The translations under genes were made by a program, and so were the position numbers. Under the pieces are notes generated by a model. The model was not told where the DNA came from and did not search any database. It saw only the letters and a program-made list of their open reading frames with translations. From NCBI GenBank assembly GCA_945889315.1, contig CAMDBP010000017.1, positions 1 to 38,411 on the forward strand: 38,411 nt of DNA, read 5' to 3'. The stretch comes from Chitinophaga pinensis. Its GTDB lineage: Bacteria; Bacteroidota; Bacteroidia; NS11-12g; UBA9320. Numbering within the stretch: the first letter of the stretch is position 1; each line of letters opens with the position of its first letter. Of the stretch, positions 1-38,411 are shown piece after piece.

Positions 1-1
1 T

Positions 2-235
2 GTGTATAATGTGGTGGGTGAAAATGCCTTTATGATGGATGATTTTATTTTAGCTATAGCCAAAAACGAAAATCGAAGCGTACTTCTTCCTCACATTCCT
101 GCTTTTCTTTTAAAATGGGTATTAGGTGAAGCATCGGCTACCCTACTTAATAGTTATCGCATCACTTCGCCTAAAATGGCACAACTCAAGCTCCATAAAT
201 ACCATAACCTTAAAGACGCACTCAACGCTTTATGA
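2..235 (+). CDS. TIGR01777-type SDR epimerase, C-terminal fragment
   Basis: Only the last 77 or so residues are inside the window; the gene begins before base 1. The tail matches the DUF1731 domain that ends TIGR01777/YfcH-type NAD-dependent epimerases: a loop with LPHIPAFLLKWVLGE, then a segment ending in a YHNLKDALNAL-like helix. The Rossmann domain and catalytic residues are off-window, so activity cannot be judged. The stop overlaps the photolyase start (ATGA-type overlap), so the two are probably one operon; SDR proteins of this type are often found next to photolyases in Bacteroidota, which is recalled knowledge and was not checked here. Confidence 0.8.
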   Translation: MYNVVGENAFMMDDFILAIAKNENRSVLLPHIPAFLLKWVLGEASATLLNSYRITSPKMAQLKLHKYHNLKDALNAL

Positions 236-1533
236 ATTCAGCAATACATTGGTTTAGGAGAGACCTCCGATTAGAAGATAATGCGGCGCTTTACTATGCG
301 CTTAAAAGTGGCTTCTCTGTTCAACCTATTTTCATTTTTGACACAGAAATACTGAACAAACTCGAAGATAAAGCGGATGCGCGCGTTACGTTTATTCACC
401 AAGAGCTTGCGCGATTAAAGCAAGAATTACAAGACTTAGGAAGTGACTTGCTGGTGTATTATGGAAATCCAACAGAGCTCTGGCCGTCTATACTTAAAGA
501 ATTGCAACCGAGCGCGGTTTATACAAATCGTGACTACGAGCCCTATGCCAACAAACGAGATGCGGAGGTATCTAACATCCTGCTCAATAGTACTATCCCA
601 TTCCGTACCTACAAGGACCATGTAATCTTTGAAATGGAAGAAGTGGTTAAAGATGACGGCAGTCCTTATGTGGTTTTTACGCCGTACAGTCGTAAGTGGA
701 AAGCTACGTTAACACCTTATCAACTCAAACCATATCCTACGGAAAAATACTTCCACGCTTTTCATAAACGGACTCCCACTCCACTTATATCGCTAGCCGA
801 AATGGGATTCCAAAAACGAGCGATTGCATTCCCACCAAAGTCCACAACACTGAGTGTTATCAAAAATTATGAAGCACATCGCGACTTTCCTGCAATCGCA
901 GGTACTTCCAGACTTTCCTTGCATTTGAGATTTGGTACGGTGAGCATCCGAGATAAAGCAGCCAAAGGACAAAAAACGAGTGAAAAATGGCTTAACGAGT
1001 TGATTTGGCGGGATTTTTACGCACACATCTTACATCACTTTCCGCACACGGCACAGGGTAGTTTTAAACCGCAATACGACCAAATTAAGTGGAGTACCAA
1101 TGAGGAACATTTTAAAGCGTGGTGTGCAGGTAAAACAGGTTATGGCTTGGTAGACGCAGGAATGCGGGAACTCAATACCACTGGTTTTATGCACAACAGG
1201 GTGCGCATGGTTGTTGCCAGTTTTTTAGCCAAGCATTTATTACTAGACTGGAGGTGGGGCGAAGCTTATTTTGCCAAAAAACTCCTTGATTTTGATCTAG
1301 CTAGTAATAACGGAGGTTGGCAATGGGCCGCAGGAAGTGGCGTTGATGCTGCACCGTATTTCCGTATTTTTAATCCATATACCCAAATTGAGCGTTTTGA
1401 CTCGAAGCACGCGTATATTAAAAAATGGATTCCTGAATGGGGCACTACTGCATATCCAAAAGAAATTGTAGATCACAAAACGGCCAGAGAATTATGCTTG
1501 GCGACCTATAAATCGGGCCTAGAACCCAAGTAA
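232..1533 (+). CDS. phrB: Cryptochrome/photolyase family protein (deoxyribodipyrimidine photolyase)
   Basis: This is a class I photolyase-type flavoprotein of 433 residues that would repair cyclobutane dimers with blue light. The N-terminal antenna-binding Rossmann domain opens with WFRRDLRLEDNAAL (residues 7-20). The FAD domain carries ELIWRDFYAHIL near residue 257, GYGLVDAGMREL near residue 305, HNRVRMVVASFLAKHLL and the NNGGWQWAAGSG motif near residues 358-369, which holds tryptophans of the electron-transfer chain. Length and motif order fit a complete enzyme. It overlaps the stop of the upstream SDR gene by four bases and has no promoter element of its own, so it is probably co-transcribed. 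Whether it is a CPD photolyase or a cryptochrome cannot be decided from motifs alone; the CPD photolyase reading is favoured. Confidence 0.93.
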   Translation: MNSAIHWFRRDLRLEDNAALYYALKSGFSVQPIFIFDTEILNKLEDKADARVTFIHQELARLKQELQDLGSDLLVYYGNPTELWPSILKELQPSAVYTNRDYEPYANKRDAEVSNILLNSTIPFRTYKDHVIFEMEEVVKDDGSPYVVFTPYSRKWKATLTPYQLKPYPTEKYFHAFHKRTPTPLISLAEMGFQKRAIAFPPKSTTLSVIKNYEAHRDFPAIAGTSRLSLHLRFGTVSIRDKAAKGQKTSEKWLNELIWRDFYAHILHHFPHTAQGSFKPQYDQIKWSTNEEHFKAWCAGKTGYGLVDAGMRELNTTGFMHNRVRMVVASFLAKHLLLDWRWGEAYFAKKLLDFDLASNNGGWQWAAGSGVDAAPYFRIFNPYTQIERFDSKHAYIKKWIPEWGTTAYPKEIVDHKTARELCLATYKSGLEPK

Positions 1534-1555
1534 TCCAACGAGGTCTTGTTTGCGC

Positions 1556-2281
1556 TTATTTTTTCGCCCAAATATTGTATTTGAGGATGCAGTAAATAGC
1601 ACGAAGACCATCCTTCCATCCTATTTTTTTGCCATCTTCATAGGTGCGTCCGTAGTAGGATATCCCAATTTCATAAATACGAATGCCAGGTATTCGAGCG
1701 ATTTTGGCTGTCACTTCTGGCTCAAAACCAAAACGATTTTCTTTGAGGTGTAGGCCCTTTATAATGTCTGCCCGAAAGAGTTTATAACAGGTTTCCATAT
1801 CGGTCAGGTTTAAATTGGTTAGGATGTTGCTCATTAACGTCAGAATACCATTTCCGATACTGTGCCAAAAGAACAATATGCGATGCGGCTTCCCTCCCAT
1901 AAATCGAGACCCGTAAACTACATCAGCGTGCCCGTCAAGAATAGGTTTCAACAACTCATTGTACTCCAGTGGATCGTACTCTAAATCGGCATCTTGTATA
2001 ATCACCAAATCACCTGTCGCCTCCTTAATCCCTGTATGAAGGGCAGCCCCTTTCCCTTTATTTACAGCATGGTTGAAAAGTGATATTTTTAAATCTTGGT
2101 TTTGCGTTTGATAGGCTTGCAGGCGTACCCACGAATTATCGCTCGAAAAATCGTTGACCATAACCACCTCTTTTTGGAGCCCGCCGATAAGTTGAACTTG
2201 TTTTATCTTGTCCAGAATAAGGTGTATTGTTTTTTCCTCATTGTACACAGGAATGATAATGGACAAAACTTTTGGATGCAT
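1556..2281 (-). CDS. GT2 family glycosyltransferase, dolichyl-phosphate mannose synthase-like
   Basis: A 241-residue GT-A glycosyltransferase. The start SIIIPVYNEEKTIHLIL, the nucleotide-sugar loop VNDFSSDNSW, NKGKGAALHTGI and the metal-binding QDADLEYDPLEY near residue 97 are typical of polyprenyl-phosphate sugar synthases. The acceptor region contains FRADIIKGLHLKENRFGFEPEVTAKI. There is no C-terminal membrane domain, so this is the short cytosolic or peripheral form. It probably charges a polyprenyl-phosphate carrier with a hexose for surface glycan assembly; the sugar cannot be read from the sequence. It stands alone, convergent with the photolyase (22-bp gap). Confidence 0.9.
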   Translation of the reverse strand: MHPKVLSIIIPVYNEEKTIHLILDKIKQVQLIGGLQKEVVMVNDFSSDNSWVRLQAYQTQNQDLKISLFNHAVNKGKGAALHTGIKEATGDLVIIQDADLEYDPLEYNELLKPILDGHADVVYGSRFMGGKPHRILFFWHSIGNGILTLMSNILTNLNLTDMETCYKLFRADIIKGLHLKENRFGFEPEVTAKIARIPGIRIYEIGISYYGRTYEDGKKIGWKDGLRAIYCILKYNIWAKK

Positions 2282-2288
2282 TGAAGTG

Positions 2289-2296
2289 CAATATTA
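2289..2296 (-). promoter_or_regulatory. Putative -7 element (TAATATTG) for the GT2 gene
   Basis: One mismatch to TAnnTTTG, followed by C, and seven bases before the ATG at 2281. No convincing -33 TTTG. Confidence 0.35.
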
Positions 2297-2435
2297 AATG
2301 AAAATACAGATAGTATTAAGTATGCATTATTTATTCGATCGCCTCGCCTTCAGAAAGAATGATTTTTTCCGCTAAACCCATTTCCGAGTATTCTGATCAA
2401 AGGTTATACTTAACCTCGCTTGAAGCTAAAATAAA

Positions 2436-2443
2436 TACCTTTG
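2436..2443 (+). promoter_or_regulatory. Putative -7 element (TACCTTTG) for mnmD
   Basis: Perfect TAnnTTTG followed by C, with five bases to the ATG at 2449. It lies inside the open frame if mnmD is started at 2359, so it argues for the 2449 start. Confidence 0.5.
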
Positions 2444-2448
2444 CTGCC

Positions 2449-3099
2449 ATGGAATTGCAACAAACTACTTCTGGAGAATACACCTTATACATACCCAGTA
2501 TGGATGAAACTTACCACAGTAGAAATGGCGCAATTTCAGAAGCCAAGCATGTTTTCCTTCAAGAAGGCATGGATCGCACTACCGGGAATATTCGTATTTT
2601 AGAAGTGGGTTTTGGAACAGGACTAAACGCATTACTCACTGCACAACACACCATAAAATCCGAGAGACAAGTGTTCTATCACACCCTAGAACCTTTTCAA
2701 GTTCCGTTTGATCTCATCGCACAAATAGGTTATGGTAAGTTACAAGAAGACGAGCTTCTTTTTACTGAAATACACCAAGCAGAATGGGAACAAAAAGTAC
2801 AAATAAACAGTCACTTTACCCTGCATAAGACCAATCAAAAATTAGAATATGTAGTACTCGAAAATGAAGCGTATGATGTAATCTATTTTGATGCCTTTGC
2901 ACCTAAGAAGCAACCCGAACTTTGGAATGAGATACTTTTTACCAAATTATTTAACGCAACCAAACCAGGAGGCGTATTATCCACGTATTCCGCAGCTGGT
3001 CAACTGAAGCGAGACTTAAAAGCAGCAGGATATTCGATTGAAAATCCGCCAGGTGCTAACGGTAAGCGAGAAATGACGGTTGCCCTAAAGCCCATTTAG
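2449..3099 (+). CDS. mnmD: tRNA (5-methylaminomethyl-2-thiouridine)(34) methyltransferase MnmD
   Basis: A SAM-dependent methyltransferase that would carry out the last step of mnm5s2U34 synthesis in tRNA. It is the stand-alone MnmD form, without the MnmC1 oxidase of E. coli MnmC. From the chosen start, the SGEYTLYIPSMDETYHSR segment lines up with the family N-terminus, EVGFGTGLNALLTA is SAM motif I, and DVIYFDAFAPKKQPELW holds the catalytic DAFAP-type loop. The frame is open back to an ATG at 2359, but those extra 30 residues look unlike the family and a TAnnTTTG element sits at 2436-2443, so the 2449 ATG (216 residues) is preferred. It is a single-gene unit, convergent with the cytochrome-like lipoprotein gene. 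Confidence 0.92.
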   Translation: MELQQTTSGEYTLYIPSMDETYHSRNGAISEAKHVFLQEGMDRTTGNIRILEVGFGTGLNALLTAQHTIKSERQVFYHTLEPFQVPFDLIAQIGYGKLQEDELLFTEIHQAEWEQKVQINSHFTLHKTNQKLEYVVLENEAYDVIYFDAFAPKKQPELWNEILFTKLFNATKPGGVLSTYSAAGQLKRDLKAAGYSIENPPGANGKREMTVALKPI

Positions 3100-3115
3100 G
3101 TAGACGCTTCCTTTT

Positions 3116-3481
3116 TTACTCCTTACATCCATTTTGTAACCAACATTCTATGCGGGTGATTTGCTCGTCGCTCAGTTTATTGCCACTTTTGGGCATTGCG
3201 CTTGCGCCCAATTCGTGCTTTATGGCCTTTAAAAACTTAACGTCAGATGCTGTTGCCTTTGTGGTAGCGTAATCTTTAATGGTAAACCCGCCAGATCCAG
3301 ATCCATGACAATAGCTTCCTGAGCAACCTGCATTATCTAAAACTGGTTTAACGTAAGACGTGTAGGTTATATCCAAACTATCGCAAAGTGATTTTGGTTG
3401 AACGGTAATAACGATATCATCATCCTTACAAGCCATTGCTAATGTGATTATAACGAACAGTAAAAAGGCGATTTTTTTCAT
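3116..3481 (-). CDS. Small lipoprotein with cytochrome c-like heme motif
   Basis: A 121-residue predicted lipoprotein: a signal peptide ends at the lipobox LAMAC (Cys18) and is followed by acidic residues. The mature part has CSGSYCH (Cys53, Cys58, His59), a CX4CH motif instead of the classical CX2CH, and a downstream AMPKSG with a Met that could be the second axial ligand, followed by LSDEQITRIECWLQNGC. This layout matches the small c-type cytochrome-like domains common in Bacteroidota envelope proteins, where CX4CH is recurrent. It is probably an outer- or inner-membrane-anchored electron carrier; the partner is unknown. The gene diverges from murB across about 62 bp. Confidence 0.75.
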   Translation of the reverse strand: MKKIAFLLFVIITLAMACKDDDIVITVQPKSLCDSLDITYTSYVKPVLDNAGCSGSYCHGSGSGGFTIKDYATTKATASDVKFLKAIKHELGASAMPKSGNKLSDEQITRIECWLQNGCKE

Positions 3482-3543
3482 GTAATGTTTATTTGTGGGG
3501 AAAAATACAAATAAAATTTAAACTGACTAATTACTATTGCAAG

Positions 3544-4551
3544 GTGAGTGTACTAAACACCAATTTATCGTTAAAAAATTACAATACCTTCGGAATCGAA
3601 GTATTTGCCAAAAACGTTATTTTTTTAACAGACCTAAAGCAGTTGGATACGGTTCCGAACCTTCAAAATTGTCTGTTCCTTGGAGGAGGCAGCAACATAC
3701 TTTTTACAAAGGATGTAAATGGTACTGTTATCATCAACCAAACCAAAGGAATTACTACCGTAAAGGAAGATGATGATATTATAGAAATTGCCATTGCCAG
3801 TGGCGAAAATTGGCACGAACTCGTTTTGCATTGTATTGAAAACGGATATGGTGGATTAGAAAACATGAGCTTAATACCGGGCTCGGTAGGTGCTGCCCCC
3901 ATGCAAAACATAGGAGCGTATGGCAAAGAAACCAAGGATTTGCTAACCTATGTAGAAGCACTAAATTTAATCACCATGCAACTGGAGCGATTCACAAACA
4001 AGGAATGTGAATTTGGATACCGAGAAAGCATATTTAAAAAACACGCTAAAGGCAAGTATTTTATTACTTCTATAGGCTTACAACTTACCAAAAGAAACCA
4101 TGTGCTGAACACCAGTTATGGCGATATTGAAGCTTGGCTAGTAGAGCATTCTATTACTACTCCTACCTTGCGAGATGTGAGCAATGCCGTAATTGCGATA
4201 CGCCAAAGTAAATTACCCGATCCTTCCGAGTTAGGCAATAGCGGTAGTTTTTTCAAAAATCCAATTATACATAGAGCTCATCTTAATATGCTCAAGTATG
4301 AGTTTGAGGATATCAAAAGTTTTCCTGTGAGCGAAACTTTAGTGAAAGTCCCTGCGGGATGGCTTATTGAAAAACTAGGGTGGAAAGGTCGTCGTATTGG
4401 CTATACGGGCTGCCATGCTAAGCAAGCACTTGTGCTCGTAAATTACGGCTATGCTAAAGGAAAAGATGTATTGAAACTGGCCGAGGATATACAAGAAGAC
4501 GTTTGGGAAACCTTCCAGATTACACTTGAAATGGAAGTGAACATAGTGTAG
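3544..4551 (+). CDS. murB: UDP-N-acetylmuramate dehydrogenase MurB
   Basis: A FAD enzyme that reduces UDP-GlcNAc-enolpyruvate to UDP-MurNAc in cytosolic peptidoglycan precursor synthesis. The N-terminus SLKNYNTFGIEVFAK is the classic MurB opening. GGGSNILF and GLENMSLIPGSVGAAPMQNIGAYG bind FAD, and GNSGSFFKNP carries the catalytic Ser. The C-terminal domain has AGWLIEKLGWKG and the HAKQALVLVN segment. The frame is open back to a TTG at 3493, but the GTG at 3544 places the start just before the conserved region, so a 335-residue protein is preferred. It is a type I-like MurB. Confidence 0.94.
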   Translation: MSVLNTNLSLKNYNTFGIEVFAKNVIFLTDLKQLDTVPNLQNCLFLGGGSNILFTKDVNGTVIINQTKGITTVKEDDDIIEIAIASGENWHELVLHCIENGYGGLENMSLIPGSVGAAPMQNIGAYGKETKDLLTYVEALNLITMQLERFTNKECEFGYRESIFKKHAKGKYFITSIGLQLTKRNHVLNTSYGDIEAWLVEHSITTPTLRDVSNAVIAIRQSKLPDPSELGNSGSFFKNPIIHRAHLNMLKYEFEDIKSFPVSETLVKVPAGWLIEKLGWKGRRIGYTGCHAKQALVLVNYGYAKGKDVLKLAEDIQEDVWETFQITLEMEVNIV

Positions 4552-4720
4552 CCTCCGTTCTTTAACTTTTCCTCAATGCTATTTGTAATAATTTTTAATT
4601 TAATACGCTAAATCTAACATAAAGGGCGATGATGCTCGTTTTTATTCGTGCTTGGAGGTCAAATACACATTTAACCCATCATTTTTAACGCCCAATTAAA
4701 ATTTAATTCAACTCTTCAAT

Positions 4721-4728
4721 TTACTTTG
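4721..4728 (+). promoter_or_regulatory. Putative -7 element (TTACTTTG) for gcvT
   Basis: A near match followed by C, with four bases to the ATG at 4733. The 181-bp gap before it (4552-4732) shows no gene and no recognisable glycine riboswitch. Confidence 0.4.
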
Positions 4729-4732
4729 CAGT

Positions 4733-5842
4733 ATGTCTACAGAATTAAATGCCTTGAAACAAACTGCACTTTACGAAAAACACGTTTCTCTTGGTGCCAA
4801 AATGGTTCCTTTTGCCGGATACGATATGCCGTTACAATACACAGGACTTGCTCCAGAGCACCATGCTGTGCGTAATAGCGTGGGTATGTTTGACGTAAGT
4901 CACATGGGTGAGTTTAGTGTGAAAGGAAAGGATGCAGAAGCACTTGTATCTTGGATATGTTCTAACAGCATACGTAAGATGGCAGACATGCAAGCACAGT
5001 ATAATTGCATGCCCAATAATGAAGGCGGCATTGTAGACGACCTTATTGTTTACAGATGGTCTGCTACCGATTATACCTTGGTTGTAAATGCAAGTAACAT
5101 TGCCAAAGATTGGGATTGGATTATGAGCCAAAAAGAGGCTAAAGGTTTTGATTGTGAGCTAGAAGATCAGTCTGATGACATTTCACTACTTGCAGTACAA
5201 GGCCCTAATGCTATTAAATTATTGCAAAAACTTACCGCTATAGATTTATCTGCTATCGAATTTTATCATTTTGATGCGGGCAGCCTTGGCGGTTGCGACG
5301 ATGTAGTGATAAGCAATACAGGATATACCGGTTCAGGTGGATTCGAACTCTATGTTTGGAATACAGATGCCAATACCCTGTGGGATGTTGTCATGGAAGC
5401 AGGTAAGGAATTTGACATTATACCTTGCGGACTTGCATCTAGAGACACGCTAAGATTAGAAAAAGGCTATTGCTTGTACGGCAATGATATAAATGACACT
5501 ACTTCTCCTATCGAAGCAGGATTAGGTTGGATAACTAAATTTGATGAACCTTTTGTAAATCAAGCATATCACCAAGACATCAAAACCAATGGTGCAAGCC
5601 GTAAACTAGTAGGTTTTGAAATGGTAGAACGCGGTATCCCAAGACAACATTATGAGCTTGTAGATGCAAACGGAAACATGATAGGCGAAGTAACCAGCGG
5701 AACTCAAAGCCCAACGCTAGACAAAGCAATAGGCATGGGATATGTAACTCCTGAATTTGCTAAAATCGGTTCTGAAATATACGTACAAGTGCGTAACAAG
5801 AGCATTAAAGCGGTAGTTGCTAAACTACCATTTGTAGGCTAA
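4733..5842 (+). CDS. gcvT: Glycine cleavage system T protein (aminomethyltransferase)
   Basis: The T protein takes the aminomethyl group from lipoyl-H protein onto tetrahydrofolate, giving 5,10-methylene-THF and ammonia. The 369 residues are the normal length. The N-terminal LGAKMVPFAGYDMPLQY, DVSHMGEFSVKG, MPNNEGGIVDDLIVYR, VQGPNAIKLLQ, NTGYTGSGGFELYV and GLASRDTLRLEKGYCLYGNDI are diagnostic folate- and substrate-binding segments. The C-terminal barrel has GFEMVERGIPRQ and GEVTSGTQSPTLDKAIGMGYV. gcvH and gcvP are not in the window, as is common where the genes are dispersed. It is a single-gene unit convergent with the CDGSH fusion gene. Confidence 0.96.
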   Translation: MSTELNALKQTALYEKHVSLGAKMVPFAGYDMPLQYTGLAPEHHAVRNSVGMFDVSHMGEFSVKGKDAEALVSWICSNSIRKMADMQAQYNCMPNNEGGIVDDLIVYRWSATDYTLVVNASNIAKDWDWIMSQKEAKGFDCELEDQSDDISLLAVQGPNAIKLLQKLTAIDLSAIEFYHFDAGSLGGCDDVVISNTGYTGSGGFELYVWNTDANTLWDVVMEAGKEFDIIPCGLASRDTLRLEKGYCLYGNDINDTTSPIEAGLGWITKFDEPFVNQAYHQDIKTNGASRKLVGFEMVERGIPRQHYELVDANGNMIGEVTSGTQSPTLDKAIGMGYVTPEFAKIGSEIYVQVRNKSIKAVVAKLPFVG

Positions 5843-5861
5843 GAATGAACAATTAGTAGGT

Positions 5862-6545
5862 TTACGCAAACTTGTGTGATCCGTCGCAATTGGGCATTCG
5901 TTTAGATAAACCACATACACAGTCGTTTATTCCCTTACCCATCAGTATACGATGACGATACTGTTCTATCCGTGATTCGCGGGTTTTAGTTTGCTTGGCT
6001 GATTCAAAAAACATGGCGTAACCTCTTTTTCTCCCCGGAGTTAGAGCCTCAAATGCCTTGCTAAACGTACTATCTTCTGCAAGTTTTACCTGTAATTCTT
6101 CGCAATAGCGTACATGTTTACTTTTTGTCTTGACCACCTTGATTCCGGCCTTTTCTATTTCTATTGCATCAAAAACATAGGATTTCAGGGTAGCTTCTAA
6201 CTCCCTAATTTCTGCGACGTTGGTAAAACTAAGATACCTGACCGATTGCGAATTTTCGCCGGGTGAAACCAGGAGTTGGTTGGCATCTTTCAATAGAGTC
6301 CCTTTTAAAAACGACAAAGCACAATAGGATTTAAAACTGGCAATTATCACCAAATTAACGCCTTGAAAGGTGTAACACGGCTGCCTCCATTTAAACTCTT
6401 CTTGTAGCTGACAATCCAGTAAAATAGCGCGTAAAGCATTAATCTCAGGTTGCCATCTATTCGTATTTAGGATAAACTCGTCTACTTTTGGATTGATTGA
6501 TTCAAATTTAAGAGGTAATTCTGCTTTTTGATGGGAAAATAGCAC
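5862..6545 (-). CDS. YdeI/DUF1801 protein fused to a CDGSH iron-sulfur domain
   Basis: A 227-residue two-part protein. Residues 18-205 look like the YdeI family: a DUF1801 fold (KWRQPCYTFQGVNLVIIASFK, CALSFLKGTLL) followed by the OmdA-like helical tail (FSKAFEALTPGRKRGYAMFF). Where ordinary YdeI proteins end at a GKG(L/I)ND motif, this one continues into a complete CDGSH signature: Cys209, Cys211, Cys220 and His224, with Pro218 and the CDGSH string. That ligand set (C-X-C-X8-C-X3-H) would bind a labile 2Fe-2S cluster. The only workable start is GTG at 6545, preceded by a CATTTTCG promoter-like octamer. The function of either part is not established; a small redox or metal-sensing role is inferred. 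It is a single gene, divergent from gpsA. Confidence 0.82.
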   Translation of the reverse strand: MLFSHQKAELPLKFESINPKVDEFILNTNRWQPEINALRAILLDCQLQEEFKWRQPCYTFQGVNLVIIASFKSYCALSFLKGTLLKDANQLLVSPGENSQSVRYLSFTNVAEIRELEATLKSYVFDAIEIEKAGIKVVKTKSKHVRYCEELQVKLAEDSTFSKAFEALTPGRKRGYAMFFESAKQTKTRESRIEQYRHRILMGKGINDCVCGLSKRMPNCDGSHKFA

Positions 6546-6566
6546 CCGAAAATGAAAAAAAAGATG

Positions 6567-6574
6567 TTGCTTTG
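6567..6574 (+). promoter_or_regulatory. Putative -7 element (TTGCTTTG) for gpsA
   Basis: TTTG with an imperfect TA, six bases before the ATG at 6581. Confidence 0.3.
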
Positions 6575-6580
6575 ACCCTG

Positions 6581-7573
6581 ATGAATAAAATCCTAGTCAT
6601 GGGAAGCGGTAGTTGGGGTACTGCACTGGTAAAAATTTTGCTGGAAGACCCCAATATGCACGTAGACTGGTGGGTACGCAGCGCTGATATGGCTGCTGCT
6701 ATTAACACCAATGGACGCAATCCCAAATATTTACGCTCGGTAAAATTTGACCTGAAAAGACTGCACGTAAGTACCCATGCAGAAGAACTCATAGATCAAA
6801 ATGATCATATCCTGCTGGTAACGCCTTCTGCTTTTGTGTTTGATTTACTTGATCCTATTGATGCAGCACAATTTAAAGACAAGACTGTCATTTCAGCAAT
6901 TAAAGGAGTTATTCCGAATACCAAGCAAATCATAGCCGATTACCTGATCAATGTGAAAGGAGTTAAAACTAAAAACTTCTTGGTAATAACAGGACCTTGC
7001 CACGCGGAAGAAGTTGCGCAAGAGAAACTAAGCTACCTAACCGTAGCAAGCAAAAGTAGAAAACAACGTGAGAAAATAGCAGAAGCACTAAGTTGCTCCT
7101 TTATACGCGTGACCCAAACCGATGATATTTACGGGACAGAGATTACCGCGGTACTCAAAAATGTATACGCTATCGCAGCAGGAATGTGCCATAGCTTAGG
7201 GTATGGAGATAATTTTCAAGCGGTACTTATGAGTAACGCTATTCGCGAAATAAAAAAATTCATTAAAGCGTATTACCCCATTAAGCGAGATACGAATAAA
7301 TCTGCTTATCTTGGTGATTTATTGGTTACAGGATATTCGCAATACAGCCGTAACCGAACGCTAGGCGCTATGCTAGGCAAAGGCTACTCGACAAAATCTG
7401 CCCTAATGGAAATGCAAATGATTGCAGAAGGATATTATGCCACCGACAGTATACATCAACTCAATGAAGAACTAGGTGTATCTATGCCTATACTCGACTT
7501 TGTGTACGGTGTAATTTACGAGAACAAAAATGTGAAGGAGGAAGCTAGTAAACTAACCACACTTTTAAATTAA
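6581..7573 (+). CDS. gpsA: NAD(P)H-dependent glycerol-3-phosphate dehydrogenase
   Basis: Makes sn-glycerol-3-phosphate from dihydroxyacetone phosphate for phospholipid synthesis in the cytosol. The start KILVMGSGSWGTALVKIL is the Rossmann dinucleotide site. SAIKGVIPN, the TGPCHAEEVAQEKLSYL loop and GTEITAVLKNVYAIAAGMCHSLGYGDN hold catalytic and substrate residues, including the Lys of the VLKN segment. The length of about 330 residues is normal. The ATG at 6581 matches the family N-terminus; a TTG three codons upstream lies in the promoter-like element and is less likely. The next gene starts three bases after the stop, so they form an operon. Confidence 0.95.
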   Translation: MNKILVMGSGSWGTALVKILLEDPNMHVDWWVRSADMAAAINTNGRNPKYLRSVKFDLKRLHVSTHAEELIDQNDHILLVTPSAFVFDLLDPIDAAQFKDKTVISAIKGVIPNTKQIIADYLINVKGVKTKNFLVITGPCHAEEVAQEKLSYLTVASKSRKQREKIAEALSCSFIRVTQTDDIYGTEITAVLKNVYAIAAGMCHSLGYGDNFQAVLMSNAIREIKKFIKAYYPIKRDTNKSAYLGDLLVTGYSQYSRNRTLGAMLGKGYSTKSALMEMQMIAEGYYATDSIHQLNEELGVSMPILDFVYGVIYENKNVKEEASKLTTLLN

Positions 7574-7576
7574 GTT

Positions 7577-8071
7577 ATGAAAAAGTTTTTAGTCAGTCTT
7601 ATTTACATTTCACTTGCCACATTAGTCATGGCATACCTGTTTAAAGTGATGCGTTGGCCAGGATTAGGCGAGGTAAATATCGGCTTATTTTGGTTGCATA
7701 TTGGCGCGTATTTGGGCTATGCCGCATTGGTTCCTGACAAAGATTCTCGCATCCTATTTCCGATGGGTTTTCTGGTCTTTCTCCTAATTTTGAGCACGGC
7801 GGAGATTGGTATATCCAACTCTTTTGCCATTGTTGGATTAATTGTAATTTATGTGGGTTATCATATTGCCATGCCCACCTATTTGGGTAAATCTGAGATA
7901 CCTTTTATTCAACAAGGAGGAATTGTAGGCTTGGTACTTTTAATGATTGGCGTTGTATTTAAAGAAATGCATTGGCCTAGACCAGATCTTTTCTTTATAA
8001 TCGGCTGCGGTACGACCTCTTTTATCCTATTGCTTGCAGGATTAACCAAGGGTTTGGTGCGGCAAAAATAA
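7577..8071 (+). CDS. GldL-like six-helix membrane protein, function unknown
   Basis: A 164-residue membrane protein with about six hydrophobic helices (roughly residues 5-22, 33-52, 60-80, 83-101, 110-128, 134-156). Two copies of a short motif, FKVMRWPG near residue 22 and FKEMHWPRPD near residue 130, each follow a helix. The same FK-x-M-H/R-WPG signature occurs in the N-terminus of the gliding/T9SS motor subunit GldL, where it lies at the end of the first membrane helix. This protein lacks the long periplasmic part of GldL, so it is not GldL itself; it belongs to the small GldL-related proteins scattered in Bacteroidota. It is co-transcribed with gpsA. No job can be assigned. Confidence 0.7.
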   Translation: MKKFLVSLIYISLATLVMAYLFKVMRWPGLGEVNIGLFWLHIGAYLGYAALVPDKDSRILFPMGFLVFLLILSTAEIGISNSFAIVGLIVIYVGYHIAMPTYLGKSEIPFIQQGGIVGLVLLMIGVVFKEMHWPRPDLFFIIGCGTTSFILLLAGLTKGLVRQK

Positions 8072-8106
8072 AAAAGCCTCCCAGCATTCATCGTGCTTAG
8101 AAGGCT
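8068..8106 (-). terminator. Intrinsic terminator of the DUF2892-HMA-rhodanese operon
   Basis: Read on the minus strand, AGCCT and AGGCT (8102-8106 and 8075-8079) form the lower stem, with an inner AGCA/TGCT pair, followed by a run of six T (8070-8075). It lies in the convergent gap after the GldL-like gene, and its T-run has the right polarity for the minus-strand operon. Confidence 0.6.
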
Positions 8107-8131
8107 CTAACTCTAAAATAAATTAAATCTA

Positions 8132-8413
8132 CTACGACGTTTGTCTCATTGCATAATCAACGTCCATCCAGCCACCGCCGTTAAAACACTCAATTCCTTG
8201 GCTTTGTAAAAAGCCTGTCGCTTGACCACTTCTGCCACCGCTTAAGCAACAAAGTACTATCGGTCCTTCGATGTTTTTAAACTCCGCAATTCTCTCAGGA
8301 ACTTCGTTCAATGGAATATTAATGGAACCCGAAACGTGTCCACCCCTAAATTCATCCGCAGAGCGCACATCTACCAATTGCGCTCCATTTTTTAGTAATT
8401 CTTCTATTGTCAT
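8132..8413 (-). CDS. Single-domain rhodanese-like sulfurtransferase
   Basis: A 93-residue single-domain rhodanese that would carry sulfane sulfur as a cysteine persulfide. QLVDVRSADEFRGGHVSGSINIPL is the family N-terminal half, and the active loop is Cys56-LSGG-Arg61, an intact CxxxxR loop. GGWMDVDY near the end is also typical. It has no signal peptide, so it acts in the cytosol. It is the last gene of a minus-strand run after the HMA (41-bp gap) and DUF2892 genes. E. coli YgaP joins a rhodanese to a membrane anchor of the DUF2892 type in one chain; here the parts are separate, suggesting cooperation at the membrane. Confidence 0.88.
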   Translation of the reverse strand: MTIEELLKNGAQLVDVRSADEFRGGHVSGSINIPLNEVPERIAEFKNIEGPIVLCCLSGGRSGQATGFLQSQGIECFNGGGWMDVDYAMRQTS

Positions 8414-8454
8414 TTTTATTAATTGTTGTTGTATTTATTTAACTATGAGCTAAA

Positions 8455-8739
8455 TCACGAACTCACCTTACCTATCATGCAATTCGCATAACTCTTAGCC
8501 TTCATAAGTAAACGATTTTCAGCAGTAGCTTCTGGATAACCCATTGCACTTAATTTGGTAATTATGTGCTCTCTCACGTTGTCCTCTTTATAATCTACGT
8601 TTATAGTCCCTTCTTCTATATTTACTTCTGTCGTGTAAACACCTTCAATCTCACTGATCTTGGCAGTAATACTCTTAGCGCAACCGTTGCACTTTATATT
8701 GGCGATGTGTAGTTTTTCAGAAATCATTTGGTTTGACAT
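8455..8739 (-). CDS. Heavy-metal-associated (HMA) domain protein
   Basis: A 94-residue ferredoxin-like HMA protein. KLHIANIKCNGCAKSITAKI places the metal-binding CxxC at Cys17 and Cys20. The first halves of metal-transport chaperones such as CopZ and MerP have this shape; the GMTC form is replaced by NIKC. The C-terminus has an extra tail with another Cys (SYANCMIGK). The frame is open back to 8772, but the ATG at 8739 gives the family-like start; that start lies within the end of the DUF2892 gene (16-bp overlap), implying translational coupling. Cu(I) or another soft metal is the probable ligand; the sequence cannot tell which. Confidence 0.82.
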   Translation of the reverse strand: MSNQMISEKLHIANIKCNGCAKSITAKISEIEGVYTTEVNIEEGTINVDYKEDNVREHIITKLSAMGYPEATAENRLLMKAKSYANCMIGKVSS

Positions 8740-8927
8740 GTATTTATTCCCAACATACTGTACAGCGGACAAAAGTTTACAAAACTTGTTGCTGCAAAAA
8801 TGACTGCGACTGCACCTAACGCCATTGCGAGCGTACCCTCAATCACATTGTTAACATAAAGCACTGCTATAAGTGTCGCCATACTTAGCCGAATAATCCT
8901 ATCGGTAGATCCCATATTCTTTTTCAT
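8724..8927 (-). CDS. DUF2892 (YgaP-like) two-helix membrane protein
   Basis: A 67-residue membrane protein with two helices (IIRLSMATLIAVLYVNNVIE and LAMALGAVAVIFAATSFVNF) and the family C-terminus NFCPLYSMLGINTCQ. The same domain forms the membrane part of E. coli YgaP, next to a rhodanese. It is the first gene of the operon, with a CATCTTTG promoter element four bases before the ATG and a 22-bp palindrome just upstream. The two Cys residues (in FCPLY and at INTC) are noteworthy if a persulfide is passed along. The role is inferred from YgaP only. Confidence 0.82.
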   Translation of the reverse strand: MKKNMGSTDRIIRLSMATLIAVLYVNNVIEGTLAMALGAVAVIFAATSFVNFCPLYSMLGINTCQTK

Positions 8928-8931
8928 AGCA

Positions 8932-8939
8932 CAAAGATG
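8932..8939 (-). promoter_or_regulatory. Putative -7 element (CATCTTTG) of the DUF2892-HMA-rhodanese operon
   Basis: One mismatch to TAnnTTTG, four bases before the ATG at 8927. The same octamer precedes the MBL hydrolase gene at 14181-14188. Confidence 0.45.
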
Positions 8940-8957
8940 GGCTCGCTAAATCATATA

Positions 8958-8979
8958 AAAGGTGACTTCTGTTACCTTT
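8958..8979. promoter_or_regulatory. 22-bp Crp/Fnr-like palindrome, candidate operator
   Basis: On the minus strand the arms are AAAGGTAAC and GTCACCTTT around AGAA; eight of nine arm positions are complementary. The size (22 bp), the GGTGA/GGTAA half-site and the six-base centre resemble Crp/Fnr-type sites. It starts about 19 bp upstream of the -7 element, where the -33 element should be, so a bound factor would touch polymerase. No regulator gene is in the window. Confidence 0.5.
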
Positions 8980-8989
8980 CCCTATGTGA

Positions 8990-10720
8990 TTAATAAAGTT
9001 TAAAAACGGGTAGCCTGTTATATTCCTTTTCGTAATGCGCAGATTGGGCATATATCCATTCAAGTTGCGCTTCTGCATCTCCAGCAAATTGGGGTTCATT
9101 TTGCTTCTTTTGTTCAAATGCTAACCGGAGCTCGCTGTTTGCTGACAGCATACTTGCAGCCTTATCTTCAAAAACATAGTCGCTGTAATGCTCCTTTTGC
9201 TGTAAAATAGCATCGAAAAAATTCCAGTTAAAATAACTATCAGGACTTTCCGGCTCCAGTAACTCAAGGATAAATCGGTCTTTGTCTGTACCCGTTTTAA
9301 TCAGATAGTCTCCCTTTTTAAAATGCCATAAAACAGTATCCTCGACCGCTTTTGTCGTATGATGCAGATAATGCTTTTCGTAGGGTGATTTCACTGTTTC
9401 ATAGCTCGCCATTTTATAGGCTACTACTTGCAATACTGTATCGTGTTGTAGTTCTTGTAGGGTAACGCCATTCCAACGAAGTCGTTCTTCTACATCCACA
9501 AATCCTCTACGAAGTAAATAGGCTTTAGGTTTATCCTTTTGACTAGAAGGCGACATATACCCATAATAATTCATGGTTTTGTCTATGGGTTTTTGGGTAT
9601 CATAAAACAATCTATCTTCTCCCGTTACATCGCTTTTTTTATACCCATATTCATATCCTTTAAAGGTGAATTTATCGACCCTACTTTTATCTAAGGTCCA
9701 ATCTATAGGCAATACTTTTGCTTGCGCTACGTAAGCCTTTTGTGCAGCACGTGTTTCTTTTAAACTTGCCGAATTTTGATTGCAAAATTCCATCGCACTC
9801 TGCAAAAAATCGTAGGTAGCCAGCACCCGTTGCTTGAACGGTTTAAGCATATGTGTTTCCGTCACAAAACCATATATATTATGCAGTGTGGTTAAACCAC
9901 TACTGTAGCGAGGTGAATCATAAAAAGTAGCATAATTATCCTTGAGCGGACCACCCCAATGATTGACATAAGGCACCATTGTTTGATTTTTGACAGTCAT
10001 TTTTAAGTTCATTTCAGGAATTAGTGTAGAACGCAAAAAGGTTCCCATTGAATAGCCCAATTTATCTGGCTGCGTAGACAAATAGGTCATGGTATACTGA
10101 TAATCTGCACCATTACTCACATGCGTTTCGATATACATATCTGGGTCTATTACGTGCAGTAATTTGGCAAAACTTTCTGCATTGCGGCTATCGCATTTTA
10201 CAAAATCCCGATTCAAATCTAGATTTTGTGCATTTCCTCTAAAACCATACTCCTCAGGGCCATCTTGATTGGCTCGGCTGTGGCTATTTCTGTTGAGCGC
10301 TCCTCCGATATTGTAGTACGGTATACATACTACAATACAAGAGTCTAACACCTTTTTATTACCAAAAGCTACGTCTCTAAAAAGCATCATACTCGCGTCT
10401 ACCCCATCCGGCTCCCCAGGGTGTATGGCATTGTTAATGAGGATTATGGTCTTGTGGCTGTCTTTAATTTTATCGAAAGAATATCCTTCTTTAGAAAGTG
10501 TTATGACATGCAAAGGATACCCTGCATCCGTCATTCCAAATTCCGCTATTTGCACATTTTCGGTACTTGAGGCAAGTGATTTCCACCATTGAATGCCTTC
10601 GTGGTATGAAGCTGACTGTGTGCCATTGGAAGTTTCGAAACGGGTAATGGGTTTCTTAGTAATAGGTTTATCCCAAGAAATGAATCCTGCAACCATGACT
10701 AAAAATAAAAATTTCTTCAT
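8990..10720 (-). CDS. Secreted M14 family zinc carboxypeptidase
   Basis: A 576-residue exported metallopeptidase. A signal peptide (MKKFLFLVMVAGFISW) is followed by the M14 catalytic domain. The zinc ligands are His100 and Glu103 of NNAIHPGEPDGVD and His200 of MYIETHVSNGADY. NLDLNRDF near residue 167 holds the substrate-binding Asn/Arg, and Glu288 in GFVTETHML is the likely catalytic Glu. About 250 further residues (330-576) form a C-terminal domain without a T9SS sorting tail, so it is probably periplasmic. The substrate is unknown: peptides or peptidoglycan stems are possible. It is a single-gene unit with its own TAGCTTTG element. Confidence 0.9.
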   Translation of the reverse strand: MKKFLFLVMVAGFISWDKPITKKPITRFETSNGTQSASYHEGIQWWKSLASSTENVQIAEFGMTDAGYPLHVITLSKEGYSFDKIKDSHKTIILINNAIHPGEPDGVDASMMLFRDVAFGNKKVLDSCIVVCIPYYNIGGALNRNSHSRANQDGPEEYGFRGNAQNLDLNRDFVKCDSRNAESFAKLLHVIDPDMYIETHVSNGADYQYTMTYLSTQPDKLGYSMGTFLRSTLIPEMNLKMTVKNQTMVPYVNHWGGPLKDNYATFYDSPRYSSGLTTLHNIYGFVTETHMLKPFKQRVLATYDFLQSAMEFCNQNSASLKETRAAQKAYVAQAKVLPIDWTLDKSRVDKFTFKGYEYGYKKSDVTGEDRLFYDTQKPIDKTMNYYGYMSPSSQKDKPKAYLLRRGFVDVEERLRWNGVTLQELQHDTVLQVVAYKMASYETVKSPYEKHYLHHTTKAVEDTVLWHFKKGDYLIKTGTDKDRFILELLEPESPDSYFNWNFFDAILQQKEHYSDYVFEDKAASMLSANSELRLAFEQKKQNEPQFAGDAEAQLEWIYAQSAHYEKEYNRLPVFKLY

Positions 10721-10724
10721 TCTG

Positions 10725-10732
10725 CAAAGCTA
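10725..10732 (-). promoter_or_regulatory. Putative -7 element (TAGCTTTG) for the M14 peptidase
   Basis: Perfect TAnnTTTG plus C, only four bases before the ATG at 10720, so the transcript would be leaderless. Confidence 0.55.
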
Positions 10733-10825
10733 GGCAATTTGAATTTTGACAGACCGTATTACGACTTTGCGATGCAATTAGCATGTGAACAAAATTTAAA
10801 CCTTGTAATTTGAATGCGAGTGCTT

Positions 10826-10833
10826 GACCTTTG
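10826..10833 (+). promoter_or_regulatory. Putative -7 element (GACCTTTG) for DUF2797
   Basis: One mismatch to TAnnTTTG, followed by C, with a TTG 20 bases upstream (10803-10805) as a possible -33 element. Seven bases to the ATG at 10841. Confidence 0.4.
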
Positions 10834-10840
10834 CCCTGGA

Positions 10841-11656
10841 ATGCAAATCACTGGAAATATCAGAATGATGGATACCGAACTACTCCATTCGGTGCCCCAA
10901 TACAAGCTCCCTATATACGATGTATTAGACTTCAAAGAGGTGGTAGATATGAATGCCCTACTTGGTCAAACTATCCGAATAGAATTTGAAGGACATTTCA
11001 ACTCTATTATCTCTGGCGAAAAAATGACGAAGTGTTTTGGTGACGGATTAACGTATAGAGAGTTTATGGAAAGTCCTATGGCTAGTCCCAGTATCATGCG
11101 ACCAGAACTCAGCCAAATACATGAAGGAATAGCACTTCGAGATTACGAATGGGAGGTAAAGCACCACTTACAACCACATGTTGTATATATTTCACTTACA
11201 AGCAATTACAAAGTGGGCGTAACGCGCGATACCAATATGCCTTACCGCTGGATAGACCAAGGCGCCACGCAGGCGATTGTACTTGCAGAAGTGCCTTATC
11301 GCCAACTTGCAGGACTTATAGAAGTAAATCTAAAAGAACACATTAGCGATAAAACTGCTTGGCAAAAAATGCTAAAAGGAGTTATAGACGAAACCAAAAC
11401 CATAACCGAAGTACGCGACGAAATGGCTGCCCTTGTACCCAAAGAATTCTCGCATTACCTATGCAAAACAACAGATATTACCGAAATAAATTATCCCGTG
11501 TTGGAGTTTCCAGACAAGGTGAAAAGCATGAAACTAGAAAAAGAAAAGGTAGTAGAAGGTAAACTCATGGGAATAAAAGGCCAATACCTCATACTTGACT
11601 CTGGCGTAACCAATATACGAAGTCAAACCGGGGCACGAGTAACGATAACGTATTAA
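10841..11656 (+). CDS. DUF2797 domain protein
   Basis: A 271-residue cytosolic protein of the DUF2797 family. The recognisable part is VYISLTSNYKVGVTRDTNMPYRWIDQGA near residues 115-142, followed by ATQAIVLAEVPYRQLAGLIE. The N-terminal segment that in many relatives carries a Cys-rich zinc site has few Cys here. The C-terminus GKLMGIKGQYLILDSGVTNIRSQTGARVTI looks like a small beta-barrel. The start is taken at 10841 because the ATG at 10814 would place the promoter element inside the gene and the conserved N-terminus (MQITGNIRMM) begins at 10841. The function is unknown. The CYTH gene follows after 46 bp on the same strand. Confidence 0.85.
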   Translation: MQITGNIRMMDTELLHSVPQYKLPIYDVLDFKEVVDMNALLGQTIRIEFEGHFNSIISGEKMTKCFGDGLTYREFMESPMASPSIMRPELSQIHEGIALRDYEWEVKHHLQPHVVYISLTSNYKVGVTRDTNMPYRWIDQGATQAIVLAEVPYRQLAGLIEVNLKEHISDKTAWQKMLKGVIDETKTITEVRDEMAALVPKEFSHYLCKTTDITEINYPVLEFPDKVKSMKLEKEKVVEGKLMGIKGQYLILDSGVTNIRSQTGARVTITY

Positions 11657-11702
11657 AATCTGCTAAAAAATAGCGAGTACCTTAAACCAACCCTAAAATT
11701 AT

Positions 11703-12167
11703 ATGGCACAAGAAATTGAACGCAAATTCCGAGTAGCAAATGATGATTGGCGAGCAATGGCAACCAGCTCTTCATCCCTAAAACAAGGTTACCTCAGTTC
11801 ATCGGCGGAGGCTACGGTAAGGGTTAGGCTTGAAGATAACCTTGGCACGCTTACTATTAAAAGTAAGACCAAAGGTATCACCCGAAATGAGTTTGAATAT
11901 GCTATACCAGCACAAGAGGCTAAAGAACTACTCATGCTGTGCAGGGGACCACTTATAGAGAAAATACGTTATCGCATACTTCAGGAGAATCATACGTGGG
12001 AAATCGACGTTTTTGAAGGAGATAACGATGGACTTATCATTGCCGAAATAGAATTGACTTCTGAAGACGATTATTTTGCCAAACCCCAATGGCTAGGAGA
12101 AGAAGTGTCTGGAGACTCACGATATTACAACTCAAACTTAGCAACCCATCCTTATGTTAACTGGTAG
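11703..12167 (+). CDS. CYTH domain protein (triphosphate tunnel metalloenzyme)
   Basis: A 154-residue CYTH protein. The signature ExExK is Glu4-x-Glu6-x-Lys8 in AQEIERKFRV. The tunnel is completed by VRVRLEDNLGTLTIKSKTKG, RNEFEYAIP, KIRYRI, WEIDVFEG and GLIIAEIELTSED, which contribute the Arg, Lys and acidic residues that bind triphosphate and metal. Bacterial stand-alone members are usually inorganic triphosphatases; adenylate cyclase activity is also known in the fold, so the substrate is open. The end overlaps the esterase start by 14 bp. Confidence 0.88.
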   Translation: MAQEIERKFRVANDDWRAMATSSSSLKQGYLSSSAEATVRVRLEDNLGTLTIKSKTKGITRNEFEYAIPAQEAKELLMLCRGPLIEKIRYRILQENHTWEIDVFEGDNDGLIIAEIELTSEDDYFAKPQWLGEEVSGDSRYYNSNLATHPYVNW

Positions 12168-12984
12168 TTACAATATCCATGCTGTGGCATGGAAGTCTTT
12201 TCTGTTTCTGGTTACTAGTTCACTATTTATCAGTTGTGTTTCCTTTAAACTAGCACACACCCTTCCTCCTACCACAACCTACCTAAAGAAAAGTTTTTCG
12301 AGCCCCAATTACACCTTGCCTTACCGAATCCTTTATCCCAAAGGATTTGATGGGACCACAAAATACCCATTAGTGTTCTTTTTGCACGGATCTGGGGAAC
12401 GCGGTACCGATAACGAAAAGCAACTGATTCATGGAGCTCAATTATTTTTAGACTCGATAGATAAATATCCGAGTATTGTGATTTTTCCTCAATGTAACCA
12501 CTCCGATTATTGGGCAAATATTGAACCTACGCAACTTAGTTTGTCTAACGATACACTAATTTTATTTCAAAACATTGAACAAGCAGGACCGTCTGCCACC
12601 GCACTAAATTTGCTTGTAGATAGTTTTCTTAATGAACCTACCACTGATTTAGCTAGGATATATCTTGCAGGCTTATCCATGGGTGGTATGGGCACCTCAC
12701 AACTATTGGCAACACGCCCAAATACATTTGCGGCGGCTACTGTTATTTGTGGGGCAGCGCCGTTGGATTATGTGCAGCAACTTCGCCAAACTCCCACACA
12801 ACTATTTCAAGGAATGCAAGACAATGTTGTATTCCCTATCAATAGCCAATTGTATTACGATGCAATTAAAGATAGTACAACCAAGCACCGATTAATCCTG
12901 TATCCAAATGCGGACCATCAATCTTGGAATAACGCATTTGCAGAAACAGATTTTTTACGTTGGATGTTTGATAAGAAAAGGTAG
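12154..12984 (+). CDS. Lipoprotein alpha/beta-hydrolase (predicted esterase/peptidase)
   Basis: A 276-residue serine hydrolase of the poly(3-hydroxybutyrate) depolymerase/esterase group. The catalytic triad is visible: Ser175 in AGLSMGGMG, Asp223 in GMQDNVVFP and His255 in PNADHQSWN. The oxyanion stretch is FFLHGSGERGTDNEKQL. A lipobox LFISC (Cys28) marks a lipoprotein; the basic part MAWKSF begins at a GTG at 12184 that would give a more normal signal length, so 12184 is an alternative to the ATG at 12154. It overlaps the CYTH gene by 14 bp and is probably co-expressed with it. The substrate is unknown. Confidence 0.85.
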   Translation: MLTGSYNIHAVAWKSFLFLVTSSLFISCVSFKLAHTLPPTTTYLKKSFSSPNYTLPYRILYPKGFDGTTKYPLVFFLHGSGERGTDNEKQLIHGAQLFLDSIDKYPSIVIFPQCNHSDYWANIEPTQLSLSNDTLILFQNIEQAGPSATALNLLVDSFLNEPTTDLARIYLAGLSMGGMGTSQLLATRPNTFAAATVICGAAPLDYVQQLRQTPTQLFQGMQDNVVFPINSQLYYDAIKDSTTKHRLILYPNADHQSWNNAFAETDFLRWMFDKKR

Positions 12985-13076
12985 ACCTAGGCTGGTTCGA
13001 ATAGACAAAAGTCTGCGTCTTTTAACACTTTCTGCGATGAATTATACTATATGCGTCATTCAAGACCTACCCTAGT

Positions 13077-13413
13077 ATGCAAAAAATCATTCTATTCATT
13101 GGCCCCCTTTGGCCTATCGGCACAAAAATGCACTCAACTTTGACGGAACAAATGATAATGTAAATTGAGGAACCAAATCTGCCTTTAATGTTGGTGGAGA
13201 TTCCATCACCATTGAGGCTTGGATATATGCCAATAGTTGAAAGACCAACATTTATGATGGAACTATTGTGAATAAAGAAAACAATGCAGATGATGGTGGC
13301 TAGTACTTTGATTAACCTAGCCGAATTGAATGCAGGAATCTATTTTTTGCAAGTAAAAAGTGAAACGGGTATTGGAACTAAACAACTAGTGGTGCATTTG
13401 TCACTGTCTTTAT
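13077..13413 (+). pseudogene. Relic of a secreted LamG-domain protein with T9SS sorting tail
   Basis: The 425-bp space 12985-13409 holds the ruin of a gene. An ATG at 13077 opens a signal-peptide-like MQKIILFI. Frame shifts, and from about 13118 the LamG start HKNALNFDGTNDNVN is readable, then TGA, GTKSAFNVGGDSITIEAW and IYANS, then TGA, KTNIYDGTIVNKEN and NADDGG, then TAG, YFD. A third frame from 13314 gives LNAGIYFLQVKSETG, a typical end of a type IX sorting domain, closing near the MBL gene end. Most of the LamG domain is deleted. Intact relatives would be large cell-surface proteins. The stops and frameshifts make a working product very unlikely. Confidence 0.8.
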
Positions 13414-14174
13414 TCTACAATCACCTGCAATTCGTCATAGGCTAAGAAAATGCCTGCAGGAAGTTCTTTTTGTACCTCTTCATGAAATCCCATTTGATGG
13501 CTCATGTGTATTAAATACGTTTCTTCAGCGTCTATTTCTTGGGCCAAGGCAACCGCTTGATCGAGGCTAAAATGTGAAACATGTTCGGTTTTGCGAAGAG
13601 CATTGAGCACCAAAATACGGGTCCCTTTAAGCTTTTCTTTTTCGGTATCACTGATATAATTCGCATCTGTTATATACGAAAAATCGCCAATTCTGTAGCC
13701 AAAAACAGGTAGTTTGTAGTGCATTACTTCAATAGGCATCACATCCAGATCGTTGATTTTAAAATTACCATTACGAATAACATGCAGATTTAGATGAGGG
13801 ACTCCAGGGTATTTATTTTCGGCAAACGCGTAATGAAAATCATTCTTTAGCACTTTCTCCACTTCTTCATTGGCATATACATCCATTGCTTCTTTGGTTT
13901 TCCAATTAAAACCTCGTATATCGTCAAAACCTGCAGTGTGATCTTTGTGTCCGTGGGTAAAAAGAATCGCATCTACCTTTTGTACTTTTTCGCGCAGCAT
14001 TTGTTGCCTAAAATCTGGTCCTGTATCAATAACAATGTTGGTATTCTCCGTTTCAATTAGAATACTGCTGCGTAACCTTTTATCCCTCGGATCTACTGAA
14101 GAGCACACCTCACACTGACACGCTATGATGGGCACTCCTTGCGATGTTCCTGTTCCTAAAAAGGTTACTTTCAT
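13410..14174 (-). CDS. MBL-fold metallohydrolase, PhnP-like
   Basis: A 254-residue metallo-beta-lactamase-fold enzyme. The start KVTFLGTGTSQGVPIIACQCEVC and DTGPDFRQQML fit the PhnP/RNase Z-like phosphodiesterase branch. The metal ligands are His74, His76, Asp78 and His79 of THGHKDHTAGFDD, Asp in ITDANYISD and His in HMSHQMGFHEE. The Cys-rich ACQCEVC near residues 18-24 is the family's extra zinc site. The substrate is probably a small cyclic nucleotide or phosphodiester compound. It is a single-gene unit with a CATCTTTG element six bases before the ATG. Confidence 0.87.
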   Translation of the reverse strand: MKVTFLGTGTSQGVPIIACQCEVCSSVDPRDKRLRSSILIETENTNIVIDTGPDFRQQMLREKVQKVDAILFTHGHKDHTAGFDDIRGFNWKTKEAMDVYANEEVEKVLKNDFHYAFAENKYPGVPHLNLHVIRNGNFKINDLDVMPIEVMHYKLPVFGYRIGDFSYITDANYISDTEKEKLKGTRILVLNALRKTEHVSHFSLDQAVALAQEIDAEETYLIHMSHQMGFHEEVQKELPAGIFLAYDELQVIVE

Positions 14175-14180
14175 TTAGAA

Positions 14181-14188
14181 CAAAGATG
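14181..14188 (-). promoter_or_regulatory. Putative -7 element (CATCTTTG) for the MBL hydrolase
   Basis: One mismatch to TAnnTTTG; six bases to the ATG at 14174. Confidence 0.4.
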
Positions 14189-14291
14189 CAAGTTAGAAAT
14201 GAATTACAAAATGTATAAAAACAGAAGTGGCTAAATCATCAACCACGTATACCCAATTGAAGCCAAAAAAAAGTATTTGCTAAATCCTATC

Positions 14292-15230
14292 TCAATAGAA
14301 TTTCTTCATTTGCTTGGCAAAATCCGATTTGAATAAATCACGACTTTTAAACACAGTAGAATTTAAAAACAGACTGAACCTAGGTAATATTGCGGAGGTT
14401 GGATCAGACAGAGGGTGCGAGTACTTTAGGCCTGTGAATACTTTCTTTAACTTAAATCCTACAGAACCATTTATACTTTCAGCTTGATTCGTTTTACTAT
14501 ACGAGCCCGAAATATTAAATTTATCGGTCGCAAAATCCATGGAAGCCTTACGGAACGATTCATTCTGGTGCACCACCATAAGTACATTTGGGAAAACAGT
14601 AAGCTTGCTCCCTAAGTTCAGAAAACCACCCAATGAAAAATTTGCTGCTATTGGAATTGATCTACTTTGACTTTTGACAAAGGATACATTTTGACCCAGA
14701 ATATGTTGCAGAGCCACTCCGGCAAAAATATTTTTACTGTTTACACTAACTCCAAGATCTAGATCCATAAAATCAAAACTAGATCGGAAATCGTCCACAT
14801 TATTTGCTGCGCCCATTTGTCCGTTCAAGTCCTGAAATTTATATCCACTATCATAACCAGGTATTGTAATGCTTCGTTGGTTAAGCTGTAGTGTTCCTCC
14901 GTATCTCCAATTAATATTTTTATTTGATCCTTTGTATTTTCTCCCGTAGGTAATATTCACCATGTTATTAGAAGCGTCAGGAGTATAGGTGCGCTCAATA
15001 CCCACCATATAATTACCTAATTTTAAGGGCAACCTACCTTCAACCATAAGTTGCAAACTCTTTCCATAATCTACATCGGAAATAATCCGAATTAAATCTT
15101 CTTGAGCTCCCGTATAAGCTGGATTTAGTTTTCCTGGTTGTTTAAAATCTTTCCCGTTTAGAAATTCTAAATTTTGACCAAAGAGCATTCCAGAAAAACT
15201 TAACAAGACTATAAAACCGACTCTTCTCAT
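14292..15230 (-). CDS. PorP/SprF family type IX secretion outer-membrane protein
   Basis: A 312-residue predicted outer-membrane beta-barrel. The signal peptide (MRRVGFIVLLSFSGMLFGQ) is followed by the family hallmark LNPAYTGAQEDL and alternating hydrophobic strands to the end. PorP/SprF proteins act with T9SS in secreting or anchoring particular cargoes such as SprB, usually encoded next to the cargo. Here the only T9SS-tail sequence nearby is the decayed LamG gene about 900 bp away, and no intact cargo is adjacent. It is a single gene with an AATATTTG element five bases before its ATG. Confidence 0.88.
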   Translation of the reverse strand: MRRVGFIVLLSFSGMLFGQNLEFLNGKDFKQPGKLNPAYTGAQEDLIRIISDVDYGKSLQLMVEGRLPLKLGNYMVGIERTYTPDASNNMVNITYGRKYKGSNKNINWRYGGTLQLNQRSITIPGYDSGYKFQDLNGQMGAANNVDDFRSSFDFMDLDLGVSVNSKNIFAGVALQHILGQNVSFVKSQSRSIPIAANFSLGGFLNLGSKLTVFPNVLMVVHQNESFRKASMDFATDKFNISGSYSKTNQAESINGSVGFKLKKVFTGLKYSHPLSDPTSAILPRFSLFLNSTVFKSRDLFKSDFAKQMKKFY

Positions 15231-15235
15231 GACGG

Positions 15236-15243
15236 CAAATATT
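15236..15243 (-). promoter_or_regulatory. Putative -7 element (AATATTTG) for PorP/SprF
   Basis: One mismatch to TAnnTTTG, plus C; five bases before the ATG at 15230. Confidence 0.4.
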
Positions 15244-15358
15244 TGTATAAATTGGCAGAAATAGGTATGAAAATGAGGGTAGTTGATAAATTAGTTGACC
15301 CAGTTATCACCTAAATTAAAATCCTGAAACTTATGGTTAAAAACTTAAACTCAAAACT

Positions 15359-15366
15359 TACCTTCG
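15359..15366 (+). promoter_or_regulatory. Putative -7 element (TACCTTCG) for the cca operon
   Basis: A TTCG variant of TAnnTTTG, four bases before the TTG start at 15371. Confidence 0.4.
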
Positions 15367-15370
15367 TTGC

Positions 15371-16789
15371 TTGTTTCAAAAAGAGTTAAATCATCCTATT
15401 TTTCAAATCGTATCCGAAGAATCTCAAAAATTGGGATTTCAAACGTTTGTGGTAGGCGGATTTGTGCGGGATATTTTCTTGAAGCGAACATCTAAAGATG
15501 TAGATTTTGTAACCGTTGGAAGCGGTATAGAATTAGCTACAGCCGTGCGAAACAGATTAAAAAAAGCACATTTAAGTGTTTTTAAAAACTTTGGCACTGC
15601 ACAACTTAGAACGGACGATTGGGAATTTGAATTTGTAGGCGCTCGTAAGGAATCCTACGACAGAAACAGCAGGAAACCAAAAGTGGAAGACGGTACTTTT
15701 GAAGATGACATTTACCGTAGAGATTTTACAATCAACGCCCTTGCTATAAGTTTAAATGCCCCAAAATACGGTGAACTTATTGACCTATTTGGAGGAGTTG
15801 AAGATTTAAAAAAAGGTTTAATACGCACGCCGTTAGATCCTAAAATAACGTTTAGTGACGACCCATTAAGGATGATGCGAGCAGCTAGATTTGCAACACA
15901 ACTCAATTTTACACTGGTTCCCGAAACCCTTGAAGCACTAAAAACTGAAGCTCATCGATTATCTATTATATCGCAAGAACGAATCACCGATGAGTTGCAA
16001 AAAATTATAAAATCTGCCAAACCAAGTATCGGATTTACACTTTTGTTTGACACTAAATTGCTTCATTTATTCTTTCCGGAGATGGTAAGACTACAAGGAA
16101 TAGAAGTAAGAGAAGGGAAAGGTCATAAAGACAATTTTTACCATACGCTTCAGGTGCTTGACCAAACCTGCGCAAAAACAGAGGATATTTGGGTGAGATG
16201 GGCTGCTATTTTACACGATATCGCAAAGCCTGCCACCAAACGTTTTTTACCTGGGGAAGGATGGACTTTTCATGGACACGAGGACAAAGGATCTCGCATG
16301 GTGAAGCCTATTTTTACCAGACTTAAGCTACCCTTGGGCGAGCCTATGCGCAGGGTTATCAACTTGGTAAGGCTACACTTACGACCCATAGCACTCACCA
16401 AGGAGCAAATCACCGATTCAGCCATACGCAGATTAATCTTTGATGCAGAAGCTGACTTGGAAGATCTTATGATCTTGTGCAAAAGTGATATCACTACTAA
16501 AAACAAAGAAAAAGAAAAACGCTTTCAAGCTAATCTGCTACTGGTAGAAAAAAATATAGCGCTAGTAGAACAACGCGATCGGATAAGAAACTGGCAACCT
16601 CCCATTGATGGTCAATACATTATGGATCTTTTTGGAATAGGTCCCAGTAAGGAAATAGGAATAATCAAAACACAACTAAAAGATGCTATTCTAGACGGAA
16701 TTATCGATAACAATCTGGAAGAAGCATTAAAATTTGTGATAGAAAAAGGAAAAGAATTAGGTTTGCAACGCAATGAGTTTGGTATTTAG
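15371..16789 (+). CDS. cca: CCA tRNA nucleotidyltransferase with HD domain
   Basis: Adds or repairs the 3' CCA of tRNAs; 472 residues. The head has FVVGGFVRDIFLKRTSKDVDFVTVG, with the nucleotidyltransferase Asp pair (DVD) near residue 39. FEFVGARKESYDRNSRKP and RRDFTINALAISL complete the catalytic domain, and DPLRMMRAARFATQL is the neck. An HD phosphohydrolase domain lies around residues 276-335 (WAAILHDIAKPATKRF, HGHEDKGSRMV). The start is a TTG; no ATG is available before the conserved N-terminus. It is the first gene of an overlapping run of three. In bacteria the HD part gives phosphatase and 2',3'-cyclic phosphodiesterase activity, presumably here too. Confidence 0.94.
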   Translation: MFQKELNHPIFQIVSEESQKLGFQTFVVGGFVRDIFLKRTSKDVDFVTVGSGIELATAVRNRLKKAHLSVFKNFGTAQLRTDDWEFEFVGARKESYDRNSRKPKVEDGTFEDDIYRRDFTINALAISLNAPKYGELIDLFGGVEDLKKGLIRTPLDPKITFSDDPLRMMRAARFATQLNFTLVPETLEALKTEAHRLSIISQERITDELQKIIKSAKPSIGFTLLFDTKLLHLFFPEMVRLQGIEVREGKGHKDNFYHTLQVLDQTCAKTEDIWVRWAAILHDIAKPATKRFLPGEGWTFHGHEDKGSRMVKPIFTRLKLPLGEPMRRVINLVRLHLRPIALTKEQITDSAIRRLIFDAEADLEDLMILCKSDITTKNKEKEKRFQANLLLVEKNIALVEQRDRIRNWQPPIDGQYIMDLFGIGPSKEIGIIKTQLKDAILDGIIDNNLEEALKFVIEKGKELGLQRNEFGI

Positions 16790-17408
16790 ATTTAGAGTGA
16801 CATTTGAAGATGTGGATAGTGTGGTCCGCATGATTGACGTAAGTGCGAGTAATACATTTAAAGATTTTCACCATAAAATTCAAGAGGCTATTGGTTTTGA
16901 TAATCTTAAACAAGCTTCTTTTTTTAAGGTCAATGATATTTGGCGAAAAGATGGTGACGAATTTTGCACCGAAGAAAAAGCGGATACCAAGGCAGCAGAA
17001 ACTTCAGAACTAGGTGCATTCATAGATGACCCACATCAAAAATTCCTATATGTATATGATTCCGCAAAAGGAGATTGGCATCTGCGGGCCGAATTAATCA
17101 AATTGTTTAGAGCAGAAGCAGGTGTTACCTACCCCCATATTATTAAGAGTGACGGTATCGCACCTAAGCAGTTCTTAGATCCTAAATTGATTATCTCAGA
17201 TCCGAGTGCTAAACTTTTTAAAGAAGCCGATTCACTCATTGATGCTCTTACCGAAGAACTACCAGAGGATGAAGATTTGGAGGATGACTTTGATGAGGAT
17301 GATGATGAACTTGAAGATGAAAAAGATGAATTTAACCTGTTTGGTGATGAGGTAGATGAATCTGAAATTGACGAATCGCAGATAAATGACGGAATCCCAA
17401 CAGAATAA
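16773..17408 (+). CDS. Plasmid pRiA4b ORF-3-like protein with acidic tail
   Basis: A 211-residue protein whose first ~65 residues are the pRiA4 ORF-3 (TnpR-passenger-like) fold: VFRFRVTFEDVDSVVRMIDV, FKDFHHKIQEAIGFDN, ASFFKVNDIWRKDGDEF. The remaining part carries a strongly acidic run (DEDLEDDFDEDDDELEDE near residues 168-186) and no known catalytic residues. The name comes from plasmid and IS relatives, but this copy lies between tRNA genes in a normal chromosomal setting with no mobile-element signs. It overlaps cca by 17 bp and miaA by 23 bp, so expression is tightly coupled. A role in tRNA maturation is inference from context only. Confidence 0.75.
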   Translation: MSLVFRFRVTFEDVDSVVRMIDVSASNTFKDFHHKIQEAIGFDNLKQASFFKVNDIWRKDGDEFCTEEKADTKAAETSELGAFIDDPHQKFLYVYDSAKGDWHLRAELIKLFRAEAGVTYPHIIKSDGIAPKQFLDPKLIISDPSAKLFKEADSLIDALTEELPEDEDLEDDFDEDDDELEDEKDEFNLFGDEVDESEIDESQINDGIPTE

Positions 17409-18276
17409 GCCACGCCTTATAGTCATCGCAGGGCCAACTGCCGTAGGAAAAACAGAACTTGCTATACGTCTAGCCCAGTACTTTGAAACAGAAATTCTTT
17501 CTTGCGATAGCCGACAGATTTATAAAGAGCTCCATATTGGCGTAGCCCGACCTTCCAGTAAAGAACTTCTCGCTGCCAAGCATCATTTTGTTGCATCTCA
17601 TTCTATTCATGATGAATACAATGCCGGGATATACGCACGTGAGGTACACTCTTTACTCAAAAAACTATTTACTAAGCATAAAGTAGTAATCATGACTGGC
17701 GGTACAGGTTTATACGTGAAAGCCGCTACGGAGGGGTTAGATATACTACCAACGAAAAATGAGCAACTGCGAGAGCAATTAAGCTATATTCTAGAGACAG
17801 AGGGCCTTGAAGCATTACAAAGTGTAGCCAATTCATTAGAAATTTCAGACAGCGAAGTAGATTTTACCAACCCAATGCGTCTTATGCGTGCTATCGAAAT
17901 AAAAGAAGGTGGAGAAATAGAACAGACTGCCAAATCTGAACCTTTTTTTGACACCACTTATTTATATCTAGACAGGAATCGTGATGAATTGTATGATCGT
18001 ATTAACAAGCGTGTCGACATCATGTTAGAATTAGGACTAGAAGAAGAAGCGTTAAGCTTACTTCCTTACCACGACCTAAACGCGATGAATACAGTGGGTT
18101 ACCAAGAAATGTTTAAGTACTTTAACAAAGAATGGACCTACGATCATACCGTAGAAAAGATAAAACAACACACGCGCAACTACGCAAAAAGACAGCTTAC
18201 TTGGTTCCGAAATCAAGGAAATTACACTATGGTAGATGCTAATTTCTCCAAAGTATTAGCTGAGATTAATAAATAA
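17386..18276 (+). CDS. miaA: tRNA dimethylallyltransferase MiaA
   Basis: Transfers a dimethylallyl group to A37 of tRNAs that read UNN codons, the first step to ms2i6A. The P-loop is GPTAVGKT (residues 16-23). SCDSRQIYKELHIGVARPS, MTGGTGLYVKAATEGLD, DFTNPMRLMRAIEI and YDRINKRVDIMLELGLEEEA follow in order; NTVGYQEMFKYF and TRNYAKRQLTWFRNQ near the end are diagnostic. The 296 residues match the usual length. The ATG lies 23 bp inside the previous gene, implying coupled translation. It is convergent with the FKBP gene. Confidence 0.95.
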   Translation: MTESQQNKPRLIVIAGPTAVGKTELAIRLAQYFETEILSCDSRQIYKELHIGVARPSSKELLAAKHHFVASHSIHDEYNAGIYAREVHSLLKKLFTKHKVVIMTGGTGLYVKAATEGLDILPTKNEQLREQLSYILETEGLEALQSVANSLEISDSEVDFTNPMRLMRAIEIKEGGEIEQTAKSEPFFDTTYLYLDRNRDELYDRINKRVDIMLELGLEEEALSLLPYHDLNAMNTVGYQEMFKYFNKEWTYDHTVEKIKQHTRNYAKRQLTWFRNQGNYTMVDANFSKVLAEINK

Positions 18277-18308
18277 CACCTTTCCTAATCCGGGAAAATA
18301 AAGACGAG

Positions 18309-18329
18309 CAAAAAAATATTGTTTTTTTG
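18309..18329. terminator. AT-only hairpin, possible bidirectional terminator
   Basis: CAAAAAAA (18309-18316) pairs with TTTTTTTG (18322-18329) around a five-base loop, in the 104-bp convergent gap between miaA and the FKBP gene. It has an A-run on one side and a T-run on the other, but almost no G/C, so it is weak. Confidence 0.35.
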
Positions 18330-18380
18330 ATGCTTGTAGCCTCTTTACTGCATGCTACTTTATCGTTCTTAACTGTTAAT

Positions 18381-18839
18381 TTACTTCACTTCAAACAGTT
18401 CGATGTCGAATGCCAAAACTTCGTTTTTGCCAATAACACTTCCTCTTGGAGGATTCGAGCCATAAGCAAGGTGAGATGGAATAAGCAATGTCCCCGAGCC
18501 GCCAACACTTAACTTTGGTATACCAATTTGCCAACCTTGTATAACTCCGCTTAAAGGAAAGGTAGATGTTTTACCTCTGTCATAAGACGAATCAAAAATA
18601 TCGCCATTAAGCGTGTATCCTTTGTAATGAACCGTAACAGTGCTTGCAATACTTGCCCGCTCCCCATTACCCACTTTAGTAATAACATAATACACCCCTT
18701 CTTCTGTTTTTTCAGCCGTAAGACCATTGGTAGCTATATAATCTCGTATGGTTTGATCATCTAAGGTAACGTAGTCTTTTTCCTTACAACCCGATATGCC
18801 AAGTACCATGGCCAATGCTATTATTACTATATTTTTCAT
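18381..18839 (-). CDS. FKBP-type peptidyl-prolyl isomerase lipoprotein
   Basis: A 152-residue lipoprotein PPIase. The signal sequence MKNIVIIALAMVLGISGC ends at the lipobox Cys18. The FKBP fold starts at VTVHYKGYTLNGDIFDSSYDRG, and IQGWQIGIPKLSVGGSGTLLIPSHLAYG contains the conserved active-site Trp and Tyr and the flap. The frame is open to 18875, but the ATG at 18839 gives the signal peptide and an ATGA overlap with the DUF5723 stop. It would assist folding of proteins in the periplasm, plausibly including the barrel gene it follows. Confidence 0.9.
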   Translation of the reverse strand: MKNIVIIALAMVLGISGCKEKDYVTLDDQTIRDYIATNGLTAEKTEEGVYYVITKVGNGERASIASTVTVHYKGYTLNGDIFDSSYDRGKTSTFPLSGVIQGWQIGIPKLSVGGSGTLLIPSHLAYGSNPPRGSVIGKNEVLAFDIELFEVK

Positions 18840-20209
18840 TTTTTTATCCATTTTATTTTTTGTTTGTCTTCCCATTCTTTACGCCCTAATGTATGATTCC
18901 ATCCAAACCTAATGCGTAAATTTTGTTGATCACCCGATATGGCGCTAGACACATTATCGCTCGCAATATAAAACTGTTCTGCATCAAAATTCAAGCCCAG
19001 TCCTAATCCAAAATTAGAATAATTCTCGCGCATCGTAGTGTAACTTATGCTTAATGCCATAAAACGTCCAAATTCAGAATTCCACGAAAAAGTGATAGCC
19101 GGATAAAATTGCTTTTTATAAAAACTTCCGTAAATCAATGCACCTGCATTATGACGTGCATTTACCCTAAGATTGGCACCCATATAAAACTCACCAAGTA
19201 AGCCTGTAGAAAAGGAAGTAGAAGTAGTCTCTAATGCAAAAATCTGGAGCAACGTATCAGACAAATTTTGAAAACTATTCTGAAAACCTATCGAATCGCT
19301 GATAAGGTGTTCAATTCCACTGTAACTAAACGTACTTCCAGGTTTTTTTGACTTAATTTTTTGAGCATCATTCCAGTAAATTTGTCCTAAATCGATAATA
19401 CTCGCAGTTAATGTTATTCTCTTATTAAGATCTAGAGTTGCACCCAAATCCAAACCAAATCCACTATTACTTGGGTTCCCAAATATACTTTGTTTAACGC
19501 TAACACCCCTTTGGTCTTCTAAAAAAGGAGTACTCTTATTTACCTCAATATCAGCCTGTACATCAAGCCTAAGATCGGCAGGATTGTTTCTAAATCGCAT
19601 GTCGTTTTTCACCGTTTGAATCATATTTTGACCGCTAATATATTTAGCCCTTGCACCTAAGGTTAACCTCTCCTTTAAAAAAGTACGATTAAAACCCAAA
19701 GAGAACTCCCTTGTATGCAGCAGATCTAACCCAAAATTAAAATTTAAATCGGACGCAACGGTTGCTGCACTGTTGCCTTCAAAAACATATTTAAGTAAAT
19801 CATTTGGTATAGAGACCCTTGCTTTTACTTTATCTAAAACCGTTAAAAAGAGCATACTTTTTCCGGCTCTAAAACCCACGTTGAACCACTCTTGATTCAT
19901 GTCGAAATTGACAAAAGTTGGTTCATCTAAAAATTCTTTTGATTGAATACGATTGAGTATAAAGTCTCCATTGGGTCGATTTCCAAATGTGCTAACTAAT
20001 TTAAAAACTGAGAATGCATTACTTCCAAAACTAAGATCTGTAGATGATAAACCCGGTGTAGAGATGTACCACTTGCAGTCTGGAGATAAAGCCGGATTCA
20101 CACTTAGTCGCTGCGGAACGGGCTCCATATTATACAGCGTAAGATTACTTTGCGCTTGTACTCGCATTCCTGCGGTAAATATGATTATAAATATAATTAG
20201 ATTTTTCAT
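18836..20209 (-). CDS. DUF5723 family outer-membrane beta-barrel protein
   Basis: A 457-residue protein with a Sec signal (ending AQAQS near residue 20), then LYNMEPVPQRLSVNPALSP and many amphipathic strands up to a C-terminus rich in aromatic and basic residues. The NPALSP segment and the overall pattern fit the DUF5723 barrels found in Bacteroidota, which are structurally akin to PorV/FadL-like porins. The function is not known. It is the first gene of a two-gene operon with an FKBP lipoprotein, ATGA-overlapped. No clear TAnnTTTG element is seen before its ATG. Confidence 0.78.
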   Translation of the reverse strand: MKNLIIFIIIFTAGMRVQAQSNLTLYNMEPVPQRLSVNPALSPDCKWYISTPGLSSTDLSFGSNAFSVFKLVSTFGNRPNGDFILNRIQSKEFLDEPTFVNFDMNQEWFNVGFRAGKSMLFLTVLDKVKARVSIPNDLLKYVFEGNSAATVASDLNFNFGLDLLHTREFSLGFNRTFLKERLTLGARAKYISGQNMIQTVKNDMRFRNNPADLRLDVQADIEVNKSTPFLEDQRGVSVKQSIFGNPSNSGFGLDLGATLDLNKRITLTASIIDLGQIYWNDAQKIKSKKPGSTFSYSGIEHLISDSIGFQNSFQNLSDTLLQIFALETTSTSFSTGLLGEFYMGANLRVNARHNAGALIYGSFYKKQFYPAITFSWNSEFGRFMALSISYTTMRENYSNFGLGLGLNFDAEQFYIASDNVSSAISGDQQNLRIRFGWNHTLGRKEWEDKQKIKWIKK

Positions 20210-20342
20210 CTACTTAGTTTGCATGGCAGGTTCGCTGTATTGCTACTAGCGCGATTGTTCTCATCAACGGTATCAACCAATTCATAGATATACCAAAAAA
20301 GTATAACTTTAACGAACATAGGAAACACGAATAATTTGCTCA

Positions 20343-20350
20343 TATATTTG
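20343..20350 (+). promoter_or_regulatory. Putative -7 element (TATATTTG) for DUF423
   Basis: Perfect TAnnTTTG, 12 bases before the ATG at 20363. The 20336 TTG in the open frame lies upstream of it and is unlikely as a start. The 153-bp gap 20210-20362 shows no gene. Confidence 0.45.
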
Positions 20351-20362
20351 GACAAAAATATA

Positions 20363-20755
20363 ATGATACTCGTGAAAGTTATTAGAAACTTTAAGATAGC
20401 CGCTGTTCTGTGTGCAATCTATGTGACACTAGGTGCATTTGGAGCCCACGGTCTTAAAGACAAGCTTAGCATCTTAGATTTAGCAACCTATGAAACTGGC
20501 CTTCGTTACCTCATTATTCATGCCCTTGGAATAATCCTCGTGAACACTTCATACCATCAGTTAGCTATTTATAATTCATGGACCATTCGCTTATTTTATG
20601 CCGGAATCGCACTGTTTTCTGGTAGTCTTATTATACACGCTATTCGTCACTTATTGGGTTTTGACATGAATGTGTTTGCATTAATAGCACCTATTGGTGG
20701 ACTATGCTTTATTGCGGGATGGTTGGTTTATTTATTTAGCTTACGAAAAGCATGA
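20363..20755 (+). CDS. DUF423 membrane protein
   Basis: A 130-residue integral membrane protein with about four helices; the N-terminal VLCAIYVTLGAFGAHGLKDKLSILDLATYETGLRYLIIHALG is characteristic of DUF423 (YwdK/YgdD-like). The function of the family is unknown. The ATG at 20363 follows a promoter element and fits the family; the open frame extends to a TTG at 20336. It overlaps the SixA-like gene by four bases (ATGA), so they form an operon. Confidence 0.85.
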   Translation: MILVKVIRNFKIAAVLCAIYVTLGAFGAHGLKDKLSILDLATYETGLRYLIIHALGIILVNTSYHQLAIYNSWTIRLFYAGIALFSGSLIIHAIRHLLGFDMNVFALIAPIGGLCFIAGWLVYLFSLRKA

Positions 20756-21237
20756 AACGAGTTTTACTTATGCGCCATGCGAAGTCTAGCTGGGATAATC
20801 ACCTAAATTCTGATCACGAAAGACCCTTAAATGAACGCGGAAAATCAGACGCACCAAACATGGCAAAATACATCGTTGAAAAAGGTTTTTTACCCGAACT
20901 TATGCTGGTTTCAGATAGTGTTAGAACACGAGAAACACGTGAATTGATAATGCCATTTTTACCTGCAATATCCACACAATTCAGCGCACGATTGTATATG
21001 GCCAGTGCACAAACAATTATCGATCACATCAAGAATACCGATAATCTACTAGATACGGTGTTGGTTTTGGCACATAATCCTGGAATAACAGAAGCGTTTT
21101 ATGAATTAGCACACGTACATATAGACAATGTTCCGACAGCAGGAGTAGGTTGTATTACGTTTGACGTAGATAGCTTTAAAAATATTGTGCCGCACACTGC
21201 TCACTTAGAGTACTTTATTTATCCTAAAATGTACTAA
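20752..21237 (+). CDS. SixA-like histidine phosphatase
   Basis: A 161-residue histidine phosphatase domain. The N-terminus LLMRHAKSSWDNH carries the RHG-type motif in its RHA form with the phosphorylated His, followed by DHERPLNERGKSDA; LVLAHNPGITEAFYELA contains the second catalytic His. The short form is closest to SixA, which removes phosphate from phosphohistidine on histidine-containing phosphotransfer proteins; the substrate here is not proven. It is the second gene of a two-gene operon after DUF423. Its stop overlaps the stop of the lipoprotein gene on the other strand by four bases. Confidence 0.88.
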   Translation: MKRVLLMRHAKSSWDNHLNSDHERPLNERGKSDAPNMAKYIVEKGFLPELMLVSDSVRTRETRELIMPFLPAISTQFSARLYMASAQTIIDHIKNTDNLLDTVLVLAHNPGITEAFYELAHVHIDNVPTAGVGCITFDVDSFKNIVPHTAHLEYFIYPKMY

Positions 21238-22100
21238 TAGGTATAGATCACTCTTTTGCCATTCACAATGAGTGCTACTTTAGTATCGCACGCCCTATCC
21301 TTATCAGGGTCAAAATCAACGTGCATTGTAGAATGTGTTTCGGGTAAAACCGCCAAAAGATCACCATCTAAAATGTATTTAGCAGAGGTTAAGGCATAGT
21401 TTTTAATTAATGGATTTGTCGTGCTGAATAAAAGCCCCGAAGTAGAGTCGATAACACTTATAGTTCCTGAAAAAGAAAGCTCGTCGTTCACTATTCCTAG
21501 CCCACCATCCTGCAAGGTCTGCACCAAAAAAGTTGCGGCGATGGCATGATTCTTTTCTTCAATAGATGTTGTCAAATCTTTAATAGTCAAGATAATCTCT
21601 GTTTCACTTTTGCGCAACAATCCCATTTGACCCACTAGCTTGACCATTTTCTTACCATTACCAGTGTAATAGGGAAATTCCTCCGAAAAAGAAACTTCCA
21701 GTGTAGCATTCAGCTGAGACATTGGTCGGTTTACAGTAATCATCATTTTACCCGCTCTATACTTATTATCCTTACACAATTGGCCATGAGGTTCTTCACC
21801 CAAGTCACCAAAATCTAATTCAATTTTTAACCCATTCCCATCCTGAAATGTAGTGTCTATATAGTTTATAACCAATCCGTTAGGCAGCAGTGATTTATCC
21901 TTTTTCACGAATAAAACATTACTTGAGGATAGATCTGAAACAATATCAAACGTAGATAAAACTTCGGTTAGTAGGGAAAGCGACACCTCTGTAGACTCAC
22001 TATTTATTGACACTTCTAGCCGATTATCATCTTTACAACCTACTATAGTCATGGCAAAAAAAACCATGGTCATAAAAATATATCTCTTCCCTATTTTCAC
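21234..22100 (-). CDS. Predicted lipoprotein, function unknown
   Basis: A 288-residue lipoprotein not recognised beyond its type. The signal MKIGKRYIFMTMVFFAMTIVGC places the lipid on Cys22, followed by acidic residues (KDDN). The mature part is beta-rich; a segment around residues 95-120 with LKIELDFGDLGEEPHGQLCKDNKYRAGKMMITV, and a later Cys, recurs in hypothetical Bacteroidota lipoproteins with CxDGKxRxG-like cores. The start is GTG at 22100; a TAAATTCG element lies 14 bases upstream. Probably a surface or periplasmic lipoprotein; no enzyme motif is seen. Confidence 0.75.
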   Translation of the reverse strand: MKIGKRYIFMTMVFFAMTIVGCKDDNRLEVSINSESTEVSLSLLTEVLSTFDIVSDLSSSNVLFVKKDKSLLPNGLVINYIDTTFQDGNGLKIELDFGDLGEEPHGQLCKDNKYRAGKMMITVNRPMSQLNATLEVSFSEEFPYYTGNGKKMVKLVGQMGLLRKSETEIILTIKDLTTSIEEKNHAIAATFLVQTLQDGGLGIVNDELSFSGTISVIDSTSGLLFSTTNPLIKNYALTSAKYILDGDLLAVLPETHSTMHVDFDPDKDRACDTKVALIVNGKRVIYTY

Positions 22101-22114
22101 GTTATAATGATGGG

Positions 22115-22122
22115 CGAATTTA
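22115..22122 (-). promoter_or_regulatory. Putative -7 element (TAAATTCG) for the lipoprotein gene
   Basis: TTCG variant, 14 bases before the GTG at 22100. Confidence 0.3.
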
Positions 22123-22181
22123 GTGACACTTCGTATCTTTTAAATTAGCTTTGAACAATTTTAGCTTAATAATTACACTAA

Positions 22182-24644
22182 TTGGACAATTTCGACCCTC
22201 GTCAAACACTATTTATTGAGGTTTTACTGCCCTTAAACCTTAGTAATACCTTCACCTATCGGGTTCCGTATGAGCTCAACGAGGAGGTGATTGTAGGAAA
22301 ACGTGTGAGTGTTCCCTTCGGAAAAAGCAAGGTGATGGCCGGCCTAATTTTTAGTATTCAAGAGACCCCACCCAAAGACTATCAAGCAAGGTATATCTTT
22401 GATATCCTAGACAACGAAACTATTGTACACCCCTTCCAACTTGAATTATGGGCTTGGATGGCCAGTTACTATATGACGTCTCTTGGCTTAGTGTATAATG
22501 CGGCCATGCCTGCAGGTTTAAAGCTAGAAGGTGAATCCAAGTTAATTCTAAACCCCGATTATGATCGTACCTTAGAATTAGATACAAATGAATTTATTCT
22601 ACTTGAAACATTAAAAGCAAACAAAGAAATTAGCATAGCTCAAGCAGCAAGCTTGCTTAAATTAAAACAAATACATAAATACATCCATTCATTATATCTA
22701 AAAGGATGCATATTACTAAAAGAAGACATTAACGAAGTTTATAAGCCTAAAGTAGTTAATTATATCACCATTAGTGCTTATGTACAAAACGACAAACAGC
22801 TTAACCTACTGTTTGACGAACTAGAAAAAAGAGCTAAAAAGCAGCTACAAGCGTTGATGACGTTTATAGCCAAATACAGCATTACAGGAGAAGCAGAAAA
22901 AACGGAGTTAGCAAAGCACGATCTTACCAATAGTGCGATAAATGCGTTGATTGATAAAGGTGTTTTTCTACAAGAAAGCCGAACTAAGTCACGCCTTAAC
23001 TACTCCGAAAACCGAGAAGCGATAGAAGCACTTGAAACAGAGCAAGAAGAGGCTTATCAACAAATACAACGTGCTTTTTTAGATCAAAAACCTGCTTTAC
23101 TTTTTGGCGTTACCGGCAGCGGTAAAACACATATTTACAGCAAGCTAATACAAGAAAACATAGATCGAGGCAAACAAGTACTTTATCTGTTGCCAGAAAT
23201 TGCGCTTACCAGCCAACTTATCGATCGACTGCAAAAATACTTTGGAGAGCACTTGATCGTATCTCATTCTAAATTCAGCAACAACGAGCGCGTTGAAGTG
23301 TATAAATCCATACATAGCGGCAAACCTCAACTTATAGTGGGTACTCGAAGTGCCATTTTTCAGCCCTTTCAAAATCTTGGATTAATCATCGTAGACGAAG
23401 AACACGAAAGTAGTTTTAAACAAAATGAGCCCGCTCCCAGATTTAACGCCCGAGACACAGCACTTTACCTGGCCCATAAAAAAGGTGCGAGTATTCTGCT
23501 AGGCAGTGCGACGCCTGCGGTAGAATCTTACTATAACGCAACTCAAGGTAAATATGCACTTGTGCAACTCACCAAACGCTACGATGGTGCTATAATGCCA
23601 CACATAGAAATCGTCGATATGCAAGCCCAAAAAAAACAAAAACGCATACGAGGCATTTTTAGTGACACGCTCTTAGATGCTATCGCAGAAGCTAAAAAAA
23701 ACAATAAACAGGTAATCCTTTTCCAAAATAAAAAAGGCTATGTGCCCGTGCTGGAGTGTAACGTGTGCGCTTGGACTCCTAAATGCCAAAACTGTGACAT
23801 TTCACTCACGTTTTATAAATACCAAGAAAATTTGCGTTGCCATTACTGCGGGTATACGAAAGAAGTAGTGAGTCAGTGTGGACTGTGTAACAATAAAGGA
23901 ATTGAACTTATCGGATATGGAACCGAGCGAATAGAAGACGAACTTACACTTTATATGCCTGAGCTTCGTGTAAAACGAATGGATCAGAACACCACGCGAT
24001 TAAAAAACGCACACAGCAATCTCATACACGAGTTTGCAGAGGGAAAAATCGATGTCCTTATCGGAACTCAAATGGTGGCCAAAGGTCTCGATTTTGAAAA
24101 TGTAACCACCGTTGGCATACTAAATGCAGATCACCTCATTAACTTTCCTGACTTTAGAGCTAATGAACGTGCTTTTCAACTCATGACCCAAGTGGCAGGA
24201 CGCGCAGGTAGACGTAAGGAACAAGGTAAAGTATATATACAAACCTCTAAACCTGATCATTATGTGGTTCAACAAATCGTAGATCACGACTACGTAGGCA
24301 TGTACAATAACGATATTGCAGAGCGGAAATCATTTGACTATCCGCCCTATTACCGACTTGTAAAAATAAGCCTCAAACACAAAGATCCTCTCCTATTGTC
24401 GCGGCTAGGAAGTATGGTAAAACAGCAACTCATCGCCTATTTTGGCAATAGCCTGTTAGGACCCGAAAAACCATATGTAAGCAAAATTAGAAATTGGTAC
24501 ATCCTTAATTTTGTGTTGAAAATAGAAAATAACGGTCCCATAGTACGCGAACAAAAAAGGATCCTGGCGTTGGCAGTAGACCAACTTCATAAACAAAAAG
24601 ATTTTAGCCAAGCGCGTATAATTGTGGATGTAGATCCTATGTAG
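22182..24644 (+). CDS. priA: Primosomal protein N' (replication restart helicase PriA)
   Basis: A superfamily-2 DNA helicase that recognises stalled forks and loads the replisome; 820 residues. The N-terminal DNA-binding domain (residues 10-105) starts with EVLLPLNLSNTFTYRVP. Walker A is GVTGSGKTHIY near residue 308; DEEHESSFKQ (404-413) is the DEAH-like box; LLGSATPAVESY is motif III. Two zinc sites lie at about 526-570, with eight Cys in CNVCAWTPKCQNCD, CHYCGYTKE and CGLCNNKG. LIGTQMVAKGLDF and QVAGRAGRRKEQGKVYIQT close the helicase. The start is a TTG at 22182; no better start exists. Confidence 0.95.
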   Translation: MDNFDPRQTLFIEVLLPLNLSNTFTYRVPYELNEEVIVGKRVSVPFGKSKVMAGLIFSIQETPPKDYQARYIFDILDNETIVHPFQLELWAWMASYYMTSLGLVYNAAMPAGLKLEGESKLILNPDYDRTLELDTNEFILLETLKANKEISIAQAASLLKLKQIHKYIHSLYLKGCILLKEDINEVYKPKVVNYITISAYVQNDKQLNLLFDELEKRAKKQLQALMTFIAKYSITGEAEKTELAKHDLTNSAINALIDKGVFLQESRTKSRLNYSENREAIEALETEQEEAYQQIQRAFLDQKPALLFGVTGSGKTHIYSKLIQENIDRGKQVLYLLPEIALTSQLIDRLQKYFGEHLIVSHSKFSNNERVEVYKSIHSGKPQLIVGTRSAIFQPFQNLGLIIVDEEHESSFKQNEPAPRFNARDTALYLAHKKGASILLGSATPAVESYYNATQGKYALVQLTKRYDGAIMPHIEIVDMQAQKKQKRIRGIFSDTLLDAIAEAKKNNKQVILFQNKKGYVPVLECNVCAWTPKCQNCDISLTFYKYQENLRCHYCGYTKEVVSQCGLCNNKGIELIGYGTERIEDELTLYMPELRVKRMDQNTTRLKNAHSNLIHEFAEGKIDVLIGTQMVAKGLDFENVTTVGILNADHLINFPDFRANERAFQLMTQVAGRAGRRKEQGKVYIQTSKPDHYVVQQIVDHDYVGMYNNDIAERKSFDYPPYYRLVKISLKHKDPLLLSRLGSMVKQQLIAYFGNSLLGPEKPYVSKIRNWYILNFVLKIENNGPIVREQKRILALAVDQLHKQKDFSQARIIVDVDPM

Positions 24645-24653
24645 TTTTTTTTG
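24645..24653 (+). promoter_or_regulatory. Putative -7 element before the small exported protein
   Basis: TTTTTTTG followed by CC, directly after the priA stop and three bases before the GTG at 24657. It is the tail of a T-run, so it could equally be a terminator-like tract. Confidence 0.3.
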
Positions 24654-24656
24654 CCT

Positions 24657-25073
24657 GTGAGAAATTTAATAATAGCCGCCTTCATCGTTTTTAGTAGTTT
24701 TGGATTTAAGTCTTCTCCAACCATAAACATACAAGGAAAATGGGTAGCGGAATGTGTTTGGTCTAGCAAGTCATTACTGGAAGAATCTACCATTAGTAGA
24801 CTGTGTCCATTGGTATACTTAACACCTAATAACACTTTGGATATCGGACCATTGGAGCTTTATTTTGATTCAAAAAGCCTCTATATCGGAGATTCTGTAA
24901 AATCCGAAAAAGTAAAATACCGCTACAAAAGGAATACGCTCTCCTTTGTAAGTGAAGACATACCCTATACTTTCTATGTACAAGAGAAGTCAGATAATAA
25001 AAATATACCTCGCCAGCTTACGCTTATATCAACTGACGATAATGTAATCACTTTGACGCAAATAATTCGTTAA
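24657..25073 (+). CDS. Small exported protein, lipocalin-like feel, unknown
   Basis: A 138-residue protein with a hydrophobic N-terminus (RNLIIAAFIVFSSFGF) that looks like a signal peptide, then a beta-rich body starting at NIQGKWVAECVWSS. The GKW with later regularly spaced strands resembles lipocalin-like domains, but identity is too weak to name it. Two Cys (ECVW, RLCP) may form a disulfide. The start is read as GTG at 24657; a TTG two codons earlier is possible. It follows priA by 12 bp but seems to have its own promoter element. No function assigned. Confidence 0.65.
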   Translation: MRNLIIAAFIVFSSFGFKSSPTINIQGKWVAECVWSSKSLLEESTISRLCPLVYLTPNNTLDIGPLELYFDSKSLYIGDSVKSEKVKYRYKRNTLSFVSEDIPYTFYVQEKSDNKNIPRQLTLISTDDNVITLTQIIR

Positions 25074-25110
25074 ACGTCAATAATGCAACTTTCTTAATAG
25101 GGTATTAGTC

Positions 25111-25118
25111 TATATTCG
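25111..25118 (+). promoter_or_regulatory. Putative -7 element (TATATTCG) for DUF1573
   Basis: TTCG variant with perfect TA, five bases before the ATG at 25124. Confidence 0.4.
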
Positions 25119-25123
25119 TAGTG

Positions 25124-25558
25124 ATGAAATACACCATTTTATTTTTCTTTTTACTCGGTACCGTTTTAGCAAATGGTCAAAAACGACCAGAAGCAACATT
25201 TGAAACCAAATCGCAGCTTTTTAACGATGTAATATTAGGTTCCAAACTGCGAGTAGTCTATTATTTCACCAATACAGGCGATGCAGATTTGCTGCTAAAA
25301 AGAGTAAAACCTACCTGCGGATGTACCGTGGCTGAGTATCCTACCTACGCCATTATAGGAGGACAAAAAGACAGTATTGTAGCAACCTTTGATACAGACA
25401 AACGCCTTGGATATAATGCAAAGGGTATTAATATCGAAAGTAACATCGGTGAAATTTATTTGGTGTTTGAGGCATATGTAATAGATCCCAACGAAACTTC
25501 TCCCTCAGAAATAAAAGAGGAAGAACAAGAGGCTCATACTGGACACAATCACGAATAG
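25124..25558 (+). CDS. DUF1573 domain exported protein
   Basis: A 144-residue Sec-exported protein (signal MKYTILFFFLLGTVLANGQ). The DUF1573 core is VVYYFTNTGDADLLLKRVKPTCGCTVAEYP, an immunoglobulin-like (ASH-type) beta-sandwich with the family's CGC motif, followed by KDSIVATFDTDKRLGYNAKGINIESN. The C-terminus is acidic and ends in a His-rich AHTGHNHE. The family is abundant in Bacteroidota envelopes but has no firm function. The ATG at 25124 is preferred to the GTG at 25121. It is convergent with the TonB receptor gene. Confidence 0.88.
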   Translation: MKYTILFFFLLGTVLANGQKRPEATFETKSQLFNDVILGSKLRVVYYFTNTGDADLLLKRVKPTCGCTVAEYPTYAIIGGQKDSIVATFDTDKRLGYNAKGINIESNIGEIYLVFEAYVIDPNETSPSEIKEEEQEAHTGHNHE

Positions 25559-25577
25559 TACTTGTTCTTGTACCGAG

Positions 25578-28109
25578 TTATATCTTCAAAATAAATCGTA
25601 AATTCAACCGTCTTCCGGTCAAGTAATTGGGTACACCATAAACCGTATTGGCAAAATCTTTAACGAGAATATAGGAGCTGGTGTTATTCACCTGTAACAA
25701 GTTAAAAATCTCTAAACTCATCCACAACGACTCCGTATTTCGCAACCACGTGGGCCTAGTCTCGCTTTTGGCATCAATCAAAACTTTAGAAAAACCGATG
25801 TCTACTCTTCGGTACGCTGGTATCGTAAAGCCCACTTTTTGTCTGTTCTCTGCATCATAATAAAAAGGCATTGCGCTTCCAAAAACAAGACCTAAGTTCA
25901 TTTTATAACTCGGGTTACTTGGCAACTCATCCTGAAATAAAATAGAGAAATTAACCCGTTGATCTGTTGGTCGTTTTAACCAATCACTCAGTTGCTCCTG
26001 TCCGTTTTTGTCTTGGTAATACAATCGCTCTTTGGTTTGCATAATAGACATGTTAAACCAGCTCTCAACGCCTTCTATAAACTCACCATTCACCCGTGCA
26101 TCTATTCCCGTGGCGTAACCTTGCGCTGTATTATCGGCTAAATAGCGAATTCTAACATTGTCTACCACGTACGGAACCATACGATCTAAGTGCTTGTAAT
26201 ACACTTCTGATATAAATTTAAAAGGCCTGTTCCACGCTAAGAAATTAAGGTCTCCTCCCACCACAAAATGGATGGATTGTTGTGCTCTTAAATTGGCATT
26301 AATCACACCGTTAAGATCTCGCAACTCCCTATAAAAGGGGGGTTGGTAATAATATCCTGTGGCAAAACGCAATAACCAGTCACGTTTACTTCTAAGCTGA
26401 ACTAAGTTTCGTAGGGTATCTATACTGTAGTTAAAATCAACCGTTGACAAGGAATCTTGTAAGTGTTTTCGCAGCGTATCATTAGCGCTTTTGTGCGGTT
26501 CCCAAGAAAGTTGAAGACGAGGACTTATAACGTTTTCTTGGTTGAAACTCCAGTAGTTAGAACGAATACCATATGTCGCTCTAAAATTATTTGCCCGGTC
26601 AAAAACTTGCGCATTTTGTATGTATCCATTAAAACGGTAACTAGCCAGGTTAATATTGGCTTTTACAAACTCATCTAGGATGATGGCATTAGGATCTCCA
26701 GTCCGCTCTCGTGTGGTAATGTTATACTCACTACTATCATTGTATCTCCATTCTTTGAGCTTGTCTTTGATACGCTCATTGGTGTATCCTACGCCCCAGT
26801 TAATAGTTGATTTTTTGATGATATATCGTCCCTTGTGCGAAGCGGTATACACCTGCGCTTGAAGGTCGTTTCGTGCATGGTCAATAAAATAACCTACACC
26901 CAAAAGCCTTTTTTCATTGGCAAAATCTACCGACCCAAGATTCGTTTCTAATTCAGATAATCGATAGGCACCTTCTACCGTAAAATGTTCACTTTCACTG
27001 GTGGTATAACTGCTAGTATTTAGTTTTAATTCTAATCGTTCCGAAGGTTGATACTCCAAACTCAAACCATTCATCCACGTGGTATATTGCATTACCTCAC
27101 CACCACCAAAGGCTATATTGAGACTGAGGGCGCTATTTATACTTCCAAAACTAGTCTGTCGACTTTCAGGCGTTACAGCATATCTATTTTGCGATAACGT
27201 GGTTAAGTAGGATAAACTCAATGCGGAGTTTATTCGGTATCTCAACAGTGTCTGTACGTCAAAAAAACGAGGTTTATATTCTCCTTGAACATCCAGAGTT
27301 CCTAATAAGTACTGATTACTTCTAAAGCGAAGACCCGTGAGATAGGTGAATCGTTTGTTTTTTGATTTATCTTCAAAATGCACATTAACCCCCAACAAAC
27401 TTGCCTGAAACGTGGCAGCAAACGAATCGGGTTGGCGATACTTGATGTCTAAAGCTGAGGCAAGCTTATCCCCATACTTTGCTTGAAAACCACCCGCCGA
27501 GAATGAAACACTCTCAACCAAATCTGGATTAATAACACTTAATCCTTCTTGCTGACCGCTTCGTACCAAAAAAGGTCTGTATATCTCAATATCATTGATG
27601 TACACTAGATTCTCATCAAAGTTTCCTCCGCGCACACTGTAAGCAGATGACTGATCTCCACCCGAAGTACTTATTCCCAAACCTATCAGCTTAAGCTGTT
27701 GCTCAAATCCGCCAGTATTGGCAAATCGTTCTATTTCTTTTGGCTTAATCTTAATTACAGGACCACGATCTATTTTTTGAGTAACTACCGCCGTACCAAA
27801 GGAAGTCGATTGTAACGTAAAGTTTTTAGTTAATAATGTACCAGCAGCAGTTGCAGGGATTACGCGTTCCATGCGCTCCCCAAAAAAAGTCACTTGTATC
27901 GTCAACTTTTGGTCTGCAGGAACCTGTATGGAATAAGTACCTTTCTCGTCCGTTCTGGTTATTTTTCCCGTTTCAACAATTTTGACCAATACATCTAACA
28001 ATGGTGCAAATTGCTCGTCATAAATCTTACCAGATAACGTAGCATACGATTGTCCAAAGCCCTGAACAGCTAAAAGTGCAAAAAAGAATATCGATAAAAT
28101 TCGTGTCAA
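25578..28109 (-). CDS. TonB-dependent outer-membrane receptor
   Basis: An 843-residue receptor for energised uptake across the outer membrane. A signal peptide (ending GFGQ, residue 20) leads into a carboxypeptidase-regulatory-like domain (ATLSGKIYDEQFAPLLDVLVKI), then the plug (GFEQQLKLIGLGISTSGGDQSSAYSVRGGNFDENLVYINDIEIY near residues 131-175) and a 22-strand-type barrel. There is no SusD partner and no SusC-type signature, so it is a single-component receptor; siderophore, vitamin or peptide cargo cannot be told apart. The start is TTG at 28109. It is the last gene in the recF - DUF721 - rpe run, 27 bp after rpe. Confidence 0.88.
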   Translation of the reverse strand: MTRILSIFFFALLAVQGFGQSYATLSGKIYDEQFAPLLDVLVKIVETGKITRTDEKGTYSIQVPADQKLTIQVTFFGERMERVIPATAAGTLLTKNFTLQSTSFGTAVVTQKIDRGPVIKIKPKEIERFANTGGFEQQLKLIGLGISTSGGDQSSAYSVRGGNFDENLVYINDIEIYRPFLVRSGQQEGLSVINPDLVESVSFSAGGFQAKYGDKLASALDIKYRQPDSFAATFQASLLGVNVHFEDKSKNKRFTYLTGLRFRSNQYLLGTLDVQGEYKPRFFDVQTLLRYRINSALSLSYLTTLSQNRYAVTPESRQTSFGSINSALSLNIAFGGGEVMQYTTWMNGLSLEYQPSERLELKLNTSSYTTSESEHFTVEGAYRLSELETNLGSVDFANEKRLLGVGYFIDHARNDLQAQVYTASHKGRYIIKKSTINWGVGYTNERIKDKLKEWRYNDSSEYNITTRERTGDPNAIILDEFVKANINLASYRFNGYIQNAQVFDRANNFRATYGIRSNYWSFNQENVISPRLQLSWEPHKSANDTLRKHLQDSLSTVDFNYSIDTLRNLVQLRSKRDWLLRFATGYYYQPPFYRELRDLNGVINANLRAQQSIHFVVGGDLNFLAWNRPFKFISEVYYKHLDRMVPYVVDNVRIRYLADNTAQGYATGIDARVNGEFIEGVESWFNMSIMQTKERLYYQDKNGQEQLSDWLKRPTDQRVNFSILFQDELPSNPSYKMNLGLVFGSAMPFYYDAENRQKVGFTIPAYRRVDIGFSKVLIDAKSETRPTWLRNTESLWMSLEIFNLLQVNNTSSYILVKDFANTVYGVPNYLTGRRLNLRFILKI

Positions 28110-28136
28110 AAAAGTTCTAACGTATGAAGTCTAGAT

Positions 28137-28784
28137 CTATTGTTTTAGTTCCCAAATGGTTTTAGTAGGATCTGCACTCGCAAATACCGAACTACCCGCT
28201 ACCAATACATTGGCACCACATTCTAGAAGTTTCTGATAGTTTTCTAAATTCACTCCGCCATCCACTTCGATATACGGATAATGACCCTTTAGCTCACAAA
28301 TATTTTTGAGTTGTTGCAGCTTGGAGTAAGTATTTTCTATAAATTTTTGTCCACCAAATCCAGGGTTTACGCTCATCACACAGATAAGATCAATTTCAGT
28401 AAAGACATCGTTGAGTAAGTGCACAGGCGTATGCGGATTGATAGCAACACCAGCTAAACAGCCCACTTCTCTAATGGCACATAGCGTACGATGCAAATGT
28501 GTACACGCTTCGTAATGAACCGTAATGACTTCGGCACCCGCATCGGCACAGGCTTGTATATACTCATCTGGATTTACAATCATTAAGTGCACATCTAGTG
28601 GCTTTGTAGCATGCTTGGCAATAGCTTGCATCACTGGAAAACCGAATGAAATATTGGGCACAAACACCCCATCCATTATATCTATATGAAACCAATCTGC
28701 TTCGCTTTCATTTACCATCTCTACATCGCGTTGTAAGTTGGCAAAGTCTGCTGCTAAAACGGATGGCGCTATTTTATGAATCAT
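28137..28784 (-). CDS. rpe: Ribulose-phosphate 3-epimerase
   Basis: Interconverts D-ribulose-5-phosphate and D-xylulose-5-phosphate in the pentose phosphate pathway. The 215-residue TIM barrel begins with APSVLAADFANLQRDV. WFHIDIMDGVFVPNISFG contains the metal-binding His and catalytic Asp, DVHLMIVNPDEYI the second metal ligands, VMSVNPGFGGQKFIENT the phosphate grip, and IEVDGGVNLEN the second catalytic Asp, followed by AGSSVF. It follows the DUF721 gene immediately, with no gap, in the minus-strand run. Confidence 0.95.
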   Translation of the reverse strand: MIHKIAPSVLAADFANLQRDVEMVNESEADWFHIDIMDGVFVPNISFGFPVMQAIAKHATKPLDVHLMIVNPDEYIQACADAGAEVITVHYEACTHLHRTLCAIREVGCLAGVAINPHTPVHLLNDVFTEIDLICVMSVNPGFGGQKFIENTYSKLQQLKNICELKGHYPYIEVDGGVNLENYQKLLECGANVLVAGSSVFASADPTKTIWELKQ

Positions 28785-29072
28785 TTATGAATAAAAATTT
28801 ATGTCGTTTATTATTTCGTTGCCGGCAAATGTATTTACCTTCTCTATCAATACAAGTTTGTGGTACCTTAATTCATTCTTAAGTGGTGCAGAAGATAAGG
28901 TTAGATGAAGTATTTTTTTGGCGATGTATACTTTTACTGTTTTCTGTGCAATCATTGTCCCTACCACAGTTTCCCAGCTATTGATAACTGCGGTTTCTTG
29001 ATATTTATTTCCCTGTTGATAAGATGAAAATAATTTTTTCATCAATTCTTGTATGGTTTTCTCTTCTGACAA
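28785..29072 (-). CDS. DUF721/DciA-like protein
   Basis: A 95-residue protein of the DUF721 group. The recognisable core is INSWETVVGTMIAQKTVKVYIAKKILHLTLSSAPLKNELRYHK, a small KH-like fold. In Proteobacteria and others the related DciA loads the replicative helicase; the Bacteroidota copy next to recF fits a replication or recombination role but this is inferred. It starts nine bases after the recF stop and ends directly at the rpe start, so it is clearly within the operon. Confidence 0.85.
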   Translation of the reverse strand: MSEEKTIQELMKKLFSSYQQGNKYQETAVINSWETVVGTMIAQKTVKVYIAKKILHLTLSSAPLKNELRYHKLVLIEKVNTFAGNEIINDINFYS

Positions 29073-29081
29073 TGTTCTGAT

Positions 29082-30149
29082 TTAAGCTAATAATAGTGTA
29101 GTATATGGCTTACCAATTGCCTCACAAAAAGCGGTAAGGCGAAGCTCATTCGTATCGGTTATAAATATCTGTCCAAAGTTATCATTTTTAATAATCTGTG
29201 TTAGCACTTGAGCTCTTTCTTCATCTATTTTTTCGAAAATATCATCCAACAACAGAAAAGGATTCTTTGAGGTTTGCTTTTGTAAATACTTGTATTCTGC
29301 TAGTTTTAGTGCAATTAGTGAAGACTTAATTTGACCTTGCGAGCCATATTTACGCAAACTCAATCCTCCAAGTTCGAGCTCCAATTCATCCTTGTGAATA
29401 CCTCCATTACTGCGCTGCAATACCAAATCTTTCGACCTACAATGGGCTGCTACATCTAGATAAGAATTAGATTGCAATTGACTCATGTAGTGTAACACAA
29501 CATGCTCTCGTTCTCCTGAAATCCGGTGATATTCATCTGCAAAAACGGCACTAAATTCACCTAAAAAGGTTTCTCTTTTAGTATAAATGGCTTGCGCGAG
29601 TGGGGCAATTTGGGTATCTAACGTTTGAATTAAGGCATCGTCAATCACATCCTGTTTCAAATGTTTATTGCGATGATCCAGTAACTTATTATACGTCATC
29701 AAATCTATCAAATGGCCGCCATCTACCTGACAAAGTATTTGATTAATAAACGATCTTCGTTTTTCATTAGCTCCATAAACCAACTCAATATCGCCCGGAG
29801 CTATCACTACCGCCAGAAACTGGCCGATGTGTTCTACCATTTTTTTATACGGCACCCCATCGCGCTCAATCACTTTTCTACCACCTCTTTTTAACTTTAT
29901 TTTTAAGTCGGTAAGCTTTTCCGTTTGGAGTTTAGCAATAATACCGGATTGCAAAGCGTCATTTTGAATGCACTGTAAATCGGTTGCCGTAAAATAAGAT
30001 TTACCCACGCACAAGAAATGTATAGCATCGAGTATCGAAGTTTTACCTGCACCGTTTAATCCTGCTATGGCTATGACGTCATCAACCCCTTCCCATTTGA
30101 AATCGGAATGATTTTTAAAAAATATAAGAGAAAGACTTTGTAGTTTCAA
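29082..30149 (-). CDS. recF: DNA replication and repair protein RecF
   Basis: An SMC-like ATPase that helps load RecA at gapped DNA; 355 residues. Walker A is GLNGAGKT (residues 30-37) in the motif AIAGLNGAGKTSILDAIHFLC. The ABC-type signature lies in YGSQGQIKSSLIALKLAE, and Walker B is LLLDDIFEKIDEER near residue 300. The coiled-coil middle is short, as in RecF. The start is a TTG at 30149; a CACCTTTG promoter-like octamer overlaps it, so start and promoter are both uncertain. It is the first gene of the run leading to DUF721, rpe and the TonB receptor, and diverges from pdhA. Confidence 0.93.
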   Translation of the reverse strand: MKLQSLSLIFFKNHSDFKWEGVDDVIAIAGLNGAGKTSILDAIHFLCVGKSYFTATDLQCIQNDALQSGIIAKLQTEKLTDLKIKLKRGGRKVIERDGVPYKKMVEHIGQFLAVVIAPGDIELVYGANEKRRSFINQILCQVDGGHLIDLMTYNKLLDHRNKHLKQDVIDDALIQTLDTQIAPLAQAIYTKRETFLGEFSAVFADEYHRISGEREHVVLHYMSQLQSNSYLDVAAHCRSKDLVLQRSNGGIHKDELELELGGLSLRKYGSQGQIKSSLIALKLAEYKYLQKQTSKNPFLLLDDIFEKIDEERAQVLTQIIKNDNFGQIFITDTNELRLTAFCEAIGKPYTTLLLA

Positions 30150-30176
30150 AGGTGTTTTTTACGGAATTTAAATTGT

Positions 30177-30184
30177 TATTTTTG
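30177..30184 (+). promoter_or_regulatory. -7 element (TATTTTTG) for pdhA
   Basis: Perfect TAnnTTTG plus C, 16 bases before the ATG at 30201. A short untranslated leader is expected. Confidence 0.55.
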
Positions 30185-30200
30185 CCGCTCCAAATATAAA

Positions 30201-31193
30201 ATGGCAAAAGCAAAGCACACCAAAGAAACTTACATTGATTGGTATAGATTAATGTTGCTCATCAGAAGATTTGAAGAAAAATCTGCTCAAATGTACGGAC
30301 AAAACAAGATAAGAGGGTTTTGTCACTTATATATCGGTCAAGAAGCAGTAGTTGCAGGTATGGCATCAGCCAAGCAAAAAGGCGATAAAGTAATTACAGC
30401 ATATAGAGATCATGGGCATGCTTTAGCAATGGGCATCACGGCAAATGCGGTTATGGCTGAGTTATTCGGAAGAATAGACGGCTGTAGCAAAGGTAAAGGT
30501 GGTAGCATGCACATGTTTAGCAAAGAACACGATTTCTTTGGCGGACACGGTATTGTTGGTGGTCAAATTCCACTAGGTGCTGGAATCGCACTTGCTGAAC
30601 AATACAACGGTACAGACAATGTGTGTTTCTGCTATATGGGTGACGGTGCGGTAAGACAAGGTGCCTTACATGAAACATTTAATATGGCTATGGTATGGAA
30701 TTTACCTGTAGTATTCATCTGTGAAAATAACAATTACGCAATGGGAACTTCTGTTGAACGTACTACAAACGTACTTGATATTTATAAAATCGCTTCAGGA
30801 TTTGATATGCCAGCTGAACAAGTAGATGGCATGAGTTGCGAAGCCGTTCATGAAAGCATGGAACGCGCTGCCAAACGAGGAAGAGAAGGCAAAGGACCAA
30901 CGTTTGTAGAGCTCAAAACATACAGATATAGAGGACACTCTATGTCTGACCCAGCTAAATATAGAACCAAAGATGAAGTTGAAGCCTATCAAAAAATTGA
31001 TCCAATTGAAGTGGTGAAAGCAACTATTCTAAAAAATAAATACATGACTCAAAAGGAATTGGACGCTATGGATGAAGAGATTGAAAAAGAAGTAGCTAAC
31101 TCTGTTGAATTTGCAGACAATTCGCCATTCCCTGATGCATCTGAGCTATACACAGATGTATATGAAACAGAATACCCTTTTATAGTAGAATAA
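30201..31193 (+). CDS. pdhA: Pyruvate dehydrogenase E1 component, alpha subunit
   Basis: The thiamine-diphosphate-binding alpha chain of the alpha2beta2-type pyruvate dehydrogenase, 330 residues. RRFEEKSAQMYGQNKIRGFCHLYIGQEAV, GCSKGKGGSMHMF and GGHGIVGGQIPLGAGIA are family hallmarks. The ThDP motif runs from GDGAVRQGALHE (147 onward) to ENNNYAMGTS. TYRYRGHSMSDPAKYRT is the site homologous to the mammalian phosphorylation loop. The beta subunit and the acetyltransferase genes are not next to it, so the complex is encoded at scattered loci. The next gene is a TPR protein with its own promoter. Confidence 0.95.
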   Translation: MAKAKHTKETYIDWYRLMLLIRRFEEKSAQMYGQNKIRGFCHLYIGQEAVVAGMASAKQKGDKVITAYRDHGHALAMGITANAVMAELFGRIDGCSKGKGGSMHMFSKEHDFFGGHGIVGGQIPLGAGIALAEQYNGTDNVCFCYMGDGAVRQGALHETFNMAMVWNLPVVFICENNNYAMGTSVERTTNVLDIYKIASGFDMPAEQVDGMSCEAVHESMERAAKRGREGKGPTFVELKTYRYRGHSMSDPAKYRTKDEVEAYQKIDPIEVVKATILKNKYMTQKELDAMDEEIEKEVANSVEFADNSPFPDASELYTDVYETEYPFIVE

Positions 31194-31196
31194 GTA

Positions 31197-31204
31197 TATT
31201 TTTG
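31197..31204 (+). promoter_or_regulatory. -7 element (TATTTTTG) for the TPR-ribH operon
   Basis: Perfect TAnnTTTG plus CA; 16 bases before the ATG at 31221. It lies just after the pdhA stop. Confidence 0.5.
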
Positions 31205-31220
31205 CAGACTTTTAAAGAAA

Positions 31221-31898
31221 ATGAGTACAGAAGAACAAATCATCGATTCAAAGGGCATTCAGTCAATAACTGAGTTTTACGAAAAAAATAAAAAGAACGT
31301 ATCTATTGCAGGTATTGCTCTTATCGTATTAGCCGCAGGTATTTGGTATTACAAAAGCATTTATACGCCAGCATTGGAAGAAGAAGCTAACGATAGCTTC
31401 TTTATGGCAGAAAGATACTTTGGTATGGATTCACTTGACCTCGCTTTGAATGGTGACGCTGCAAAATTTATGGGTATGATAGAGCTTGCAGATGAATATA
31501 GTGGCACCAAAGTAGGCGAACGCGCCGCTTATTTTGCTGGTCGTATTCTTTTACAAAAAGGAAAATACGATGAAGCGTTAGACTATTTAGAAGATGTAAA
31601 CATGGAAGATGAGATAATGGCCGCACAGGTTATAACTTTACAAGGAGATTGTCTTTCTGAACTAGAAAAATACGAAGATGCAGGAGATAGATATATGAAA
31701 GCAGCTGAACATAGAAGTAATAACTTGTCTACTCCATATGCATTGTTAAAAGCAGGAATAGCCTACGAAGAGGCCAAGTCCTATGACGATGCGTACAATG
31801 CGTACGAGCTTATTTTTAATGACTATAGCACTTCTAAACAAGCCCAAAACATCGAGCTAAGAATGGCTCGTGCTAAGGCTAAATTGACTGCACAGTAA
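31221..31898 (+). CDS. Membrane-anchored TPR protein
   Basis: A 225-residue protein with a cytosolic N-terminal segment, one membrane helix (SIAGIALIVLAAGIWYY near residues 28-44) and tetratricopeptide repeats: NDSFFMAERYFGMD, AAYFAGRILLQKGKYDEALDYL, AAQVITLQGDCLSELEKYEDAGDRYMKAA and ALLKAGIAYEEAKSYDDAYNAYELI. The layout resembles the YfgM group of SecYEG-associated chaperones. It precedes ribH by nine bases; a TPR gene next to ribH and recF is common in Flavobacteriia as I recall it. It probably supports envelope protein folding; this is inferred. Confidence 0.82.
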   Translation: MSTEEQIIDSKGIQSITEFYEKNKKNVSIAGIALIVLAAGIWYYKSIYTPALEEEANDSFFMAERYFGMDSLDLALNGDAAKFMGMIELADEYSGTKVGERAAYFAGRILLQKGKYDEALDYLEDVNMEDEIMAAQVITLQGDCLSELEKYEDAGDRYMKAAEHRSNNLSTPYALLKAGIAYEEAKSYDDAYNAYELIFNDYSTSKQAQNIELRMARAKAKLTAQ

Positions 31899-31907
31899 TC
31901 CCTATTA

Positions 31908-32384
31908 ATGGCAGACTACGCAAGTCAAACATTTCTAAATCGAAAACTAAATCTGCCTAACACCCATTTTAAAATTGGTGTGATAACGGCTTTGTGGAAC
32001 AGCGAAATTACCTCCAAACTAAAAGCAGGAGCACTCAAAACATTAACCGAAGCAGGTATTCCTTCCGAAAACATTAAAGTATGGGATGTTCCTGGATCGT
32101 ATGAACTCATATACGGAGCTAATAAGTTAGCTACCGAAGGATATGACGCCGTAATATGTCTTGGAGTAGTCATACAAGGTGAAACCCGTCATTTTGATTT
32201 TATATGCGATGCGGTGGCCAACGGCATAGCCAATGTAACCATAAAGCACAACATTCCTGTAGCATTTGGGCTACTCACTACAGACACTCAACTACAAGCC
32301 ATAGAGAGATCAGGAGGCAAACACGGCCACAAAGGCGAAGAAGCAGCTTGGACTGTGCTGAAGTTGTTGGAAGAATCTAACTAA
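31908..32384 (+). CDS. ribH: 6,7-dimethyl-8-ribityllumazine synthase
   Basis: Joins 5-amino-6-ribitylaminouracil and 3,4-dihydroxybutanone phosphate in riboflavin synthesis; 158 residues form a 60-mer or pentamer. KIGVITALWNSEI, WDVPGSYELIYGANKL, CLGVVIQGETRHFDFICDAVANGI with the catalytic His, VAFGLLTTDTQLQAIERSGG and HKGEEAAWTVLKLLE are family motifs. It is the last gene of the short TPR-ribH run and ends at a strong terminator. No FMN riboswitch is seen upstream. Confidence 0.95.
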   Translation: MADYASQTFLNRKLNLPNTHFKIGVITALWNSEITSKLKAGALKTLTEAGIPSENIKVWDVPGSYELIYGANKLATEGYDAVICLGVVIQGETRHFDFICDAVANGIANVTIKHNIPVAFGLLTTDTQLQAIERSGGKHGHKGEEAAWTVLKLLEESN

Positions 32385-32423
32385 AAAAGGCTTAATTAGT
32401 TTACGTTAATTAAGCCTTTTTTT
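32383..32423. terminator. Strong bidirectional intrinsic terminator
   Basis: A 16-bp perfect inverted repeat (AAAAAAGGCTTAATTA at 32383-32398, complement at 32407-32422) with an eight-base loop, flanked by A- and T-runs. It serves ribH and the convergent kinase gene. Confidence 0.85.
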
Positions 32424-32441
32424 ATGATTCACGTTTTTAAT

Positions 32442-33056
32442 CTAAAACAATCCATTAATCTCTGCATCAATTTTACTAATAATGCTTCCAAGATGTTCTG
32501 GATTATTCTCAAAATCAATGTCATCTACATCAATAATTAATAAATTCCCTTCTTTATAGGTGCTTATCCAAGCTTCATATCGCTCGTTTAGCCTTTTGAG
32601 GTAATCTAATCGAATACTGTCTTCGTATTCTCTTCCTCTTTTTTGTATTTGGCTAACCAAATTGCCAATAGAACTTCTAAGGTAAATCATTAAGTCTGGC
32701 GCATCTACCGACGTTTTGATATTGGTAAACAACGCTTGGTAGGTATCAAAGTCACGCGTACTCATAAGGCCCATAGCATGTAAGTTAGGCGCGAATATAT
32801 ATGCATCTTCATAGATGGTTCTGTCTTGAACTATAGTATTTGGACTATCTTTGGCTTGTAACAAACTATGAAATCGGGTATGTAAAAAATAAATCTGTAG
32901 ATTAAACGACCAACGCGTCATGTCATCATAAAAATCAGTGATATACGGATTATTATCCATGGCTTCATAATGAGGTTCCCACTCAAAATGTTTTGATAAG
33001 AGTTTGGTAAGTGTTGTTTTCCCTGATCCTATGTTACCTGCTATAGCTATATGCAT
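32442..33056 (-). CDS. Deoxynucleoside kinase
   Basis: A 204-residue dNK-family enzyme that phosphorylates deoxyribonucleosides. Walker A is AIAGNIGSGKTTLTKLL at the N-terminus. NPYITDFYDDMTRWSFNLQIYFL is the substrate-site region, QDRTIYEDAYIFA the family's catalytic E-(D/Q)R segment, and PDLMIYLRSS with QIQKRGREYEDSIRLDYLKRLNERYEAW form the lid and dimer area. The substrate (purine or pyrimidine) cannot be called. It starts 32 bp after the trpS stop with no promoter of its own, so it is probably in the trpS operon, for reasons that are not obvious. Confidence 0.9.
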   Translation of the reverse strand: MHIAIAGNIGSGKTTLTKLLSKHFEWEPHYEAMDNNPYITDFYDDMTRWSFNLQIYFLHTRFHSLLQAKDSPNTIVQDRTIYEDAYIFAPNLHAMGLMSTRDFDTYQALFTNIKTSVDAPDLMIYLRSSIGNLVSQIQKRGREYEDSIRLDYLKRLNERYEAWISTYKEGNLLIIDVDDIDFENNPEHLGSIISKIDAEINGLF

Positions 33057-33088
33057 CTTCGTTATTTTGTCTTAGTTAGTTTTGTTTC

Positions 33089-34090
33089 TTAGAAAAATCG
33101 TTTAAATCCTATAATCTCACGTACTTCTTTTAATGTTTTCTGAGCACTCTCATTGGCTTTCTCTGCTCCTAGCTTCGCTGCTTTTGCCAGCGCTATTGTA
33201 TCCTTTTTAAAGTGATTAATGCGCTCGGTTATAGGCTCAACAAAAGTAACCACATCTTCAGCCAGTTGTTTTTTTAAATCACCATAACGTATAGTTCCCT
33301 TTAAATGCTCTGCATCAAAATGGGATATGGTACTTGCATCAGAAACCAGCGCCATTATGTCAAATAGGTTTTGAAGTTCTTCAGATCTTGGCTGATTAGC
33401 ACCTGTTGGTCCTGCGTCAGTTTTGGCACGCATAATCTTTTTACGTATAACATCCGCCGGCTCATCAAAAACTATGGTATCTGCATCACCACTTGATTTA
33501 CTCATCTTACCTTGACCCGTAAGTCCTGGCACTTTTAACAGTTCACCTGTATTACTAAAAGCCTGAGGCTCTTTAAAGTAATCGGTGTGAAACATGTGAT
33601 TAAAGCGGTTAGCAAAGGTCCTCGTCATTTCTAAATGCTGCTGCTGATCTTTTCCTACAGGGACATACTCTGCATGATGAGCTAGTATATCTACCGCCAT
33701 GAGCACAGGGTAAGTAAGCAATCCCGCGTTAATATTTTTGGGTTGTGTTGCTTTTTTATCCTTATAGGTTACCGATCGCTCCAACTCACCTATGTACGCA
33801 TTCATATTAAAATACGTATAAAGCTCCGAAATAGCCGGAACATCACTCTGTACAAACAAGGCACATTGATTTGGATCTACCCCCATTGCCAAGTGCTCCG
33901 CTAATACTTGATGTACATTTGCGTGTAAGTCCGCAGGTGTAGGATGCGTGGTAAGTGAGTGAATATCAGCAATAAAAAAGAAACAATCATGCTCCTCTTG
34001 CATCCGAAGAAAGCTTTTAACTGCTCCAAAATAATTACCTAAATGTAATTTTCCTGTTGGTCGAATTCCTGATACTACTCTAGCCATCAT
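33089..34090 (-). CDS. trpS: Tryptophanyl-tRNA synthetase
   Basis: A class I aminoacyl-tRNA synthetase; 333 residues, the normal length. The HIGH-type motif is in SGIRPTGKLHLGNYFGA and the KMSKS loop is GKMSKSSGD. CALFVQSDVPAISELYTYFNM, MAVDILAHHAEYVPVGKDQQQHLEM and PNNAGQ-like segments are typical. The ATG at 34090 or the adjacent one at 34087 begins the protein. A perfect TATTTTTG element lies 11 bases upstream with a TTG 20 bases further up, the clearest promoter on this strand. The dNK gene follows. Confidence 0.95.
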   Translation of the reverse strand: MMARVVSGIRPTGKLHLGNYFGAVKSFLRMQEEHDCFFFIADIHSLTTHPTPADLHANVHQVLAEHLAMGVDPNQCALFVQSDVPAISELYTYFNMNAYIGELERSVTYKDKKATQPKNINAGLLTYPVLMAVDILAHHAEYVPVGKDQQQHLEMTRTFANRFNHMFHTDYFKEPQAFSNTGELLKVPGLTGQGKMSKSSGDADTIVFDEPADVIRKKIMRAKTDAGPTGANQPRSEELQNLFDIMALVSDASTISHFDAEHLKGTIRYGDLKKQLAEDVVTFVEPITERINHFKKDTIALAKAAKLGAEKANESAQKTLKEVREIIGFKRFF

Positions 34091-34101
34091 TTAATAGGCG
34101 T

Positions 34102-34109
34102 CAAAAATA
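34102..34109 (-). promoter_or_regulatory. -7 element (TATTTTTG) for trpS
   Basis: Perfect TAnnTTTG, with a TTG about 20 bases upstream as a -33 candidate. It gives an 11-base spacer to the ATG. Confidence 0.55.
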
Positions 34110-34181
34110 GAAGGACTAATACATTATACCAATCATGTGGATATTTATAGTTTAAGGATTCTTAGTTATTTTTTTTAGGTA

Positions 34182-35936
34182 TTAAGCCAGCTCAAATTGC
34201 TTTTGAAATAACTCATAGTATGCACCCTGGAGCTGCATTAACTCATCGTGATTACCTTGTTCAACAACTCTTCCTTTATCCAGCACCATAATTGTATCTA
34301 CTTCTCTCACGGTACTTAATCTATGCGCTATGATGATACTTGTGCGTCCTTTCATAAGCTGTTGCGTCGCTTGCTGAATAAGTTCTTCCGTTTCTGAGTC
34401 TACGCTAGAAGTCGCCTCATCTAAAATTAGTAGCTTGGGATCTGCAGCCATTGCGCGTATGAAACTTATTAATTGCCGTTGCCCTACAGAGAGTGTATTG
34501 CCCCGCTCCATAACTTCGTATCGCCAACCGCCTTCTAAGCTTTCTATAAAACGCAATGCTCCAATAGACGCTGCAGCCTCCTTCATTTTCTCTTGCGTAA
34601 AGCTACTGCTCTTTAAGGTTACATTTTCTGTTATGGTTCCCGCAAACAAAAATACGTCTTGTAATACCACGGCCACTTGGTTACGTAAGGATTCTAATTC
34701 TAGTGCATTTACCTCAATACCATCAATTTTTATAACACCTTTTTGAATACTATATAAACGCGTGATAAGACTGATAACACTTGATTTTCCTGCTCCGGTA
34801 GCACCTACAATAGCCAAACTTTTTCCAGCTTCAAGTTTAAAACTTACGTCTTTCAAAACATATTCTTCGTCTACATAGGCAAACCAAACATTTTCAAATG
34901 ATATATCTCCCTGAAAATCACGTAAAACTACTTCACCTTTCTGCTCTACGGCTGTATCATCGTCTAGCAACTCAAAGATACGCTCACTGCTTACTACACC
35001 CATCTGCATGGTATTAAATCGATCGGCAATAAAACGAATGGGCCTAAAAATTAAATTTATATAGAGAATGAATGCGGTGATTAATCCGGCACTTGCTGCG
35101 GTAGGATATCCTGCACTCCACCACACAATAAGTCCAAGCGCTAGACTGCTGACAATTTCTACAATCGGGAAATATACGGCATAATAAAAAACAGATTGAT
35201 TATGAGCATCCATGTGCTCTCTGTTTATTTTTTCAAATTTTTGAAACTCTTGCTCTTCTTTACCAAACACTTGCACCACTTCCATGCCCACTATTTGTTC
35301 TTGCACAAACGAATTTAGTTGCGATACTTGAACCCTAACCTTCTGAAAAGAAGTCTTAACCCCCCGTCTAAAAATCTCAGAAGCAATGATCAATAACGGC
35401 ATAACGGCAAGGGATATCAACGTTAATTTCCAGCTGGTTATAAACATAATAATCAATACCGCCACTATTTGAGCTAAGTCTCCGATAATTGAAATAAAAC
35501 CTTGAGAAAAAAAGTTGGACACCGTCTCTACATCGGATACCGATCGGGTAATTAACATACCTACTTTACTGGTGTCAAAAAACGATGATGATAATGACAG
35601 TATGTGATTATAGACTCTCATTCGCAAGTCTTTAATAACTTTTTGACCCAATAAGTTGGTTATATAGGTATGCCCAAAAAGCACCAAACTGTTAAGGATT
35701 ATATGAAGTAAAATGTAGATACTGAACAGTTGAATTCCTGCTTTATCCTTATTCTCCACAAAATGATCTAAAGTATATTGTACAAGCATAGGCCGTATTG
35801 GGGCTAATGCAGTTAGAAGTAAGGTAAACAATACGGCAAGCCATAACAACTTTCGGTGTGGCTTTGCTAATTTTATAATACGGCCGATTAACTTGAGGTC
35901 GAACGCCGCTCCTACTTTCTTACTTTTTGAACTCAT
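34182..35936 (-). CDS. ABC exporter, fused membrane and ATPase domains
   Basis: A 584-residue half-exporter of the MsbA/multidrug type. Residues 30-310 form six membrane helices. The nucleotide-binding domain has Walker A GATGAGKS (378-385), Q-loop Gln426, a signature LSVGQ (482-486, a slightly altered LSGGQ), Walker B LLILDE (502-507) and the switch IIIAHRLSTV. Coupling helices lie in the FFDTSKVGMLITR region. It would act as a homodimer; lipid, drug or peptide cargo is unknown. It overlaps the end of truA by 17 bp, so it is co-transcribed with it. Confidence 0.92.
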   Translation of the reverse strand: MSSKSKKVGAAFDLKLIGRIIKLAKPHRKLLWLAVLFTLLLTALAPIRPMLVQYTLDHFVENKDKAGIQLFSIYILLHIILNSLVLFGHTYITNLLGQKVIKDLRMRVYNHILSLSSSFFDTSKVGMLITRSVSDVETVSNFFSQGFISIIGDLAQIVAVLIIMFITSWKLTLISLAVMPLLIIASEIFRRGVKTSFQKVRVQVSQLNSFVQEQIVGMEVVQVFGKEEQEFQKFEKINREHMDAHNQSVFYYAVYFPIVEIVSSLALGLIVWWSAGYPTAASAGLITAFILYINLIFRPIRFIADRFNTMQMGVVSSERIFELLDDDTAVEQKGEVVLRDFQGDISFENVWFAYVDEEYVLKDVSFKLEAGKSLAIVGATGAGKSSVISLITRLYSIQKGVIKIDGIEVNALELESLRNQVAVVLQDVFLFAGTITENVTLKSSSFTQEKMKEAAASIGALRFIESLEGGWRYEVMERGNTLSVGQRQLISFIRAMAADPKLLILDEATSSVDSETEELIQQATQQLMKGRTSIIIAHRLSTVREVDTIMVLDKGRVVEQGNHDELMQLQGAYYELFQKQFELA

Positions 35937-36663
35937 CCCAATTGTATCCTACTTCAACTAAATAAAGCCCTTTTGCCGCAACACTTTTACCACTGGCGCT
36001 GCGTGTCCCACTCCCTAATATGCCAGGTAAGGATGCTAATTCAGTTGTTCCATTACCAATATCTAACAAGGTACCTACCATGGCCCTAACCATATTTCTT
36101 AAAAAACGATTTGCCTTTACATGAAACTCCAAACATCCGTCATTTACTATCCATTGAGCCTCCATTAAGTCACACAAAGTAGTTTTGTTATCCGCATTGC
36201 TTTTACAAAAGGCAGCAAAGTCATTGTGTTTTAACAACTCCAAACAAGCAAGGTTCATCAACTCGACGTTAGGTTGCTTAAAAAGAAAAAGCATCTCATC
36301 CTTTCTGAATGGATTTTTTACAAAAGTGGTCTTGTAAATATACTTTCGGTATGTTGCGCTAAATCGTGCATGAAAATCATCCGTAACCGCAAAAACATTA
36401 TACACAGCAATATCAGGAGGTAACATCTGATTTAGGCGAAATAAGAAACGTTCCGGCAACTCACTTTCAGCTTCAAAGTGTGCCACAAAATAAGTAGCAT
36501 GTACTTCGGCATCCGTTCTTCCACATCCTAAAACATTCGTTTTTTTCTGATATAAGCGAGCCAATTGAAGTTCCAATTCTTCCTGTACTGTATTGCCGTT
36601 CAACTGAGATTGCCACCCTCTATACTCTGTGCCTTTATATCCTAGTTCTAATGCGTATCTCAC
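35920..36663 (-). CDS. truA: tRNA pseudouridine(38-40) synthase TruA
   Basis: Makes pseudouridine at positions 38-40 of tRNA anticodon arms. From the GTG at 36663, the protein (247 residues) begins VRYALELGYKGTEYRGWQSQ, the family start; the catalytic Asp is Asp51 in GCGRTDAEVHATYF. VHARFSATYRKYIYK, FCKSNADNKTT and the C-terminal RFLRNMVRAMVGTLLDIGNG are also typical. The frame is open to a TTG at 36675, but that TTG lies in the promoter element. The ABC exporter gene overlaps its end by 17 bp. Confidence 0.94.
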   Translation of the reverse strand: MRYALELGYKGTEYRGWQSQLNGNTVQEELELQLARLYQKKTNVLGCGRTDAEVHATYFVAHFEAESELPERFLFRLNQMLPPDIAVYNVFAVTDDFHARFSATYRKYIYKTTFVKNPFRKDEMLFLFKQPNVELMNLACLELLKHNDFAAFCKSNADNKTTLCDLMEAQWIVNDGCLEFHVKANRFLRNMVRAMVGTLLDIGNGTTELASLPGILGSGTRSASGKSVAAKGLYLVEVGYNWDEFKK

Positions 36664-36672
36664 TTTGCACGG

Positions 36673-36680
36673 CAAATATA
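36673..36680 (-). promoter_or_regulatory. -7 element (TATATTTG) for truA
   Basis: Perfect TAnnTTTG plus C, nine bases before the GTG at 36663. It decides the truA start. Confidence 0.5.
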
Positions 36681-36722
36681 TTTTGTATCTGTTGGATAGT
36701 GTTATTTATTTAGATTGAATTC

Positions 36723-36730
36723 TATTTTTG
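36723..36730 (+). promoter_or_regulatory. -7 element (TATTTTTG) for ftcD
   Basis: Perfect TAnnTTTG plus CC, 20 bases before the ATG at 36751. Confidence 0.5.
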
Positions 36731-36750
36731 CCATCTATTACAAGAATTAA

Positions 36751-38411
36751 ATGAAACAACAACTCATAGAGTGTGTACCTAATTTTAGTGAAGGGAGAGA
36801 CCTCGCTATTATCCAGCAAATAACCAATGAAATCGAAAGCGTAGATGGCGTAAAATTACTGGATGTAGACCCAGGAGCAGCCACCAATAGAACAGTAGTT
36901 ACCTTTGTAGGGACACCTGAAGCAGTAATTGAGGCTGCCTATAAGGCAATAGTTAAGGCAGGTGAAATAATAGATATGAGCAAACATAAAGGAGAGCATG
37001 CCCGAATGGGTGCAACTGATGTATGCCCTCTTATCCCAGTTGCGAATATTAGTATGGAAGAAACTTCTCAATGGGCTGTTAAGCTTGCAAAAAGAGTCGG
37101 AGAAACAACACACATACCTACTTATTTATATGGTGCTTCGCAATCGGATACCAAAAGAAATGTTCTCTCTATCATTCGTGCCGGAGAGTACGAAGGTTTT
37201 TTTGAAAAAATAAAAAGACCCGAATGGAAGCCTGACTTTGGACCATCTATCTATAGCGCTAGAAGTGGCGCAACGGTAATTGGGGCTCGAGACTTCCTCA
37301 TAGCGTATAACATTAATTTAAATACCACATCAACGCGTATTGCTAATAGAATTGCTTTTGATGTACGCGAAACAGGAAGAGTATTACGAGAAGGAAATCC
37401 TTTTACAGGAAAAATTAAAACCGATGAACACGGAGAACCTGTTAGAATACCAGGAACTTGCCAAGCCGTACAAGCTGTAGGCTGGTATATTGATGAGTAT
37501 AAGGTAGCACAAGTAAGTGCCAACTTAACCAACTTCAATATTACCCCTATTCATACTTTTTTTGATGCAGTGCAAGATAGTTGCGTAGAGCGGGGTGTTC
37601 GAATTACAGGCAGTGAACTCGTTGGACTAATTCCTTTAAAAGCGATGCTGGATGCTGGTCGTCATTTTCTCAAAAAACAAGAACGTTCGTTGGGTGTTGA
37701 TGACGCAGAGCTCATTCATATTGCTGTAAAATCGCTAGGCTTAGATGAGTTAAGTCCTTTTGATCCTCAGAAAAAAATAATCGAATATCAACTCCAATCC
37801 CAAGAGGACGAAAAATTAATACAACTCACAGCTAAAGGATTAGCAAATGAAACCGCTTCTGAAAGTATGGCTCCAGGAGGCGGAAGTATATCTGCTTATG
37901 TTGGAGCTCTGGGAGTATCGTTAGCCACTATGGTGGCTAACTTAAGTGCAAATAAACCAGGATGGGAAGAAAAGCTAAATTTCTTCTCTGATTGGGCATG
38001 TACAGGACAGGAAATTAAAAATGAAATGCTTTTTTTAGTAGATGAAGATACGCGATCATTTAATGCTATAATTGAAGCTATTCGTTTACCAAAAGATTCA
38101 GAAGAAGAAAAGAAAGTACGCCTAGAGTCTATAGAAAAAGCAAGTCAATACGCCGCTGAAGTTCCTTTTAAAGTTATGCAAACCGCTGCAAGAACCACTG
38201 AAATTATTAAAGCCATGATCGAAAACGGCAATAAGGCTTCCATCACAGATGCAGGCGTTGGAGCGTTGTGCTGTATTACTGCCATTGAAGGAGCCTATAT
38301 GAATATCCGGGTGAATACTAAAGATCTATCAGACACTCAATTTGCAGAAACATTAAATCAAAAAGCGTATACTCTTTTACAAAAATCTAAGGGTGAGCTA
38401 CAAGCACTTGT
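36751..38411 (+). CDS. ftcD: Glutamate formimidoyltransferase-formimidoyl-THF cyclodeaminase, cut by the window end
   Basis: Read directly from the sequence: the frame is open from the ATG at 36751 to the last base (553 codons, no stop), so the 3' end is missing. The formiminotransferase half starts ECVPNFSEGRD, with the likely catalytic His83 in HKGEHARMGATDVCPL. The cyclodeaminase half begins near residue 360 (TAKGLANETASESMAPGGGS) and continues through TGQEIKNEM, FNAIIEAIRLPK and AGVGALCCITAIEGAY. Together they move the formimino group of histidine breakdown onto THF and release ammonia. It is the fused, animal-type form. Other hut genes are not in view. Confidence 0.94.
   Translation, partial: MKQQLIECVPNFSEGRDLAIIQQITNEIESVDGVKLLDVDPGAATNRTVVTFVGTPEAVIEAAYKAIVKAGEIIDMSKHKGEHARMGATDVCPLIPVANISMEETSQWAVKLAKRVGETTHIPTYLYGASQSDTKRNVLSIIRAGEYEGFFEKIKRPEWKPDFGPSIYSARSGATVIGARDFLIAYNINLNTTSTRIANRIAFDVRETGRVLREGNPFTGKIKTDEHGEPVRIPGTCQAVQAVGWYIDEYKVAQVSANLTNFNITPIHTFFDAVQDSCVERGVRITGSELVGLIPLKAMLDAGRHFLKKQERSLGVDDAELIHIAVKSLGLDELSPFDPQKKIIEYQLQSQEDEKLIQLTAKGLANETASESMAPGGGSISAYVGALGVSLATMVANLSANKPGWEEKLNFFSDWACTGQEIKNEMLFLVDEDTRSFNAIIEAIRLPKDSEEEKKVRLESIEKASQYAAEVPFKVMQTAARTTEIIKAMIENGNKASITDAGVGALCCITAIEGAYMNIRVNTKDLSDTQFAETLNQKAYTLLQKSKGELQAL

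Follow-up and report, generated by a model that had tools for sequence, protein, structure and literature searches.

We propose that a 22-bp palindrome in the 38,411-nucleotide stretch of DNA analyzed here (the window) is an operator from which a subfamily of Crp/Fnr proteins activates, in class II fashion, a regulon for sulfide and persulfide handling, a reading to which we give a probability of roughly 0.78. Comparison among genomes showed, at the level of sequence, the operator, the promoter geometry, the association of motif and regulator, and the target genes, and the assignment of the operator and its regulator appears well supported. The signal, as we infer from the content of the target genes, would be persulfide or sulfane sulfur derived from sulfide.

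The palindrome occupies positions 8958 to 8979 of the minus strand (predicted -52 to -31) and consists of the arms AAAGGTAAC and GTCACCTTT, complementary at 8 of 9 positions and separated by the 4-nt gap AGAA, just as the preliminary description of this DNA had it. Its core, GTAAC-N4-GTCAC (8962 to 8975, minus strand), is kept in orthologues and in the regulon. As a bare inverted repeat, the arm match is not above chance: palindromes of this kind, with 9-nt arms that pair at 8 or more positions across a 4-nt gap, number 12 in the window, where 6.8 would be expected, and 20 first-order Markov simulations gave as many as 13. The pattern AAAGGTRAC-N4-GTYACCTTT, which was derived from the site itself, has one copy in the window and none in 100 shuffles. 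A looser motif showed no enrichment in this genome over its reversed control, whether matched exactly (8 versus 15) or with 2 mismatches allowed (141 versus 215). In the genome-wide site list, compiled from pattern searches, at least 3 of the 8 exact copies (on contigs C1, C12, and C31) and the majority of the one-mismatch matches were intragenic. Since the bare repeat and the loose motif are unremarkable, the case must rest on conservation and position. The palindrome had also been called the only operator-like one upstream of a gene in the window, which is roughly right, the exception being a weak palindrome between divergent genes (30176 to 30199); the remaining intergenic palindromes of this kind either have convergent genes on both sides or are close to the contig end.

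At class II activator promoters, the operator is centered at -41.5. The core found here is located 22 nt upstream of the -7 box of an operon of three minus-strand genes, which encode a YgaP-like transmembrane (YgaP-TM) protein (8724 to 8927; Pfam entry PF11127, E value 1e-21), an HMA-domain protein (8455 to 8739; PF00403, 1.4e-12), with a start that overlaps the end of the YgaP-TM gene, and a single-domain rhodanese (8132 to 8413; PF00581, 5.6e-14). The HMA-domain protein contains a KCNGC metal motif and a C-terminal KSYANC(M/L)xGK, the latter kept in relatives. The same strand carries the gene upstream of the operon (8990 to 10720), whose end lies 10 bp from the palindrome. The -7 box, CATCTTTG (8932 to 8939, minus strand), is of the sigma-A type, for which the consensus is TAnnTTTG (PMC9723704), and its 22-nt spacing is kept across genomes; the edge of the palindrome is 18 nt away, close to the 19 or so given previously. 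The first base of the box is C, not T, which would fit a weak box compatible with activator dependence. In Flavobacterium psychrophilum, the -7 box occupies -12 to -5 (PMC9723704), and this position, together with the 22-nt spacing, places the operator core at -48 to -35. With the box so taken and the start site as predicted, the center falls at -41.5, which suggests activation rather than repression. The palindrome thus covers -33, as the preliminary description noted, but it is not a -33 element. An alignment of 64 non-redundant sites showed no visible -33 consensus, and a sigma-70 promoter scan returned nothing useful, as expected for Bacteroidota.

The position of the -7 box puts the predicted transcription start at 8927 (minus strand), which is the A of the ATG. 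The ATG lies 4 nt after the -7 box in 9 distinct promoters of the set and never at 0 to 3 or 5 to 8 nt, and this fixed position leads us to predict leaderless mRNAs for the operons of the regulon. Such mRNAs represent 5.5% of the mapped mRNAs in F. psychrophilum (PMC9723704). The start codon of the YgaP-TM genes is uncertain because a second in-frame ATG is found 12 nt further on; the HMA and rhodanese examples listed have no such alternative.

We then looked at the orthologous operons of the family. The YgaP-TM protein is present in 22 of 38 family genomes, and 22 upstream regions were usable (one partial hit was excluded, and one genome contributes two regions). GTNAC-N4-GTNAC followed by NANNTTTG at 21 to 23 nt was found in 10 of these 22 regions (exactly 22 nt in nine and 23 nt in G037), against 0.005 expected per 20 regions in shuffled sequence. 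Three of the 10, including that of this genome, are near-identical, and in the other seven the YgaP-TM protein is 40 to 63% identical. The preliminary description held that its reading would fall if orthologous operons did not keep the dyad upstream; the site is conserved there, with constant spacing to the -7 box. The same type of promoter precedes HMA or rhodanese genes in other genomes, among them G019, G020, and G028, where it stands before the HMA gene. Within genus g1, the motif tracks the regulator (10/11 with the regulator versus 1/8 without it; Fisher P = 0.0012), a co-occurrence that is confounded by joint loss of the target genes and is weak when taken alone. In some family members (L091, L114, and L074), the operator is followed by a gene whose product looks secreted or outer-membrane-like, a possible extra member of the regulon. 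Five family-wide lookalikes of the operator and -7 box (such as GTAACCGTAGTTACAAACC...TATATTTG), located in a MauE/DoxX-like gene, were excluded as in-frame coding conservation; this in-frame stretch (L079, L081, L082, L101, and L105) is a trap for motif scans.

The regulator gene lies outside the operon of the window, on contig C11 of the same genome (G000, positions 44981 to 45637, minus strand), and encodes a 219-residue product. The sole other full promoter-type match in this genome is found upstream of an MBL-rhodanese gene on C11, and a one-mismatch match of the motif precedes a TauE gene; both genes adjoin the Crp/Fnr gene. Of the two full sites of this genome, one is paired with CATCTTTG at 22 nt and the other with TAACTTTG at 21 nt, and the strict pattern, with TAnnTTTG at exactly 22 nt, has no match in the genome. 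The best solved relatives of the MBL-rhodanese protein are 3tp9 and 3r2u (MBL plus rhodanese), and BpPRF and human ETHE1 (persulfide dioxygenase) scored lower. From the order of the MBL and rhodanese domains, we take the protein to be CstB-like. In the same genome, a search with one query found no SQR-like protein, a weak negative given the lack of a positive control, and no Prismane domain (PF03063) marking an hcp gene was matched. The assembly is ∼91% complete and may hold further Crp/Fnr genes. Contig C29 encodes a REC-Crp protein whose recognition helix (SVETAIR) is FNR-like; the same contig carries a TTGAC-N4-GTCAC site, 22 nt from CATCTTTG and in front of a CcoI-like metal ATPase gene (L201; G000:C29:2269-2312, minus strand), which is probably a separate, FNR-type site.

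We analyzed the sequence of the C11 regulator, which belongs to the Crp/Fnr superfamily in that it contains the Pfam domains PF00027 (cNMP-binding) and PF13545 (Crp-type HTH), both above cut-off. CRP structures were the top Foldseek hits of its structure model (pLDDT 82), with a high rmsd to CRP that probably comes from domain orientation. The NCBIfam CRP equivalog score is 57, against a cut-off of 266, and the cAMP contacts of CRP are not kept in an alignment to 4bh9, which, as read by eye, has a gap at E72 and Ser opposite R82. The 4Fe-4S motif of FNR, C-x2/3-C-x5-C, is absent, cysteines being found only at positions 10, 31, 86, and 109. Cys86, which adjoins the former phosphate cassette and falls where the model has low confidence, is invariant in 80/80 loci of the phylum and in 25/25 family proteins. 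The regulator of this genome lacks C92 and C93, which are common among those of the phylum. The recognition helix reads R-V-V-x-S-R, and 80/80 loci have Val where CRP has Glu181. In genus g3 (L071 and L072), regulators with the helix R-E-S-A-T-R adjoin GTAAC-N4-GTTCC sites, possibly a natural change of specificity.

The 80 Bacteroidota loci come from GTDB genomes that we scanned with the Crp alignment, and they represent Saprospiraceae, Chitinophagales, Crocinitomicaceae, and Flavobacteriaceae, among others. Over the 630 kb of these loci, GTRAC-N4-GTYAC occurred 132 times (strand-counted) versus 6 times for the reversed motif, a count conditioned on loci that hold the regulator, which was the question asked. 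Order-wide and with no such condition, the strict pattern gave 24 matches versus 1 for the reversed control. The motif was separated from TAnnTTTG by 21 to 22 nt in 41 of 49 pairs (35 of them at 22 nt, the other 6 at 21 nt), which corresponds to a binomial P of about 1e-55 under uniform spacing, with the reservation that related loci are non-independent. Among the 64 non-redundant sites, the first of the two free motif positions is A in 50/64 and the second T or C in 59/64; the resulting consensus agrees with the HcpR2 operator, GTAAC-N4-GTTAC (PMC1274295). We judge the palindrome to be a real control site because comparison among genomes shows that it is conserved in place in front of related sulfur-detoxification genes in many Bacteroidota.

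The genes behind the sites, identified with Pfam and PDB, encode MBL-rhodanese and rhodanese proteins in 26 loci, the Crp protein itself in 9, SulP in 9, and DUF983 in 8 (mostly before the Crp gene). Further targets include YeeE/YedE-type sulfur transporters, cytochrome bd (CydAB), TauE, YgaP-TM, thioredoxin, a universal-stress protein, and DUF302, and there is a persulfide dioxygenase-like MBL among them; in one locus, the gene behind the site encodes a flavoprotein that is SQR-like by sequence resemblance only. The check suggested in the preliminary description, whether the motif sits upstream of other sulfur, metal, or oxidase genes and of Crp/Fnr genes, came out positively for sulfur and Crp/Fnr genes, and its reading of a Crp/Fnr-type operator gains support from the clustering around a Crp/Fnr gene. 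The half-site, GTAAC, belongs to the class published for HcpR2 (PMC1274295) and differs from those of FNR (TTGAT) and CRP (TGTGA). As for the stress to which the operon might respond (oxygen, redox, nitrosative, or sulfur), gene content favors sulfur, and oxygen and nitrosative stress found no specific support.

In the mechanism that we propose, a dimer of the C11 Crp/Fnr protein, of a little-studied type, would bind GTAAC-N4-GTYAC centered at -41.5, a site that takes the place of a -33 element, and would recruit sigma-A RNA polymerase to the weak -7 box in the style of class II. The YgaP-TM/HMA/rhodanese operon would be coregulated with the TauE-type exporter and the CstB-like persulfide dioxygenase-rhodanese, and these genes would form a sulfide and persulfide detoxification regulon across Bacteroidota. 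Sensing may proceed via Cys86 in the cNMP-like domain, a role with which its invariance is only consistent. More tentatively, and at somewhat less than even odds, the subfamily would throughout the phylum sense persulfide or sulfane sulfur by this single Cys and activate sulfide detoxification from -41.5 sites.

The same operator and regulator could serve another signal, namely, nitric oxide, oxidants, or low oxygen, with the sulfur genes answering a downstream need. HcpR2, which recognizes the same DNA motif, is a regulator of nitrosative stress (PMC1274295), cytochrome bd and a universal-stress protein gene figure among the targets, and Crp/Fnr proteins are able to sense via cysteine or heme. 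We nevertheless consider this rather unlikely, as the targets are mostly sulfur enzymes and transporters, hcp is missing from this genome, and the regulator has no FNR-type Fe-S cysteine motif. Repression of the promoter by the regulator, with release upon the signal, would agree with an operator that abuts the polymerase footprint and with the mode of action of many persulfide regulators (CstR, SqrR, and BigR; PMC9774590); it is improbable in view of the near-constant center at -41.5, the missing -33 element, and the weak -7 boxes, which resemble activator-dependent class II promoters.

There is a slimmer chance that the window site is an FNR-type oxygen site bound by the REC-Crp protein, whose helix is FNR-like and whose contig has a promoter with the same 22-nt spacing, since the half-sites in the window are GTAAC and GTGAC, not TTGAT, and the motif clusters phylum-wide around regulators of the C11 type. 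That the palindrome is a functionless chance repeat is hardly credible: the window does have inverted repeats of similar quality in common supply, and this genome shows no enrichment of the loose motif, but chance is already contradicted by the fixed spacing at which diverged relatives keep the site and by the association seen across the phylum. Our preferred reading remains that the C11-type regulator activates a sulfide/persulfide regulon in class II fashion.

The proposed system shares features with several known ones. HcpR2 is likewise a Crp/Fnr family member without the FNR cysteine motif, and its motif, GTAACnnnnGTTAC, is accompanied by a replacement of Glu181 (PMC1274295, Rodionov 2005); it has Pro at that position and controls hcp, whereas here we found Val, sulfide/persulfide targets, and no hcp gene in this genome. 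CstR, SqrR/BigR, and FisR (PMC9774590) also control genes of sulfide and persulfide detoxification, and cysteine sensing is proposed here as well, but they are proteins of the CsoR, ArsR, and Fis types, as opposed to a predicted Crp/Fnr protein with a class II site. The class II promoters of Escherichia coli CRP and FNR have the same -41.5 operator center, and the regulator has a Crp-like fold; they differ from the present case in the Bacteroidota -7 box, the GTAAC half-sites, and the loss of CRP residues E72 and R82.

In the literature searched, with a search partly blind to the slash spelling CRP/FNR, we found no description of a regulator of sulfide or persulfide handling in Bacteroidota, which hints that this response is apparently undescribed. 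The operator, the regulator, a candidate sensor residue, and a list of targets are now testable in the culturable Robiginitalea, Tenacibaculum, and Cellulophaga, and the rule of fixed spacing (operator core, 22 nt, TAnnTTTG) may aid in finding activator-dependent promoters in Bacteroidota. If our reading is true, Crp/Fnr would be a further family of persulfide-sensing proteins besides the CsoR, ArsR, and Fis types, in a phylum whose habitats concerned include the gut, the sea, and wastewater.
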